Positions 1 to 41,791 of a DNA stretch of 41,791 nucleotides are shown piece after piece (position 1 is the first letter of the stretch; each line of letters opens with the position of its first letter). The stretch lies in assembly GCA_023954635.1 (NCBI GenBank), contig JAGSHI010000017.1, positions 1 to 41,791 on the forward strand, in the 5' to 3' direction. Source of the stretch: Bacteriovoracaceae bacterium. GTDB lineage: Bacteria > Bdellovibrionota > Bacteriovoracia > Bacteriovoracales > Bacteriovoracaceae. The notes under the pieces were generated by a model. That model was not told where the DNA came from and searched no databases. It was given only the letters and a program-made list of their open reading frames with translations. The position numbers and the translations under genes are program-made.

Positions 1-30
1 CATCAACATACGTTCCGCATTCGCTTCTAC
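1..30 (-). rRNA. 23S rRNA, first bases only (partial)
   Basis: Read on the minus strand, the last 30 bases of the window resemble the start of bacterial 23S rRNA: an AAGCGA block followed by a GTATGTTGATG block, comparable to AAGCGACTAAG and the GTGGATG just before the universal CCTTGGC. The position downstream of tRNA-Ala and a boxA element supports this. The gene runs off the left edge, so its exact 5' end (about position 25-30) and identity rest on a short stretch. The alternative is that this is still spacer and 23S begins just outside the window. Confidence 0.55.
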
Positions 31-165
31 AATTTATCAACTATGCTAGATTAGTTACGACTGACTTTTTCAAGTTTAATTAGTACAAATTAATGTACAC
101 TCGAATCTCTTCTCATCTTAACCAATTACCAAGAATGGCAATTGATTTTTTTACTTATTCGATTT

Positions 166-175
166 TCAAAGAGCA
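166..175 (-). promoter_or_regulatory. boxA antitermination element before 23S rRNA
   Basis: The minus strand reads TGCTCTTTGA, a perfect match to the bacterial rRNA boxA consensus (TGYTCTTTRA) bound by NusB/NusE, followed by the AAAATCGAATA run typical of rRNA spacers. It lies between tRNA-Ala and the 23S start, the usual place for the spacer copy of boxA. Confidence 0.75.
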
Positions 176-202
176 AAGTGATCATTAACTCATTCAGTGA
201 GT

Positions 203-278
203 TGGTGGAGATGACTGGGATCGAACCAGCGACCTCCTGCGTGCAAAGCAGGCGCTCTCCCAACTGAGCTACACCCCC
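203..278 (-). tRNA. tRNA-Ala (anticodon TGC)
   Basis: A complete cloverleaf can be folded by eye on the minus strand. The acceptor stem GGGGGTG pairs with CATCTCC, the D arm contains GCTCAGTTGGGAGAGC, the anticodon stem CCTGC/GCAGG encloses the loop TTTGCAC with anticodon TGC, and the T arm contains TTCGATC. The 3' CCA is encoded (positions 203-205). This isoacceptor is the one usually found between 16S and 23S rRNA. Here no tRNA-Ile or 16S gene precedes it, and a promoter lies 47 bases upstream. Confidence 0.96.
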
Positions 279-324
279 AAACAATGTTCAAGAGTTAGGA
301 ATCACTTTTCTTAAGGTGAGGGCA

Positions 325-353
325 AAATTAAGGGATTTATGTCTTCATGTCAA
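325..353 (-). promoter_or_regulatory. Strong sigma-70-type promoter for the tRNA-Ala/23S unit
   Basis: On the minus strand TTGACA (positions 353-348) and TAATTT (330-325) are separated by exactly 17 bases. The -35 box is preceded by an A/T-rich UP-like tract, and the -10 box is followed by a GC-rich discriminator (TGCCCTCACC), as in stringently controlled rRNA promoters. The predicted start site lies about 40 bases before the mature tRNA-Ala. This arrangement indicates that transcription begins here and not at a 16S gene. Confidence 0.75.
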
Positions 354-372
354 CAATGAATTTATAAAAACT

Positions 373-402
373 TTGCGTTTTTTTTTATGATCGATATATA
401 AT
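373..402 (+). promoter_or_regulatory. Probable promoter of the PPIase gene
   Basis: TTGCGT (373-378) and a perfect TATAAT (397-402) are 18 bases apart, giving a 5' leader of roughly 55-60 bases before the ATG at 467. The region is A/T rich, so part of the match may be chance. It is divergent from the tRNA-Ala promoter. Confidence 0.5.
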
Positions 403-466
403 TTTTCACTGAGGAAATTAACCAATTTTTATAATTTAATTTCAATAAAAAAGAGAGAAAAACTAA

Positions 467-1048
467 ATGAAAAATCTTAAATTCACGCTACTCATTTCGC
501 TTATATTCACCAGCCTTCTAGGTATAAGTTCTTGTAATAAGCAGAATGAAACTTCAAACGCTCCGGGTCAAGGGGTAAAGGGAGCTGTAACAGAGTCAAT
601 GACAGTAGACTCCTCAGGTCTATCGAAGTCCAAAGCGATACTAAAGACGGTTCATGGAAACATAGTCTTTAAGTTCTATCCAAACAAGGCCCCGAATACT
701 GTGACAAGAATATCAGAACTCATTAAGTCTGGTTTTTATGATGGGATCTCATTTCATCGCGTGGTGCCAAACTTTGTTATTCAAGGCGGAGACCCAACAG
801 CCACAGGCACCGGAGGGAGTGGCCAAAAGTTAAAAGCGGAATTCAACGATATTCAACATATTAAAGGAACTGTAGCGATGGCCAGATCACAGAGTAAAGA
901 TAGTGCCGATTCACAATTCTATATTGCTCTGACAAATCTGCCACATCTAGATGGAAGTTATACTGTATTTGGTCAAGTGGTTGAGGGACTAGAAATTCTG
1001 GAAAAGGTTCAACAGGGAGATAAGATGCTCTCTCTCTCCCTGGAGTAG
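467..1048 (+). CDS. Cyclophilin-type peptidyl-prolyl cis-trans isomerase, predicted lipoprotein
   Basis: This is a cyclophilin (PpiA/PpiB family) that would catalyse cis-trans isomerisation of Xaa-Pro bonds during protein folding outside the cytoplasm. The 193-residue product starts with a lysine-containing hydrophobic signal ending in ISSC (Cys23), a plausible lipobox. A low-complexity linker follows. The catalytic domain, from about residue 57, contains the hallmark FHRVVPNFVIQGGD (active-site Arg and Gln), the SQFYIAL block and LDGSYTVFGQVVEG. A purine-rich GAGAG lies 8-12 bases before the ATG. The gene is monocistronic and converges on the small membrane ORF ending at 1053. The family assignment is secure; membrane anchoring is inferred from the lipobox. 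Confidence 0.93.
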   Translation: MKNLKFTLLISLIFTSLLGISSCNKQNETSNAPGQGVKGAVTESMTVDSSGLSKSKAILKTVHGNIVFKFYPNKAPNTVTRISELIKSGFYDGISFHRVVPNFVIQGGDPTATGTGGSGQKLKAEFNDIQHIKGTVAMARSQSKDSADSQFYIALTNLPHLDGSYTVFGQVVEGLEILEKVQQGDKMLSLSLE

Positions 1049-1052
1049 AGAG

Positions 1053-1229
1053 TTACTTTCCGTGTCTTTTATCATCTTTAATATAAACGAAACTCTTTAA
1101 AATAATAAAAGCAATAACGAGACCAACAAGTATTCCCCAAGTCGGGAATGTTGGTTGGTCTTTTTCTGGCGGCTTGCCTTCAGCTTTTTGTAATACCGTC
1201 GAAGTTTTTGAATTCGTTTTTTCGTTCAT
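1053..1229 (-). CDS. 58-residue single-pass membrane protein at the end of the oxidase operon
   Basis: This short open frame follows the subunit IV gene with a gap of 19 bases and fills the space up to the convergent PPIase gene, ending 4 bases from its stop. It starts with ATG after a GAGAGTAGAGAT purine run. The peptide has a hydrophilic Lys/Thr/Pro-rich N-terminal half, one membrane segment (about residues 31-47, WGILVGLVIAFIILKSF) and a short basic tail. Position and topology suggest an accessory or assembly peptide of the cytochrome oxidase, comparable to small extra subunits in other aa3 operons. No family was recognised and the oxidase link is contextual. Confidence 0.65.
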   Translation of the reverse strand: MNEKTNSKTSTVLQKAEGKPPEKDQPTFPTWGILVGLVIAFIILKSFVYIKDDKRHGK

Positions 1230-1248
1230 ATCTCTACTCTCTTAGATC

Positions 1249-1530
1249 TTATCTATACATTGATTCTAAAATTACTACTGCTGCATATACTGCTGCTGAA
1301 ACAGGAATGATCGCAATATACTTTAACCACTTTGTTTCTTCTTTTAAGTGCATATAGTACTGAGCTACAACGACAGCTTTTGCTATCGCAAGCAATACAA
1401 GCGAAGAAGCTTTTATCGAATAAGCTACACTTAACTCAGGAATCATCAGTTCAAGTACTGTTAAAACAGCAAGAACAACAAAGATAATAAGGTATTCCTT
1501 GACGTGACTGTGGTGAGTATCTCCAGACAT
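1249..1530 (-). CDS. ctaF: Cytochrome c oxidase subunit IV (prokaryotic COX4/CtaF family)
   Basis: This is a 93-residue protein with three predicted membrane helices and the His-rich cytoplasmic start typical of the bacterial subunit IV family. The motif KAVVVAQYYMHLKEE at the second and third helices is characteristic (AxxVAxYFMHLKxE). It is a non-catalytic subunit that helps stabilise the aa3 oxidase in the inner membrane. AGGAG stands 8 bases before the ATG. The gene lies 11 bases after the SCO-like gene in the oxidase operon. The symbol follows Bacillus usage and is by family analogy. Confidence 0.85.
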   Translation of the reverse strand: MSGDTHHSHVKEYLIIFVVLAVLTVLELMIPELSVAYSIKASSLVLLAIAKAVVVAQYYMHLKEETKWLKYIAIIPVSAAVYAAVVILESMYR

Positions 1531-1541
1531 GACAAAATCTC

Positions 1542-2186
1542 CTATTTGTATAATTCGTCTCTATTTATTAAGAGACCAATATCTATCATTAATTTATTAA
1601 TCGTTAATTTATCTAACTTATATAATCCACGAACTCGATTTCTTCTATCAACTAGAAAAAGCTTTTCCATATATGTATCGTCAACAGCTTTGATTCTAAA
1701 ACCGTCAGATAATAATTTTGAAACTTTATTACTTTCTTTAGATGTTAAAAAATTCCAAAAGAATGGATTGGAATCAAGAGAGCGAGCAAACTTATGCAAG
1801 ACTTCTGGCGTATCAACTTTAGAGTCTAGAGAAATAGTAACAAGAGATGACTCTTTCTTAACACCTTTCATTCTCTGTTGAATCTTCTGAAGATAACCCA
1901 TATTTTTCATACAAAAATCATCACAAGTGCTTTTTGTAAAAGTAACTAAATAAACCTTTCCATCAAGGTCTCTTGATCCAAAACCTTTTCCGAATTCATT
2001 AGTAAGTTCATATGATGGAAGATTAAATTGGATCGGAAGTTCTGGTGGAAGAACTCGATAATAAGATCGATACAAAGGGTAAGAAAAAAGAAAACCAAGC
2101 ATAACAACCCAAAAGGTCTTACTTCGAACCATTCTCTGTGGAAGTGTTTCTTTACGAATGTAGCCTAGGGTTGCAGTTGTTTCCAT
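1542..2186 (-). CDS. SCO1/SenC/PrrC-family protein with an atypical copper site
   Basis: SCO proteins are membrane-anchored thioredoxin-fold proteins that deliver copper to the CuA site of CoxB. This 214-residue protein has one N-terminal membrane helix (about residues 24-38), a thioredoxin-like domain, and the CxxxC pair Cys88/Cys92 in TKSTCDDFC. The conserved copper-binding His should lie five residues before the aromatic residue of the YLVD-like strand. Here that strand is LFLVD and the expected position is Tyr172 (followed by Met173), so the canonical His appears to be missing. The gene sits between the dihaem cytochrome and subunit IV genes. It could be a thiol reductase of the oxidase assembly route, or a copper carrier using another ligand. 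Confidence 0.85.
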   Translation of the reverse strand: METTATLGYIRKETLPQRMVRSKTFWVVMLGFLFSYPLYRSYYRVLPPELPIQFNLPSYELTNEFGKGFGSRDLDGKVYLVTFTKSTCDDFCMKNMGYLQKIQQRMKGVKKESSLVTISLDSKVDTPEVLHKFARSLDSNPFFWNFLTSKESNKVSKLLSDGFRIKAVDDTYMEKLFLVDRRNRVRGLYKLDKLTINKLMIDIGLLINRDELYK

Positions 2187-2209
2187 ATTACTTTTATCGA
2201 ATTCCTTTA

Positions 2210-3082
2210 TTACTTTAACCTACTCATAAGACGTTTTCTTTCTGGCGTATCTCTTAACTCCATTAATGACTTCACATAGTATGAGACGGCCCAGATTTCT
2301 TCGTCAGTGATCGTATCTTTCCATGCTGGCATGGCAGTTCCGCCAACTCCGGCAGAAAGTCTGATATAAAGATGCTCTACAGTTTTTGCTGAACGAATTC
2401 TATGCCAAGTAAAATCTGGTGGGACATTCATATAACCATATTCTGTTTCTTGCTGCTTTGTCTGATAAAAGTCTTCATCAAGCTCATCGATAGCTTCGTT
2501 ATTAACTTTCTTGTTGATGCTTGAGTACTCTTCAAGAGAAACATAGGCTCTGTGACAAGACTGACAGTTAGCAACAGCATGGTAAACTTCTTTACCTTTT
2601 TGAATGGCCGCTGATTTATGGGCCTCTCCAAATGGATCTTTAGTTGCAATGATTTCTTCACCAAGTTCTTTATCTTTTCCTTCCCAAACTTTAGGAGCAA
2701 AAGTTTTGATGTATTGAACGACAGCATCCATTTGCCCTTCAGTAAGATCCCATGGAAGCATCGCTGTTCCATTCAATCCATGAGTTAGCAGATCGTAGAA
2801 ATGTCTATCGTGAGGAAGGTCACCTGAAGGAACTTGACCAAACTTATAAATACCAAGAGTAAAATCCCTAGGTGGTACTTTCATACCTTTATGTGCAGGA
2901 CCTTTACCATCACCCTTAACTCCGTGACAGGCCATACAGTATTCTTTATAAATTTGTTCTCCAGCATTCAGTTTCCCTGCAGAAACATGAATACCTCCAG
3001 CAAAAACTTTGTCTTCAACAAATGTTTTTTTACTACAGGAAACAAATAAAAATAATGACAAAATAGAAAGGTGAACTCTCAT
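2210..3082 (-). CDS. Dihaem cytochrome c lipoprotein of the oxidase operon
   Basis: The 290-residue protein carries two CxxCH haem-attachment motifs, CMACH (residues 49-53) and CQSCH (173-177), each followed by a GTAM segment that can supply the Met ligand. The N-terminus is a short signal ending FVSC, with Cys16 the likely lipidation site, so the protein would be a membrane-tethered periplasmic electron carrier feeding CoxB. The start at 3082 has GAGG six bases upstream. An ATG at 3094 overlaps the coxC stop (ATGA), and a longer frame reaches 3148, but both add sequence before the signal peptide. CoxB here lacks a fused cytochrome domain, so this protein probably plays that role. Confidence 0.88.
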   Translation of the reverse strand: MRVHLSILSLFLFVSCSKKTFVEDKVFAGGIHVSAGKLNAGEQIYKEYCMACHGVKGDGKGPAHKGMKVPPRDFTLGIYKFGQVPSGDLPHDRHFYDLLTHGLNGTAMLPWDLTEGQMDAVVQYIKTFAPKVWEGKDKELGEEIIATKDPFGEAHKSAAIQKGKEVYHAVANCQSCHRAYVSLEEYSSINKKVNNEAIDELDEDFYQTKQQETEYGYMNVPPDFTWHRIRSAKTVEHLYIRLSAGVGGTAMPAWKDTITDEEIWAVSYYVKSLMELRDTPERKRLMSRLK

Positions 3083-3090
3083 TTTAATCC

Positions 3091-3684
3091 TCATATTACA
3101 AAAATAATAAAATACATAAGTAACCAAATAACACCGAGAAAGTGCCAAAACTTTCCAATGTTATTTACTTTATTTTCTTCAGTTATCGTACATTCATTCT
3201 TAAGTGTAGTTGGCACAAGCCAAACCAAAGCCAAGATGGCCATTACAATGTGAGCAGCATGAATCCAAGTGAAGGCATAAACCAACGATTGAAAAACACC
3301 ACTACTGGCATAAAAACCTTTTCCTGAAAGATCTGCCCACAAACTAAATTGGGTAAACATGAACCCTAAACCTAGAAAGATAGTAAGCCCTAACCAAGGA
3401 AGAGTTTTTTTAGCAGAACCACCGCCAAGATATTTTGTTTTGAAAATAACAAAGCTAAGAGAGCTTAAAAGAATGGCAAATGTACTCAAAGTTGGAAAAT
3501 ACAAATCAACCTTGCTCATTCCCATCGGCGGCCAAACAGGTGATGTTATTCGGTAGTAAGCGTAGCCAAGAAAAAGAGAGGCAAACAGCATAGAAAAAGA
3601 AACAAGAACGACCGTCATAGCAATGCTAGACGCTAGTCTTCTTCCTTCAAGTTCTGCTGAATCTAGTGTTGCAACTCTACTCAT
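3091..3684 (-). CDS. coxC: Cytochrome c oxidase subunit III
   Basis: This is a 197-residue integral membrane protein of the heme-copper oxidase subunit III family, five-helix form. The helices follow a short cytoplasmic N-terminus, and the final helices carry the family signatures WIHAAHIVMA and FWHFLGVIWLLMYF. It supports the stability and proton uptake of the catalytic subunit and binds no metal. Its ATG overlaps the coxA stop by one base (TAATG), and its TGA overlaps a possible ATG of the following cytochrome gene, showing translational coupling. A second subunit III gene lies at 10259-10882 in the other respiratory operon. Confidence 0.92.
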   Translation of the reverse strand: MSRVATLDSAELEGRRLASSIAMTVVLVSFSMLFASLFLGYAYYRITSPVWPPMGMSKVDLYFPTLSTFAILLSSLSFVIFKTKYLGGGSAKKTLPWLGLTIFLGLGFMFTQFSLWADLSGKGFYASSGVFQSLVYAFTWIHAAHIVMAILALVWLVPTTLKNECTITEENKVNNIGKFWHFLGVIWLLMYFIIFVI

Positions 3685-5417
3685 TATGCTTCCACCAACT
3701 CCTCAGTCTGATACTGAAAGTCTCTACCTGTTGTCAGGTTTGGATTTCCAAGTTCGTGAGGTCCACATTTAACAACTGGGATTTTATCAAAGTTGTAGTT
3801 TGGAGCAGGAGAAGGAATAGTCCATTCTAATGTTCCAACTTTCCATGGGTTTGGATCTGTTTCGTCTTTTCCCCAGAAAACGGCATGAACAAAGTTCACA
3901 ACAAAAATAATCTGAGTTAATCCCATAAGGATTGCTGACCAAGTAATAAACGTATTAATTGGAACTAAATGCTGAAGAAATTCGTAAACAAATGGGTCAT
4001 ATAATCTTCTGTGCATCCCTGCGTAACCAATGAAAAGCATTCCAAAGAAAACTCCATTAAGTCCAAGCATTGTTAGCCAAAAGTGAATCTTTCCCCAAGT
4101 TTCGTTTAGCATTTTCCCAAACATTTTAGGCATCCAAAAATAGATTGCGGCAAATGATCCAAAGAGAACAGAAGCTGCCATTGTGTAATGGAAGTGACCT
4201 ACAACAAAGTATGTGTCGTGGAGGTAAAGGTCAGTTGTAACTGTTCCAAGATATAGACCAGTTAAGCCGCCCAGACCAAAAACAAATACAACTCCTAAAG
4301 AGAAAAGCATTGGTGTATCGAAACGAATAGATCCTTTCCATAAAGTTCCAAGCCAGTTGGCAAAGAAGATCGCAGAAGGAATTGAAATCGTCATCGTCAA
4401 GGTCATAAATGTTTGAGTAAGTAGAGGACTCAATTGAGTCGTATACATATGGTGACCATAAACCAATGTTGAAAGAATCGTAATCGAAGTCATAGAAAGA
4501 GCAGTAGCTTTTGCACCAAATGCTGGCTTTCTAGAAAAGAAACTTAAGATATCAGAAACCATTCCCCATGCTGGAAGAATAAGAATATAAACTTCAGGGT
4601 GACCGAAAATCCAAAAGACGTGTTGAAATAAAACAGGGTCTCCAGTTCCACTTGTAGCAGCTGCGCCAGCTAAGAAAAACTGAGTTCCAAAAACTCTATC
4701 GAAAACAAGAAGTAGTCCACCTGCACCAAGAACAGGAAGGAAGATTGCATTTAAAATCGCAGTCAACCAAAGTCCCCAAACAGTTAATGGCATATCAAAG
4801 TAACCCATTCCAGGAGCTCTTAGAGTAATCACTGTTGTAATATAGTTAATGGCACCCATCGTTGAAGAAATACCAAGAACAAAAATTGCTACGGCCCAAA
4901 AGGTTTGTCCCGTTCCAGGAGAACCAATCAAAGTTGAAAGAGTTGGATATGCTGTCCAACCACTAGCAGCGGCTCCAAGCGGTACAAATAAAGAGATAAC
5001 TAATAAAGCAGCTGAAAGTACCGCAAGGTGAAATGACAACATGTTCATCAGCGGAAACGCCATATCCCTAGCGCCAATCATCAGCGGAATACAAAAGTTA
5101 CCAAATGCCCCAATCAAAATTGGTGTGATGGCATAAAAAATCATGATCGTTCCATGCATTGTAAAAAGCATAGCGTACGTATCAGGAGGAATAACTCCAC
5201 CAGTTTCAGGGAACATGAACTGACCGATTAATGGAAAGGCTTCCCCAGGGAAGGCCAATGCCCATCTAATCATCAATGCCATGATTCCACCAAGACCAAG
5301 TCCTAGAATTCCATACCAAAGAAACTGTTTACCAATAACCTTGTGATCAAAAGAAAAAATATACTTACTGATAAAGGTTGTTGGTTTTGGGTGAATGTGC
5401 TGTTCGTAAAAAGCCAT
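3684..5417 (-). CDS. coxA: Cytochrome c oxidase subunit I (A1-type heme-copper oxidase)
   Basis: This is the catalytic subunit that reduces oxygen to water and pumps protons across the inner membrane. The 577-residue sequence has about twelve membrane helices and all metal ligands: His88 and His410 (low-spin haem), His273, His322 and His323 (CuB) and His408 (high-spin haem). GHPEVY holds the cross-linked Tyr and the D-channel Glu, which defines the A1 subtype. GGAG stands six bases before the ATG. The gene follows coxB by 16 bases and overlaps coxC. The haem A/haem O synthase fusion encoded just upstream suggests an aa3-type enzyme. Confidence 0.97.
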   Translation of the reverse strand: MAFYEQHIHPKPTTFISKYIFSFDHKVIGKQFLWYGILGLGLGGIMALMIRWALAFPGEAFPLIGQFMFPETGGVIPPDTYAMLFTMHGTIMIFYAITPILIGAFGNFCIPLMIGARDMAFPLMNMLSFHLAVLSAALLVISLFVPLGAAASGWTAYPTLSTLIGSPGTGQTFWAVAIFVLGISSTMGAINYITTVITLRAPGMGYFDMPLTVWGLWLTAILNAIFLPVLGAGGLLLVFDRVFGTQFFLAGAAATSGTGDPVLFQHVFWIFGHPEVYILILPAWGMVSDILSFFSRKPAFGAKATALSMTSITILSTLVYGHHMYTTQLSPLLTQTFMTLTMTISIPSAIFFANWLGTLWKGSIRFDTPMLFSLGVVFVFGLGGLTGLYLGTVTTDLYLHDTYFVVGHFHYTMAASVLFGSFAAIYFWMPKMFGKMLNETWGKIHFWLTMLGLNGVFFGMLFIGYAGMHRRLYDPFVYEFLQHLVPINTFITWSAILMGLTQIIFVVNFVHAVFWGKDETDPNPWKVGTLEWTIPSPAPNYNFDKIPVVKCGPHELGNPNLTTGRDFQYQTEELVEA

Positions 5418-5433
5418 TTATATCTCCGAAAAA

Positions 5434-6288
5434 TTATTTCATACTTATTTCTTTACGAGTTGTCTTTTGCCAAGTCCAACCCCAGTAACGCTCAAGATTC
5501 TCTGGATCGTTTTCTTCAATCGCTTTAGTTTCTGCTTCTGCCATCCATTCATTGAATTCAGATTGTTCATAAACAGTAAGCTTAGCTTGCATTCTGTAGT
5601 GGTATGTTCCACACATTTCTGCACAAGCAATATCGTAAAGACCTGGCTTGTTTAATATGAACCAGATTCTTGTAATACGACCAGGGATAGCATCAACTTT
5701 CCTTCTTGCATTCGGAAGATAAAGAGAGTGGATGACATCCTTAGCAATCATTTGAACTACTATTTTTTTACCTGCTGGAACTCGAAGTTCGTTAAGAACA
5801 ACAACATCATCTTCAGAATTGAAGACACCGTCCTTACCAGCATAACGAAAGTTCCAGGCCCATTGTTGAGCCATTACCTGTACTCTAAAAACATCTTCTT
5901 TCTCTTCGTCTGGCCAGTTCGTGAAAACGTCAACGTAATCATTGTTCGACATTCTTGTAATGTTCATATCGATAGCAAGGAAAACAGAAAGACCAATTGC
6001 TGTCGCAACTAGAATATGAGATTTTTTATTTCCATAAGTGTAATAAGGCTTTGTATTTCTTTTGGCTGAATAAAAATAAGAAAAACCAAAGAGGCCTGCG
6101 CACACAAGTGCAAAGAAAAAGATATTTAATACAGTCGTGTAATTAAACAACCATTCAATTAAGTGACCATGTTCAGAGATATCTTCTGGCGGTTGAATTC
6201 TTTGCCAAAAAGACATGTCACTATGACCAGTCCTTTGACCACTTCCAACCATGATTAAGCTTTCAAAAAAAAGAGAGATTAAGTTCAT
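5434..6288 (-). CDS. coxB: Cytochrome c oxidase subunit II with CuA site
   Basis: CoxB receives electrons from cytochrome c at a binuclear copper centre and passes them to CoxA. The CuA ligands are present as CAEMCGTYHYRM (Cys222, Cys226, His230, Met233 from the chosen start) with His187 upstream. Two membrane helices (about residues 43-68 and 90-108) precede the periplasmic cupredoxin domain. No cytochrome c domain is fused at the C-terminus, so it is not a caa3 subunit. The start at 6288 is chosen because GGAAGG lies just before it; the open frame extends to 6324 without a better ribosome site. A TATAAT-like box sits in the 115-base gap upstream, without a good -35 box. Confidence 0.94.
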   Translation of the reverse strand: MNLISLFFESLIMVGSGQRTGHSDMSFWQRIQPPEDISEHGHLIEWLFNYTTVLNIFFFALVCAGLFGFSYFYSAKRNTKPYYTYGNKKSHILVATAIGLSVFLAIDMNITRMSNNDYVDVFTNWPDEEKEDVFRVQVMAQQWAWNFRYAGKDGVFNSEDDVVVLNELRVPAGKKIVVQMIAKDVIHSLYLPNARRKVDAIPGRITRIWFILNKPGLYDIACAEMCGTYHYRMQAKLTVYEQSEFNEWMAEAETKAIEENDPENLERYWGWTWQKTTRKEISMK

Positions 6289-6403
6289 AAAACCTTCCAT
6301 CATTAAAAAAACTAATGAAGTCATTCAGTATTAAAATTTTATTAGACAGTAGGATTATACAAGTAAATACATGACTTTACTATGCTGTATAGAAGGAAAT
6401 TTT

Positions 6404-8254
6404 CTATTTTAGAAAAATCATTGCACCAAGCAGCAATGGTAAATAAAGAATAGTTCCCCAGAAATAACGCCTGGCCCAAAGTTCAGTTTGCATAATATTT
6501 GTTTGGAATTTAATTCCCGCTAAGGCGAGAAGCGTCATAGGAACAGAAAGTAAAAGAGCAATAAAAAAGTAGGCCTTACTTACTCCACTCCATGCATAAG
6601 GAGCAACACTTGAGCCAATCATCACAAGAGTTAAAACAAAGATGGCCTTCCATGTAGTAGGAGTTGTTATTTCATTTGGATAAACTTTAATATTGGCCGC
6701 GTCGTAATCCTTAGCATTAAAGATTGAGATCGCCATAAAGTGAGGTACCTGCCAGATGAAAAGAATTAAAAACAGACCAACCGCATTGATGTCGATAGAG
6801 CCTGTCACAGTCGTCCATCCAAGCATTGGAGGGATAGCACCTGGAATTGCACCAATCACAACAGCAAAAGCTGATTTTTGTTTCATTGGCGTATAGGCCC
6901 AAAGGTAAAGAATAGTAGCGATGGCCGAAAGGATAGCGGTAAGTGGATTAACCAGAAAAACCATTAATGTTATGGCGCCGCCGACAAGAACAATTCCAAA
7001 GGTTAAGGCCACCAATGGGTTTAGTCTTCCAGCAGGTAAACTTCTATCTTTTGTTCTCTCCATGAGAGCATCGACATCTCTTTCGATATAACAATTAAGA
7101 GCGCAGGCCCCCATGACAACCATAGCAATAAGGACCAGAGAGAAAATTCCTTTAAAGAAATCTAATTCTCCTGGGGCCAATAAAAAGCCCACAACGGCGG
7201 TCATCATCACTAAACCAGAAAGTTTAGGCTTAGTGAGTTCCATAAAGTCAGAAAAGATTGAATGAAAAACTTTATTTCCATATCTCTCTTCTGTGGTTTC
7301 TAAAAGGAGATTAACTTTCCAAAGACCGGCCAAACAAAATGCGGCTAAACCTAAGTGAGCTGTCGTTGGAATAACTGAGATATTAAGAACAACTGTAGCA
7401 ACACCAAGTGCAACCTGAGAGAAAACGGCCACAGGAATAGCAACCGCCCAAAATATTGATTGGTTCTTGGTCTTAGAGTCCATAAATTTATTTTTCACAA
7501 AAAATGTAAGGACTTTAGCTGAATAAATAAATGTCACAAGAGTTACAAAAACTGCAAAGTAGCGGTGAACCATATTCAATTGAGAAATAGCAGCGCTTGG
7601 CCACCATGTCTTAAGCCAAGTTCCCATATCTAAACATAATCCCCAAGCTTCTGGACCTAATCCACAAGAAGCTCCAGCACCGGAATGCCTCATAAAAGCA
7701 CCGAGGACCATTTGGAAATAAATGAGAATTCCTGAAACTAGTATTCCGTGTCTATAAACTGGCTTCCACGCCTTAGAGAACTTCTCTTTAAGTTCATCCT
7801 TAATAGCTTTATTATCAGATTCGAGAATTCCTAACTTATGGTGCAATAAGACCAAGGTACAAAAGAACACCATAGATAAAGCTAAGTGGGTCGTTGAAAC
7901 AATTGTAGGTAATCTATAAATAACAGTGATTCCGCCAAGAACTCCTTGAGCAATAACCATAATGAGAGACAGTAGGGAAAGGTGAAAAACCTCTTGCCAC
8001 TGGTCATTTGTTTTATATTTTTTCCAAGTCGAAAGTGTAAGTAGAATTGTGAAAAATCCAACCAAGCTAGCGAGTAGCCTATGGCTATGCTCGATGAGAA
8101 CTCCACCTTTCATGTTTGGAAAAAATTGGCCGTAACATAAAGGCCAGTCAGGACAGGCCAAACTCGATTGGGTGTTGTGTACAACCCCACCTAAAATAAG
8201 GAGCAGGAAAGTAAGGAGAATGGAGGATAGTGCTAATGTTTTTGTGCGCATCAT
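6404..8254 (-). CDS. Fused haem A synthase (CtaA/COX15) - haem O synthase (CtaB/COX10)
   Basis: Two consecutive enzymes of haem A formation are joined in one 616-residue chain. Residues about 1-320 are CtaA-like: two four-helix halves with haem-binding His in HSHR (56-58), His123, His230 and His300, plus the CPDWPLC cysteine pair (34 and 40). Residues about 335-616 are CtaB, the farnesyltransferase that converts haem B to haem O: ELTKPK, then NCYIERDVD (387-395, prenyl-diphosphate/Mg binding) and RSLPAGR. The start at 8254 gives an N-terminus like other CtaA proteins; the frame stays open to 8344 but adds an unrelated basic stretch. It lies directly upstream of coxB, whose enzyme needs haem A. 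Confidence 0.92.
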   Translation of the reverse strand: MMRTKTLALSSILLTFLLLILGGVVHNTQSSLACPDWPLCYGQFFPNMKGGVLIEHSHRLLASLVGFFTILLTLSTWKKYKTNDQWQEVFHLSLLSLIMVIAQGVLGGITVIYRLPTIVSTTHLALSMVFFCTLVLLHHKLGILESDNKAIKDELKEKFSKAWKPVYRHGILVSGILIYFQMVLGAFMRHSGAGASCGLGPEAWGLCLDMGTWLKTWWPSAAISQLNMVHRYFAVFVTLVTFIYSAKVLTFFVKNKFMDSKTKNQSIFWAVAIPVAVFSQVALGVATVVLNISVIPTTAHLGLAAFCLAGLWKVNLLLETTEERYGNKVFHSIFSDFMELTKPKLSGLVMMTAVVGFLLAPGELDFFKGIFSLVLIAMVVMGACALNCYIERDVDALMERTKDRSLPAGRLNPLVALTFGIVLVGGAITLMVFLVNPLTAILSAIATILYLWAYTPMKQKSAFAVVIGAIPGAIPPMLGWTTVTGSIDINAVGLFLILFIWQVPHFMAISIFNAKDYDAANIKVYPNEITTPTTWKAIFVLTLVMIGSSVAPYAWSGVSKAYFFIALLLSVPMTLLALAGIKFQTNIMQTELWARRYFWGTILYLPLLLGAMIFLK

Positions 8255-8415
8255 CAAATTATCTCTAAAATCGAATTTAACATGGAGCACTTTTACAATG
8301 CGAGGCCTCTTTTCGCAATTAAAACCTTTATATTTTATGATCAAGATTGGCTTGAACTAAGCCCCCAAGGAAGACATAATCCAAACGAATTTTGAAATAC
8401 AATGGAGAGACAGAG

Positions 8416-9522
8416 ATGAAAGGAAGAATCCCCGAACCAGTATATTACGGTGACTATCTTAAGCTAAATGAGCTCTTGGGCGCTCAATCTCCAAAAAGTA
8501 AAGATTATGGAAAAGAAGAGCACGAAGAGACTCTTTTTATCATTGTCCACCAAGTCTATGAACTTTGGTTCAAGCAAATCATTCATGACTTTGGAAGTGT
8601 TGTCCAAATATTCAATAAAAATAGTGTTGAAGAGAGTGAACTTGGAACAGTTGTTTCAAGACTAGAGCGAATTATCAAGATTCAGGGAATTTTACTTGAG
8701 CAGCTTGATGTCATGGAAACAATGACCCCAATGGATTTTCTTGAGTTCAGAGACCTTCTCGTTCCGGCCTCTGGTTTTCAATCGGCCCAGTTTAGAGAAA
8801 TTGAAATTAGAATGGGACTTGGTACTGGAAACCGGATCGCAGTTGATCGCGAATATTTTCTCGGAAGATTAAATGAAGACGACAGAAAAAGATTAGAAAA
8901 TGTTGAAAAAGATCCTTCACTACTTCAACTTTTAGAAAAATGGCTAGAGAGAGTTCCATTCACCCAAGAAAACAATTTTGATTTTTGGAAAGAGTTTGAA
9001 GCCGTCGTAACTGAAATGATGGATCAGGAACAGGATATTATTAAAAACAATAGTGCCACACTTCCCGAACAACAAATGAAGGCCCAGTTAGCTAACCTCG
9101 TTTCAACAAGAGATACATTTCAAAGTTTACTCTCTAGCGACTCTCATGATCAGATGATTAAAGAAGGTCAGAGGAAGCTATCTCAAAAAGCCACACTAAA
9201 TGCTTTATTTATTTTGCTTTATAGAGATGAGCCAATACTCACCCAGCCTTATAAATTGCTTCAACTACTCATGGATATCGACCAAGGTTTTACTACTTGG
9301 AGATACAGACATGCCTTGATGGCCCATCGATTGCTTGGAACAAAGATTGGAACAGGAGGAAGTTCTGGTCACATGTATTTAAAAAGAGCTGCCGATAATA
9401 ATCGTGTTTATACAGATATTTTTAACCTCTCAACCTTTCTTATTCCAAGAAGTAAACTTCCTATCTTACCAGTAGAGGTTAAGAAAAAATTAAACTTCTA
9501 TTTTTCTGAAAATCTTAGTTGA
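8416..9522 (+). CDS. kynA: Tryptophan 2,3-dioxygenase
   Basis: This haem enzyme oxidises L-tryptophan to N-formylkynurenine, the first step of the kynurenine route. The 368-residue protein shows the family signatures: HEETLFIIVHQVYELWFKQ with the distal His45, SGFQSAQFREIE, and WRYRHALMAHR with the proximal haem ligand His299, then GTGGSSGHMYLKR. GGAGAG stands six bases before the ATG at 8416; an upstream in-frame TTG at 8392 lacks a ribosome site. No other kynurenine-pathway gene is in the window. It is divergent from the haem synthase fusion and overlaps the convergent DUF420 gene by 8 bases. Confidence 0.95.
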   Translation: MKGRIPEPVYYGDYLKLNELLGAQSPKSKDYGKEEHEETLFIIVHQVYELWFKQIIHDFGSVVQIFNKNSVEESELGTVVSRLERIIKIQGILLEQLDVMETMTPMDFLEFRDLLVPASGFQSAQFREIEIRMGLGTGNRIAVDREYFLGRLNEDDRKRLENVEKDPSLLQLLEKWLERVPFTQENNFDFWKEFEAVVTEMMDQEQDIIKNNSATLPEQQMKAQLANLVSTRDTFQSLLSSDSHDQMIKEGQRKLSQKATLNALFILLYRDEPILTQPYKLLQLLMDIDQGFTTWRYRHALMAHRLLGTKIGTGGSSGHMYLKRAADNNRVYTDIFNLSTFLIPRSKLPILPVEVKKKLNFYFSENLS

Positions 9523-10045
9523 AATTTTTTAGCAGAATAAAAATCAAAACACCTGTTACTGAAACATATTGCCAGATTGGATAAGTCCATCTGGCAAACT
9601 TTTTATGTTTTTCCCATTGCTCTGATTTTGCATGCCAAAGAGTTGTAAAAACCAAAGGCACAAGAGGAAGAGATAAAACAATATGAGAAATCAGGATGAA
9701 GAAATAAATTGGTCTTATGATCCCCTGACCAAGAAACTTCGTATCTCCATGGTAGTGATGATAAAGAATGTAACCGATAAGAAAAATGGCCGAACAAACG
9801 ACCGCACTAATCATTAGTTTTTTATGTAGTTCTTTGTTTTGGTTTACTCTAATTTCTCGAACACCTAAAAATATTAGAATTGCTGCCAATCCATTAAAAA
9901 AAGCATTCGAGTAAGGCAAAGCGGTAACCCAAGCCGGGTAACCAGGGATAGGATCACGCAAATATATGAGCCACCCTAAGAATAGGAACACTGCCAGACT
10001 TAAGATACCAATAACAACGTAAGCTGGCTTATTGGACTTGTTCAT
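9515..10045 (-). CDS. DUF420/CtaM-like membrane protein (oxidase assembly)
   Basis: The 176-residue protein has five predicted membrane helices and resembles the DUF420 family, whose Staphylococcus/Bacillus member CtaM is needed for maturation of aa3-type oxidase. Supporting features are the PYSNAFFNGLAAILI segment, the His-rich LYHHYHGDTKF loop and the final HKKFARWTYPIWQYVSVTGV helix. It is the last gene of the bc operon and overlaps the preceding small CPGC gene by 17 bases. It ends 8 bases inside the convergent tryptophan dioxygenase gene, leaving no room for a separate terminator. Function is by family and context. Confidence 0.82.
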   Translation of the reverse strand: MNKSNKPAYVVIGILSLAVFLFLGWLIYLRDPIPGYPAWVTALPYSNAFFNGLAAILIFLGVREIRVNQNKELHKKLMISAVVCSAIFLIGYILYHHYHGDTKFLGQGIIRPIYFFILISHIVLSLPLVPLVFTTLWHAKSEQWEKHKKFARWTYPIWQYVSVTGVLIFILLKNFN

Positions 10046-10262
10046 TTGGGACGTTTTGATTTAAAGATGATTTTCTGTGTTTAATGATAGTTTTATAAAT
10101 AATAAAGAAAGGTATGTAGGTTAAAGCAATAAAAGTCATCAATATATAAACGGTATACGAGTCTTTTCTATTCCCCATTGAGCCTGCACAACCTGGACAA
10201 GCAAGAGCTAGATCCAGGTTAAACATTAAAAGTGTAAAAATTATTGTTTTAATTAACTTCAT
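10029..10262 (-). CDS. Small exported/membrane protein with CPGC motif
   Basis: This is a 77-residue protein with a cleavable-looking signal ending ALA, followed at once by CPGCAGSMGN (Cys22 and Cys25), one membrane segment (about residues 38-58) and a basic cytoplasmic tail. A CxxC at the mature N-terminus next to a membrane helix suggests metal (copper) or thiol handling. Its position between oxidase subunit III and a CtaM-like assembly gene fits that, but no family was recognised. The ATG at 10262 overlaps the subunit III stop (ATGA); the longer frame to 10316 would run inside that gene and spoil the signal peptide. Confidence 0.7.
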   Translation of the reverse strand: MKLIKTIIFTLLMFNLDLALACPGCAGSMGNRKDSYTVYILMTFIALTYIPFFIIYKTIIKHRKSSLNQNVPNEQVQ

Positions 10263-10882
10263 AGAAGATAAACAAAAGTAAAAACAAGAATCCAAACAAG
10301 GTCGACAAAGTGCCAAAAGAGTCCAGCTAATTCAAGTTGATTATAATTACCGTTATCAAACACACCGTCATGGGCCAGTTTATACATAAAACAGAGGTAC
10401 ATAACCCCGGTAAAAACGTGAAGACCGTGAAATCCAGTAATTGAGAAAAATGTTGAAGCAAATAAATCATTCCCATGGGCATAGGAAGCAAAAGTCATCC
10501 CAAGATCATTGGCTAAATGAGAATATTCGTAAACTTGAAGACCAAGGAAAGCGAACCCTCCAAGAATCGTTATAAGTAACCATCTAAGCATTCCTTCTCG
10601 ATCTTTTCTTTTGCAGTAATCAATAGAAAGAACCATTGATACAGAAGAACAAATTAGAAGAAATGTCATAAAACCAGAAAGCCCAACACCGCCAAGTGCT
10701 TCAACAGGAGTTGGCCAATCTCTAGTTGCTCTTAGAACACCGTAGGCCAACAAGAAACCAGAGAATGACATGGCATCTGTTACTAGAAAAATCCACATAC
10801 CAATTTTCCCTACTGAGGCTTTTCCAAATTGTGGATCCTCTGGGTAATTTATTGGCTCATTAGAATGTGCATGACTTCCCAT
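10259..10882 (-). CDS. Heme-copper oxidase subunit III, second copy
   Basis: This 207-residue protein of the CyoC/CoxC family has five membrane helices: VGKIGMWIFLVTDAMSFSGF at the start, then SITGFHGLHVFTGVMYL and LAGLFWHFVDLVWILVFTFVYLL at the end. It differs clearly from the other subunit III (3091-3684). The long soluble His/Asn/Pro N-terminus and position after the octahaem cytochrome place it with the bc operon. It may belong to the same oxidase under other conditions, or to a second oxidase whose subunits I and II are elsewhere. GGAGG stands five bases before the ATG. Confidence 0.9.
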   Translation of the reverse strand: MGSHAHSNEPINYPEDPQFGKASVGKIGMWIFLVTDAMSFSGFLLAYGVLRATRDWPTPVEALGGVGLSGFMTFLLICSSVSMVLSIDYCKRKDREGMLRWLLITILGGFAFLGLQVYEYSHLANDLGMTFASYAHGNDLFASTFFSITGFHGLHVFTGVMYLCFMYKLAHDGVFDNGNYNQLELAGLFWHFVDLVWILVFTFVYLL

Positions 10883-10916
10883 TTATTCCTCCAACAAAGG
10901 GTTTCCGTACCCTAAA

Positions 10917-13736
10917 TTATTTCGCGTTTGGCGAATACTTATCGTGACCTATTTCAATTATATACTTTGTTAATGCATCAATTTGCTTCTTAGGATCTCC
11001 ACCTAAAATATCTGGGTCAGCTGACTCTCCATCTTCCCAAAAGCTAGGCATCACAGTCCCTTCAAGAATCGCTTGAGGATCTTCAAGCCACTTCTTAATC
11101 CAAGAAGGTCTTAAACGTCTTTTAGCATAGTGAAGATTTGGTGCAGATGCCTCATCACTTGTAAATCCGCCTGAGTGACAAGAGGTACAATCAAGGGACT
11201 TAAATAGTTTTACTGCAGCACTTCTCTCGCCTGGTTCCCAAACAACTTGCGACCCCAGGTCTTCAAATGTGTGTAGGTCCGACTTGGCTTGGAAGCCAGC
11301 AACAATGGCATTCTTTTCTTTATTAGAAAGATTAAAAGATGGCATTCTTACTTTTAGCCAAGGTCTAATTGGATAAACATTAGAAAGGAAATGATAAAAC
11401 CAGTCAGCTTGAACTCGATGTCCTTGTCCATTAAGTCTTGGTGGTCCTTCATTTAAGTCATCTTCAAACATTCCTAGAATATCACCTTTTGTTCCATCTA
11501 CTTGGTGACATCCAGTACAGTTAAACTTGTTAACAACTTTCATACCTTTTTCAGTAACTGTCTCAAGATGGTTTAATCTCTTTACTCCTCCGAGAGGAAC
11601 ATAGTCACCGACCTGCCCAATGAGAGCGATAGTAATTGATTTTGCATCTTTTTCAGACATACCGAAGCTCGGCATTCTAAGTAAATCTTTGAATGGCTTA
11701 TCAACTCCATTATCCCATCTTCTTGGATTAATAAGGTGAGCTTGAATCCAGCCATCTCTTGAGTGTTCAACATCGTGCTCGTGTCCGAAACCAAACTGAG
11801 TTAAAGGCTTTGAACCAACTTTCGTTAGTTCGGGACCAATAGGAGCTCTGCCGTCAAAACCTTCAATATCGTGACAAGAGTAACAACCGTATTTTCCAAT
11901 CGATCTCTTACCAAGCTCTAGTGTTCTTTCATGGCTAGACATTTTAGAAAGTCTTTTCTCAGCAACTTCTTTAGTATCAAAGGCTGAAAAGTAACTAATG
12001 AGAATTTCATCTCTTGCAGATTCATCTAAACTTTCGAAATCTAATTTTTCAAATGTTTTATTCTTTAAGCTCATCAGATAAGCAGTGATGTCATTAGCTT
12101 CCTTATTAGTAAGTCTAAAGGAAGGCATAATTGTATCTTCTTGATAGTGAGATGGTTTCTTTAACCATGACACTAACCAGTCGGCATCAACTTTTGAACC
12201 GATTCCCGTTAAGAAAGGTCCTGCATAAGCATCAATTTTCTTTGATTCTTTTGCAAACCCATCAGCTCCATGGCACCCCATACAACCGATATCTTTAACA
12301 AGCTCTTTTCCTCGTTTCTTATTTCCACCTGAGTATTTTGCAAATGGTTTATAATCTGAAGAGATACTCCAAATGTAATCAGCAATGGCATTTACTTCAG
12401 CAACATTTTTCTTAATGAACTCTGGAGAGCTATTGTTATCTTGCTCAAAGAATCTAGGCATTTTTGCGTGTTTATTAAAACTCTTAGGATCCCATACCCA
12501 AGACTTGAAAAACTTCTTATCTACTTTTGAAGCAATCTTTTTCAAACTTGGACCTGGTTTTCTCTTATGCTCCCAACCTTTAATTTTGTGACAACCATAA
12601 CAACCAAATTTTTCAATATTTCGACGTCCCTCATTTAAAACATGAGCTTGAGGAATCCATTCAACACCTTGGTGACACTTTACACAGCTGGCCTCAGTCA
12701 TCGATTTCTTAAACATTACGTGAGGAACTTTATGCGGCTCATGCCAATTGTATTTTTTGATCCATTCTGCTCGTTGCTCAGGAGTTTCAGGTGTGTGAGC
12801 AATTGAATTAAAGTCAGTAACTCTGTGTCCTTCTCCACCATGACAAGTTGTACATCCAAAACTCTTCATCGGGTGAGGAGAATCTTTGTCCACCATAATA
12901 TCTAAATTAGGGTGAGTTTTATGTGGGTTCGGTTGTTCTTCATATCCAGGCTTATCAATAAAGGTGTGACAAGTTGTACATCTATCAACCTTTGGAACAT
13001 GTTGAAAATATCGATCATCAGTAATATTTTTAGCAACAAGTTGTTGAATCTTTACCGTTGGATCTAAGAAATCTCCAAGTGGAGCATTTCGTATTACAAA
13101 GATAGGGTCGATGTCAGTAGTAGCCTTTGCTTGTGTTAACAATGACTTCGTATTTAAAATTTCTTTAATTCCTCTTTCCGCAGAAAGAAATTCTTCTCTA
13201 AGTTTTTTCTCATCTGCTACTAGGACTTTCTTTTTAGAATCAAGAGTCTTCAGATTGTTTTTTGATTTAGCGAAAAGCCCCTTCTTAACTTGCATTTGAT
13301 CAAAGAGAGAATGAGCACTTTTGTCATGGTTTGCGTGAGCAACACCATAGTTAAATGTTAATGCAGAAATTTGAGCATTAAGTTGACCGTTAATAATTGT
13401 TTCATCTTTAAGATCTCTAGAAATTAACCCTAAAGCCTTTGAAATTTTATCGAGCTCTACTTTTCTAGACGCTACAATTTTTTTACCTTCTTCAAGTTTG
13501 GCGTTAAGTTGACTTAGTTTTTCACTATCAATAGCAGCAGCTGCTTTTTTGATCTTGGCGTCAATCTTCCCTCTTTTAATTTTCATGGCCTCAATCTGAA
13601 CCATTTTCCAAGGGCGCATATAATCATCTAGGAAAACCCAGATAACTGTTAGAAGAAAAATAACTGATAAAAAGGCAAATACCTTATTCAGCTTTTTCAT
13701 GTCATAAGCCATACCTGGCTCGTGTTTCTTGGTCAT
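10917..13736 (-). CDS. Octahaem c-type cytochrome of the cytochrome bc complex
   Basis: The 939-residue protein has one N-terminal membrane helix (about 17-36) and a long coiled-coil-like region (45-200). Eight CxxCH motifs follow, at residues 253, 295, 351, 379, 485, 618, 740 and 850. The last five are each followed by an MPxF motif (residues 426, 537, 688, 798 and 896) that can supply the Met ligand, so they read as five tandem class I cytochrome c modules. The first three are closely spaced, lack MPxF and have extra His residues, suggesting bis-His haems. The gene follows the cytochrome b and Rieske genes, where cytochrome c1 would be expected, so it probably takes electrons from the Rieske centre on the periplasmic side. 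GAGG lies 8 bases before the ATG. Confidence 0.9.
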   Translation of the reverse strand: MTKKHEPGMAYDMKKLNKVFAFLSVIFLLTVIWVFLDDYMRPWKMVQIEAMKIKRGKIDAKIKKAAAAIDSEKLSQLNAKLEEGKKIVASRKVELDKISKALGLISRDLKDETIINGQLNAQISALTFNYGVAHANHDKSAHSLFDQMQVKKGLFAKSKNNLKTLDSKKKVLVADEKKLREEFLSAERGIKEILNTKSLLTQAKATTDIDPIFVIRNAPLGDFLDPTVKIQQLVAKNITDDRYFQHVPKVDRCTTCHTFIDKPGYEEQPNPHKTHPNLDIMVDKDSPHPMKSFGCTTCHGGEGHRVTDFNSIAHTPETPEQRAEWIKKYNWHEPHKVPHVMFKKSMTEASCVKCHQGVEWIPQAHVLNEGRRNIEKFGCYGCHKIKGWEHKRKPGPSLKKIASKVDKKFFKSWVWDPKSFNKHAKMPRFFEQDNNSSPEFIKKNVAEVNAIADYIWSISSDYKPFAKYSGGNKKRGKELVKDIGCMGCHGADGFAKESKKIDAYAGPFLTGIGSKVDADWLVSWLKKPSHYQEDTIMPSFRLTNKEANDITAYLMSLKNKTFEKLDFESLDESARDEILISYFSAFDTKEVAEKRLSKMSSHERTLELGKRSIGKYGCYSCHDIEGFDGRAPIGPELTKVGSKPLTQFGFGHEHDVEHSRDGWIQAHLINPRRWDNGVDKPFKDLLRMPSFGMSEKDAKSITIALIGQVGDYVPLGGVKRLNHLETVTEKGMKVVNKFNCTGCHQVDGTKGDILGMFEDDLNEGPPRLNGQGHRVQADWFYHFLSNVYPIRPWLKVRMPSFNLSNKEKNAIVAGFQAKSDLHTFEDLGSQVVWEPGERSAAVKLFKSLDCTSCHSGGFTSDEASAPNLHYAKRRLRPSWIKKWLEDPQAILEGTVMPSFWEDGESADPDILGGDPKKQIDALTKYIIEIGHDKYSPNAK

Positions 13737-13772
13737 TTCAGTAGCCTCTTATCCTGTTTTAACCGAATTTAA

Positions 13773-14849
13773 TCAAAGGTTAAGTTCCCACTCAGGGAGT
13801 GCAATAATATACTTAAGATCAATCAACCATCTTAGAACCATTTTGATTGGAAGACTGGTCATCCCCAAAGCCAAAAAGATAAAAATGTAGAACCTTATTT
13901 GTCCTGATTTCTCAATTAGTTTTTGTCCAAAGTTTGTTCGAGCAATCATCACTGGAAGTGCTCCAACATAGAAGATCGTCAGAATGATTCCGAAGATCTC
14001 TCGCATTACCAAGTTTCCAGGCATTGGCGTATTCAACATTTTAATCCAGATATATTCTGAGAGATTAATGTTGTACATGGCCTCCACTTTGTGGAAATCC
14101 CAAAATTCAAATGGTCCATAGAAGGTCCAGTTTGGTCCCCGCAAGAAAGTTCCCACAATAATGAGGTAAACCCAAAGAACGAGCCAGCCAAATAGGAATG
14201 AAGAGATGGCCATTTTTCTTTCAGAGAATGTGTAATACCCATTCCCTTTCGGATTTGTATCTATATAAGGAATAGCAATAAGTCCTACGACAATAAGTCC
14301 AGGAAGAACAACACCCGCCATCCAAGGGTCAAAGTAAACAAGCATTTCTTGAAGACCAAGAAAGTACCACGGTGCTTTTGCTGGGTTTGGTGCCCAAGTT
14401 GGATTAGCTGGTTCTTCGAGAGGAGCTTTAAATATAATCGCCCATGCAATCAAGAAAACTGTACAAGCTATGATTGCGAATAATTCTGTATAAACAAGGT
14501 TTGGCCAACTCCAAACTTTTTCTCTGTTCTCAGGCATGGCCTCAACAGGAACTTCTCCGGCCTCAAGTCGATTGTCATTTTCAGCACACTTATAAAGTGT
14601 AAGCCACGTGAAAAATGAAACAAGAACGATAAGAATGTTAATTGGAATATTATCTGGCCATAAGATAATCTTGATAAAGTTAGGATCTGCTGCAAACCAA
14701 GCGACAACCGGAATAGAAGCGATCAATGCTCCCCATCCAAATTTTTTCGTACCGATCACTTTGTAGTATTTCAGCATGAGTATGAACAAAATCGTAAAGA
14801 TCGGAAAAGATCTAATCGGCTCTGCTAACCAGTTAATAAGTTCTTTCAT
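13773..14849 (-). CDS. Cytochrome b, C-terminal half (subunit IV-like, extended)
   Basis: This protein carries the C-terminal helices of a split cytochrome b. The quinol-oxidation-site motif is APWY (residues 159-162, in NPAKAPWYFLGLQEML) where mitochondrial-type proteins have PEWY, so the Glu is absent. At 358 residues it is far longer than the approximately 160-residue subunit IV of b6f complexes. It has extra N-terminal helices (about residues 15-88) before the core and several more after it. It lies 25 bases downstream of the N-terminal half and before the octahaem cytochrome. It would form the Qo site together with the Rieske protein. Confidence 0.88.
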   Translation of the reverse strand: MKELINWLAEPIRSFPIFTILFILMLKYYKVIGTKKFGWGALIASIPVVAWFAADPNFIKIILWPDNIPINILIVLVSFFTWLTLYKCAENDNRLEAGEVPVEAMPENREKVWSWPNLVYTELFAIIACTVFLIAWAIIFKAPLEEPANPTWAPNPAKAPWYFLGLQEMLVYFDPWMAGVVLPGLIVVGLIAIPYIDTNPKGNGYYTFSERKMAISSFLFGWLVLWVYLIIVGTFLRGPNWTFYGPFEFWDFHKVEAMYNINLSEYIWIKMLNTPMPGNLVMREIFGIILTIFYVGALPVMIARTNFGQKLIEKSGQIRFYIFIFLALGMTSLPIKMVLRWLIDLKYIIALPEWELNL

Positions 14850-14874
14850 TATTCTTCTTCCTTAAAACTTTTTC

Positions 14875-15657
14875 TTATAATGGAGCTGAAATTCCACCAT
14901 CTTTTCTAACTCTCCAAAAGTGAATGGCAATAAGCACACCAACCACACAAGGAATGAAAACACAGTGAAGAATATAAAATCTTAACAATGCTGGCTCACC
15001 AACAAACCGTCCTGCGAGTAATTGAAAACGCACATCGTTTTTGTCAGAAACCATTACAAAGTCACCGATCTGAGCAAGCATAGCTCCTGGTCCACCATGC
15101 CCCATAAAAGGAGTGGCCTTTGCCATGTTCGAACCAACAGTAATCGCCCAAATGGCAAGCTGATCCCATGGAAGTAAATAACCAGTGAACGAAAGAAGTA
15201 GAGTTAAAACCAAAAGGATAACCCCGACACCCCAATTAAATTCTCTAGGTGGTTTATATGAACCAGTCATAAAAACTCTAAACATGTGAAGCCAAACGGT
15301 AATAACCATGGCGTGAGCACCCCACCTATGGATCTCTCTCATAATTCCGAGAGGAACGTGCTCTTTCAATGCGATGATATCGTTGTAAGCATATTCAGCT
15401 GTTGGCCTGTAATAAAACATCAACAAAACACCAGTTACTGTCAGTGCTAAGAAAATAAAGAATGTAAGTCCACCCATACACCATGTGTAACCGAGCTGAA
15501 CCCCAGACTTTTTTAATTTGATAGGATGCAAATGAAGAAAAACGTTTCCTGCAACAACGGCCGCTCTGTTTCTAGCGTTATCAGGGGGACCGTGGCGGAA
15601 AATAGATTTCCAGACTTGTGTATCGCGAACTTTTTGAACTAAACCTTTACCAGCCAT
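14875..15657 (-). CDS. Cytochrome b, N-terminal half (cytochrome b6-like)
   Basis: This 260-residue protein corresponds to the four-helix haem-binding half of cytochrome b. The haem ligands are His110/His124 (in REIHRWGAH...WLHMFRV, then [12 protein letters not shown]) and His231/His246 (in LHCVFIP...[11 protein letters not shown]), matching the spacing in cytochrome b6. It would bind the low- and high-potential b haems and pass electrons across the membrane in a quinone cycle. It sits 23 bases after the Rieske gene and 25 bases before the C-terminal half, so the complex has split, b6f-like gene organisation. Confidence 0.93.
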
Positions 15658-15680
15658 TTCTACTTTCTCTCTATTATCTA

Positions 15681-16184
15681 TTAAACTTCAAGAAAAGAAG
15701 ATGCCAGTTCCCACTGACCTTTCTCGTGTCTGAAGATTTTTGTTTTATCTACTTTGATTAATCCTTCTGGAGTTAGAGAAATTGCATATCTCTCTAACGG
15801 TCTTGGTGCAGGACCTTCGAAGTTAATCCCACTTGGGTAATACCCTGAACCGTGACAAGGACATTTAAACTTTAATTCAGCAGGTAACCAACTTGGAATA
15901 CAACCAAGGTGTGTACAGATATTTGATAAAGCAACTAGTTTCCCTTCCTGCTTAACCATCCAAACGCCGAAACCATTTTTCCATCTCTCATCAACGCCTT
16001 CTTCATAGTCTTCTGGTTTTCCCGCAAGGAACTCCATTTCAGGCTCAAAGTTAACGTTAGGATAAGAGAATCTAAATGCCATCGAACCTAATCCTGCACA
16101 GGCCGCTGTAAAAGTAATCCATCCCACGGATAGAAAACTTAAAAACTCTCTTCTATTCAATTGTTGTCTTGTTTCAGTACTCAT
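15681..16184 (-). CDS. Rieske iron-sulfur protein of the bc complex
   Basis: The 167-residue protein has a Tat-type anchor ([13 protein letters not shown]) followed by a periplasmic Rieske domain. The [2Fe-2S] ligands are in CTHLGC (Cys90, His92, Cys95) and CPCHGSGY (Cys108 pairing with the first set, with Cys110 and His111). It shuttles electrons from quinol at cytochrome b to the c-type cytochrome. The start at 16184 is preferred because GAGG is about ten bases upstream; an ATG nine bases earlier is too close to that site. It heads the cytochrome b genes, 113 bases or so after the HEAT-repeat gene. Confidence 0.95.
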
Positions 16185-16306
16185 GTGAAACATTCCTCGT
16201 CTTTAAATATGTATACCCAGAAAGCTTTTACAAAAAAGCCATTCTATCGGGTAGTTACAAACACCTTACAATAAAATTCGGTAGGTTAGATTATGATGAT
16301 AAATGC

Positions 16307-17188
16307 TCAGTTTTTCAATAGGTTTAATGTCTCTTGAGCCTTTACCACTACCTTTTTATTGTGTGAGTTCTTAACTAAATTACCCAACGCAACATTGAGT
16401 TTCGTCCATTTATTTTTTTGCAATGCGCTTATGATATTTAGCTGGAGACCCATTGTCTGGTTCACATCCAACTTTCCAGTAACGGCCTTACCGCTAGCCG
16501 GAGCAAGTTTAAGAATCTCTTCTAGAACGGCTATTGAACTTTCTTCTTTAAAATTTATCAGGCCCAATGCTGCAGCATAGCGAATAGAGAGAGAAGCTGA
16601 GCTCAAAAATCCGACAAGATCTTTTTTACCTTCTTCAAGTTTGTGCGTAGCGACGGCTAAAATGGCAGCTTGACGCAAGCCTTCATCACTTGTTTCGCGC
16701 ATAGTCTTAAGAATTGGGCCCCAGTCTATCTTGAAATCCAGAGGCATATTTCCAATCGCCACCATACTATGAAACTGAACATTGGGATCTTTATCACTAA
16801 GACCTTTTAAGATGAGTGGCAGGGTCTGCTCATTTCTAAGTGTACCAAGGGCCACGATAATAAAGTCTCGAGTCCTTGGATCAACAGCATCGTTATAAAC
16901 TTCACTTAAATTTGTGATGAGCCAAGGCACTTCTTCAGAAGGAATATTTTTTGCGCTAATTTGTTTTGAAAGCTCGTAAGCCGCTATCCATCGGTTTCCA
17001 AACGTTTTTGAATGAAGCTCATTAACTAGATCGCGATAGGATCTATCTGTTGATAGCATTTTAGTTACACCAAAAATAATCAATGCCCCAATTAGGACAA
17101 TGGCTATAGGTACGGTCAAACTTCCAACAATGGGATTTTCCAAAAGTTTTCTATTTTCACCGACAGGTGGTTGTTTAGGCTCGTTCAC
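16307..17188 (-). CDS. Membrane-anchored HEAT-repeat protein leading the bc operon
   Basis: The 293-residue protein has one membrane helix (about residues 25-45) and then about 240 residues of paired helices of HEAT/Armadillo type. Recurrent patterns include IIVALGTLRNEQTLPLILKGL, HSMVAIGNM, AAILAVATHKLEEG and AAALGLINFKEESSIAVLEEIL. Such repeats bind other proteins; no catalytic motif is visible. It is the first gene of the Rieske/cytochrome b operon on the same strand, so it may scaffold or assemble the complex from the periplasmic side. The start is GTG with AAAAGGTG about seven bases upstream. Confidence 0.75.
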   Translation of the reverse strand: MNEPKQPPVGENRKLLENPIVGSLTVPIAIVLIGALIIFGVTKMLSTDRSYRDLVNELHSKTFGNRWIAAYELSKQISAKNIPSEEVPWLITNLSEVYNDAVDPRTRDFIIVALGTLRNEQTLPLILKGLSDKDPNVQFHSMVAIGNMPLDFKIDWGPILKTMRETSDEGLRQAAILAVATHKLEEGKKDLVGFLSSASLSIRYAAALGLINFKEESSIAVLEEILKLAPASGKAVTGKLDVNQTMGLQLNIISALQKNKWTKLNVALGNLVKNSHNKKVVVKAQETLNLLKN

Positions 17189-17324
17189 GAGTAGGCACCT
17201 TTTCTTTTTTCAAATAATGTTCTATGTTGCCCAGAATAAAAAAGTTGTGATTATTCGGTTGCTTAAATAGCAAATTAAGGGGCCATTAGCAATTAAATCC
17301 AATTTAAGAACAAGGAAAAAAGTC

Positions 17325-17870
17325 GTGGCCTATTTACTTAGAGGATTACTTTTATTGATGGTTGCAGGTGTTTTACTCACCATGTCTTCTGCATTTGGAC
17401 TAATTGAGTTGCCACTAAACCATATTCAAATAGCAATTCCAGTTTTTCTATTTACTATTTTTGCCCAAGCCTTTGTTATGTTTTATTTCATCGGTGTTTC
17501 GAGACTTATAAATAATATTTGGACAATTCTTTCAACATCAACAAATTTAGATGAGATTTTTGAAAGTGCTCCGGCCGATTTAACTCCTTATACAAAGAAA
17601 GTTGAAAAATTTGTTTTTGACTCTACTCGTTGTAAAAGACAAACAATTCCTTGGACGATGATGATGCTTATTCTTGGAATGATCGCCTTTTTACTCGGTG
17701 GTGCTCACGATACAAATCTTGTTGAGAAAACAACACACTCTGGTGTTGTTTATGGATTTTTTGCAGCAATGGCGATTGGATTTTTTAGACAATGGTTTTA
17801 TCTTGGAAAAAGTCACATTCTTCTTCGAAAAGTTAAATCACTTTTCGAAATCCCAGACGGGCAAATGTAA
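17325..17870 (+). CDS. Four-helix membrane protein, unknown function
   Basis: The 181-residue product has two N-terminal membrane helices (about 5-27 and 34-58), a soluble stretch of about 50 residues with a Lys/Arg-Cys-Lys-Arg patch, and two C-terminal helices (about 108-126 and 139-156). No family was recognised. The start is GTG with AAGGA eight bases upstream. It is divergent from the bc operon, separated by 136 bases containing an imperfect TTGCT-N5-AGCAA palindrome. It abuts the stop of the convergent gene at 17871 with no gap. Any respiratory role would be guesswork from proximity. Confidence 0.7.
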   Translation: MAYLLRGLLLLMVAGVLLTMSSAFGLIELPLNHIQIAIPVFLFTIFAQAFVMFYFIGVSRLINNIWTILSTSTNLDEIFESAPADLTPYTKKVEKFVFDSTRCKRQTIPWTMMMLILGMIAFLLGGAHDTNLVEKTTHSGVVYGFFAAMAIGFFRQWFYLGKSHILLRKVKSLFEIPDGQM

Positions 17871-19202
17871 TTAGATATTTTTAATCCAAATAAAAACTTT
17901 GTTTTTACCAGGAGGATTTCTTCCTCTCGTTCTACTTTCATAAAGAATTGAATCATCTATATCCATAACTTGAGCTAGAAATTCTTTAAGGAACTGCCTT
18001 GGAACAAATAGATTATAATAAACTCCACCTGGAACGAACTTACCTGGCTTAACTTTATCAACTTGTTTTACTTTGTATTTATTTAAGAGACCATTAAGCT
18101 GGCCTTTGGCATCTATAGAGTTCACAGATTTCATCATCACTCTATAAACTTTTTTATTACCAAAACGAGTATCTCTATATCCACCTTTTCTTATTTCTTC
18201 ATAAGAAGATTCTTCCAGATCGGCGACATTAAAATCTTTTGGAAGACTGTCCCAAGAAGTAAGTACAACTTCTGATTCCGTCTCAAATCTTTCTTCTTCT
18301 CTATAAATATTATCCTCTTCCTTAGAATCATCAATTTTCTCTATATCTTTTAAGTCCAGAGTAAAACCTTTCTCAGACTTATCATCTCTTGGAGCTTTAA
18401 ACGTAAGTTTTTTATTTAGCCATTTAAATTGAGGTTCATAGATACTAATTTTGTTCGTAAGATATTTTTTGTACCACTTGTTCGCAGACTGAACACCAGT
18501 CACGATTAGAAAGCCTAAAACAATAAAGAGAACAAACTCTCTAAAAATTTTGAACTGCTGCCCAAAAGAAGCATCTCTTCTTAATTTTTTAATATTTAAC
18601 TTACTATGAAATATTTCTTTTTTACTTTTTTCTAAAAGTTCTCCCCATTCAGCATAAAGAGTCACTTCCATAGATGGCATAATATCGTCATCCAAAGATC
18701 TTTTTATGGTTTCAGGTAGATCGAATTTTTTAACCAAATCAGCATAAGTTAAATTTAAATTTGATGAGGCCCTATGAGGTATTTGAAAAAACGAATTAAA
18801 TTCCTCATCAAGGTGTGGGAATCCATCGATTAAAAAGTTTCGAAGAATTCCAGCAACAATTGTAGGAGTTACATTCATCTTTTCTGAGATTTCGCCAACG
18901 GACAATTGGCGCTTCATAAAAACAAAACAAATGAATTTTTCTTTTAGCCAGTGAAACCAACTGGTAAGTGGACCAATTTTTACTCGCTCAGAGGCGTAAA
19001 CAAATCGTTCAGATATTTGAAGTAAAGAGAGTCCATCAATAAAAAACATTTCCCAGAACTGCTCAAATTCATCCCTATATCTACCCTGCCAAGTTAAGCC
19101 TTCTAAGTTTAAATCTAGCCAATCTCTGAAATTATCAAAGAATTCTCTGCTGAGAATGGCGTCTTCTGTTAATTCACTTTTTGTTAGAGGTTCGTTTGAC
19201 AT
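17871..19202 (-). CDS. Single-pass membrane protein with putative HTH N-terminal region
   Basis: This is a 443-residue protein of unrecognised family. The cytoplasmic N-terminal part (1-215) contains helix-turn-helix-like stretches, the clearest at residues 99-122 (QLSVGEISEKMNVTPTIVAG). One membrane helix (about 222-238) follows, then an acidic linker (290-340) and a compact C-terminal domain (about 349-443). The C-terminal part resembles, in general pattern only, periplasmic domains of membrane-bound regulators and anti-sigma proteins. The architecture suggests a transmembrane one-component regulator. It is divergent from the coiled-coil/FliG-like pair, and the 126 bases between them hold a palindrome over the likely promoter. 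Confidence 0.7.
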   Translation of the reverse strand: MSNEPLTKSELTEDAILSREFFDNFRDWLDLNLEGLTWQGRYRDEFEQFWEMFFIDGLSLLQISERFVYASERVKIGPLTSWFHWLKEKFICFVFMKRQLSVGEISEKMNVTPTIVAGILRNFLIDGFPHLDEEFNSFFQIPHRASSNLNLTYADLVKKFDLPETIKRSLDDDIMPSMEVTLYAEWGELLEKSKKEIFHSKLNIKKLRRDASFGQQFKIFREFVLFIVLGFLIVTGVQSANKWYKKYLTNKISIYEPQFKWLNKKLTFKAPRDDKSEKGFTLDLKDIEKIDDSKEEDNIYREEERFETESEVVLTSWDSLPKDFNVADLEESSYEEIRKGGYRDTRFGNKKVYRVMMKSVNSIDAKGQLNGLLNKYKVKQVDKVKPGKFVPGGVYYNLFVPRQFLKEFLAQVMDIDDSILYESRTRGRNPPGKNKVFIWIKNI

Positions 19203-19246
19203 AATTTCAACACTTTAAAGAACTCGGGGAGGTTATATTTTGCCTC

Positions 19247-19267
19247 CTTGTGAGCACTGCTTACAAG
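19247..19267. promoter_or_regulatory. 21-bp near-perfect palindrome, candidate operator
   Basis: The sequence has arms CTTGTGAGCA and TGCTTACAAG around a single central base; nine of ten arm positions are self-complementary. With a one-base centre it cannot form a useful RNA hairpin, so it looks like a binding site for a dimeric DNA-binding protein. It covers the -35 box of the promoter called at 19248-19277. The spacing does not fit the CRP consensus. Confidence 0.5.
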
Positions 19268-19277
19268 TCCGTATCAT
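19248..19277 (+). promoter_or_regulatory. Probable promoter of the coiled-coil/FliG-like operon
   Basis: TTGTGA (19248-19253) and TATCAT (19272-19277) are 18 bases apart, giving a leader of about 45 bases before the ATG at 19329. The -35 box lies within the 21-bp palindrome. The call is from consensus match only. Confidence 0.4.
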
Positions 19278-19328
19278 ATAGTATGAAGGCTCAATAGGGG
19301 TTGGTAAAGAAACTTCGAGAGATAAAAA

Positions 19329-19748
19329 ATGAGTAATATTTCAGATTATCAGGTTAGAAAATTCAAAGAACAAGAAGGTAAGCGACATGCTTACGAAATG
19401 AAGAAGATTCGAGCCAATAGTGCACGTCAGTACCAACTTGAAGTTAAGAAAAGTGAAACTCAACTCCATAGAATGAAGGGTGAATACGAAACAAAAGTCA
19501 CCAATATGGAAAACGACACTGAGCAAAAGCTGGCAAAAATGCGAAAGAAGCACTCAGTAAATATTAAGCAAGAAAATGAAAAGCTTGATCAAGAGCTCAC
19601 AAATTTAAGAGTTACTCACAAGCAACAAAAAGAAGAAATCATGGCCTCTCAGGCAAATGAGTTAAGAGACATTAAAGAGTCTCATGAAAAAACTCTAGCG
19701 AGAGCGAATGCAAAGTTTATAAAAGAGCGAACCAAGCTGGAAGCGTAG
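19329..19748 (+). CDS. Coiled-coil protein, partner of the FliG-like protein
   Basis: The 139-residue, highly charged protein is predicted to be alpha-helical coiled coil over nearly its whole length: continuous Lys/Glu/Gln-rich heptads, no membrane segment, no signal, one Pro-free helix from about residue 8 to 137. Its function is not recognised. GAGAG lies just before the ATG. The FliG-like gene begins ten bases after its stop, so the two are co-transcribed and probably act together, for example as a rod or linker bound to the FliG-like domain. It is comparable only in general composition to FliH or MotE-type stalk proteins. Confidence 0.7.
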   Translation: MSNISDYQVRKFKEQEGKRHAYEMKKIRANSARQYQLEVKKSETQLHRMKGEYETKVTNMENDTEQKLAKMRKKHSVNIKQENEKLDQELTNLRVTHKQQKEEIMASQANELRDIKESHEKTLARANAKFIKERTKLEA

Positions 19749-19758
19749 GAGAAGTTGA

Positions 19759-20184
19759 ATGGAATTTACAGGCGAAAATGGAATTTTTTTAAATGGGAAA
19801 GCTCAAATAATAGAAATGCTCCAAATTATGGATCCAGCTTCAAAAGATAAACTTATTCGAAATTTAAGAATGAGAAACCCAAGCCTAGCTAACGAGTTAA
19901 TGGAGCAAAGCTTAACTTTTGATGATCTCGATAACTTAGATGACAACGATATTTTAAATTTATTCTCATATATCAAAGCACCTGTACTCGGTGTGGCATT
20001 AAAGAATGTAAAAGTGGAGTTTCAAAAAAGAGTGTTATGTTTAGCACCAAGAACTTATGCTGAAGAAGCATTTAATGTCATGAATAAATCTTTAAGAGAT
20101 GAAAAGAGTATGATCAGAAAAGCACAACAGAAAGTAATCGAAACACTTGTTGCTTTAGCGAGAAAAGGAAGAGTCTCTCTTTAA
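19759..20184 (+). CDS. Short FliG-like protein (middle and C-terminal region only)
   Basis: FliG is the flagellar switch protein that meets the stator. This 141-residue protein aligns by eye with FliG from the second half of the middle domain (IIEMLQIMDPASKDKLIRNL, then NPSLANELMEQ) through the hinge motif LTFDDLDNLDD to most of the C-terminal domain (VALKNVKVEFQKRVL, and AQQKVIETLVALARKGRVSL). It lacks the N-terminal domain, being under half of the usual length of about 330-350. The acidic pair of the torque helix seems shifted or absent by eye, so it may not be a motor part. It is paired with the coiled-coil gene upstream and overlaps the convergent gene by four bases. Confidence 0.75.
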   Translation: MEFTGENGIFLNGKAQIIEMLQIMDPASKDKLIRNLRMRNPSLANELMEQSLTFDDLDNLDDNDILNLFSYIKAPVLGVALKNVKVEFQKRVLCLAPRTYAEEAFNVMNKSLRDEKSMIRKAQQKVIETLVALARKGRVSL

Positions 20185-20663
20185 CTGAGACCTCTTCTAT
20201 CCCTATATTTTTGAATCTCATTTTGAAGATTTTTCTCTTCTTCGGTTGATAGGTCATTCCCAACCTCAAAGATATCATCAATGATTCTATGTTCCCGGAG
20301 GATTTCTATCCCTCCTCTTAATCGATCTGTAAGAGTTATCATGATTTCACTTACCCAATCAGGACAACTTTTAATAACCTTTCTAATTTCTGTTTTTTTA
20401 ATCATTAAAACTTCAGCGTGTTGAGTAGCAACGGCACAAGCGGCCCTTGGCTCATCAGAAAACATCGAAAGCTCTCCAATAAAATCTCTCTCTCTAACAA
20501 TTGAAATTGGAATCAATCTTTTTCCAGACTCTTTTAAAACTCTAATTTCGCCTGAAACTACAATATATAAATAATTTGAGGGTTCACCCTCTACAAAGAG
20601 AACATGTCCCTTTTTCATCTTTATAATATCGTCAAAATTACTGTCTTGAGATGAATCGTTCAT
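20181..20663 (-). CDS. Cyclic nucleotide-binding domain protein without HTH
   Basis: The 160-residue protein consists of one CRP/cNMP-type beta-roll domain (about residues 10-125) with the phosphate-binding-cassette signature GELSMFSDEPRAACAVA, followed by about 35 mostly helical, charged residues. There is no helix-turn-helix, so it is not a CRP/FNR transcription factor. It more likely senses a nucleotide and acts by protein contacts. The start at 20663 has AAGGGAG six bases upstream and overlaps the end of the Ppx/GppA gene by 26 bases. It is the last gene of the glmU-led operon. Confidence 0.85.
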   Translation of the reverse strand: MNDSSQDSNFDDIIKMKKGHVLFVEGEPSNYLYIVVSGEIRVLKESGKRLIPISIVRERDFIGELSMFSDEPRAACAVATQHAEVLMIKKTEIRKVIKSCPDWVSEIMITLTDRLRGGIEILREHRIIDDIFEVGNDLSTEEEKNLQNEIQKYRDRRGLS

Positions 20664-21558
20664 CAATACTCCCTTCAAAAAGAGTACCATGGCGAAGTCC
20701 AAAAGTAGAAATTTCAAGGCTACTTACTTTTAAACTTAATCCGATGGCCCTAGCGACCCTTGCTCCAGCACCAATAGTACGAGATCTTTTCCCTAGAAAT
20801 GGATATTGGGAAGAAAGATCCCCCTCATCTATATCTTGGATCTTATCTACAAATTCACAAAATTTATCAAACTCTATCTTTTGTTTATTAATCTTCTGGC
20901 TTTCAAAGCTAGTTAAGCCTTTCATCATTCCGCCTAAAGAAGTCATACTTCCAGCAGCTCCAATTAATGATTCAGATTGATAAGGAGTTAAGTCATTATT
21001 TTTTAAAATTTCATCTAGCTTTTCTTGAAAAATCCCAGCATCAATCCAATCCTTGGCCCTAACCGAACCTACAGGTAATGAGATTGATCTTTTTACTTTG
21101 AAAGGCTTAGATTTAACGAGAATAAGTTCTGTACTTGCTCCGCCCACATCCATAATAACAACATCTGATCCTTCGTTATCTAAAATCGAAAGAGTTACCC
21201 CTCTCGCAGTATAATGAGCTTCTCCATCACCAGAAATAATTTTTACTTCAAATCCAAATTCACTTTTTACATTACTAAAAAATTCTTTGGAGTTTTTGGC
21301 GACTCGACTCGCTTCAGTAGCTGTTATCAAACATTCCTGTGGCTCAATTTCATACTTATCGAGTAGACCTTTGTAGTTTTTAAAGGCAGCAAGGGAATCT
21401 TCCATAGCTTCTTCAGTGAACAAACCTTCTTCATCCAAGTTCCTTCCCAATCCAGTTATCGTTGCATTGTCAGAAATCTCTTCTAGTTCACTGTCATCCA
21501 CATTGGCGATTAAAAGTAATACGCTATTGGAACCAATATCAATTGAGGCCCTTAACAT
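20638..21558 (-). CDS. Ppx/GppA-family phosphatase
   Basis: This ASKHA-fold enzyme family hydrolyses inorganic polyphosphate (Ppx) and/or pppGpp (GppA). The 306-residue protein corresponds to the two-lobe core only, without the C-terminal HD-like extension of E. coli Ppx. It shows DIGSNSVLLLIANVDD at the N-terminus, TATEASRVAKN, the phosphate-binding loop DVGGASTELI, SLPVGSVRAKDW and AAGSMTSLGGM. Which substrate it prefers cannot be told from sequence. GGAG lies six bases before the ATG, one base after the mtnA stop. The co-encoded cNMP-binding protein suggests a joint role in nucleotide signalling, which is inference. Confidence 0.88.
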   Translation of the reverse strand: MLRASIDIGSNSVLLLIANVDDSELEEISDNATITGLGRNLDEEGLFTEEAMEDSLAAFKNYKGLLDKYEIEPQECLITATEASRVAKNSKEFFSNVKSEFGFEVKIISGDGEAHYTARGVTLSILDNEGSDVVIMDVGGASTELILVKSKPFKVKRSISLPVGSVRAKDWIDAGIFQEKLDEILKNNDLTPYQSESLIGAAGSMTSLGGMMKGLTSFESQKINKQKIEFDKFCEFVDKIQDIDEGDLSSQYPFLGKRSRTIGAGARVARAIGLSLKVSSLEISTFGLRHGTLFEGSIDERFISRQ

Positions 21559-21559
21559 T

Positions 21560-22615
21560 TTATTCTCCAGTAATTCTTAAAACGTTTTCTTTATTCACAG
21601 GATGAATTTCACCCTTTTCACAAAAAATACTCGTTATTAAACTATGATCGCTTATGTCAAAGCTTGGGTTATAAGCACTGGCGCCCGCGGGAGCAAGTCT
21701 TTGACCACGACAAGACAAAATCTCATCCTCACTTCGCATTTCAATATTTATTTCGTTTCCATTATCTAAAGAAAGATCAAATGATGAAATTGGGGCAACA
21801 ACAAAAAATGGCACGTTGTAAAAATCACACAGTATTGAAAGTCCAGAAGACCCTATTTTATTAGCTGTATCTCCATTTCCAACAATTCTATCCGCACCAA
21901 TAAATACCGCATCTATTTTTTTTGTTTTCATTAAATGAGAAGTTGCACCTTCAACAATAATATCGTGATTAATGTTTTCTTTTTGTAATTCCCAACTGGT
22001 GAGCCTTATCCCTTGCATATAAGGACGTGTTTCAGATGCATAAACCTTTTCGATTCTTCCAAGAGAATTTAAGTATGATATTGCACCTAGGGCAGTTCCC
22101 ATTGTTCCGCAGGCCAAAAAGCCTGTATTACATAACGTTAAAATATTTAATTTTTTATCACCGTAGAGCTTTGATAATTTTTTCTCAGCCAACTTTGCCA
22201 TAATCAAATTATCTTCTTCTAATTTCTTCATTTGATTATTTAGTCTCGTTTTTAATAGAAGCCCTGCATCTTCCCAAGATTCATTACTCTCAATATGCCT
22301 CTTAACTTCATTAAACGATTCATCAATTTCAAACATGAGATTTACGGCCGTAGGTCTCGCTGTTTTTAAGTAATCACACTTTTGTTTGAAATCATCTAGG
22401 TTATTTATTCTGTTTGATAAAAGCTCTAACGCCAGACCTGAAATAGCAGTAAACCCTATTAATGGAGCACCTCTAACCACCATTTCATGAATCGCACCCC
22501 AGGCATCCTCAATAGATTCAGCTTTTACATAAACTTCTTCTAAGGGGAGTTTTCTCTGATCCAAGAAAGATAGACCCTCGGAGTTCCACTTTAATGAGAC
22601 ATAGTCGATGTTCAT
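21560..22615 (-). CDS. mtnA: Methylthioribose-1-phosphate isomerase (eIF2B-related)
   Basis: MtnA converts 5-methylthioribose-1-phosphate to methylthioribulose-1-phosphate in methionine salvage. The 351-residue protein has MVVRGAPLIGFTA near the N-terminus, ARPTAVNLMF, the catalytic Cys block TLCNTGFLACGTMGTALGAI, ETRPYMQGIRLT, and the catalytic Asp in FIGADRIVGNGDTANKIGS. The start at 22615 overlaps the stop of the AsmA-like gene (ATGA); the longer frame to 22663 would run inside that gene. No other salvage gene is in this window, so its pathway partners must be elsewhere, or it acts on a related sugar phosphate. Confidence 0.93.
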   Translation of the reverse strand: MNIDYVSLKWNSEGLSFLDQRKLPLEEVYVKAESIEDAWGAIHEMVVRGAPLIGFTAISGLALELLSNRINNLDDFKQKCDYLKTARPTAVNLMFEIDESFNEVKRHIESNESWEDAGLLLKTRLNNQMKKLEEDNLIMAKLAEKKLSKLYGDKKLNILTLCNTGFLACGTMGTALGAISYLNSLGRIEKVYASETRPYMQGIRLTSWELQKENINHDIIVEGATSHLMKTKKIDAVFIGADRIVGNGDTANKIGSSGLSILCDFYNVPFFVVAPISSFDLSLDNGNEINIEMRSEDEILSCRGQRLAPAGASAYNPSFDISDHSLITSIFCEKGEIHPVNKENVLRITGE

Positions 22616-24648
22616 CTTTTTATCTTTATTCCATTTATGGTGTACATTAAATCCGGTATCCAACCTTCATCATTCGCCCTAATCTTAACAGGTATTATTT
22701 TGGGTAATTTATTCATATCCCAAATGCCACCCTTTAAATTTTTAATTTTAAGAAATATCTCTGAGCCTCTATAGGGGAAAAAGCCTTCTTCTCTTAGAAT
22801 AAAGACTCTCCCATTACCTAAAATTTCATATTCTTGATTGGCCTCAAGTAATGTAATTTCCTCTAGGATTAATTCACTCGCACTCAAAGTAGATTTTACT
22901 TTCACGTAATTAATTTTGCCTTTCTTTGAGCTGGTAACAGAGTCTGGGGCAATTTGAGATATGAAAGTAGATACTTTATCTATAATTTTAAATTTCTCGA
23001 AGTTAGCATTGGAGACTTCTAAGTCTAAATTGAGTGATCTCGACTTAGATGGTGGAAAGTTATAAATTCCATCTATCGTTCCATCATAAATTCCATCTAA
23101 ATCATTTTGAGCATTAGGAAGAAATGAAGAAATTCCTCTAATATCAAATTTATCAAATTCTAATTTTCCTAGAATCTTATTTTGATTGATACTAAACTGA
23201 CCGTCTAATTTACCATTCTTTCCAAATGTGACTGAAAGGTCATCAGATCGAAATGTACCTATTTTTTGTTCAAATGTAGCACTCGCATTAAGTAAGTCAG
23301 AACCAAAAGAACACTTTTCTATTAGAACTCGTACCTTCTCTAAAGATTTATTCAGTTTTTTATCTTTTAAAACATCTTTTAGTGCAGGGAAAAAAGTTTT
23401 CTTTTTAAGTGTCATGCTCCTTAAATCAACATTAAATAATTTTATTTCGATACTTCGAGGTTTGAATTGCCCTAGCCTTCCAATTGAGTCTTTTTTGCTA
23501 AATCTAATTTTTGCCTGAAGTTGTCCTTCAGAGAATCGTCCTTTCATTCCAACTGTCGCACTATTTTTATTCCAACTGCCTTTAAAGTTCGAGAAGAACT
23601 CAATTCCACCCATATTGATCTCAACAGGAGAAAGTGTATTAAATTTTAGTTTTCTGGCTTCAATATTCTTAGGGCCTAAGAAAATACTGCCTTTAAGAGT
23701 TAGTTGATTTTTAAGGGATTGTGTTGGCAATTTGTCGACTAGACCCATCTTATAGAGTGTTTCAAAAGACACATTTGCATCTAGATTCTCTAAGATTACC
23801 TTACCGTTATTTCCAAATTTAACACCAGAGTTAAAGTGATTATCACCTGAAAAAGAAACCTTTCCATATAGTAAGTTATCTTCGTCCGTCGAGACTGAAA
23901 GTGTTCCGTTAACTTCCTCGAAGTCCATTAACTTATCATTCATTTTAATCGATCTTAAGGTCAAGATAGACTGACTCTTAAGTTTTCCATAATTTATAGA
24001 TTCTTTAAGGTTTAATTCACCAACATTTCTTATTTCTACAGTATAAGTTTTATTCAGAACTTTTTTCTTAATCTTTCCATTAATTTCATATGCAGTATAT
24101 GAGTCCCATTTGAAGTTTTTAAGTTTTAAATGTTCGATATTGAAGCTTTGCTTAACACCCTGAAATGAAAAGTTTTCTAATTCAAAGTTAAATTTTGAAT
24201 TTTTATGAAATGTCGAAAATCCTAAAATATTACGATAAGCAGATCTCTCAAGCAATTTGCTCGGAGTAATAACCTCTTGAAATTTCCCTTTGTAGTTTAC
24301 ACTTATGCCAGACATCTTAAAGCTAACCGGAACGCCGGCCCAAAACAATGAACTCCAGGAAGTGTTAATTTCCATTTTGTCGATTTCGATATAAGTTTTC
24401 TTTGTAACGGCATCGAGAATTTTAAGTCCATCAATTCCAATCTTAATATTAAGTCCGACTTGAGTTTCAAGTTTTCCAGGTACTACTTGGCTATTTTCTA
24501 GAATTAATGACAGGTTTTCTTGAATTTCTTTTCTGAGGGTGTCTTTATTAATTTTTGATTTTACAAGGATACTAAAAGCAATAACGAGTATTACAAATAT
24601 AGTAGGAACAACAATAAATGTTAGTTTTTTACTTTTTAAATTTTCCAT
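22612..24648 (-). CDS. AsmA-like inner-membrane-anchored protein
   Basis: The 678-residue protein has one N-terminal membrane helix (about residues 10-28) and a long periplasmic part made almost entirely of beta-strand-like repeats with alternating hydrophobic residues. This is the pattern of AsmA/TamB/YhdP-type bridge proteins that help move lipids to the outer membrane. Near the end, the segment DLDGIYDGTIDGIYNFPPS, followed by SLNLDLEVSNANF, resembles the AsmA C-terminal region. The start lies one base after the uvrD stop, so it is translationally coupled. The AsmA assignment is from architecture and general pattern. Confidence 0.7.
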   Translation of the reverse strand: MENLKSKKLTFIVVPTIFVILVIAFSILVKSKINKDTLRKEIQENLSLILENSQVVPGKLETQVGLNIKIGIDGLKILDAVTKKTYIEIDKMEINTSWSSLFWAGVPVSFKMSGISVNYKGKFQEVITPSKLLERSAYRNILGFSTFHKNSKFNFELENFSFQGVKQSFNIEHLKLKNFKWDSYTAYEINGKIKKKVLNKTYTVEIRNVGELNLKESINYGKLKSQSILTLRSIKMNDKLMDFEEVNGTLSVSTDEDNLLYGKVSFSGDNHFNSGVKFGNNGKVILENLDANVSFETLYKMGLVDKLPTQSLKNQLTLKGSIFLGPKNIEARKLKFNTLSPVEINMGGIEFFSNFKGSWNKNSATVGMKGRFSEGQLQAKIRFSKKDSIGRLGQFKPRSIEIKLFNVDLRSMTLKKKTFFPALKDVLKDKKLNKSLEKVRVLIEKCSFGSDLLNASATFEQKIGTFRSDDLSVTFGKNGKLDGQFSINQNKILGKLEFDKFDIRGISSFLPNAQNDLDGIYDGTIDGIYNFPPSKSRSLNLDLEVSNANFEKFKIIDKVSTFISQIAPDSVTSSKKGKINYVKVKSTLSASELILEEITLLEANQEYEILGNGRVFILREEGFFPYRGSEIFLKIKNLKGGIWDMNKLPKIIPVKIRANDEGWIPDLMYTINGIKIKR

Positions 24649-24649
24649 C

Positions 24650-26893
24650 TTAAATAAGAGTTAGTGGCGCAAACTTCACCATAAACTTCTTATTAACTCC
24701 ATCCTTGAATTTGATAGTTACTTTTTCATCCTGTCCTGTGCCTTCGCTATTTATGACAGAACCTTCCCCGTACAAGGAATGAATGACCTTGGCCCCTGTG
24801 TTAAATTTTGAAGCTGGTGCATTTTTAGAAACCATAAATGTTTTTTCATCGTCTTCGAACTCACATTCTTGGTTAAAATCATCGTACTCATTATTATCGT
24901 TAGAAAATCCAGATGAACTTCCTGTAATTTTCCCTACTTTTTTCCAATGATAATATTTATTCGGTATTTCATTGATAAATCGACTTGGACCATTAAATTT
25001 TAATTGTCCATAAAGCATTCTACCTTGAGCAAAACAAATAAATAGTTTTTCCATTGCTCGAGTCATGGCCACGTAAAAAAGGCGACGTTCTTCTTCAAGT
25101 CCAAAATCCTGAGACTCCTCCAAGCTTCTTATGCTTGGAAAAATATTTTCTTCTACACCAGTTAGAAAAACATGATTAAACTCTAGTCCCTTTGCCCCAT
25201 GAATTGTCATTAAGGAGACTTCACCTAAGTCTTGACCTGTATCTTCTTCATTTGATGTATCAAGAGTAACCGTTTCTAGAAAGCCTCCAAGAGACGGTTT
25301 TTCAGTACTAGATTCATACTGCTTTATTGCCGAAGAAAGCTCTTCCAAGTTCTCAAGTCTAGCTTGTGACTCATAGTCTTTCCTGGCCTTAAGGCTGTCC
25401 CAGTAACCAGACTCATGAAGAATTCCCTCATAAATCTCAACAGGTGATTTCCCTGATGAATCACTTAACCTTGCCTCCATAAACATATTGCTCAACATGC
25501 TAAGAGACGACCTAACCTTGGCCGAAAGTTTTAGGTCTTTATAATTTGAAAGGTTATCAACAATTGTTTCAACAACCTGTGGGAGAGACAGGCCATCTCT
25601 CACAGCAACGGTTTCTAGTTTTCTTAAAGTTGTCGCTCCGATTCCACGACTTGGTACATTCACGATACGACTATAAGCAAGACTATCTTTCTCATTAACG
25701 ACTACTCTCAAATAAGCAAGCATGTCCTTAATTTCTTTTCTTTCGTAGAACTTTACTCCCCCTACAACTCGGTAAGGAATATTCGCTCTTCTAAGTTGAT
25801 CTTCTAGAGTCCTTGATTGTGCATTCGTTCTATAAAAGACTGCCATCTCACGTGTTGAATGACCTTCTTTGCTTAAATCTAAAATAGTTTTCGTAATAAA
25901 CTCTGCTTCTTCCTTTTCATTAAAACATTCAACGACTTCAATTTCATCCCCAGTAGGATTTGAAGTCCACATCTCTTTGCCTTTCCGGTGAATATTTCGA
26001 GAGATCACACTAGATGCTGCCTCAATGATATTTCGAGAGGACCTATAGTTTTGTTCAAGCTTTAAAACCTGTACTTCAGGATAGTTTTCCTCAAACTCAA
26101 GAATATTTCTGATGTCTGCACCACGCCAGCTGTATATAGACTGATCTTCATCACCTACTACGCAGATATTTCTTTTTTCCTTTGAAAGCATATTTAAAAG
26201 TTTGAATTGGGCCCTGTTTGTATCTTGATATTCGTCAACTAAGATATATTCAAATCTTTCAACGTATTTTTTAAGAACATCAGGGAATTTTTCAAAAAGG
26301 TGAATGACTCCAGTAATCAGTCCACCAAAATCAACAGCGTTGGATTTTCGAAGTTCAGCATTGTACTCATTGTAATAAGTAAAAAAGGGATCTGATCGAT
26401 CGAGATCGAATTCTTCTTCATTATCAATTCCTACATAATAACCGAGATTATTAAGTCCTTCGTTATAGTTCATTACCTCAAAAGGACTTAATTCTTTTGT
26501 CGAAATACCGTGTCGAGAAAGCACTTGTTTAATGACAGCTTTACTCTCTGAAGTATCATAGATTGTAAAATTTCTACTGAGACCAATATATTGAGCCTCC
26601 GAGCGAAGTACCCTGGCACAAAAGGCATGGAAGGTTGTAACTGACAAAGCTCCGGCATCAGAAGAGACCTGTGTTGAAATACGATCCCTCATCTCTCTAG
26701 CCGCTTTATTAGAAAAAGTAAGCGCCAAGACTTTAAACGGAGAAACACCGACTGTTTCAATTAAATAACTTATTTTTGTAACTAGAGTACGAGTCTTACC
26801 AGAGCCAGCTCCAGCAAGAATCATCAAAGGTCCTGTAGTATGTAGGACCGCACTTCTTTGTTCTTCGTTAAGATTTTTTAGAACCTCTTTCAT
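24650..26893 (-). CDS. UvrD/PcrA-type superfamily 1 DNA helicase
   Basis: This is a 3'-5' ATP-driven helicase of DNA repair and replication restart. The 747-residue protein has all SF1A motifs: LNEEQRSAV (Q motif), Walker A AGAGSGKTRTL, TFHAFCARVLR, DEYQDTN (motif II), GDEDQSIYSWRGAD (III), QNYRSS (IV), MTIHGAKGLEF (V), and VAMTRAMEKL (VI). A C-terminal Tudor-like tail (GAKVIHSLYGEGSV...KKFMVKFAPL) is typical of PcrA/UvrD, which bind RNA polymerase through it. The ATG at 26893 is used; a TTG two codons earlier directly follows the glmS stop. Confidence 0.95.
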   Translation of the reverse strand: MKEVLKNLNEEQRSAVLHTTGPLMILAGAGSGKTRTLVTKISYLIETVGVSPFKVLALTFSNKAAREMRDRISTQVSSDAGALSVTTFHAFCARVLRSEAQYIGLSRNFTIYDTSESKAVIKQVLSRHGISTKELSPFEVMNYNEGLNNLGYYVGIDNEEEFDLDRSDPFFTYYNEYNAELRKSNAVDFGGLITGVIHLFEKFPDVLKKYVERFEYILVDEYQDTNRAQFKLLNMLSKEKRNICVVGDEDQSIYSWRGADIRNILEFEENYPEVQVLKLEQNYRSSRNIIEAASSVISRNIHRKGKEMWTSNPTGDEIEVVECFNEKEEAEFITKTILDLSKEGHSTREMAVFYRTNAQSRTLEDQLRRANIPYRVVGGVKFYERKEIKDMLAYLRVVVNEKDSLAYSRIVNVPSRGIGATTLRKLETVAVRDGLSLPQVVETIVDNLSNYKDLKLSAKVRSSLSMLSNMFMEARLSDSSGKSPVEIYEGILHESGYWDSLKARKDYESQARLENLEELSSAIKQYESSTEKPSLGGFLETVTLDTSNEEDTGQDLGEVSLMTIHGAKGLEFNHVFLTGVEENIFPSIRSLEESQDFGLEEERRLFYVAMTRAMEKLFICFAQGRMLYGQLKFNGPSRFINEIPNKYYHWKKVGKITGSSSGFSNDNNEYDDFNQECEFEDDEKTFMVSKNAPASKFNTGAKVIHSLYGEGSVINSEGTGQDEKVTIKFKDGVNKKFMVKFAPLTLI

Positions 26894-26899
26894 TGGCAA

Positions 26900-28723
26900 T
26901 TATTCCACAGTTACTGACTTAGCAAGGTTTCTAGGTTTATCAATATCAGTCCCTTTAAACTTTGCAATAAAGTAGGCCAAAAGTTGGTCAACAATATTTA
27001 CATAAAGAGGAGAGAGTTCATCAAGACCGTCAAAGTCTAACTCAATAAAGTGATCACTAATTTCTTTTAAGTGCTCATCACCTCTTGGGCCAATTGTTAC
27101 AATGATTCCTTTCCTCGCCTTGATTTCTTGAATATTACTTATTGTCTTGTCGTAAAGCTCTGGTCCAACCAGAGCGACATTAACCATTTCCTCATCTATT
27201 AAGGCTATAGGTCCGTGCTTAAGCTCCCCTGATGCATATCCTTCAGCATGAACGTAAGCAATTTCTTTAAGTTTTAATGCTCCCTCTAGAGCAATTGGAT
27301 AATAAACGCCACGACCAGTATAGAAATAACCTTTATAATTATGAATTTCACTTGCAATGGATTCAATTTTATTTTCTTCAGAAAGGATTTTATCTACTCT
27401 CTCTGCGAGAAGTGAAAACTTTGCGGCCATATCTTTTTTTCGATCTGGATTGTCTAAGATTCCATTCATTGCAGCCGAGTAAATCATTCCTGTTAAGACT
27501 TGTTGGGTGAATGCTTTTGTACTTGCCACCCCTACTTCAACGCCAGCTCTAATGAGTAGGTTTGAATCACAGTCTCTAAACAAAGTCGATCCATCAACAT
27601 TCACGATAGACATTGTTTTAAGGTTATTCGTTTTACACAACGATTGAGCTGCTAAAGTGTCTGCTGTTTCTCCGGACTGACTTATAAAAAGTCCAAGATC
27701 CTTTTTCCCAAGAATTGGGTTTTTATATCTAAATTCACTTCCAAGTTCAGCATGACAGTGAATCCTATTTAGTTTCTCAATATGATCTTTAATAACGAGG
27801 CCTGCATAATAAGCAGTTCCACAAGCAACAAGATGAATATTTTCGGGTTTTTCTTTTATGGCCTTCTCTAGAGCTGGTACACCTTCTCCGGCAAAATAGT
27901 AATGAGTTAATGAACGAATAAGTTCTGGTTGTTCATGAATTTCTTTGTGCATGTAATGATCAAAGTCACCCTTATCACTAACTGCTGCTGAGAGGTCTTG
28001 AATTTTTGATAAGTACCTAGTTGTCTTGGAGCCATCTAACTCATAAAAATTAAGTAAGTTTTTGTTTCCAGAACTCAAGTGACATACAACTTCATCTTCT
28101 GGGAAATATAATTTATCTACTAATCCCGCTAATGCGTAAGGATCACTTGAGACAAGTACTTCAGATTGTCCTTCATTAATTCCACAAACGAGAGGTGCAC
28201 ATCTTTTAACTGCATAAATATCAGAAGTATCAGGGTCAATTAAAACGAAAGCTGAATTACCTTCAACTTTATTAAAACTTGCAGTTACAGCTTCTCGAAA
28301 CGACATTCCCTTCTTCAAATTAATCGTCATCAAACCTAAAAAAACTTCAGTATCTGTTTGAGATTTAAACTCAAAACCTTCGCTACTTAGTTCGCTTTTC
28401 AAAGCAGGTGCATTTTCAATGATTCCATTGTGAACCATTGAAAGTTGATCATTTGAATGGGGATGACTGTTTGTATCGTTTACTTCACCATGAGTTGCCC
28501 ATCTAGTGTGCCCGATACAAGATCTCGCAACAAATGGACCTTCACCAAGAAAGCCTATTAAATTTTCTAATTTTCCAGATTTTTTGTAATTTTGTAGGAC
28601 ATCTCTCTCGTCGATGAAACTAACTCCGGCAGAGTCGTAACCTCGATACTCAAGTCTCTTAAGTCCTTCCAAAACTAATTCTACGGAGTTTTGAGGGCCC
28701 AAATGGCCAACAATTCCACACAT
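26900..28723 (-). CDS. glmS: Glutamine-fructose-6-phosphate aminotransferase (isomerising)
   Basis: GlmS makes glucosamine-6-phosphate from fructose-6-phosphate and glutamine, the entry to peptidoglycan and LPS precursor synthesis. The 607-residue protein has the standard length. An N-terminal class II glutaminase begins MCGIVGHLG with the nucleophilic Cys as residue 2, then HTRWATHG and VHNGIIEN. Two SIS sugar-isomerase domains follow (VACGTAYYAGL, SQSGETADTLA, VGVASTKAFTQQ), and the C-terminus reads NLAKSVTVE. It lies 93 bases downstream of glmU; that gap shows no glmS ribozyme. Confidence 0.97.
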   Translation of the reverse strand: MCGIVGHLGPQNSVELVLEGLKRLEYRGYDSAGVSFIDERDVLQNYKKSGKLENLIGFLGEGPFVARSCIGHTRWATHGEVNDTNSHPHSNDQLSMVHNGIIENAPALKSELSSEGFEFKSQTDTEVFLGLMTINLKKGMSFREAVTASFNKVEGNSAFVLIDPDTSDIYAVKRCAPLVCGINEGQSEVLVSSDPYALAGLVDKLYFPEDEVVCHLSSGNKNLLNFYELDGSKTTRYLSKIQDLSAAVSDKGDFDHYMHKEIHEQPELIRSLTHYYFAGEGVPALEKAIKEKPENIHLVACGTAYYAGLVIKDHIEKLNRIHCHAELGSEFRYKNPILGKKDLGLFISQSGETADTLAAQSLCKTNNLKTMSIVNVDGSTLFRDCDSNLLIRAGVEVGVASTKAFTQQVLTGMIYSAAMNGILDNPDRKKDMAAKFSLLAERVDKILSEENKIESIASEIHNYKGYFYTGRGVYYPIALEGALKLKEIAYVHAEGYASGELKHGPIALIDEEMVNVALVGPELYDKTISNIQEIKARKGIIVTIGPRGDEHLKEISDHFIELDFDGLDELSPLYVNIVDQLLAYFIAKFKGTDIDKPRNLAKSVTVE

Positions 28724-28816
28724 AACTCACCTCAATAAAAATGGTATTTCAAACTTATTACATAACATTTTTGAGTGAAATTAGCCAAATTAGTACTAAT
28801 GAGGGGTCATGGTGCA

Positions 28817-30223
28817 TCAATTTTTGGACTTCAAAAATCTTTTTGCCATATTTTCTTTAGTGACCTGCTTTGAACGTGCGATAGCAAATGATCCACTTGG
28901 AATACTTTGATTTATTGTCGAGCCCGATGCAACGAAGCTTCCATCACCAACTTCAACAGGGGCAACCATTTGAGTATCTGAGCCTATAAAACAATCCTTA
29001 CCAATTATCGTTTTATGTTTTTGGGCTCCGTCATAATTACAAGTGATAAAGCCACAACCAATATTTGTGTTCTCGCCAATCTCAGCATCACCAACATAAC
29101 TTAAATGAGAAACCTTCGCCCCTTTCTTTAGGACAGCTTTTTTAACTTCAACAAAGTTTCCTATTTTAGACTCTTCACCAATATCCGCACCAGGTCGGAG
29201 CCTTCCATATGGCCCAATCGCAGCTTGCTTTCTAACAACCACATCTTCTAGGTGGCTATAGGCCTTGATCTCTACGCCTTCCTCTAAGTGTGAATTTCTA
29301 ATAATTGAACCTGGTTCAATAGTGCAGTTTTTATCGATCACTGAGTTGCCTTCAATAAAAACATTTGGATAAATGACACTGCCACTTGCAATTGAAACAG
29401 AAGGGTCTACATATGTGTGAGATAGATCTATAAATCGTACACCTTCTTCTCTAAGTTCTCTCATTTTTTTCCAACGGAGAATTTTCTCTGCTCTTTGAAG
29501 TTGTTGAAGATCATTCACTCCGATAAAAACGTCTGCTTCCTCAAAGCATATAGCTTCAACGTTTCCATCTTCTTTAAAGAGATCTGTTAGATAGAACTCT
29601 CCAGAATTATTTTTATTATCAATGTTCTTAATAGCATCAACTAGAAATTTCGTTTTAATTGCATAAAAGCCTGAGTTTACCTCTGTGACGTATCTTTGCT
29701 CTTCTGTTGCATCTTTTTCTTCAACAATTTTGAATCCTGAACCACCACGAATAATTCTTCCGTACCCTTTTGGAGTTTCAGTTTTAAAGGTTGCCGCAAC
29801 AGCATCTCTTTTTTCATTTATCAATTTATCATGAAGAATTTCTAATTCATTTGAAGAAATCACAGGCGTATCTGCGCAAAGAATGAAAGTCACTTCAGTT
29901 TCAGAATGCGACTTCACATCTCTTAAGTAAGAGTTAACCGCATCGGCTGTTCCTAGCTGTTCGTTTTGAGTTGCTTTATGAATTTTAAATTTTGACTCTG
30001 AAAAGTTATTATCTATATAGGAGGAAACCCTCTCTTTCTCATGACCCAAAACAAGACCGAGATGTCCCGATTGTTTTGTTTTTTCTAAGAACTCCATTGA
30101 GGATTGAATTGGAAAATCAATTAAGGTCTGATTGCACATTGGTGCGAGTGGTTTTGGAAGCTCTAATTTTAACCGAGTACCTTCACCGGCCGCTAAAATT
30201 ACAATACCTATTTTGTCAGACAT
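28817..30223 (-). CDS. glmU: Bifunctional UDP-N-acetylglucosamine pyrophosphorylase / glucosamine-1-phosphate acetyltransferase
   Basis: GlmU catalyses the last two steps to UDP-GlcNAc. In this 468-residue protein the N-terminal uridylyltransferase (about 1-235) has LAAGEGTRLKLELPKPL, the QLGTADAV loop, CADTPV and GYGRIIR. The C-terminal half is a left-handed beta-helix of hexapeptide repeats (ASGSVIYPNVFIEGNSVI...) with the acetyltransferase signatures RLRPGADIGEESKIGNFVEVKK and SHLSYVGDAEIGENTNIGCG. GGAG lies six bases before the ATG. It heads the seven-gene minus-strand operon and is divergent from lon. Confidence 0.96.
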   Translation of the reverse strand: MSDKIGIVILAAGEGTRLKLELPKPLAPMCNQTLIDFPIQSSMEFLEKTKQSGHLGLVLGHEKERVSSYIDNNFSESKFKIHKATQNEQLGTADAVNSYLRDVKSHSETEVTFILCADTPVISSNELEILHDKLINEKRDAVAATFKTETPKGYGRIIRGGSGFKIVEEKDATEEQRYVTEVNSGFYAIKTKFLVDAIKNIDNKNNSGEFYLTDLFKEDGNVEAICFEEADVFIGVNDLQQLQRAEKILRWKKMRELREEGVRFIDLSHTYVDPSVSIASGSVIYPNVFIEGNSVIDKNCTIEPGSIIRNSHLEEGVEIKAYSHLEDVVVRKQAAIGPYGRLRPGADIGEESKIGNFVEVKKAVLKKGAKVSHLSYVGDAEIGENTNIGCGFITCNYDGAQKHKTIIGKDCFIGSDTQMVAPVEVGDGSFVASGSTINQSIPSGSFAIARSKQVTKENMAKRFLKSKN

Positions 30224-30448
30224 TTTATCTCCAATAATTATCTTAATCCCGACTCAAAAAGTTGATTTTTCATTACCCACATATAACGGGGCTTTAGGTG
30301 ATTCCAAAGGAAACACCGATAGTCGTTGTCAGCTAATTTATCATAAAAAAATCAATAATAATGACAAAAAGTTTAAAGACTTAGGTCTATTTTCCCGATT
30401 AATTTCATGAAGTCGAGTTTTTTGCGAAAGTCGTTTTGGAGGACAGTT

Positions 30449-32869
30449 ATGGTTACAAACTACGAGGGTGACAACATTGAGTTCAAAGAAGATCTCCCCC
30501 TCTTACCCGTCAGGGACATCGTAGTTTACCCGTTTATGATTTTGCCCCTCTTCGTAGGAAGAGAGTCAAGTATTCAAGCGGTTGAGCACGCACTCAATCA
30601 AAGTAATAGATTGATTCTTCTCTCAAGTCAGAAAGACATTACTGCTGAGAGTCCTGCACCGAGTGAAATTTATGAATTAGGTACAGTTGCAATGATCATG
30701 AGAATGAGAAAGTTGCCAGATGGAAGAATTAAAATTCTTGTGCAAGGTTTAACAAAAGCAAGAATTAAAAGCTTTAATCAAGAAGAGCCCTACTTTGTTG
30801 CTAATGTAGACAAAGTTGAAGACATGAAAGAGGAATCTGCAAACGTTGCCGTGAGTGCTTTGATGAGGACGATTCGAGAGCAACTGGAAAGAGTTATTAC
30901 TCAAGGTAAAATTCTTTCACCAGATATCCTTATGGTTCTCGAAGATATTCAGGATCCAGGCCGACTGGCTGACCTTGTTGCTTCAAACCTCAACTTGCAT
31001 GTTGGTGAAGCTCAAATGATTCTTGAAATTCTTGATCCAATCGAAAGACTGAATCGAATCAATGATATTCTGGCCAGAGAGCTAGAGATTTTGGCCATGC
31101 AAGCCAAGATTAAAAATAATGCAAAAGAAGAAATCTCCAAAGGTCAAAAAGAGTTTTTTCTCCGTGAACAAATCAAGGCCATTAAAAGTGAACTTGGTGA
31201 TAATGGTGGAGTTGAAGAACCTGAAGATGAAATTGGTGAATTCAAAGAGAAAGTAAAACAAGCCAAGATGCCTGAAGAGGTTGAGAAAGAAACTCTCAAA
31301 CAACTTACTCGGCTCGAAAAAATGCATCCGGATTCTTCAGAATCTAGCATTGTAAGAAGTTACCTTGAATGGCTTACGGAACTTCCTTGGTCAGTCAGTT
31401 CTGAAGAACATTTAGACCTAGAGCTTGCTCAAAAAGTTTTAGACGAAGACCATTTTGATCTTAGACAAATTAAAGAAAGAATTCTTGAGTACCTTGCAGT
31501 TAGAAGACTAAAAGGCAACGAAATGAAGGGACCAATCCTTTGTTTTAGTGGTCCTCCAGGAGTTGGGAAAACATCTCTTGGAAAATCAATTGCCAAAGCA
31601 ATGGGACGAGAATTTGTAAGAATCAGTCTTGGTGGTGTTAAAGACGAGGCTGAAATTAGAGGTCATAGAAGAACTTATGTTGGTTCAATGCCAGGTAGAG
31701 TTATTCAATCTCTCAAACAAGTTAAAACAAATAATCCTGTCATTCTACTTGATGAAGTTGATAAGTTAGGAGGAGATTTTAAGGGTGATCCATCATCGGC
31801 ACTACTTGAAGTTCTTGACCCTGAACAAAATTCAACTTTTAGGGATCATTATTTAAATCTACCGTTCGACCTTTCAAACGTGATGTTTATTGCAACATCA
31901 AACGTACTTGAAAATATTCCAGGTCCGCTCAGAGATAGAATGGAAGTTATAAACCTAAGTGGTTATACCCAAGAAGAGAAAATTCAAATTTCTAAGAAAT
32001 ACCTTATTCCAAAGCAAATGGAAGAGAATGGAATTAATGACGATCATATTTCATTTACAGATGAGGGTGTTTCGACAGTTATTGAAGGTTTCACTTCTGA
32101 AGCTGGTTTAAGAAATCTTGAAAGAAAAATTGGTGCACTTTGCCGAAAAGTTGCAATGAAAATTGCAAAAGGTGAAGCAAACACTACTGATATTGTATCA
32201 AATACTGTTTTTAAACTTCTTGGACCTCCTGTTTTCACTAGTGAAGATGAAAATAAGGTTAATGAGGTTGGAGTTTGTACAGGACTTGCTTGGACTGCAG
32301 CAGGTGGACAAATTCTTTATATTGAATCAACTAAAATGAAAGGAAAGGGTCTTACTCTTACCGGTCAGCTTGGTGATGTCATGAAAGAATCTGCTCAGAC
32401 AGCAGTTGGATTCATTAGAAGTCGTGCCGCTGATTTCAAAATTAGTGAAGATGCATTTGAAGAAAATGAAATTCATATCCATCTACCGGCCGGTGCCATC
32501 CCTAAGGACGGACCAAGTGCAGGTATTACTCTTGCGACGACGATAATTAGTCTTCTTACGGATTTACCAATTAAGAAGTCTGTTGCAATGACAGGTGAGA
32601 TTACTTTGACAGGAAAAGTTCTTCCCGTTGGAGGAGTTAAAGAGAAGGCCCTTGCGGCCATGAGAAAGAATATTGATACTGTTATCATCCCATGGAAAAA
32701 TCAAAAAGATCTTGTTGATATTCCTGATGAGTACAGAGAAAAGATCAATTTCATACCTGTTAAAAACTTCGAAGAAGTTCTTGAGATCGCCCTAGACGGT
32801 TGGAAGACTTACTCTAAGAAAACAAAGAAATCTAAAAAGAAAACAAATACGACTCCGATGGCTGCATAA
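30449..32869 (+). CDS. lon: ATP-dependent Lon protease (LonA)
   Basis: LonA degrades misfolded and regulatory proteins in the cytoplasm. The 806-residue protein has the N-terminal substrate-binding domain (LPLLPVRDIVVYPFMILPLFVGR), a helical linker, and the AAA+ module with Walker A SGPPGVGKTSLGKS and Walker B NPVILLDEVDK. The C-terminal Ser-Lys protease has the catalytic Ser in KDGPSAGITLA and Lys in GGVKEKALAA. The start at 30449 has a perfect GGAGG six bases upstream; the frame is open to 30407 but without such a site. No CIRCE-type heat-shock element was seen in the 225 bases shared with glmU. A basic KKTKKSKKK tail ends the protein. Confidence 0.97.
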   Translation: MVTNYEGDNIEFKEDLPLLPVRDIVVYPFMILPLFVGRESSIQAVEHALNQSNRLILLSSQKDITAESPAPSEIYELGTVAMIMRMRKLPDGRIKILVQGLTKARIKSFNQEEPYFVANVDKVEDMKEESANVAVSALMRTIREQLERVITQGKILSPDILMVLEDIQDPGRLADLVASNLNLHVGEAQMILEILDPIERLNRINDILARELEILAMQAKIKNNAKEEISKGQKEFFLREQIKAIKSELGDNGGVEEPEDEIGEFKEKVKQAKMPEEVEKETLKQLTRLEKMHPDSSESSIVRSYLEWLTELPWSVSSEEHLDLELAQKVLDEDHFDLRQIKERILEYLAVRRLKGNEMKGPILCFSGPPGVGKTSLGKSIAKAMGREFVRISLGGVKDEAEIRGHRRTYVGSMPGRVIQSLKQVKTNNPVILLDEVDKLGGDFKGDPSSALLEVLDPEQNSTFRDHYLNLPFDLSNVMFIATSNVLENIPGPLRDRMEVINLSGYTQEEKIQISKKYLIPKQMEENGINDDHISFTDEGVSTVIEGFTSEAGLRNLERKIGALCRKVAMKIAKGEANTTDIVSNTVFKLLGPPVFTSEDENKVNEVGVCTGLAWTAAGGQILYIESTKMKGKGLTLTGQLGDVMKESAQTAVGFIRSRAADFKISEDAFEENEIHIHLPAGAIPKDGPSAGITLATTIISLLTDLPIKKSVAMTGEITLTGKVLPVGGVKEKALAAMRKNIDTVIIPWKNQKDLVDIPDEYREKINFIPVKNFEEVLEIALDGWKTYSKKTKKSKKKTNTTPMAA

Positions 32870-32974
32870 TATGTAGCCGTCGGTTTCCGACCTTCTCAGT
32901 CAAGATTCAATCTTATTTCATCTACGTGCATTTCTGCTGTAAAATAAAAGTGAATATTATTCCAAGGAATAACT

Positions 32975-33364
32975 ATGGGTGCTAAGGAAAAACTTAGAGT
33001 AGTTGTGGTTGATGATTCTGAATTTAGCAGACAATCAACCGTTGAAATTTTAAATGAAGATGGCTTTTCAGTAATAGGTTCATTTGGATCAGCAGAAGAG
33101 GTTCTCTCATTTTTAAGAACAGGTGAAGCAGATCTTTATCTTATCGATGTTGTGATGCCCGACATGTCTGGTATTGAACTCGCAAAGGAAGTAAGTGGAA
33201 TGCTCATGGAAACTTATATCATAATGATGTCGAGTTTAAATACAGAGAGTATTGTCATTGAATCTATTTCTAATGGGGCCATTGATTTTTTACCAAAGCC
33301 ATTTGAAAAAGAAGATCTCTTAAATGCAGTAAATAAAATAGTTAGGGACATCGAAAAAGGGTAA
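32975..33364 (+). CDS. Stand-alone response regulator receiver protein (CheY-like)
   Basis: This 129-residue protein is a single receiver domain with the full set of phosphorylation residues: acidic pair Asp13/Asp14, phospho-acceptor Asp58 in YLIDVVMPDMSG, Ser86/Ser87 in the switch position, and Lys108 in FLPKPF. It has no output domain, so it would act by binding a partner, like CheY or Spo0F. AAGGA stands six bases before the ATG. No kinase gene is adjacent; a small exported protein follows five bases downstream in the same unit. Confidence 0.93.
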   Translation: MGAKEKLRVVVVDDSEFSRQSTVEILNEDGFSVIGSFGSAEEVLSFLRTGEADLYLIDVVMPDMSGIELAKEVSGMLMETYIIMMSSLNTESIVIESISNGAIDFLPKPFEKEDLLNAVNKIVRDIEKG

Positions 33365-33369
33365 GCAAT

Positions 33370-33735
33370 ATGCTATTCATGATTAAGTTTACAGTTTATT
33401 TTTCTATTAGTTTTATCATCATGTGTATTCCGGTTAACAATAAGACTTTATTCAATCTTATTCATAAACATGCCAAACCGTATACGACTCAAATCTTTAG
33501 TAAGGTTGAATATGAAGCTGGGGAGCAAATAAAGAAAGGCAGCAAGTTTACAAAAAAGTTTTTCTCAAATAGCAATCCTCCTCATCAAGATCAGGTTATT
33601 TCAAAATTTTCTTCAACTAGAAAAGAAACTTTTAAGAATGTAGAGGAACTTATTAAAAATGACGGGGAAGATTCTGAGGAATACTCAAGGGAAGAAAAAG
33701 AACTTTTAAACAAGATATTAAAAGAGGCCCAGTAA
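33370..33735 (+). CDS. Small exported or membrane-anchored protein, unknown
   Basis: The 121-residue product starts with a hydrophobic helix (about residues 3-21, FMIKFTVYFSISFIIMCIP) that can be a signal anchor, then a basic middle part and a strongly acidic, helical C-terminus. No family was recognised. The gene follows the receiver gene by five bases, with AAAGGG eight to ten bases before the ATG, and its stop codon lies in the loop of the terminator hairpin. An internal ATG three codons later would also fit. A link to the response regulator is suggested only by co-transcription. Confidence 0.6.
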   Translation: MLFMIKFTVYFSISFIIMCIPVNNKTLFNLIHKHAKPYTTQIFSKVEYEAGEQIKKGSKFTKKFFSNSNPPHQDQVISKFSSTRKETFKNVEELIKNDGEDSEEYSREEKELLNKILKEAQ

Positions 33736-33747
33736 GGGCCTCTTTTT
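33721..33747 (+). terminator. Intrinsic terminator after the response-regulator unit
   Basis: A perfect ten-base stem AAAGAGGCCC / GGGCCTCTTT with a five-base loop (AGTAA, holding the stop codon) is followed by T residues. On the opposite strand the hairpin ends in TTTAATA, so it may also stop transcription arriving from the small peptide gene at 33895-34086. Confidence 0.9.
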
Positions 33748-33780
33748 AACAACAACGTAAACATATTTTCTTCAGCTTAA

Positions 33781-33880
33781 CTTCAACTTTAACTTCAACA
33801 TTTATAGCTTCAACTTCAACTTCAACATTTACAGCTTCAACTTTAACTTCAACATTTATAACTTCAACTTTAACTTCAAC
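33781..33880. repeat. 27-bp tandem repeat, 3.7 copies
   Basis: Units at 33781-33807, 33808-33834 and 33835-33861, plus a partial unit at 33862-33880, share the pattern CTTCAACTTYAACTTCAACATTTAYAR and differ at only three positions. Each unit is itself built on a six-base CTTCAA-like period. On the minus strand each unit reads as a complete eight-codon frame, ATG to TAA, with Leu/Lys alternation. The block lies between the terminator at 33721-33747 and the stop of the secreted peptide gene, probably in that gene's 3' untranslated region. Confidence 0.9.
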
Positions 33881-33894
33881 GAATAACTTTTAAA

Positions 33895-34086
33895 TTATCT
33901 TCCACTTGCTGTAGTTCCATTATTTGACTCAACATCTCCTGAAGCAACAGGAGCAGACTCTTGGTTAGCTCTACTAATTTGTGAAGAAGCATCACAATCT
34001 GTGTGATCATTCTCACCTTCCGCAAATGCATTAGTAGATCCAATAACTAAAACTAAAAGAAAAATAAACGATGATAACTTTTTCAT
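33895..34086 (-). CDS. Secreted single-cysteine peptide 1
   Basis: This 63-residue precursor has a clear signal peptide (MKKLSSFIFLLVLVIGSTNA-FA) and an approximately 41-residue mature part rich in Ser, Asn, Asp and Glu with a single cysteine (Cys31 in HTDCDASSQ). It ends GTTASGR. Size, single Cys near the mature N-terminus, the VASGD/VSGD motif and the GTTA end match peptide 2 (35747-35932) and more loosely peptide 3 (36125-36307), so they form a paralogous family. GGAGGG lies four bases before the ATG at 34086; the frame is open to 34140 but the promoter lies in that part. It has a sigma-54-like promoter. Function is unknown. Confidence 0.8.
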   Translation of the reverse strand: MKKLSSFIFLLVLVIGSTNAFAEGENDHTDCDASSQISRANQESAPVASGDVESNNGTTASGR

Positions 34087-34123
34087 ATAACCCTCCAAGC
34101 GATTAACTCTTTCCATTAATAGA

Positions 34124-34139
34124 TGCAGGGTTTGTGCCA
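34124..34139 (-). promoter_or_regulatory. Sigma-54-type promoter (-24/-12) of secreted peptide 1
   Basis: The minus strand reads TGGCACAAACCCTGCA: the invariant GG and GC of the sigma-54 consensus (TGGCAC-N5-TTGCA) are at the correct 12-base spacing, with only one departure in the conserved positions. It lies 38 bases upstream of the ATG, leaving a leader of about 27 bases. The same element at the same distance precedes secreted peptide 2. Confidence 0.7.
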
Positions 34140-34251
34140 AAATTATGTATTATAAAATTCAATACTTACACTTAGAAAAGTGTATAGAAATGTGACTTTG
34201 TCTAAATATTCGACGAATTTTGGCCCTTTCCTAGGTATGGCCCTCTTTATC

Positions 34252-35637
34252 TCATCCAAGAAATTTCAATAACTTACGTACAGTACTAACCTTCGAGTCT
34301 GTATAGGGAGGATATTTGATAGGAATATCCATAAAGAGCTTTCTACGCATAACCGCTCGATAATGTGAAAATGTATCGAAGGAATACTTACCATGATAGC
34401 GACCCATTCCAGAGGCCCCAACTCCACCAAAAGGGAGGGTGTCACTAGAGAGGTGAATTAAAGTATCGTTAATACATACCCCACCCGAAGTTGTCTCAGT
34501 TAAGATTTTCTCTTCTATATAGTTATCACTTGTAAACACATAGAGGGCCAAAGGCTTAGGTCTCGAGTTTACATAATCGATGCCCTCCTGAAGAGATTTG
34601 ATTTTAATTATTGGACATAAAGGACCAAATATTTCGTCTCTCATAATGACAGAGTCAAAGTTTGCTTCAATAACAGTTGGTGCAATATAGCATGTGTCTT
34701 TATTACTCTCTCCACCGATGAGAACTTGGTCTTTTTCAAAGTAACTTAAAAGCCTATCAAAATGTCTTTGATTGATAATCTTTCCATAATCATCTGAAGC
34801 TGAAGGGTCACTTCCAAATAACTCTTTGATATGAGCTTTGAATAATCGTACCGTTTCATCAAAGTATCTTTCTTCAACTAAAAGGTAATCTGGAGCAACA
34901 CAGGTCTGACCGGCATTAAAAAACTTCCCCCAAGTAACTCGTTTGATGGCTAACTCAAGATCGAGATCTCCAACAATAAAACATGGACTTTTCCCCCCTA
35001 ACTCTAGAGTTACGGGAGTAAGATGGCGGGAGGCCTTCTCCATAATAATCTTTCCAACAAATTCGTTTCCTGTATAAAAAATATAATCAAATGGAAGCTC
35101 TAACAAGGCCTGAGTTTCTTCAACAGCACCTTCTACAACGCTAATAACGCCATTTTCAAAGTACTTTGGAATAAGTTCAGCTACTATATCAGAAGTGTGA
35201 GAGGCGACCTCTGAGGGCTTCAAAATGGCCGTATTCCCCGCTGCGAGGGCACCGATCAAGGGTGAGAGCAATAACTGAAAGGGATAGTTCCAGGGACTAA
35301 TGATGAGTACCGTACCAAGAGGCTCAGGTTTTACATAAGAGCTTGCAGGAAAATGAATTAACGAAGTTGAAACCCTCTTCTTCTTGGCCCACTTGTCTAA
35401 GTGACCTAAAGTTTTTTGGATTTCTTGAACTACGAAACCTGTCTCACTGGTAAAGGCCTCAAACTCACCTTTTTTAAGATCTTTATAGAGTGCCTCATGA
35501 ATCGACTTTTCATTCTCTTCAACTAGCTTTTTTAAGTTATTTAATTGCTGCCTTCTATACTCTATAGATTGAGTTCTTCCTGTTTTAAAAAAAGATTTTT
35601 GATTTTCAAAGATATCTGAGATTGAGCCTTGATTCAT
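34252..35637 (-). CDS. Aldehyde dehydrogenase, class 3 / fatty-aldehyde type
   Basis: This NAD(P)-dependent enzyme oxidises aldehydes to acids. The 461-residue length, shorter than the approximately 500 of class 1/2, fits the class 3 group. Visible motifs are the nucleotide-binding ISPWNYPFQLLLSPLIGALAAGN, the catalytic Glu in LELGGKSPCF, the catalytic Cys in FFNAGQTCVAPDY, and EIFGPLCPI. Substrates may be medium- or long-chain aldehydes, such as those from lipid breakdown; this is inferred. AGGGA lies about eight bases before the ATG. It sits between two of the small peptide genes on the same strand, with a terminator before it. Confidence 0.92.
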   Translation of the reverse strand: MNQGSISDIFENQKSFFKTGRTQSIEYRRQQLNNLKKLVEENEKSIHEALYKDLKKGEFEAFTSETGFVVQEIQKTLGHLDKWAKKKRVSTSLIHFPASSYVKPEPLGTVLIISPWNYPFQLLLSPLIGALAAGNTAILKPSEVASHTSDIVAELIPKYFENGVISVVEGAVEETQALLELPFDYIFYTGNEFVGKIIMEKASRHLTPVTLELGGKSPCFIVGDLDLELAIKRVTWGKFFNAGQTCVAPDYLLVEERYFDETVRLFKAHIKELFGSDPSASDDYGKIINQRHFDRLLSYFEKDQVLIGGESNKDTCYIAPTVIEANFDSVIMRDEIFGPLCPIIKIKSLQEGIDYVNSRPKPLALYVFTSDNYIEEKILTETTSGGVCINDTLIHLSSDTLPFGGVGASGMGRYHGKYSFDTFSHYRAVMRRKLFMDIPIKYPPYTDSKVSTVRKLLKFLG

Positions 35638-35680
35638 AATTCTGTCCCTTCTGTTGGATTCTTATTTTACCCAAAAAATG

Positions 35681-35715
35681 TAAAAAGGCCCGTTGGTAGT
35701 TTCACCAAGGGGCCT
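35681..35715 (-). terminator. Intrinsic terminator after secreted peptide 2
   Basis: On the minus strand AGGCCCCTTGGT and ACCAACGGGCCT form a 12-base stem with one mismatch and a six-base loop (GAAACT), followed by TTTTTACATTTTTT. It separates the peptide gene from the aldehyde dehydrogenase gene downstream. Confidence 0.85.
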
Positions 35716-35746
35716 CTTAAACTTCGCTTTAGGGGGGGGACTTTTT

Positions 35747-35932
35747 TTACTGTTGTGTAGCTGTAGTTCCTACTTCTTCGTTACTTGATGATTGATCACC
35801 CGATACTGCAACGTTTTCATAAGATCTACTACTTTGGTCTGATGCTGTACATTCTGTTGATGCCATCTCACCAGCTGCAAACGTTTGACTTGAAATCATC
35901 AACGTAAATGCAATTAAAATTAACTTCTTCAT
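35747..35932 (-). CDS. Secreted single-cysteine peptide 2
   Basis: This 61-residue precursor has a signal peptide MKKLILIAFTLMISSQTFAA and a mature part of about 41 residues, rich in Ser, Glu and Thr, with a single cysteine (Cys28 in STECTASDQ), a VSGDQ motif and the ending GTTATQQ. It is similar to peptide 1 in length, Cys position and these motifs. GGAGG precedes the ATG by six bases, a sigma-54-like promoter lies 38 bases upstream, and an intrinsic terminator follows, so it is a compact single-gene unit. Predicted to be exported; whether the free Cys forms dimers, is modified or anchors the peptide is unknown. Confidence 0.8.
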   Translation of the reverse strand: MKKLILIAFTLMISSQTFAAGEMASTECTASDQSSRSYENVAVSGDQSSSNEEVGTTATQQ

Positions 35933-35969
35933 AACAACCTCCAGGCTTTATCTCTTTGGGAATATTAAA

Positions 35970-35985
35970 TGCATGATGCATGCCA
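35970..35985 (-). promoter_or_regulatory. Sigma-54-type promoter (-24/-12) of secreted peptide 2
   Basis: The minus strand reads TGGCATGCATCATGCA, with the GG and GC pairs of the sigma-54 consensus exactly 12 bases apart. The element starts 38 bases before the ATG, the same distance as at peptide 1, and the leaders share AAAGAG and GGAGG blocks. No good sigma-70 boxes were seen at this spot. Confidence 0.68.
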
Positions 35986-36067
35986 AAAGGAATGTAATAG
36001 AATTCGAATGGTTAGTGGGGTCTGAGTGTATAAAGTTTAGACAGATGGTCTTAAGCTTGAACAAAAA

Positions 36068-36094
36068 AAGGGCATACGTTAGACGTATGCCCTT
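36068..36094 (-). terminator. Intrinsic terminator after secreted peptide 3
   Basis: A perfect 11-base stem (AAGGGCATACG / CGTATGCCCTT) with a five-base loop is followed on the minus strand by a run of seven T counted with the stem end. The flanks are also A/T rich on the other side, so it may work in both directions. It lies 30 bases after the peptide 3 stop. Confidence 0.9.
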
Positions 36095-36124
36095 ATATAA
36101 AAAGATAAGTTTTATATTTTGATA

Positions 36125-36307
36125 TTACTGTTGAGTACCAGGTCCACCACTTGTAGCAGTTTCCTCATCCACAGGGTTTACAACCGTAGTTTGATCACCT
36201 GTAGTACCGTCAACTGCAGTACACGGAGTTTCTGTTTCTTCAGCAAATACGTTTCCAACACTTCCGATCAACATCGTCATTATCATTAGTAGCTTCAGGG
36301 TTTTCAT
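36125..36307 (-). CDS. Secreted single-cysteine peptide 3
   Basis: This 60-residue precursor has a signal peptide ending VFA, then an acidic/Thr-rich mature part of about 38 residues with one cysteine (Cys29 in ETPCTAVDG) and the ending GPGTQQ. It shares length, Cys placement and the final TQQ with peptide 2, but is more diverged than peptides 1 and 2 are from each other. AGGAG lies seven bases before the ATG; a GTG one codon earlier is less likely. Unlike its relatives it has a sigma-70-like promoter. An intrinsic terminator follows. Function unknown. Confidence 0.77.
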   Translation of the reverse strand: MKTLKLLMIMTMLIGSVGNVFAEETETPCTAVDGTTGDQTTVVNPVDEETATSGGPGTQQ

Positions 36308-36341
36308 CACTTTTCTCCTAAATATTTTAGTTCGTAATCCT

Positions 36342-36369
36342 ATTATAGTCGGGTTTTCAATTTACTCAA
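36342..36369 (-). promoter_or_regulatory. Sigma-70-type promoter of secreted peptide 3
   Basis: On the minus strand TTGAGT (36369-36364) and a perfect TATAAT (36347-36342) are separated by 16 bases, with about 28 bases from the expected start site to the ATG at 36307. No TGG-N10-GC element was found here, unlike at peptides 1 and 2. Confidence 0.6.
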
Positions 36370-36426
36370 AAATGAGTCCAAGTTATTGAAATCCCCTAGA
36401 GGCCCTAGCCTCTAAAAGTTGCCACT

Positions 36427-38055
36427 CTACATATTCAGGTTTACACCTGCCGGCTTCACAATGCTTAGTAAGCTTTGGAACGCCTGGGTAACTTGTAGTG
36501 CCATCTTGTGCCCTGACTTAGACTCAACCTTCTTGATTTCACCATAGTTGTCATAAGCAACATTGATCTTTCCTACTTTGTTCATAGAAATCTCAACTGG
36601 TTTTCCAAGAGCGTTGTACTTGAAAGTCAAAGTTCTCTTCTTTTTCTTTTTCTTGTCGTAATCTACCATCTTAGTGATTCTTCCTTTTCTATCGTAGATA
36701 AGAAGAACAGATTTCCCTTTAGCATTTGTTGCTTTTGAGAGATTTCCTTTTTTGTCGTACTCGAAGTTTGTCCAACCCTTGTTGTTAACAACTCTTGTAA
36801 TTTTGTTGTACTTTTTGTGATACGCAAGCTTAACAAAGTCACCTTTAGTACTAGTCTTAGAAGTTAGAAGACCTTTCTTGTTGTACTCAAAAGTTGTTAC
36901 GTGGTTTCCTCTTGTGATTTTAAGAGGAAGTGAACAACATTCTGAATAAATTGTTTCAGTCTTAAATCCATTGATTTCAGTTAGGATTCTATAAGTATAT
37001 TGAGATCCATCAGGACGGGCCTTGATTTCATACTCATACTTATTTTTAGCTTCTTTTCCGTTTGGTGTCTTTTTAGTAACAATTGTCCAGTAGTGAAAGT
37101 CTGGGTTCTTAGGATTTGACCCGTACTCATACTTAGTTGACTCTTTATTACGATCAACAATCTCTGTAACAAACTGTGTTTTCTTATTATAGTTAATTGT
37201 CTTTTTTGATCCATCAGCATAATCAATATTGACCATATTATGGTGTCCATCAAACCCGTACTTAAATAGGTTTCCAGCAACATCTTTAGTCTCAATAAGA
37301 TCATCACCTTTGTATCTGTAAGAAACTTTTTTATCTCCTACTGACCAGATTTCTTTAACTTTTCCATCTGGGTACCAAGAGAAGAATAATTGCTTCGCTT
37401 GTGAGTCTTTAATACTCTTTAAACTACTAGACTTGTCGTATGCGAACTCAACAGTGTAACCATTCTTGTCTTTGATTTTTGTTAGCTTTCCAGAACCATT
37501 AAAGTATTCAGTTTTTCCATCGTTATAAACTCTTTTAAAACCTTTCTTTGTTTTATGAACCTGTTGAAGACCTCTTGTATTTGAGTAGAGAACTGTACCA
37601 GAAGCCAACTTTGCTTTTACTGAAAATTTCTTAGCGTAAGCTTGTCTAATTTCAGCATCACCCATAAGTTTCTTTTTAAGAGTTTCAGCAACTTTGTCAG
37701 AGACAGTTGTTTTCTTTCTCATGGCTTCAATAATTTTATTTGCAGCAGCTGCAGGATCAACAGCAGACTTCGGTGTAAACCTCGTCATTGCACCAGAACC
37801 ATTTTCGTGAACAATCACAGATCCATCAGCTGAAACTGATAAATATGTTTCATAATCACTACCCCAACCAAAACCAAACCATCCGGTATCAGTCGATCGA
37901 GAGTTGTAAGTTCTGACAACTTTTAAATCATGCCCACCACCTGGAACAATAATGTCCGTGTATGAGATATAAAAGTTACCGTTTTTTAAATTTACACCTG
38001 CAAATAATGTTGCTGGAATAAATAAACATAACACTAAAAGTCTAAACAGCTTCAT
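36427..38055 (-). CDS. Secreted RHS/YD-repeat protein
   Basis: The 542-residue protein has a signal peptide (MKLFRLLVLCLFIPATLFAG), then an RHS N-terminal segment (GNFYISYTDIIVPGGGHDLKVVRTYNSRS...GWGSDYETYLS) and many YD-type repeats such as YDKKGNLSKATNAKGKS, YDRKGRITKMVDYDKK and YNALGKPVEISMN. RHS repeats fold into a beta cage that in other bacteria encloses a toxin or adhesive domain. Here the RHS core motif and a distinct C-terminal toxin were not seen; the protein ends in a short hydrophobic helix-like tail. At 542 residues it is small for the family. AAAGGA stands eight bases before the ATG. It is encoded downstream of the Tad genes on the same strand. Confidence 0.83.
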   Translation of the reverse strand: MKLFRLLVLCLFIPATLFAGVNLKNGNFYISYTDIIVPGGGHDLKVVRTYNSRSTDTGWFGFGWGSDYETYLSVSADGSVIVHENGSGAMTRFTPKSAVDPAAAANKIIEAMRKKTTVSDKVAETLKKKLMGDAEIRQAYAKKFSVKAKLASGTVLYSNTRGLQQVHKTKKGFKRVYNDGKTEYFNGSGKLTKIKDKNGYTVEFAYDKSSSLKSIKDSQAKQLFFSWYPDGKVKEIWSVGDKKVSYRYKGDDLIETKDVAGNLFKYGFDGHHNMVNIDYADGSKKTINYNKKTQFVTEIVDRNKESTKYEYGSNPKNPDFHYWTIVTKKTPNGKEAKNKYEYEIKARPDGSQYTYRILTEINGFKTETIYSECCSLPLKITRGNHVTTFEYNKKGLLTSKTSTKGDFVKLAYHKKYNKITRVVNNKGWTNFEYDKKGNLSKATNAKGKSVLLIYDRKGRITKMVDYDKKKKKKRTLTFKYNALGKPVEISMNKVGKINVAYDNYGEIKKVESKSGHKMALQVTQAFQSLLSIVKPAGVNLNM

Positions 38056-38148
38056 GAGTTCAATCCTTTCTTAAACAATTCCTCAAGGTTCTCTTGTATC
38101 TCTTATCGGCAAACATTTTAGCCGACTTTAGTTCTTAATCATTAAAAT

Positions 38149-39039
38149 CTAAACTTCGATCTTTACAATCTTCAAAATGATGATTCCACCAATAATATCA
38201 AGTATTAAAGCCCCTATTGTGAAGGCCCAGCCGACAGGTGTGGTGAACATTAACATCATAGAATCAGGGTCAGAAACGTAATAAATCATCCCAATCGCAA
38301 ATGGCATACAGAAAATAGTAGCTCCCTGAAACATCCCCTGGGCCACATAAGTCTCAATTTTTTGCCTAAGCCTAACTCGTTCTCTAATGACGTGAACAAT
38401 TGTGTCGAATACTTCAGCTAAGTTACCACCTGTTTCTCTAAGAATGTTAACAGAGGCCACAAACATATCATTATCTTGAGTCGGAACTCTTTGGGCCAAG
38501 TTATCAAGACACTCCTCTAGAGGAACGCCAATCTTATTTTGTTGGAGGATCATATTAAATTCTTGGCTAATTGGAGCTGGCATCTCATCTACGATCATAC
38601 CAATTGCCTGTGGCATAGAAAGGCCTGCTCTAATTCCATTAGAAAGAAGCTGAAGAGCATCTACCATTTGCAGACCGTAAGCATTGATTCTTCTCTCATA
38701 CATATTATCTATAAAAGGTTTTGGAATTTTAAATCCTGCAAAAGAAACCATCATTCCGAGGAAAAAACCTAATACCCACTTTCCAACGACACCAAACAAA
38801 AGAAAAACAATAGAACCAAGTCCAATTGAAATAAATAAAAGGAAGTAAGTTACATGCTCTGGCTTAACCTCAATAAACATGAGTTCAAGTTTTTCCATGA
38901 TATAAGTTCTTGTCCCTAGAGTTTGTCTCTCAATCCAATCAAAAATGGCATGACTATGTTTAAAGCTGAAAAGGAATACCATTAGGCCCGTTAAGCCTAT
39001 GATTCCTACATCTCCTAACATTTTGACAAAGGTTTCCAT
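38149..39039 (-). CDS. GspF/TadB-TadC-family inner membrane protein
   Basis: The 296-residue protein has membrane helices at both ends and the T2SSF domain signature in the middle (LQMVDALQLLSNGIRAGLSMPQAIGMI and VPLEECLDNLAQRVPTQDNDMFVASVNILRETGGNLAEVFDTI). It is the inner-membrane platform of a Tad/Flp-type system, turned by the TadA ATPase encoded five bases upstream. Tad systems normally have two such proteins (TadB and TadC); only one is present before the RHS gene, so the partner would be elsewhere or not needed. Which of the two this is cannot be settled by eye. Confidence 0.88.
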   Translation of the reverse strand: METFVKMLGDVGIIGLTGLMVFLFSFKHSHAIFDWIERQTLGTRTYIMEKLELMFIEVKPEHVTYFLLFISIGLGSIVFLLFGVVGKWVLGFFLGMMVSFAGFKIPKPFIDNMYERRINAYGLQMVDALQLLSNGIRAGLSMPQAIGMIVDEMPAPISQEFNMILQQNKIGVPLEECLDNLAQRVPTQDNDMFVASVNILRETGGNLAEVFDTIVHVIRERVRLRQKIETYVAQGMFQGATIFCMPFAIGMIYYVSDPDSMMLMFTTPVGWAFTIGALILDIIGGIIILKIVKIEV

Positions 39040-39044
39040 AATAT

Positions 39045-41240
39045 TTACCCGGCCTTCTTCTTACCGCCACCTTTTTTGGGATCACCGCCCTTCCCGGGAG
39101 GTGGTGCCTTCTTTGGATCTGGTTTTTTAGCTGGGGCGGCATCATTTTGAAATAGCCCTCTTGGTATGTTGTAACCTTGCTTTTCTAACTTCTCGATAAA
39201 CATTGGAATAAAACCTGTAGCTTGAAATTCACCTACAATCTTTCCATCTTTTCCAATTCCTTTTTGCACATAAAGAAAGATATCCTGAAGGGTAACAACA
39301 TCTCCTTGCATCCCTCCAATCTCTGTAATGTGGGTCAACCTTCTAGAACCATCATCAAGTCTGGATTGTTGAATAACCATGTGAACAGCATTCGCAATCA
39401 TTTCCTTAATGGCCTTTGGACTTAATCCCGCACCAGCATATTGAACAAGTGTTTCTAAACGACCAATACTCTCTCTTGGATTATTGGAGTGAACAGTAGT
39501 CATCGAACCGTCGTGACCTGTACCCATGGCCTGTAACATATCAAGGGTTTCACCACCACGACACTCCCCAACCACGATACGATCAGGTCTCATTCTCAGA
39601 GTTTGTTTAACAAGACAACGAATATCAATTGCACCATCTCCTTCTAGAGAAGGTGGACGTGTTTCTAATCTCACGACGTGATCTTGTGGAAAATCAAGTT
39701 CAGCAGAGTCTTCACAAGTAATAATACGTTCGTTTGCTTGGATAAAACCTCCAAGAACGTTAATCAAAGTTGTTTTACCAGAACCGGTACCACCACTCAC
39801 GACGATATTTCTGTGGGCTTCAACTGCAATCCTTAAAAAGTCACCCATGTTTTGAGTAATTGATCCAAACTTAACAAGGTCTTTCCATGTAAGCCGATTT
39901 TCTGGGAATTTTCTAATTGTAATTGTACAACCATCTAGAGCACATGGAGGAATAATAGCGTGAACCCTTGACCCATCTGCAAGCCTTGCATCAACGTAAG
40001 GAGTTTTTTCATCAATTCTTCTACCAATAGGAGCAACAATTCTTTCGATGACATTTAGAACTTGTCTATCATCAGAAAAGATAACTTCTGATTTTTTAAT
40101 TTTCCCATCATGCTCATAGAAAATTTTCTCTGGACCAACAACCATAATCTCAGAACAATTTTTATCAGAGAGAAGGTCTTCTAATGGTCCAAGACCTAAG
40201 GCCTCATCAATGATTTCTTTCACGATTCGATTCATATCATCACGTGAGTTAAGTATTCCCTTTGTATCTTCTTTACCAAGAAGGTCTACAATGAGTTTTT
40301 TTGTTTGTTCCTTTAGAATAATTTGAGCTTTAGGATCGTTATCATCTTGTTTAGAGAGATCCATCTCTTCAATAAGCGCTTTGTGAATTCTTCTTTTAAG
40401 TCCCACCCAATTATTCTGGGTCTTTTTTTCATCTGCACTACTTGCTTTCCCTCCAGCTTTTTTTACGTCTGTAGGTTTATTAAGTTTGGCTAGTGACTTT
40501 AAAACATTTTTTTGAATAATTTTTCTAGCGAGCTCGATCATTCCTTTTGCAAAAACGGAGTTTTTAAGCGCAATCATGACAGGCATTCTTTTATTTAAGG
40601 CCTGAACACAGGATTGATCATCTTTTGGGACAGAGGCGAAAACAGGTTTTCCAATAGATTTACCGACAACCTCTGGGGTTACGGGGTGTCCTTTAACTGA
40701 TTGGTTAAGAACAATTTGCATCATGTCTTTAGGAAACATCATTGTAACGAGATCAGAGTACATTCTCTTTGTTTGATTTAAGGCCAAAATATCTGGAGTT
40801 GTTACGAGAAAAATCAAAGTTGTGTACTCTAGGGCCTTTGAACATAAGTCGTTTAACTCTCCACCACCATCAATAATAGTTAAAGGGTAAATATTTGTGA
40901 TGGCCTTGAGGGTTTTCCCCAGTGCTTCAGCATTTATTCCTTCACTCGCAGTAGGATCAGAAGGCATACCAATATACATTACCCCTGCTGGGTGAGGAGA
41001 AACAAATTGTACGATAGATTTAGGATCAATTGCTCCCGTAAATTCAGAAAGGTCTTTAACTGTTTTTTTAGGCTTGATCCCTGTAATCAAGTTTTGATCA
41101 CCAGATGCTTTTTGATCAAAGTCGAGAAGAAGAACTTTCTGTCTCGCTTCCCCTGCATAGGCAAAGGCCAAATTGGCAGCGACCTGGGATTTCCCTTGTC
41201 CACCTTTTCCACCAATAATTGTAATTATATGACCGGCCAT
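39045..41240 (-). CDS. TadZ/CpaE - TadA/CpaF fusion ATPase
   Basis: This 731-residue protein joins two Tad components usually made separately. Residues 1-about 250 are a ParA/MinD-like ATPase (TadZ/CpaE, which localises the machine) with a deviant Walker A GKGGQGKSQ (residues 11-19) and LLLDFDQ. A Lys/Ala-rich linker (about 250-275) leads to a TadA/CpaF secretion ATPase (about 280-690) with Walker A GGTGSGKTT (483-491), the Asp box IITCEDSAELDF, Walker B RIVVGECRG and the His box GHDGSMTTVHSNNPRES. A Pro/Lys/Gly-rich tail (700-731) ends the chain. Its ATG overlaps the secretin stop by one base (TAATG). Confidence 0.92.
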   Translation of the reverse strand: MAGHIITIIGGKGGQGKSQVAANLAFAYAGEARQKVLLLDFDQKASGDQNLITGIKPKKTVKDLSEFTGAIDPKSIVQFVSPHPAGVMYIGMPSDPTASEGINAEALGKTLKAITNIYPLTIIDGGGELNDLCSKALEYTTLIFLVTTPDILALNQTKRMYSDLVTMMFPKDMMQIVLNQSVKGHPVTPEVVGKSIGKPVFASVPKDDQSCVQALNKRMPVMIALKNSVFAKGMIELARKIIQKNVLKSLAKLNKPTDVKKAGGKASSADEKKTQNNWVGLKRRIHKALIEEMDLSKQDDNDPKAQIILKEQTKKLIVDLLGKEDTKGILNSRDDMNRIVKEIIDEALGLGPLEDLLSDKNCSEIMVVGPEKIFYEHDGKIKKSEVIFSDDRQVLNVIERIVAPIGRRIDEKTPYVDARLADGSRVHAIIPPCALDGCTITIRKFPENRLTWKDLVKFGSITQNMGDFLRIAVEAHRNIVVSGGTGSGKTTLINVLGGFIQANERIITCEDSAELDFPQDHVVRLETRPPSLEGDGAIDIRCLVKQTLRMRPDRIVVGECRGGETLDMLQAMGTGHDGSMTTVHSNNPRESIGRLETLVQYAGAGLSPKAIKEMIANAVHMVIQQSRLDDGSRRLTHITEIGGMQGDVVTLQDIFLYVQKGIGKDGKIVGEFQATGFIPMFIEKLEKQGYNIPRGLFQNDAAPAKKPDPKKAPPPGKGGDPKKGGGKKKAG

Positions 41241-41791
41241 TATCGATTCCTCTGCCTAAACTTTTTCTTAATCTCTTCTGAACCTTGAGAGGCAGACTCT
41301 AGGATTTCAGGTGTAACAAATATGACAAACTGACTTCGGTTTGAAACATAACTTTTTGACTTAATAAAAGAGAACAACGGTTGTCCCCCTTCAACAGTTT
41401 GAACACCTCCAGGAGGATTTCTATCAAAATCAGTAGCACTTCGGTTTATAACCACACCACCGACGACAGCTGATTCTTTTGATTTAACAATGATATTTGT
41501 ATTAATTGTGTTACTTAACACTTCTGGAGGTTGCCCAATGGTTGAACTGACAGAGACTCCCATATTTAAATCAATTTTCTCTTCTTGAAGAATTTTTGGA
41601 GTCACACTTAGGTCAAATCCTGACTTTGCTTCATCAGCACGAGTAAATTCACCAGTACCTAGCGCAAACTTCTTACTCGAACTTTTTTGAATTTTTCCTG
41701 TTACACCATCTTTAATTACAACAACTCCTGATTGTATAACCCTAGCGTGACCAGCACTTTTAGCTGATGCGAGTTTTGGGAATAGGTTAGA
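41240..41791 (-). CDS. Secretin (CpaC/RcpA-like), C-terminal part, cut by window edge
   Basis: The frame is open from the right edge and encodes the last 183 residues of a secretin, the outer-membrane channel of Tad/type II systems. Secretin-domain signatures are FDLSVTPKILQEEKIDLNM, the ESAVVGGVVINR strand and PLFSFIKSKSYVSNRSQFVIFVTPEIL. The short version starting at the GTG at 41605 is not a real start, since the frame and the similarity continue upstream to the edge. It overlaps the TadZ-TadA start by one base, so it belongs to the same operon. Confidence 0.88.
   Translation of the reverse strand, partial: SNLFPKLASAKSAGHARVIQSGVVVIKDGVTGKIQKSSSKKFALGTGEFTRADEAKSGFDLSVTPKILQEEKIDLNMGVSVSSTIGQPPEVLSNTINTNIIVKSKESAVVGGVVINRSATDFDRNPPGGVQTVEGGQPLFSFIKSKSYVSNRSQFVIFVTPEILESASQGSEEIKKKFRQRNR

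Follow-up and report, generated by a model that had tools for sequence, protein, structure and literature searches.

The search for the input that sets the predatory or the prey-independent state of Bdellovibrio has long been directed at bd0108, a gene of the hit (host-interaction) locus. Its product is described in PMC4267844 as disordered and as binding weakly to Bd0109 through the N-terminal half of Bd0108. Mutants of bd0108 show altered pilus extrusion and an altered host-independent growth switch (PMC3818213), and effects of hit-locus mutations on pili and prey-independent growth are known only for Bdellovibrio (PMC3818213). For Bacteriovorax (Halobacteriovorax) marinus SJ, the passages of PMC4267844 on this organism report BMS_0183 and BMS_0184, two small signal-peptide neighbours of BMS_0182 without homology to Bd0108.

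Organization of the locus

The window analysed here is the complete stretch of 41,791 nucleotides from a Bacteriovoracaceae genome; the two congeners of this organism in the named collection are uncultured MAGs. The features referred to below are as follows.

30407-32869, plus strand: Lon-type protease (assignment from sequence), kept beside the locus in Bacteriovoracales
32975-33364, plus strand: single-domain response regulator; conserved neighbour
33370-33735, plus strand: small convergent membrane protein without a Pfam family; conserved neighbour
33895-34086, minus strand: peptide 1, pepA-type, 63 aa, single Cys
34124-34139, minus strand: -24/-12 (sigma-54) promoter TGGCACAAACCCTGCA of peptide 1, ending 37 nt before the ATG
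34199-34215, minus strand: upstream palindrome CGTCGAATATTTAGACA of peptide 1 (putative activator site), two mismatches, 59 nt before the -24 element
34252-35637, minus strand: aldehyde dehydrogenase, separating the two pepA copies and present in only some relatives
35747-35932, minus strand: peptide 2, pepA-type, 61 aa, a signal peptide and a hydrophilic single-Cys tail of ~40 residues; relatives known
35970-35985, minus strand: -24/-12 (sigma-54) promoter TGGCATGCATCATGCA of peptide 2, ending 37 nt before the ATG
36027-36043, minus strand: upstream palindrome TGTCTAAACTTTATACA of peptide 2 (putative activator site), TGTCT-N7-AGACA with one mismatch, 41 nt before the -24 element
36063-36092, minus strand: terminator-like hairpin GGGCATACG-TCTAA-CGTATGCCC-T7 between pepB and the promoter of peptide 2, read from the sequence directly
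36125-36307, minus strand: third peptide, pepB-type, 60 aa, single Cys, lacking a sigma-54 promoter; follows the YD gene as the first of the small genes
36427-38055, minus strand: YD/RHS-repeat protein, 542 aa, homologue of Bd0109 (Pfam RHS_repeat, DUF6531)
38149-41563, minus strand: Tad/type IVb pilus genes, namely T2SSF (TadC-like), a ParA and T2SSE ATPase (TadA-like) and a secretin fragment; kept beside the YD gene in relatives

The cluster is laid out like the hit locus of Bdellovibrio. The Bd0109 homologue (34% identity over 540 aa to HD100 Bd0109) is encoded at the end of the Tad/type IVb cluster, small signal-peptide proteins of disordered type follow directly 3' (pepB in the window, Bd0108 in HD100), and facing them are convergent genes for a small membrane protein and a response regulator, as in the hit locus. 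In every Bdellovibrio species examined, HD100 among them, a first peptide gene without a sigma-54 promoter (bd0108 or its counterpart) is likewise followed by a single-Cys peptide gene with one, and pepB is therefore the positional counterpart of Bd0108. The window differs from the Bd0108 locus as described in holding several peptides instead of one, although HD100 itself has one besides Bd0108.

Relatives were obtained as 80 named Bacteriovoracales loci retrieved via the YD protein. Simple filtering of their ORFs for signal peptides yielded 75 pepB and 128 pepA genes, a small number of the latter being probably spurious. The gene order in the family is Tad, YD, pepB, pepA, (aldehyde dehydrogenase), pepA, followed by the convergent membrane protein, the response regulator and lon. 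Wherever this could be tested, Tad genes were next to the YD gene (75/75 and 72/72), and the 75 pepB genes in the 80 loci lie no more than 160 nt from the YD gene. Genome G004 fits B. marinus SJ by gene position, with its YD gene at 188 kb; the positions of BMS_0183 and BMS_0184 are taken there by pepB and the first pepA. The passages of PMC4267844 on B. marinus give only the signal peptides and the absence of Bd0108 homology; sigma-54 promoters, a second pepA and a family are not described in them.

The original prediction had treated peptides 1 and 2, with an unrelated dehydrogenase between them, as a co-regulated family of small secreted peptides. Both ORFs were confirmed in translation with the predicted lengths of 61 and 63 aa, with Cys28 in peptide 2 and Cys31 in peptide 1, and with VSGD/ASGD and GTTA near their C-termini; AAAGAG and GGAGG were found in both leaders, as had been noted. 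Between the two ORFs lies an aldehyde dehydrogenase gene (Pfam Aldedh, 2.6e-87), but only as an optional insert, present in 14 of the 69 loci with enough sequence; elsewhere the two pepA copies are adjacent. Further members of the family were found in the third peptide of the window and in nearly all relatives. The finding is supported and is wider than was stated; the third peptide (36125-36307), the activator-like upstream palindromes and the hit-locus context had not been noticed; what the peptides may do is considered in the last section.

The mature parts of pepA, pepB and Bd0108 were compared as profiles and showed no detectable homology (probabilities of about 3% or less). Equivalence across the two classes therefore rests on position, architecture and promoter, and membership of the Bd0108 family is not claimed. 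NCBIfam NF053838 (hit_Bd0108) matches HD100 Bd0108 at 1.9e-29 and gave no match to the three window peptides or to HD100 pepA; no NCBIfam model matched the 66-aa peptide of HD100 described below. The CxxC of the Bd0108 family is absent from the window peptides, which have one Cys each, and was found among relatives in 24/75 pepB and 1/128 pepA. Exactly one Cys is present in the mature part of 126 of the 128 pepA proteins, and many pepB proteins have three to five. The single-Cys peptides with sigma-54 promoters are thus unlike Bd0108 in having a promoter of their own, no CxxC and no detectable homology.

In AlphaFold2, only the signal helix of peptide 2 was predicted, the rest being of low confidence. 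Flp/Tad pilins are marked by a short prepilin leader and, behind it, a hydrophobic stretch of the mature protein; this was not found, and a Sec-type signal peptide is followed instead by a hydrophilic tail. Matches to DUF6488, DUF6520, Asr and PtrA in Pfam/NCBIfam were weak, driven by the signal peptide and below the cut-offs, and were rejected. Four loci retrieved through weak protein matches (L091 and L093-L095) proved to be unrelated, and a search of Rfam found nothing.

Several smaller observations were made in these sequences. The C-termini of pepA and pepB tend to be alike, with a small or hydrophobic residue at -4 and -3 and a final K or Q, and peptides of one genome often agree in this pattern. 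A 27-nt unit, CTTCAACTTTAACTTCAACATTTATAG, is repeated in tandem (3.7 copies, window 33770-33880) between the gene of the convergent membrane protein and peptide 1, and a run of eight G lies just 3' of peptide 2 (35733-35740).

Sigma-54 promoters and upstream palindromes

The two pepA promoters of the window share their geometry, as originally claimed, with the same distance to the start codon in both; the spacing to the ATG is 37 nt, not the 38 nt given. A strict promoter box was found at 93/128 pepA and 0/75 pepB genes of the 80 loci, with a TGG-to-ATG distance of 46-76 nt. The reversed pattern gave only three matches in 1.71 M strand-bases. Using a weight matrix, a near-consensus box was located at 28 of the 35 pepA genes that lack a strict one; the best pepB score was 3.9, against a minimum of 13 among strict sites. 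Conservation is limited to the -24/-12 bases, and the interior of the spacer is random.

The genome of the window organism (3.7 Mb) was surveyed by searches and by the stretches around matches. The pattern TGGCAYN6TGCA occurs at 26 sites, against none for its reverse, and the genome has a full rpoN gene and several activators with intact GAFTGA-type loops. A genome-wide search of this kind had been expected to reveal more one-Cys peptides; it returned mostly larger exported proteins instead. With a conserved -24/-12 element at promoter distance, and with rpoN and GAFTGA-type activators present, regulation of pepA by sigma-54 is well supported at the sequence level, and pepA would be expected to depend on sigma-54 in vivo.

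The word TGTCTAAA, which is half of TGTCT-N7-AGACA, lies upstream of 36 of 95 pepA promoters (1 expected). The whole palindrome, with two mismatches or fewer, was found at 72/95 (9 in shuffled sequence); it is rare elsewhere, at 5/75 pepB upstream regions and in 32/240 random windows. Spacers of 4, 5, 6, 8 and 10 showed no excess over background, and the weaker enrichment at 9 and 11 depends on allowing two mismatches. Because the sequences share descent, these counts do not represent independent events. Distances from the palindrome to the -24 element cluster at ~40, 50, 59, 69 and 80 nt, and their best period within the range 3-20 was 10.2 bp (R 0.74; the null maximum in 2000 random sets was 0.385). 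Steps of ~10 bp are as expected of an activator dimer on one face of the helix, turned toward the polymerase. The combination of a -24/-12 element with a dimeric upstream palindrome in helical phase is like that of NtrC-type sigma-54 promoters; a literature search for PilR-type TGTC sites gave no match. The shared promoter type and distance, together with the phased upstream element in relatives, strongly support the co-regulation of these small signal-peptide proteins that had been proposed from two genes.

The corresponding gene in Bdellovibrio

The HD100 genome was recognized by the published bd0108 primer sequence and by NCBIfam hit_Bd0108. Just 3' of bd0108 it encodes a 66-aa single-Cys peptide (L107, 6484-6684), and TGGCACACGCGATGCA sits between the terminator-like hairpin of bd0108 and the start of this gene. 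The strict pattern is at background in HD100 as a whole (7 sites, 10 reversed), so the HD100 pepA site matters only through its conservation. A strict box and a single-Cys signal-peptide ORF were present in all 22 parseable Bdellovibrio loci and in a 23rd read from its promoter match; in the 22 loci, bd0108 or its counterpart lies 12-16 nt after the YD gene and lacks the box. Several Bdellovibrio species have a tandem pair of the sigma-54 peptide genes. In seven loci from other Bdellovibrionaceae, a pepA-like ORF is present but the box is not.

Most Bdellovibrio pepA promoters carry, in the same helical phase, a TGTCTA-type element (-87 to -111), and most also carry a second palindrome, TGTCTCA-N3-TGAGACA, 7 nt upstream of the -24 element. 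The latter was first read as the TGTCT-N7-AGACA activator site; it appears to be separate, because the TGTCTA-type element stands farther upstream. TGTCTCA-N3-TGAGACA is over-represented in HD100, with 22 exact TGTCT-N7-AGACA sites against 6 reversed.

In the literature searched, RpoN of Bdellovibrio is named only as the predicted gene bd0843, bd0107 is not mentioned, bd0106 and bd0105 are not mentioned in Bdellovibrio papers, and no account of a sigma-54-driven peptide of HD100 or the hit locus was found. For the sigma-54 peptides, an extra component of the hit locus, we found no description in that literature. They are a conserved, probably sigma-54-controlled peptide component of the locus.

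Proposed role and wider regulon

We favour, with reasonable but far from full confidence, the reading that peptides 1 and 2 are a sigma-54-controlled arm of the hit locus, acting as weak YD/RHS ligands that tune pilus extrusion and the growth or predation state. An enhancer-binding activator on TGTCT-N7-AGACA would open RNA polymerase-sigma-54 at the -24/-12 promoter, and synthesis of the peptides would therefore answer to a signal and be uncoupled from that of the pilus operon and pepB. Given their Sec-type signal peptide and their short, disordered tail with one Cys, they should be exported. They are predicted to be disordered and lie beside a Bd0109 homologue; additional, separately switched ligands of the YD protein seem the most economical reading, and by analogy with Bd0108 on Bd0109 the exported peptides may bind the neighbouring YD/RHS protein weakly and so influence pilus extrusion and the growth or predation state. 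More tentatively, and at somewhat less than even chance, the hit locus may be a multi-peptide switch, in which a single-Cys peptide under sigma-54 and activator control acts on the YD protein in competition with Bd0108 or as its complement, feeding an outside signal into pilus extrusion and the decision between predation and free growth.

Other readings were weighed against the conserved setting. Many of the 26 sigma-54 sites of the window genome stand before genes for exported proteins and lipoproteins, the TGTCT-N7-AGACA palindrome being shared by several, and the most conserved response-regulator activator adjoins lspA in three genomes; the peptides could accordingly be general envelope or stress products of a sigma-54 exported-protein regulon, merely parked beside YD and Tad and without a pilus or predation role. 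We regard this as unlikely, given that the peptides stay at one locus across two classes and vary in copy number there, and that the Tad genes adjoin the YD gene in every testable locus. Less probable still is that they are substrates secreted via the Tad machinery, acting like adhesins or signals toward prey or siblings rather than as YD regulators. The adjoining Tad genes would suit such a role, as would the small size, the signal peptide, the variable sequence with a conserved Cys and the loosely conserved C-terminal pattern; the peptides nevertheless resemble Sec substrates, lack the hydrophobic stretch of Flp pilins and revealed no Tad export signal. That the GG-N10-GC boxes arose by chance, with transcription starting from a different promoter, is very hard to reconcile with the conservation of the box, its spacing, its absence from pepB and the phased upstream element.

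The proposed sigma-54-controlled arm is of consequence for the question raised at bd0108: a second peptide there, under a recognizable sigma-54 switch that is conserved across two classes, and in multiple copies in some lineages, is a testable regulator, and RpoN with an enhancer-binding activator offers a signalling route.

Two candidate activators of the window genome, each with an intact GAFTGA loop, have a reciprocal best match in HD100. One is a response regulator (L283, 1532-3028) encoded beside a 632-aa histidine-kinase-type protein and lspA, with 54% identity to its HD100 match and an almost identical DNA-recognition helix; the lspA neighbour recurs in L309 and L311. The other (L282, 5509-7053; 48% identity) has a C-terminus that resembles flagellar activators. 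Activator-like AAA proteins that lack the GAFTGA loop (L286, 1452-3002; L282, 1540-2487; and orthologues) are conserved in the family and are probably not sigma-54 activators.

Among the products encoded behind the other palindrome-bearing sigma-54 sites of the window genome are an exported protein of 274 aa and a lipoprotein. A protein that looks similar to the 274-aa one and is likewise controlled is present in genome G009. An exported protein of ~275 aa with a sigma-54 box and the palindrome was seen in two genera (L077, 2064-2888, the copy there being without a Pfam family; and L288, minus strand), and is possibly another conserved target of TGTCT-N7-AGACA control.
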